From contig CAKSWL010000117.1 of NCBI GenBank assembly GCA_934511335.1, positions 1 through 6,721 of the forward strand: 6,721 nt of DNA, in the 5' to 3' direction. This DNA comes from an uncultured Cloacibacillus sp. (GTDB lineage: Bacteria > Synergistota > Synergistia > Synergistales > Synergistaceae). The first letter of the stretch is position 1, and each line of letters starts with the position of its first letter. Below are positions 1 to 6,721 of this stretch, piece by piece. The notes under the pieces were generated by a model. It was not told the origin of the DNA. It was given only the letters and a program-made list of their open reading frames with translations, and made no database searches. A program made the translations under genes and the position numbers.

Positions 1-740
1 GTATAGACGTATTCAAACGAACAGTGCATGCAGCGTTCGCACCGCTCCTGGCGGACGCGAAGACTCTTTATGCCCTTTGCGCCGATCACGACGATCTCCC
101 CTGGTTCCACGTCGCGCAGCAGCCTCGCACCGACGATGTCCAGCGCGCAAGATTCCGAGGCGGCGTAATAGGTGCCGCCGCGTTCGCCGATTACGAGCGG
201 CTTGAAGCCGTAGGGGTCGCGGGCTGCGACGAGCGCGTCTTTCAGCAGCACGGCGATGGCGTAGGAGCCTTCGAGCTTCTTGAGAGCGTCGACGAGCGCG
301 TCGATCGGCTGCATGTGCGATTTCTGAGCCATCATGTGAAGGATGGCCTCGGAGTTCGTGGCGGACTGGAAAATCGCGCCGCGCTGTTCCAGCTGACGCG
401 TGAGCTCCGCGAGGTTCGTGACGAGCCCGTCGTGCGCGATGGCGACGGGGCCGCGCGCGTAATTCGCGCAGATCGGCAGGACGTTCTGAAGCTGTGAGCT
501 CTCTAAGGGAACGTAGCGCACGTGCCCGATCGCGCAGTTTGCGTTCTCGTCCGCAAGGCGCTGCTGGTCTATCGCGTTATGGAGCAGCCCCATGCCGCGC
601 ACGGAGGCGACGTGGCCGCTCTCGGCCCAGGCGATGCCCGCCGACTCCTGCCCACGGTGCTGGAGCGCGTAGAGCCCCAGGTAGACCTCTTCAAGGACTG
701 GTTTGTTTAAAGTGCTGTAGGCGCCGAAGATTCCGCTCAT
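1..740 (-). CDS. purF: PurF paralog (amidophosphoribosyltransferase-like) with degenerate glutaminase site, partial at the window edge
   Basis: This is the N-terminal 246 codons of a second PurF-like protein; the C-terminal phosphoribosyltransferase half lies beyond base 1. It aligns gap-free with the upstream PurF over about 219 residues, roughly 54% identical by hand count. HRGQES (28-33), GHVRY (72-76), RDPYGFKPL (174-182), ASESCALDI (194-202) and RDVEPGE (209-215) are kept. The glutaminase site is not: the N-terminus reads MSG instead of MCG (nucleophile Cys to Ser2), HNG has become HDG (Asp104), the glutamine-binding Asp is Asn129, and the T-A-G after HVRY is P-L-E. There are no stops or frameshifts. 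A CxxCxxC (Cys234/237/240) sits where the first Fe-S ligand Cys of Bacillus-type PurF lies. The start is fixed because purC's TAA is in frame three codons upstream. The gene lies 6 bp after purC with only a poor Shine-Dalgarno, so it is probably translationally coupled. I infer no glutamine hydrolysis; ammonia-dependent or regulatory function is possible. Confidence 0.5.
   Translation of the reverse strand, partial: MSGIFGAYSTLNKPVLEEVYLGLYALQHRGQESAGIAWAESGHVASVRGMGLLHNAIDQQRLADENANCAIGHVRYVPLESSQLQNVLPICANYARGPVAIAHDGLVTNLAELTRQLEQRGAIFQSATNSEAILHMMAQKSHMQPIDALVDALKKLEGSYAIAVLLKDALVAARDPYGFKPLVIGERGGTYYAASESCALDIVGARLLRDVEPGEIVVIGAKGIKSLRVRQERCERCMHCSFEYVY
135..162. repeat. Direct repeat shared by the two purF genes, copy 1
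   Basis: These 28 bases match 2290-2317 with one mismatch (position 150 against 2305). Both encode the conserved SESCALDI segment of PurF. This is a remnant of gene duplication or strong codon conservation, not a mobile element. Exchange here could make a chimeric purF and delete purC. Confidence 0.7.
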
Positions 741-746
741 GGCCCT

Positions 747-1460
747 TTATGCGGAAATTCTCTTCCAAATCTCTTCGTATGCTCCGAGTACGTCTCCGAG
801 GTCTTTGCGGAAGCGGTCCTTGTCAAGGTGGTCGCCCGTCGAGCTGTCCCAGAAGCGGCAGGTGTCGGGCGATATCTCGTCGGCCAAGATAAGGTTGCCC
901 TGCATGTCTTTGCCGAACTCAAGCTTAAAGTCGACGAGCACGACGCCCTTCTTCGCGAAGTAATCCTTAAGTATTTCGTTGACGCGCAGCGAGGTGGATT
1001 TGATCTTATCGAGCTCTTCCTTCGTAGCCCAGCCGAATAGCAGCGCGTGGTCTTCGATGATGAAGGGGTCGCCGAGCGCGTCGTCTTTGTAGCACATCTC
1101 GAAGAGCGGGCGGGAAAGCACCTTGCACTCTTCGACGCCGAGGCGTTTGCAGAGTGAACCGGTGGTGATGTTGCGGACGATGACCTCAAGCGGCACGATC
1201 TTGACGCGCTTGACGATCTGGTTTGTCTCGTCTATCTGTTCGACGAAGTGGGATTCGACGCCGTTGTCGGCGAGCAGCTGGAAGAGCTTTGAGGATATCT
1301 TGTTGTTGAGCACGCCCTTGCCGCTCATCGTCGCCTTTTTCAGGCCGTTGAAGGCGGTGAAGCTGTCCTTATACTCGACGATCACGTAGTTCGGGTCTTC
1401 GGTGGTGTAGAGCCTCTTCGCCTTGCCTTCGTAGATAAAATCTTTTTTTGTCAGATTCAT
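747..1460 (-). CDS. purC: Phosphoribosylaminoimidazole-succinocarboxamide synthase (SAICAR synthetase)
   Basis: The enzyme joins aspartate to CAIR using ATP to give SAICAR, step 8 of IMP synthesis, in the cytosol. The 237-residue product is the usual length for bacterial PurC. Family signatures are present in order: YEGKAKRLY near residue 10 (ATP site), the SGKG and NNKIS stretch, PLEVIVRN in the middle, LVDFKLEFG and ADEISPDTCRFWD in the C-terminal half. The reading frame is open 24 codons further upstream. I chose the internal ATG at 1458-1460 because a GGAGG lies 10 bases upstream (1471-1475) and because MNLTKKDFIYEGKAK matches where family members begin. It follows purF after a 61-bp gap, the only sizeable gap in the operon, and is followed after 6 bp by the purF paralog. 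Nothing in the protein looks unusual. Confidence 0.97.
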   Translation of the reverse strand: MNLTKKDFIYEGKAKRLYTTEDPNYVIVEYKDSFTAFNGLKKATMSGKGVLNNKISSKLFQLLADNGVESHFVEQIDETNQIVKRVKIVPLEVIVRNITTGSLCKRLGVEECKVLSRPLFEMCYKDDALGDPFIIEDHALLFGWATKEELDKIKSTSLRVNEILKDYFAKKGVVLVDFKLEFGKDMQGNLILADEISPDTCRFWDSSTGDHLDKDRFRKDLGDVLGAYEEIWKRISA

Positions 1461-1470
1461 TTTTGATGCG

Positions 1471-1475
1471 CCTCC
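1471..1475 (-). promoter_or_regulatory. Ribosome binding site deciding the purC start
   Basis: On the minus strand this reads GGAGG, 10 bases before the ATG at 1460. It supports that ATG over the in-frame ATG at 1532, which lies inside the end of purF and would add a 24-residue extension unlike the family. Confidence 0.75.
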
Positions 1476-1493
1476 ACAGATTTTTATATTTGG

Positions 1494-1507
1494 GCAGTAT
1501 TTACTGC
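1494..1507. repeat. 14-bp perfect palindrome in the purF-purC gap
   Basis: The plus strand reads GCAGTATTTACTGC, two 6-bp arms around TT. It lies in the only sizeable intergenic gap of the operon, 14 bases after the purF stop. It is not followed by a T-run in the direction of transcription, so it does not look like an intrinsic terminator. It could be an operator, an RNA-processing hairpin or a chance palindrome. Confidence 0.5.
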
Positions 1508-1521
1508 TGTGATTGTGTAAT

Positions 1522-2895
1522 TTAGACTTCAAGCAGTGTCTGGTCGTCCTCTTCTTCCAAGTAGTTGCCGTCGAAGCAGGCCGTGCAGAGTTCGCCGCGC
1601 GGCAGGCCGATCGCCGCGCAGAGGTCGTCGCAGCTGATGTATTCCAGCGAGTCTGCGCCGATCTTTCGGCAGAGCTCGGGGATGTCCATCTGCGCCGCTG
1701 CGAGCTCCTCGGAGCTCGGGGTGTCGATGCCGTAATAGCAGGGATAACAGACGGGCGGCGAGGCGATGCGCATATGCACCTTTTCCGCCCCGCTCTCGCG
1801 TATCATCGAGACGATGCGTCCGGCGGTGGTGCCGCGGACCAGCGAATCGTCGACGATGACCGCCTCTTTGCCCTCAAAGATCCCCGGCTGCGGATTGAGT
1901 TTTATCTTTACGCCCGCGTCGCGCACGCGCTGGGTCGGCTGGATGAAGGTGCGGCCGACGTAACGGTTGCGGACGACGCCCGACTCAAAGCAGACTCCCG
2001 CCTCTTCAGCGAGGCCGAGCGCGGCGAGTGTACCGCTGTCGGGCATTCCCGCAACGACCGCGTTCTCAGGACAGCCGCCGCGCTTTGCGAGGCAGGCGCC
2101 GAGCTTTTTTCTCGCGCTGTAGACGGAGCGTCCGTCGATCACGCTGTCGGGACGCGCGAAGTAGACGTATTCGAAGGAGCAGCGGTGGTGGCGCGGCGCC
2201 TCCTTAGGCAGTTTGCGCGAGATGATGCCGCGCCTGTCGATGACGAGGATCTCGCCGGGTTCGACGTCGCGGACGAACTCCGCGCCGATGATGTCCAGCG
2301 CGCATGATTCCGAGGCGACGAAGTAGGCATCGCCGCGGCGGCCGAGCGCCAGCGGACGGAAGCCCCAGGGGTCGCGCGCCGCGATCAGGCAGTCGTTGAG
2401 CAGGACGGCCACGCTGTAGGCGCCCTTGATTTTTGACAGGGCGGTCTCCAGCGCCTCTAGCTGGACAGTGCCCGGCTGGTGGGCCATCAGCTGGATGATC
2501 GTCTCCGTGTCGCAGGAGGTCTGGAAGATCGCGCCGCGGTTAGCGAGATAGCTTGAGAGCGCCACGGCATTTGTAAGGTTGCCGTTATGCGCGATCGCGA
2601 TCGGCCCCTGCGCGTAATTTGCGCCGAGGGGCTGGCTGTTCTCGGGGCGCGCGCCGCCTGCGGTGGCGTAGCGCACATGGCCGATGGCCGTGTGCGCCTC
2701 TATCTTCGCCAGCTCGCTCTGTGAAAGGGCCTCGTGGACGAGCCCCAGTCCTTTCTTGATATGCACGGAACCGCCGTCGATCCAGGCTACGCCCGCCGAG
2801 AGCTGCCCCCGATGCTGAAGGGCGCAAAGTCCGAGGTAGATGTCCTCAAGTACGGCCGCGCCGCTCTGGCTGTACGCCCCGAATACGCCGCACAT
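1522..2895 (-). CDS. purF: Amidophosphoribosyltransferase (glutamine PRPP amidotransferase), apparently catalytic copy
   Basis: It makes 5-phosphoribosylamine from PRPP and glutamine, the committed first step of purine synthesis. The 457-residue protein has an N-terminal Ntn glutaminase domain: Cys2 (nucleophile once Met is removed), HRGQ at 28-31, GHVRYATAGG at 72-81, HNGN at 103-106 and Asp129 in SCDTE. The C-terminal phosphoribosyltransferase domain has the NRYVGRTFIQPTQ loop and the PRPP motif VIVDDSLVRGTT (about 346-357). Cys239, Cys386, Cys437 and Cys440 match the four [4Fe-4S] ligand positions of Bacillus subtilis PurF. That enzyme carries a cleaved propeptide, but none is possible here: an in-frame TAG, which is the purL stop, lies two codons before the ATG. 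Leu32 replaces the acidic residue usual after HRGQ. The gap to purL is 3 bp. Transcription and translation are probably coupled to purL. Confidence 0.97.
   Translation of the reverse strand: MCGVFGAYSQSGAAVLEDIYLGLCALQHRGQLSAGVAWIDGGSVHIKKGLGLVHEALSQSELAKIEAHTAIGHVRYATAGGARPENSQPLGANYAQGPIAIAHNGNLTNAVALSSYLANRGAIFQTSCDTETIIQLMAHQPGTVQLEALETALSKIKGAYSVAVLLNDCLIAARDPWGFRPLALGRRGDAYFVASESCALDIIGAEFVRDVEPGEILVIDRRGIISRKLPKEAPRHHRCSFEYVYFARPDSVIDGRSVYSARKKLGACLAKRGGCPENAVVAGMPDSGTLAALGLAEEAGVCFESGVVRNRYVGRTFIQPTQRVRDAGVKIKLNPQPGIFEGKEAVIVDDSLVRGTTAGRIVSMIRESGAEKVHMRIASPPVCYPCYYGIDTPSSEELAAAQMDIPELCRKIGADSLEYISCDDLCAAIGLPRGELCTACFDGNYLEEEDDQTLLEV
2290..2317. repeat. Direct repeat shared by the two purF genes, copy 2
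   Basis: This is the partner of 135-162, inside the apparently catalytic purF. It is in the same orientation, about 2.15 kb away, with one mismatch over 28 bases. Confidence 0.7.
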
Positions 2896-2898
2896 CGG

Positions 2899-5049
2899 CT
2901 ATTTTCCCCCCGTGAAGGCCATTTTGAGCTCCTCAAGGGACAGCGTGAAAAGGTCTCCCCAGCAGAAGTCTTTACCTCCGGCTTTGCCCGCTTTGACGCA
3001 GGAAAAGCCTTTCCAGGCCTCTTCAAAGGCCGCTGCCTTTTCGGGAGCCACCGCGTAAAGGGCGCGCGCGCCGCCCTCGGAGAAGAGGAGCGCCTCGACG
3101 GTGCTATGGGGGGTGAGTGCGATACGCATGCCCAGGCCGGAGGCGATCGCCTCGTTCGCGAGAGCCGCAGCCAAGCCGCCCCCGGCGACGACGCGTCCGG
3201 AATCGGCAAGCTGCCGCCGCGCCGTCTCAAGCGCGCGGCGGCGGAAGGCTTTTTCGGCTTCACGGTCGGGGGCGGCCGTCTTGCCGAGCGGTCTGCCGTC
3301 CTTCGCCTGCTGGTAGCGCGTCGCGCCCAGCGAGCCCTCGAGTGAGCCGACCACATAGATGAAGTCGCCCTCCGCCGTCCGTCCCGCGCGTATCATCTTG
3401 TCGCGGTCGACGACGAGCCCGGCGGCGACGACGAGCGGCGTCGGATAGATGCGGTCCGTCGCCGTTTCGTTGTATAGGCTTACGTTGCCCGAGACGACGG
3501 GGCAGTCAAGGTCGCGGCAGGTATCGGCTAGGCCGCGCAGTGATTCTTTAAGCTCGTAGAATTTTTCCGGTGCTTCGGGCGAGGCGAAGTTGAGGCAGTT
3601 CGTCATGCCGAGCGCGTCCGCGCCCGTGAGCCAGAGGCCGCGCAGCGAGAGCGCCATCGCCTCCGAAGCTCCCGTATAGGGGTCGGTCCAGCACTTGTAG
3701 GGCTCGGCCTCCATCGTCAGGACGCAGGCGCGGCGCGTGCCGGGAACTTCGACGATCGCCGCCGGCTCGCCGGGGCCCGCGATCGTGTGGAGCTGGACCA
3801 TCGAGTCGTACTGCTCCCAGATGGCGTTCTTGCGGCGGCCGTTGGGGCAGGAGAGCATCTCCAGGAGATCCTTCGCCGGGTCGGCGCTCGCGAGCTTGGA
3901 AAGGTCGATTGCCTGCCGTGCGGGAAGATCTTTCGGTTCCGCAGAGGGCCAGATCACCTCGGGCGTGTCTCCGAGGATCGAGGTCGGCAGCTCCGCTTCG
4001 AGCACGCCGTTTTTGTAGACGCGGTAGAGTTTGCTGTCCGTCATCGTGCCGACGATCGCGCAGTCGAGGCCGTAGTGATTGGCCATCGCGAAGACCGGTT
4101 CGAGCTTTTCCTCTTCGACGATGAGAAGCATGCGCTCCTGCGATTCTGAGAGGAATATCTCCCAGGGCCGCATGTCGGCTTCGCGCAGGGGGATTTTTTC
4201 TACCTGGATGTCTATGCCGCAGCCGCTCTTGTGGGCGATCTCGCTGGAGGACGAAAGGATCCCCGCGGCTCCCATGTCCTGCATCGAGGCGATGAGGTCC
4301 TTGTCTAAAAGGTCCATGCAGCACTCGATGAGGAGCTTTTCTTCAAAGGGGTCGCCGATCTGGATCTGCGGCTTGCTGGCCTTGGAGTCTTCGTCCAATT
4401 CGCGCGAGGCGAAGGAGGCGCCGGCGATGCCGTCGCGGCCAGTCTTTGAACCGAGCAGCACCGCGTAGTCTCCCGGATTCGCCGTCTGGGAGCTCGCCAT
4501 TTTGTCGAGGCGCACGAAGCCGGCGCTGAAGGCGTTTACGAGCGGGTTGTCGTTGTAGCAGGGGGAATAGAAGGTCTTGCCGCCGACGATCGGCACGCCT
4601 ACCGCGTTGCCGTAAGCGCCGATGCCCTCGACGATCCCCTTCGCGAGGTTCTGCGTCTTGCGCAGCGAGGCGTCTCCGAAGAAAAGCCCGTCCATCGAGA
4701 CGGAGGGGCGCGCGCCCATCGCGATGATGTCGCGGATTATGCCGCCGACTCCCGTAGCCGCTCCCTGAAAGGGCGCGACCGCGGAGGGGTGGTTGTGGCT
4801 TTCGACCTTGAAGGCGAAGCCCCAGCCCTCGCCCATATCGACGACGCCTGCGTTTTCGCCCTGTCCCTGAAGCACGTATTTCCCCTTGGAGGGGAAGGTG
4901 CGCAGCAGCGGGCGCGTCGATTTATAGCTGCAATGCTCGGACCACATGACGCCGATGAGCTCGAGCTCAAGGTTGTTCGGCTCGCGGCCGAGCAGCTCTA
5001 TTATCCTCTTATATTCCGACTCTGAGAGTCCTACTTCACGAAAGCCCAT
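2899..5049 (-). CDS. purL: Phosphoribosylformylglycinamidine synthase, PurL subunit (short type)
   Basis: This is the synthetase subunit that converts FGAR, ATP and ammonia to FGAM (step 4), using ammonia supplied by PurQ with PurS as the bridging subunit. At 716 residues it is the short Bacillus/Thermotoga type rather than the roughly 1300-residue fused proteobacterial PurL. Visible signatures are MWSEHCSYKS with His39, VESHNHPS at 82-89 followed by the glycine-rich GAATGVGGIIRD, SMQDMGAAG in the middle, and TNCLNF and VVSGNVSLYNET in the second AIRS-like half. The ATG overlaps the purQ stop by one base (TAATG), and AGAGGA lies about 10 bases upstream, which fixes the start. The last codons contain a G-run that may serve as the purF ribosome binding site. 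The protein appears complete with no missing motif. Confidence 0.98.
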   Translation of the reverse strand: MGFREVGLSESEYKRIIELLGREPNNLELELIGVMWSEHCSYKSTRPLLRTFPSKGKYVLQGQGENAGVVDMGEGWGFAFKVESHNHPSAVAPFQGAATGVGGIIRDIIAMGARPSVSMDGLFFGDASLRKTQNLAKGIVEGIGAYGNAVGVPIVGGKTFYSPCYNDNPLVNAFSAGFVRLDKMASSQTANPGDYAVLLGSKTGRDGIAGASFASRELDEDSKASKPQIQIGDPFEEKLLIECCMDLLDKDLIASMQDMGAAGILSSSSEIAHKSGCGIDIQVEKIPLREADMRPWEIFLSESQERMLLIVEEEKLEPVFAMANHYGLDCAIVGTMTDSKLYRVYKNGVLEAELPTSILGDTPEVIWPSAEPKDLPARQAIDLSKLASADPAKDLLEMLSCPNGRRKNAIWEQYDSMVQLHTIAGPGEPAAIVEVPGTRRACVLTMEAEPYKCWTDPYTGASEAMALSLRGLWLTGADALGMTNCLNFASPEAPEKFYELKESLRGLADTCRDLDCPVVSGNVSLYNETATDRIYPTPLVVAAGLVVDRDKMIRAGRTAEGDFIYVVGSLEGSLGATRYQQAKDGRPLGKTAAPDREAEKAFRRRALETARRQLADSGRVVAGGGLAAALANEAIASGLGMRIALTPHSTVEALLFSEGGARALYAVAPEKAAAFEEAWKGFSCVKAGKAGGKDFCWGDLFTLSLEELKMAFTGGK

Positions 5050-5762
5050 TAGAGTGCACTCCTCTTTGCAAAGTCTTGTGCGATCGAACGCCAGAAATCT
5101 CCGCCGTCGGTGCCGCCGTTGAGATGCGCGACCGTCGAGCGCTCGGGGTGCGGCATGAGGCCTAAGATGTTTCCCTCTTTATTACAGATGCCGGCGATGC
5201 CGTTGAGCGCGCCGTTGGGCGCGTACTCGGCTCCCGCCATGCCAGTCTTCGGGTCCGCGTAACGGAAAACTACCCGCCCTGCCTCTTCAAGCTCGCGGAG
5301 CTCCGCCGGCGGCAGGAAGTAAAGTCCCTCATGGTGCGCGATCGGATACTGGACGATGTCGCCCTTTTTGAAGCCGGAGGTGAACGGGGTCTCCGTCTGC
5401 TCGACGCGCATCCAGCATTTTTTGCAGATGAACGTGGTGCTGGTGTTCGCCAGCAGCGCGCCGGGTAAGAGCTTGGCCTCCGTCAGCACCTGGAAACCGT
5501 TGCAGATGCCGAGCAGCAGTTTTCCGGCTTCCGCGTGCCGCCTCACCGCTTCAATGATCGGCGAGCGCGCGGCCATCGCGCCCGAACGCAGATAATCCCC
5601 GTAGGAAAAGCCTCCGGGGAGGATGACGAGATCCGGTGCTGAAGCGAATTCACGCTCTTCATGCCAGACCATATCCACTGGCGTCTTTAATGTCTCGGCG
5701 ACGGCGCGCTGAACGTCGCGGTCGCAGTTGCTTCCGGGAAAAACGACGACGGCGGTTCTCAT
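5049..5762 (-). CDS. purQ: Phosphoribosylformylglycinamidine synthase, PurQ glutaminase subunit
   Basis: This class I glutamine amidotransferase hydrolyses glutamine and passes ammonia to PurL in the PurS/PurQ/PurL complex. The 237-residue product has FPGSNCDRD near the N-terminus, the LPGGFSYGDYLRSGAMA stretch (about 48-64), the nucleophile Cys87 in LLGICNGFQVL, and the catalytic His205 and Glu207 in MPHPER. The triad is complete, in contrast to the degenerate glutaminase of the second PurF in the same operon. The frame is open 22 codons further upstream into purS, but MRTAVVVFPGSNCDRD is the family N-terminus, so I use the ATG at 5760-5762. That start lies 2 bp after the purS stop, with GGGAAG as a modest Shine-Dalgarno. 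The stop overlaps the purL start by one base. Confidence 0.97.
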   Translation of the reverse strand: MRTAVVVFPGSNCDRDVQRAVAETLKTPVDMVWHEEREFASAPDLVILPGGFSYGDYLRSGAMAARSPIIEAVRRHAEAGKLLLGICNGFQVLTEAKLLPGALLANTSTTFICKKCWMRVEQTETPFTSGFKKGDIVQYPIAHHEGLYFLPPAELRELEEAGRVVFRYADPKTGMAGAEYAPNGALNGIAGICNKEGNILGLMPHPERSTVAHLNGGTDGGDFWRSIAQDFAKRSAL

Positions 5763-5764
5763 CG

Positions 5765-6016
5765 TTAAGCTTCCCGCACCGATATCTTGTAGGTCTCTAT
5801 CAGGTCGTTGGCCAGAAGGTCCTGACACATATTTTTCACAGCTTCCGCCGCCGCGTCGCAGTCGGCGGCCTCGAGCTGCATCGTAACTATGCGTCCGACG
5901 CGCACTTCGCTAAGGCCCGCATAGCCGAGGCGAGTCAGCGTCTTTTCTACCGCCTTGCCCTGTGTGTCCAGAACTCCCTCGCGTGGGGTGATAACGGCCT
6001 CTGCATGAAAAATCAT
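5765..6016 (-). CDS. purS: Phosphoribosylformylglycinamidine synthase, PurS subunit
   Basis: This is a small structural subunit that bridges PurQ and PurL in FGAM synthase of organisms with short PurL. The 83-residue product has the usual size. It carries the pattern of the family: an N-terminal strand (AEAVITP), the G(V/I)LDxQGKAVEKTLxxLG helix (about 14-31), then VRVGRIVTMQLEA and a C-terminal ANDLIETYKISV segment. It is the first gene of the operon. A strong AAGGAGG lies 10 bases before its ATG, and a near-consensus promoter lies about 70-95 bases upstream. Its place directly before purQ and purL, and their short type, support the assignment. I see nothing abnormal in it. Confidence 0.95.
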   Translation of the reverse strand: MIFHAEAVITPREGVLDTQGKAVEKTLTRLGYAGLSEVRVGRIVTMQLEAADCDAAAEAVKNMCQDLLANDLIETYKISVREA

Positions 6017-6021
6017 TGAAT

Positions 6022-6041
6022 AACATCCTCCTTGAGATGTT
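6022..6041 (-). promoter_or_regulatory. purS leader hairpin with the Shine-Dalgarno in its loop
   Basis: On the minus strand AACATC (6041-6036) and GATGTT (6027-6022) form a perfect 6-bp inverted repeat around an 8-base loop, TCAAGGAG. The purS Shine-Dalgarno AAGGAGG therefore sits in the loop, with its last base in the stem. A second AACATC lies near the predicted transcription start (6080-6075) and could compete for the same GATGTT. The stem is short and A/U-rich, so regulation is only a possibility. The Shine-Dalgarno itself is clear. Confidence 0.45.
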
Positions 6042-6057
6042 TATTTAATTTTATTGT

Positions 6058-6071
6058 GTGGAATTGTCCAC
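6058..6071. repeat. Palindrome just downstream of the predicted purS transcription start
   Basis: The plus strand reads GTGGAATTGTCCAC: 5-bp arms GTGGA and TCCAC around ATTG. It lies about 6 to 19 bases after the predicted start site of the purine operon, a common place for a repressor site. I see no resemblance to the Bacillus PurR box. No regulator can be named from the sequence. Confidence 0.45.
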
Positions 6072-6083
6072 TGTGATGTTAAG

Positions 6084-6112
6084 AATATAGCGCTCATACT
6101 ATTGAATGTCAA
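6084..6112 (-). promoter_or_regulatory. Predicted sigma-70-type promoter of the pur operon
   Basis: Minus strand: -35 TTGACA (6112-6107, a perfect match), a 17-bp spacer, then -10 TATATT (6089-6084, one mismatch). The predicted start is near 6077, giving a leader of about 60 nt before purS. The elements lie in AT-rich intergenic DNA and point into the operon. Confidence 0.85.
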
Positions 6113-6147
6113 TGATGCGGCAGTTCAAAAAAATTAAAGACAAAAAA

Positions 6148-6177
6148 TTGACTCTATATCATCAAAAAAAGTATAAT
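6148..6177 (+). promoter_or_regulatory. Predicted sigma-70-type promoter of the substrate-binding protein gene
   Basis: Plus strand: -35 TTGACT (6148-6153, one mismatch), an 18-bp spacer, then -10 TATAAT (6172-6177, a perfect match). The predicted start is near 6184, leaving a leader of about 45 nt. The -35 elements of the two divergent promoters are 35 bp apart, so a protein bound between them could affect both. Confidence 0.85.
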
Positions 6178-6228
6178 AATATGCAGGACGAAATGTTTGT
6201 TCCTAAAACAAGGGAGGTAGATGTGATT

Positions 6229-6721
6229 ATGAAACTGAGTAAGCGTACCGTCGTTGCCGTGATGTTCGTTTTTTGCACCGCTCTCTTTGTTGCGACCGCG
6301 GCTTTTGCCGCCGAAGAGATTAAAATAGGCGCCCTATTCCCGCTGACCGGCCCCGCGGCCGTCTCGGGACAGAACTGCGTGAACTCCGTCCTCGCGGCGG
6401 CCGACGTCATCAACAAGAACAACCCTGACATTAACGCGCCCCTTGCCACCGGAGAGGGACTTCTCGGCGGAAAATACGTCATCAAAGTAGTGCCCGCTGA
6501 CCATCAGGGCAAGCCCGACGTCGCCAAGTCCGAGGCCGAACGCCTCTATAATCAGGAGAAGGTCTTCGCAATCATCGGATGCTACAACAGCGCCGCCACT
6601 AAGCCGGCCAGCGCCGTCGCCGAACGCGCGAAGAAGATTTTCATGTGCGGCTGTTCGAGCTCCGCGGCGCTGACGGAGCGGGGCTACAAGTATTTCTTCC
6701 GCCACGCACCGACCGACGCCA
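6229..6721 (+). CDS. ABC transporter substrate-binding protein, LivJ-like (periplasmic binding protein type 1), partial at the window edge
   Basis: This is the N-terminal 164 codons of an exported solute receptor of the branched-chain amino acid/amide family, which would deliver ligand to a membrane ABC importer. Residues 1-27 form a Sec signal peptide: KLSKR, a hydrophobic core, then AFA before AEE, so signal peptidase I cleavage after 27 is likely. There is no lipobox, so the mature protein is probably free in a periplasm. The mature start, EIKIGALFPLTGPAAVSGQ, and IIGCYNSAAT with Ser121/Thr124 (a ligand-contact position in this family) are typical. Four Cys occur in the visible mature part (50, 118, 140, 142), more than usual. 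GGGAGG at 6212-6217 fits the ATG at 6229 (spacing 11) or a GTG at 6223 (spacing 5, two extra residues). The true ligand cannot be read from the sequence; amino acids are most likely by family. The gene is divergent from the purine operon. Confidence 0.92.
   Translation, partial: MKLSKRTVVAVMFVFCTALFVATAAFAAEEIKIGALFPLTGPAAVSGQNCVNSVLAAADVINKNNPDINAPLATGEGLLGGKYVIKVVPADHQGKPDVAKSEAERLYNQEKVFAIIGCYNSAATKPASAVAERAKKIFMCGCSSSAALTERGYKYFFRHAPTDA

Follow-up and report, generated by a model that had tools for sequence, protein, structure and literature searches.

The question raised by this locus is why the pur operon of an uncultured Cloacibacillus sp. should encode, beside an ordinary PurF (PurF1), a second PurF (PurF2) with Ser in place of the nucleophilic Cys, and from where such an enzyme could take its nitrogen. 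The window, which is the whole stretch of DNA analysed here (6,721 nucleotides), contains most of the operon on the minus strand in the order purS, purQ, purL, purF1, purC and the start of purF2, with the following features.

1–740, minus strand: purF2, the paralog without Cys; N-terminal 246 residues, the rest lying past the window edge
735–737, minus strand: codon of Ser2 (AGC), replacing the nucleophile Cys of PurF
501–512, minus strand: VPLE (residues 77–80) in place of ATAG in the glutamine loop after HVRY of PurF2
429–431, minus strand: Asp104 of PurF2, in place of the oxyanion Asn
354–356, minus strand: Asn129 of PurF2, in place of the glutamine-binding Asp; not conserved across the family
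21–23, minus strand: Cys240 of PurF2, retained, at the position which we take to be the first Fe-S ligand
747–1460, minus strand: purC, whose stop lies 6 bases ahead of the purF2 start codon
1522–2895, minus strand: purF1, an ordinary PurF with MCG, HNG and the ATAG loop
2899–5049, minus strand: purL, small type
5049–5762, minus strand: purQ, with GICNGFQ intact
5765–6016, minus strand: purS, the first gene of the operon in the window

A divergent gene on the plus strand (6106–6720), cut by the window edge, encodes the N-terminal part of a substrate-binding protein of a branched-chain amino acid ABC transporter. An Rfam search of the window gave no match reaching the gathering score.

A sequence-only reading of this DNA had described PurF2 as an intact frame, about half identical to PurF1, aligning with it without gaps and changed selectively at the glutaminase site. 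The purF2 frame (minus-strand ORF 3–740) is open for all 246 codons up to the window edge, and MAFFT gave an identity of 53% across the shared part of the two proteins and a gap of one residue close to position 233, because of which the description as gap-free is valid for the glutaminase core but not beyond it. Ser2, Asp104 and the VPLE loop were found at the positions given by that reading and were then followed in an alignment of 23 PurF2 rows, window included. Both Ser at the nucleophile position and Asp at the oxyanion position (HDG) were invariant (23/23), leaving PurF2 without the N-terminal Cys and the HNG of a glutamine-dependent PurF, and Thr78 and Gly80 of the ordinary glutamine loop occurred in 0/23 rows, a pattern much too consistent to be due to chance. 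Asn129 had been listed with these changes; its codon is where it was placed, but it is not a family trait, as 13 of the 23 rows have Asp and 10 have Asn. The glutamine-binding Arg75 was kept in 21/23 rows (Ser in G013 and G145; genomes are referred to by such numbers) and Tyr76 in 19/23, with Tyr76Cys in the other four. The strict conservation of Asp104 may point to a function beyond the loss of glutaminase activity. In PurF1, Cys was present in 21 and the oxyanion Asn in all of the 22 rows, among which PurF1 of G004 is not counted.

In the phosphoribosyltransferase (PRT) half, all the scored PRPP, PPi and flexible-loop positions and three Fe-S cysteines of PurF2 (the count covers all but the second Fe-S Cys) were intact in every covering row (22 or 23), and the PRPP motif, PPi loop and flexible loop of PurF were complete in all 22 ortholog rows reaching this region. 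The window ends ahead of this half, and its integrity, on which the claim of a functional gene had been made to depend, was read from orthologs: 12 of the 13 found first were full length with DDSIVRGTT and the flexible loop, and the 13th ended at a contig edge. The three database proteins closest to the window PurF2 (95% identity) likewise have Ser and Asp, and VIVDDSIVRGTT was intact in two of them. The earlier proposal that the gene is under selection agrees with dN/dS values of 0.027–0.106 in six close PurF2 pairs. By domain, the median dN/dS was 0.098 (37 pairs) for the Gln domain and 0.057 (27 pairs) for the PRT domain. The ratio of Gln-domain to PRT-domain divergence was 1.28 (column bootstrap 1.03–1.59) for PurF2, 0.94 (0.75–1.17) for PurF1 and 0.95 (0.80–1.12) for single-copy PurFs, and the PurF2 to PurF1 ratio of domain divergence was 1.37 (1.14–1.67). 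The predicted structure of the PurF2 ortholog of C. evryensis (P0198) was a complete PurF fold (pLDDT 85.9; residues 312–321 of the flexible loop below 50) with TM scores of 0.84–0.87 to B. subtilis PurF structures 1ao0 and 1gph, 1ao0 being the best. PurF2 resembles ordinary PurF (1ao0/1gph of B. subtilis and 1ecb of E. coli) in its predicted whole fold, PRPP site, Fe-S cysteines and operon; what sets it apart is that the Cys nucleophile is missing, the oxyanion Asn is replaced by Asp and the glutamine loop is rebuilt.

The distribution of PurF2 was monitored in 185 Synergistota genomes, of which 154 gave a PurF match at 1e-60. PurF2 was found in 22/185, and 21 of these 22 also have PurF1, which bears Cys in 20 genomes and Ser in G140. 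A contig scan for purF2 gave 13 loci with 69–85% identity, titled Synergistaceae or Synergistes (11), Candidatus Caccocola (1) and Euryarchaeota (1); all 13 have the MSG start and HDG, and a PurF1-type gene was present in each of their genomes. The same Ser and Asp were common to all orthologs read, as the sequence-only reading had anticipated. By source names, the carriers include Cloacibacillus evryensis, C. porcorum and Synergistes jonesii. The purF1–purF2 pair was located on one contig, 745–850 bp apart, in 19/21 genomes (the spacing was also taken from G008, which is outside the phylum set) and on two contigs in G007 and G140, and purC was confirmed between the two genes in the window and in the seven genomes checked (G002, G006, G013, G137, G141, G142 and G169). 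One contig (G161:C78) has two PurF genes with equal scores in opposite orientation, which is likely an assembly duplication.

The PurF start could be read in 122/185 genomes (75 by pattern and 47 more added). A Cys-less PurF was present in 24 of the 122, comprising the 22 with PurF2 together with G146 (Gly) and G178 (Ala), and no Cys-bearing PurF was found in four. In the G145 assembly, whose completeness is not stated, PurF2 was the only PurF found, and it lies on a 132-kb contig with the order purS-purQ-purL, 458 bp and then purC-purF2-purM-purN-purH-purD-purE. The 458-bp gap is at the place that purF1 occupies in other genomes, and a search for a PurF1 remnant in it gave nothing except a 9-residue chance match (E 0.13). 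The sole PurF found in G146, an assembly likewise of unstated completeness, has Gly2 and Asp for the oxyanion Asn and is encoded in the order purC-purL-purF-purM-purN-purH with no purQ between, purH meeting the contig end. This Gly2 type of PurF recurs in two more protein clusters (94% and 90% identity), and Asp104 is present in all three Gly2 clusters. Gly2 as an assembly error was rejected because three distinct clusters carry it. G140 has Ser in both PurFs and so no Cys-bearing one, yet PurQ, GuaA and PyrG are kept in this genome. In G178, again with assembly completeness not stated, the only PurF found has Ala2 with HNG kept, falls in a cluster of 48 member sequences and is adjoined by purL, M, N, H, D and E. 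Both operonic purC and purQ are missing in G178, only a divergent PurC being present elsewhere, and its PurF may therefore be part of a decaying pathway.

Other glutamine-using enzymes were then compared with the state of PurF. Family searches (PurQ and GuaA) gave matches in 14/14 control genomes, and PurQ was found in 22 of the 24 genomes searched, the two without it being G146 and G178. Across the phylum PurQ was found in 158/185 genomes, and therefore its absence also occurs outside these two; it was missing in 10 of the 122 genomes with the PurF start read, and the eight other than G146 and G178 have a Cys-bearing PurF. The glutaminase motif of PurQ or of its PurL-fused form matched in 151 genomes, and among the 149 listed, which were read by eye, the only ones without Cys were G145, with Ser, and G013, with Ala; the 34/185 genomes with no match may include enzymes that deviate elsewhere in the motif and escape the scan. 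The motif absence in G025, G026, G028 and G029 was only apparent, as GICNGFH with Cys is present in them. The pur loci of Synergistota are split into those with a small PurL and a separate PurQ and those with a large PurL (~1200 residues) with a fused glutaminase domain.

Among the 62 genomes that matched the PyrG motif, Cys was lacking in just two, G145 with Ser and G146 with Gly, and PyrG is intact in G013 and G178; here also enzymes deviating elsewhere in the motif escape the scan, which gave no match in 123/185 genomes. GuaA was read in 26 genomes (25 of the 28 searched and G142), and Cys was changed to Gly in G145 and G013. GuaA of G178 (L219/L296) keeps Cys and has FLPE for FHPE, that is, Leu for the catalytic His, and therefore its glutaminase triad seems broken at His. 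The only GuaA found for G146 (L235, G146:C66) has Cys. Contig G146:C66 is short, carries a GlmS fragment, glutamine synthetase and GuaA of clostridial appearance, and is probably a contaminant. The nucleophile of GlmS was kept in all 16 readable starts (17 loci), G145 and G013 included, GlmS of G146 being a fragment and that of G178 lying outside the sample; GlmS is not known to use free ammonia. Fisher tests of having no Cys-bearing PurF against a dead or missing PurQ and against PyrG gave p 0.003 and p 0.004, respectively, both made after the pattern had been seen and with kinship ignored. A Cys-bearing PurF1 is still present in G013. The closest relatives of the window, G141 (C. evryensis) and G142, have PurQ, GuaA and PyrG intact and so would continue to use glutamine. 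A missing glutamine synthetase as the driver of these losses was rejected, as a glutamine synthetase match was found in 24/24 genomes, and reassigned or generally lost Cys codons were rejected because the Fe-S cysteines of PurF and the nucleophile of GlmS are retained. A class I glutaminase search showed no CarA-like protein in G145, G013, G146, G178 and G140, and one each in G142 and G180; carbamoyl phosphate synthesis may also have changed in the first five, or these assemblies may be incomplete.

All 23 rows of the PurF1 clade on the tree belonged to PurF2-bearing genomes or to the window. PurF2 groups among the Synergistota PurFs in trees made without archaeal PurF′ (see below), and PurF1 and PurF2 as nearest sisters were neither supported nor rejected (AU p 0.369). 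When glutamine-site columns were left out, at least three changes of Cys were needed, these being in PurF2 together with the G146 clade, in G178, which is nested among Cys-bearing relatives, and in G140 PurF1. A single shared loss of Cys in PurF2 and the G146 clade appears favoured by the support of 94/84 without these columns, which is below the tool's star, and the G146 clade is the probable sister of PurF2; the alternative grouping of G146 with G135 was not firmly rejected (p 0.096). Placement relative to PurF1 and PurF2 applies to the single-copy genomes on the tree. G145 and G013 are sisters, and therefore their glutaminase losses may be one event.

From the residues lost and kept and from the relatives, we infer with a probability of roughly two in three that PurF2 is a PRPP aminotransferase which makes phosphoribosylamine from free ammonia and not from glutamine, and that some relatives have gone further in this direction. 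The PRTase half of PurF2 would take up dissolved ammonia, which, according to a review, is what E. coli PurF does when its Cys1 is exchanged. In cells with both copies, PurF1 could draw on glutamine while ammonia is in short supply, and PurF2 could be used once the fermentation of amino acids yields ammonia in abundance, which would save the ATP otherwise spent by glutamine synthetase. Since PurQ, GuaA and PyrG are kept in the closest relatives, the ammonia route there would be additional and not exclusive. Some relatives would be further along, as only a Cys-less PurF was found and the nucleophile of PurQ, PyrG or GuaA is lost too. Point losses of the nucleophile thus affect enzymes of unrelated classes where a Cys-less PurF was the only one found, with GlmS spared where it was read; the best explanation for this is that ammonia has taken over from glutamine as the donor of nitrogen, and the suggestion of an ammonia-dependent PurF made from the window finds support in the same pattern. 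The wider proposal that this lineage switched nucleotide synthesis to ammonia by a stepwise disarming of the glutaminase in those of its amidotransferases that can use ammonia (PurF, PurQ, GuaA and PyrG) while sparing GlmS, the window showing the first step in which an ammonia-fed PurF was added, is one we hold with about even confidence.

The same function was already proposed in 2011 for PurF′, a Cys-less PurF of Crenarchaeota, and the surprising part here is the parallel loss across four enzymes. In its accessible text, PMC3261824 describes PurF′ as a PurF paralog without the N-terminal Cys, located close to purF and other pur genes, names, as one possible function still to be tested, that of an ammonia-dependent PRPP aminotransferase, and reports that E. 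coli PurF with Cys changed to Ala or Ser can still use ammonia; exogenous ammonia is usable by most amidotransferases according to the part of a review that was available (PMC10526850). PurF2 likewise lacks the N-terminal Cys and has purF1 and other pur genes as its neighbours, and Mlab_0150 of Methanocorpusculum labreanum is like it in having Ser at the nucleophile position (PMC3261824, accessible text). PurF′ differs in being archaeal and in having Ala or Val at this position in many cases, whereas PurF2 falls among Synergistota PurFs. Genomes with only a Cys-less PurF and losses in other glutaminases occur in some Synergistota, and the same accessible text carries no such report for archaea. 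Carbamoyl phosphate synthetase 1, as described in the available part of PMC4655335, is also a former amidotransferase that takes ammonia and keeps a dead glutaminase domain with Ser for the catalytic Cys; it differs from PurF2 in its class I triad, its occurrence in animals and its reaction and fold, and its use of ammonia is established whereas that of PurF2 is inferred. For bacterial single-domain NAD synthetases, the authors of PMC3376133 conclude, in the portion at hand, that free ammonia is the amide donor in vivo; these enzymes have no glutaminase domain, whereas PurF2 keeps an altered one. The archaeal case was the only one found in a literature search for Cys-less PurF or wide glutaminase loss, a search whose coverage takes in few subscription papers.

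Among the other explanations, the one that survives best, and which we consider unlikely, is that PurF2 is a subunit of mixed oligomers, in which PurF1 would contribute regulation or glutaminase activity, while PurF2 would add further PRTase sites or a means of allosteric control. The two genes are in one operon and co-inherited, the altered glutaminase domain of PurF2 is retained whole, and the identity between the window PurF1 and PurF2 makes a mixed assembly conceivable. However, only a Cys-less PurF was found in G145 and G146, and PurF1 keeps all the scored PRTase residues except one Tyr-to-Phe, and therefore there is no clean division of labour. These genomes also weaken the regulatory-subunit alternative of the sequence-only reading, which has some chance left where both copies occur. 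It is improbable that the acceptor which PurF2 joins to PRPP is some other amine than ammonia and that Asp104 belongs to a new site for it. The presence of Asp104 in every PurF2 row and in each Gly2 cluster is more than drift gives, but purF2 stays in the pur operon, G145 has PurF2 as its only PurF found along with purD, N, L, M, C, E and H, and purN, M, L and C were confirmed in G146 with purH meeting the contig end. A decaying duplicate without function, to which the glutamine-site drift (Arg75Ser in two rows and Tyr76Cys in 4/23) could be ascribed, is very improbable, as no full-length ortholog read has an interrupted frame, dN/dS values are low, conservation of the PRTase half is higher in PurF2 than in PurF1, and every PurF1-clade genome on the tree still has PurF2. 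Other Ntn hydrolases in which Ser or Thr is the nucleophile give a precedent for Ser2 as a nucleophile with which PurF2 would still hydrolyse glutamine. This was found to be the least credible of all, as the oxyanion Asn and the glutamine loop have changed too, related proteins have Gly or Ala at that position, and the accessible text of PMC3261824 reports E. coli PurF with Cys changed to Ser to be without detectable glutamine activity.

If the ammonia-fed reading of PurF2 is true, these genomes would provide living examples of a PurF that supplies the whole purine pathway from ammonia, as was suggested in 2011 for PurF′ of archaea. They would also show how organisms that ferment amino acids and are surrounded by ammonia could come to do without glutamine as a source of nitrogen. 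The best reading of the glutaminase residues across the phylum would be that certain Synergistota have moved gradually towards making nucleotides with free ammonia. The truncated window piece of PurF2 scored 207.6 bits with TIGR01134, under the cut-off of 350, and P0198 scored 452.9 bits, above it. TIGR01134 thus labels PurF2 as an ordinary amidophosphoribosyltransferase, and therefore metabolic models would carry the wrong nitrogen donor if this reading is true. The named carriers Cloacibacillus evryensis and C. porcorum make it testable. Two PurF1 proteins were peculiar at the glutamine site. G013 PurF1 has an odd glutamine loop (HVRHVTEG), and G006 PurF1 (L145, 6701, plus strand) keeps Cys2 and has ALNG for AHNG (His103Leu), its glutamine loop also being rebuilt, which gives the impression of decay in the copy that uses glutamine.
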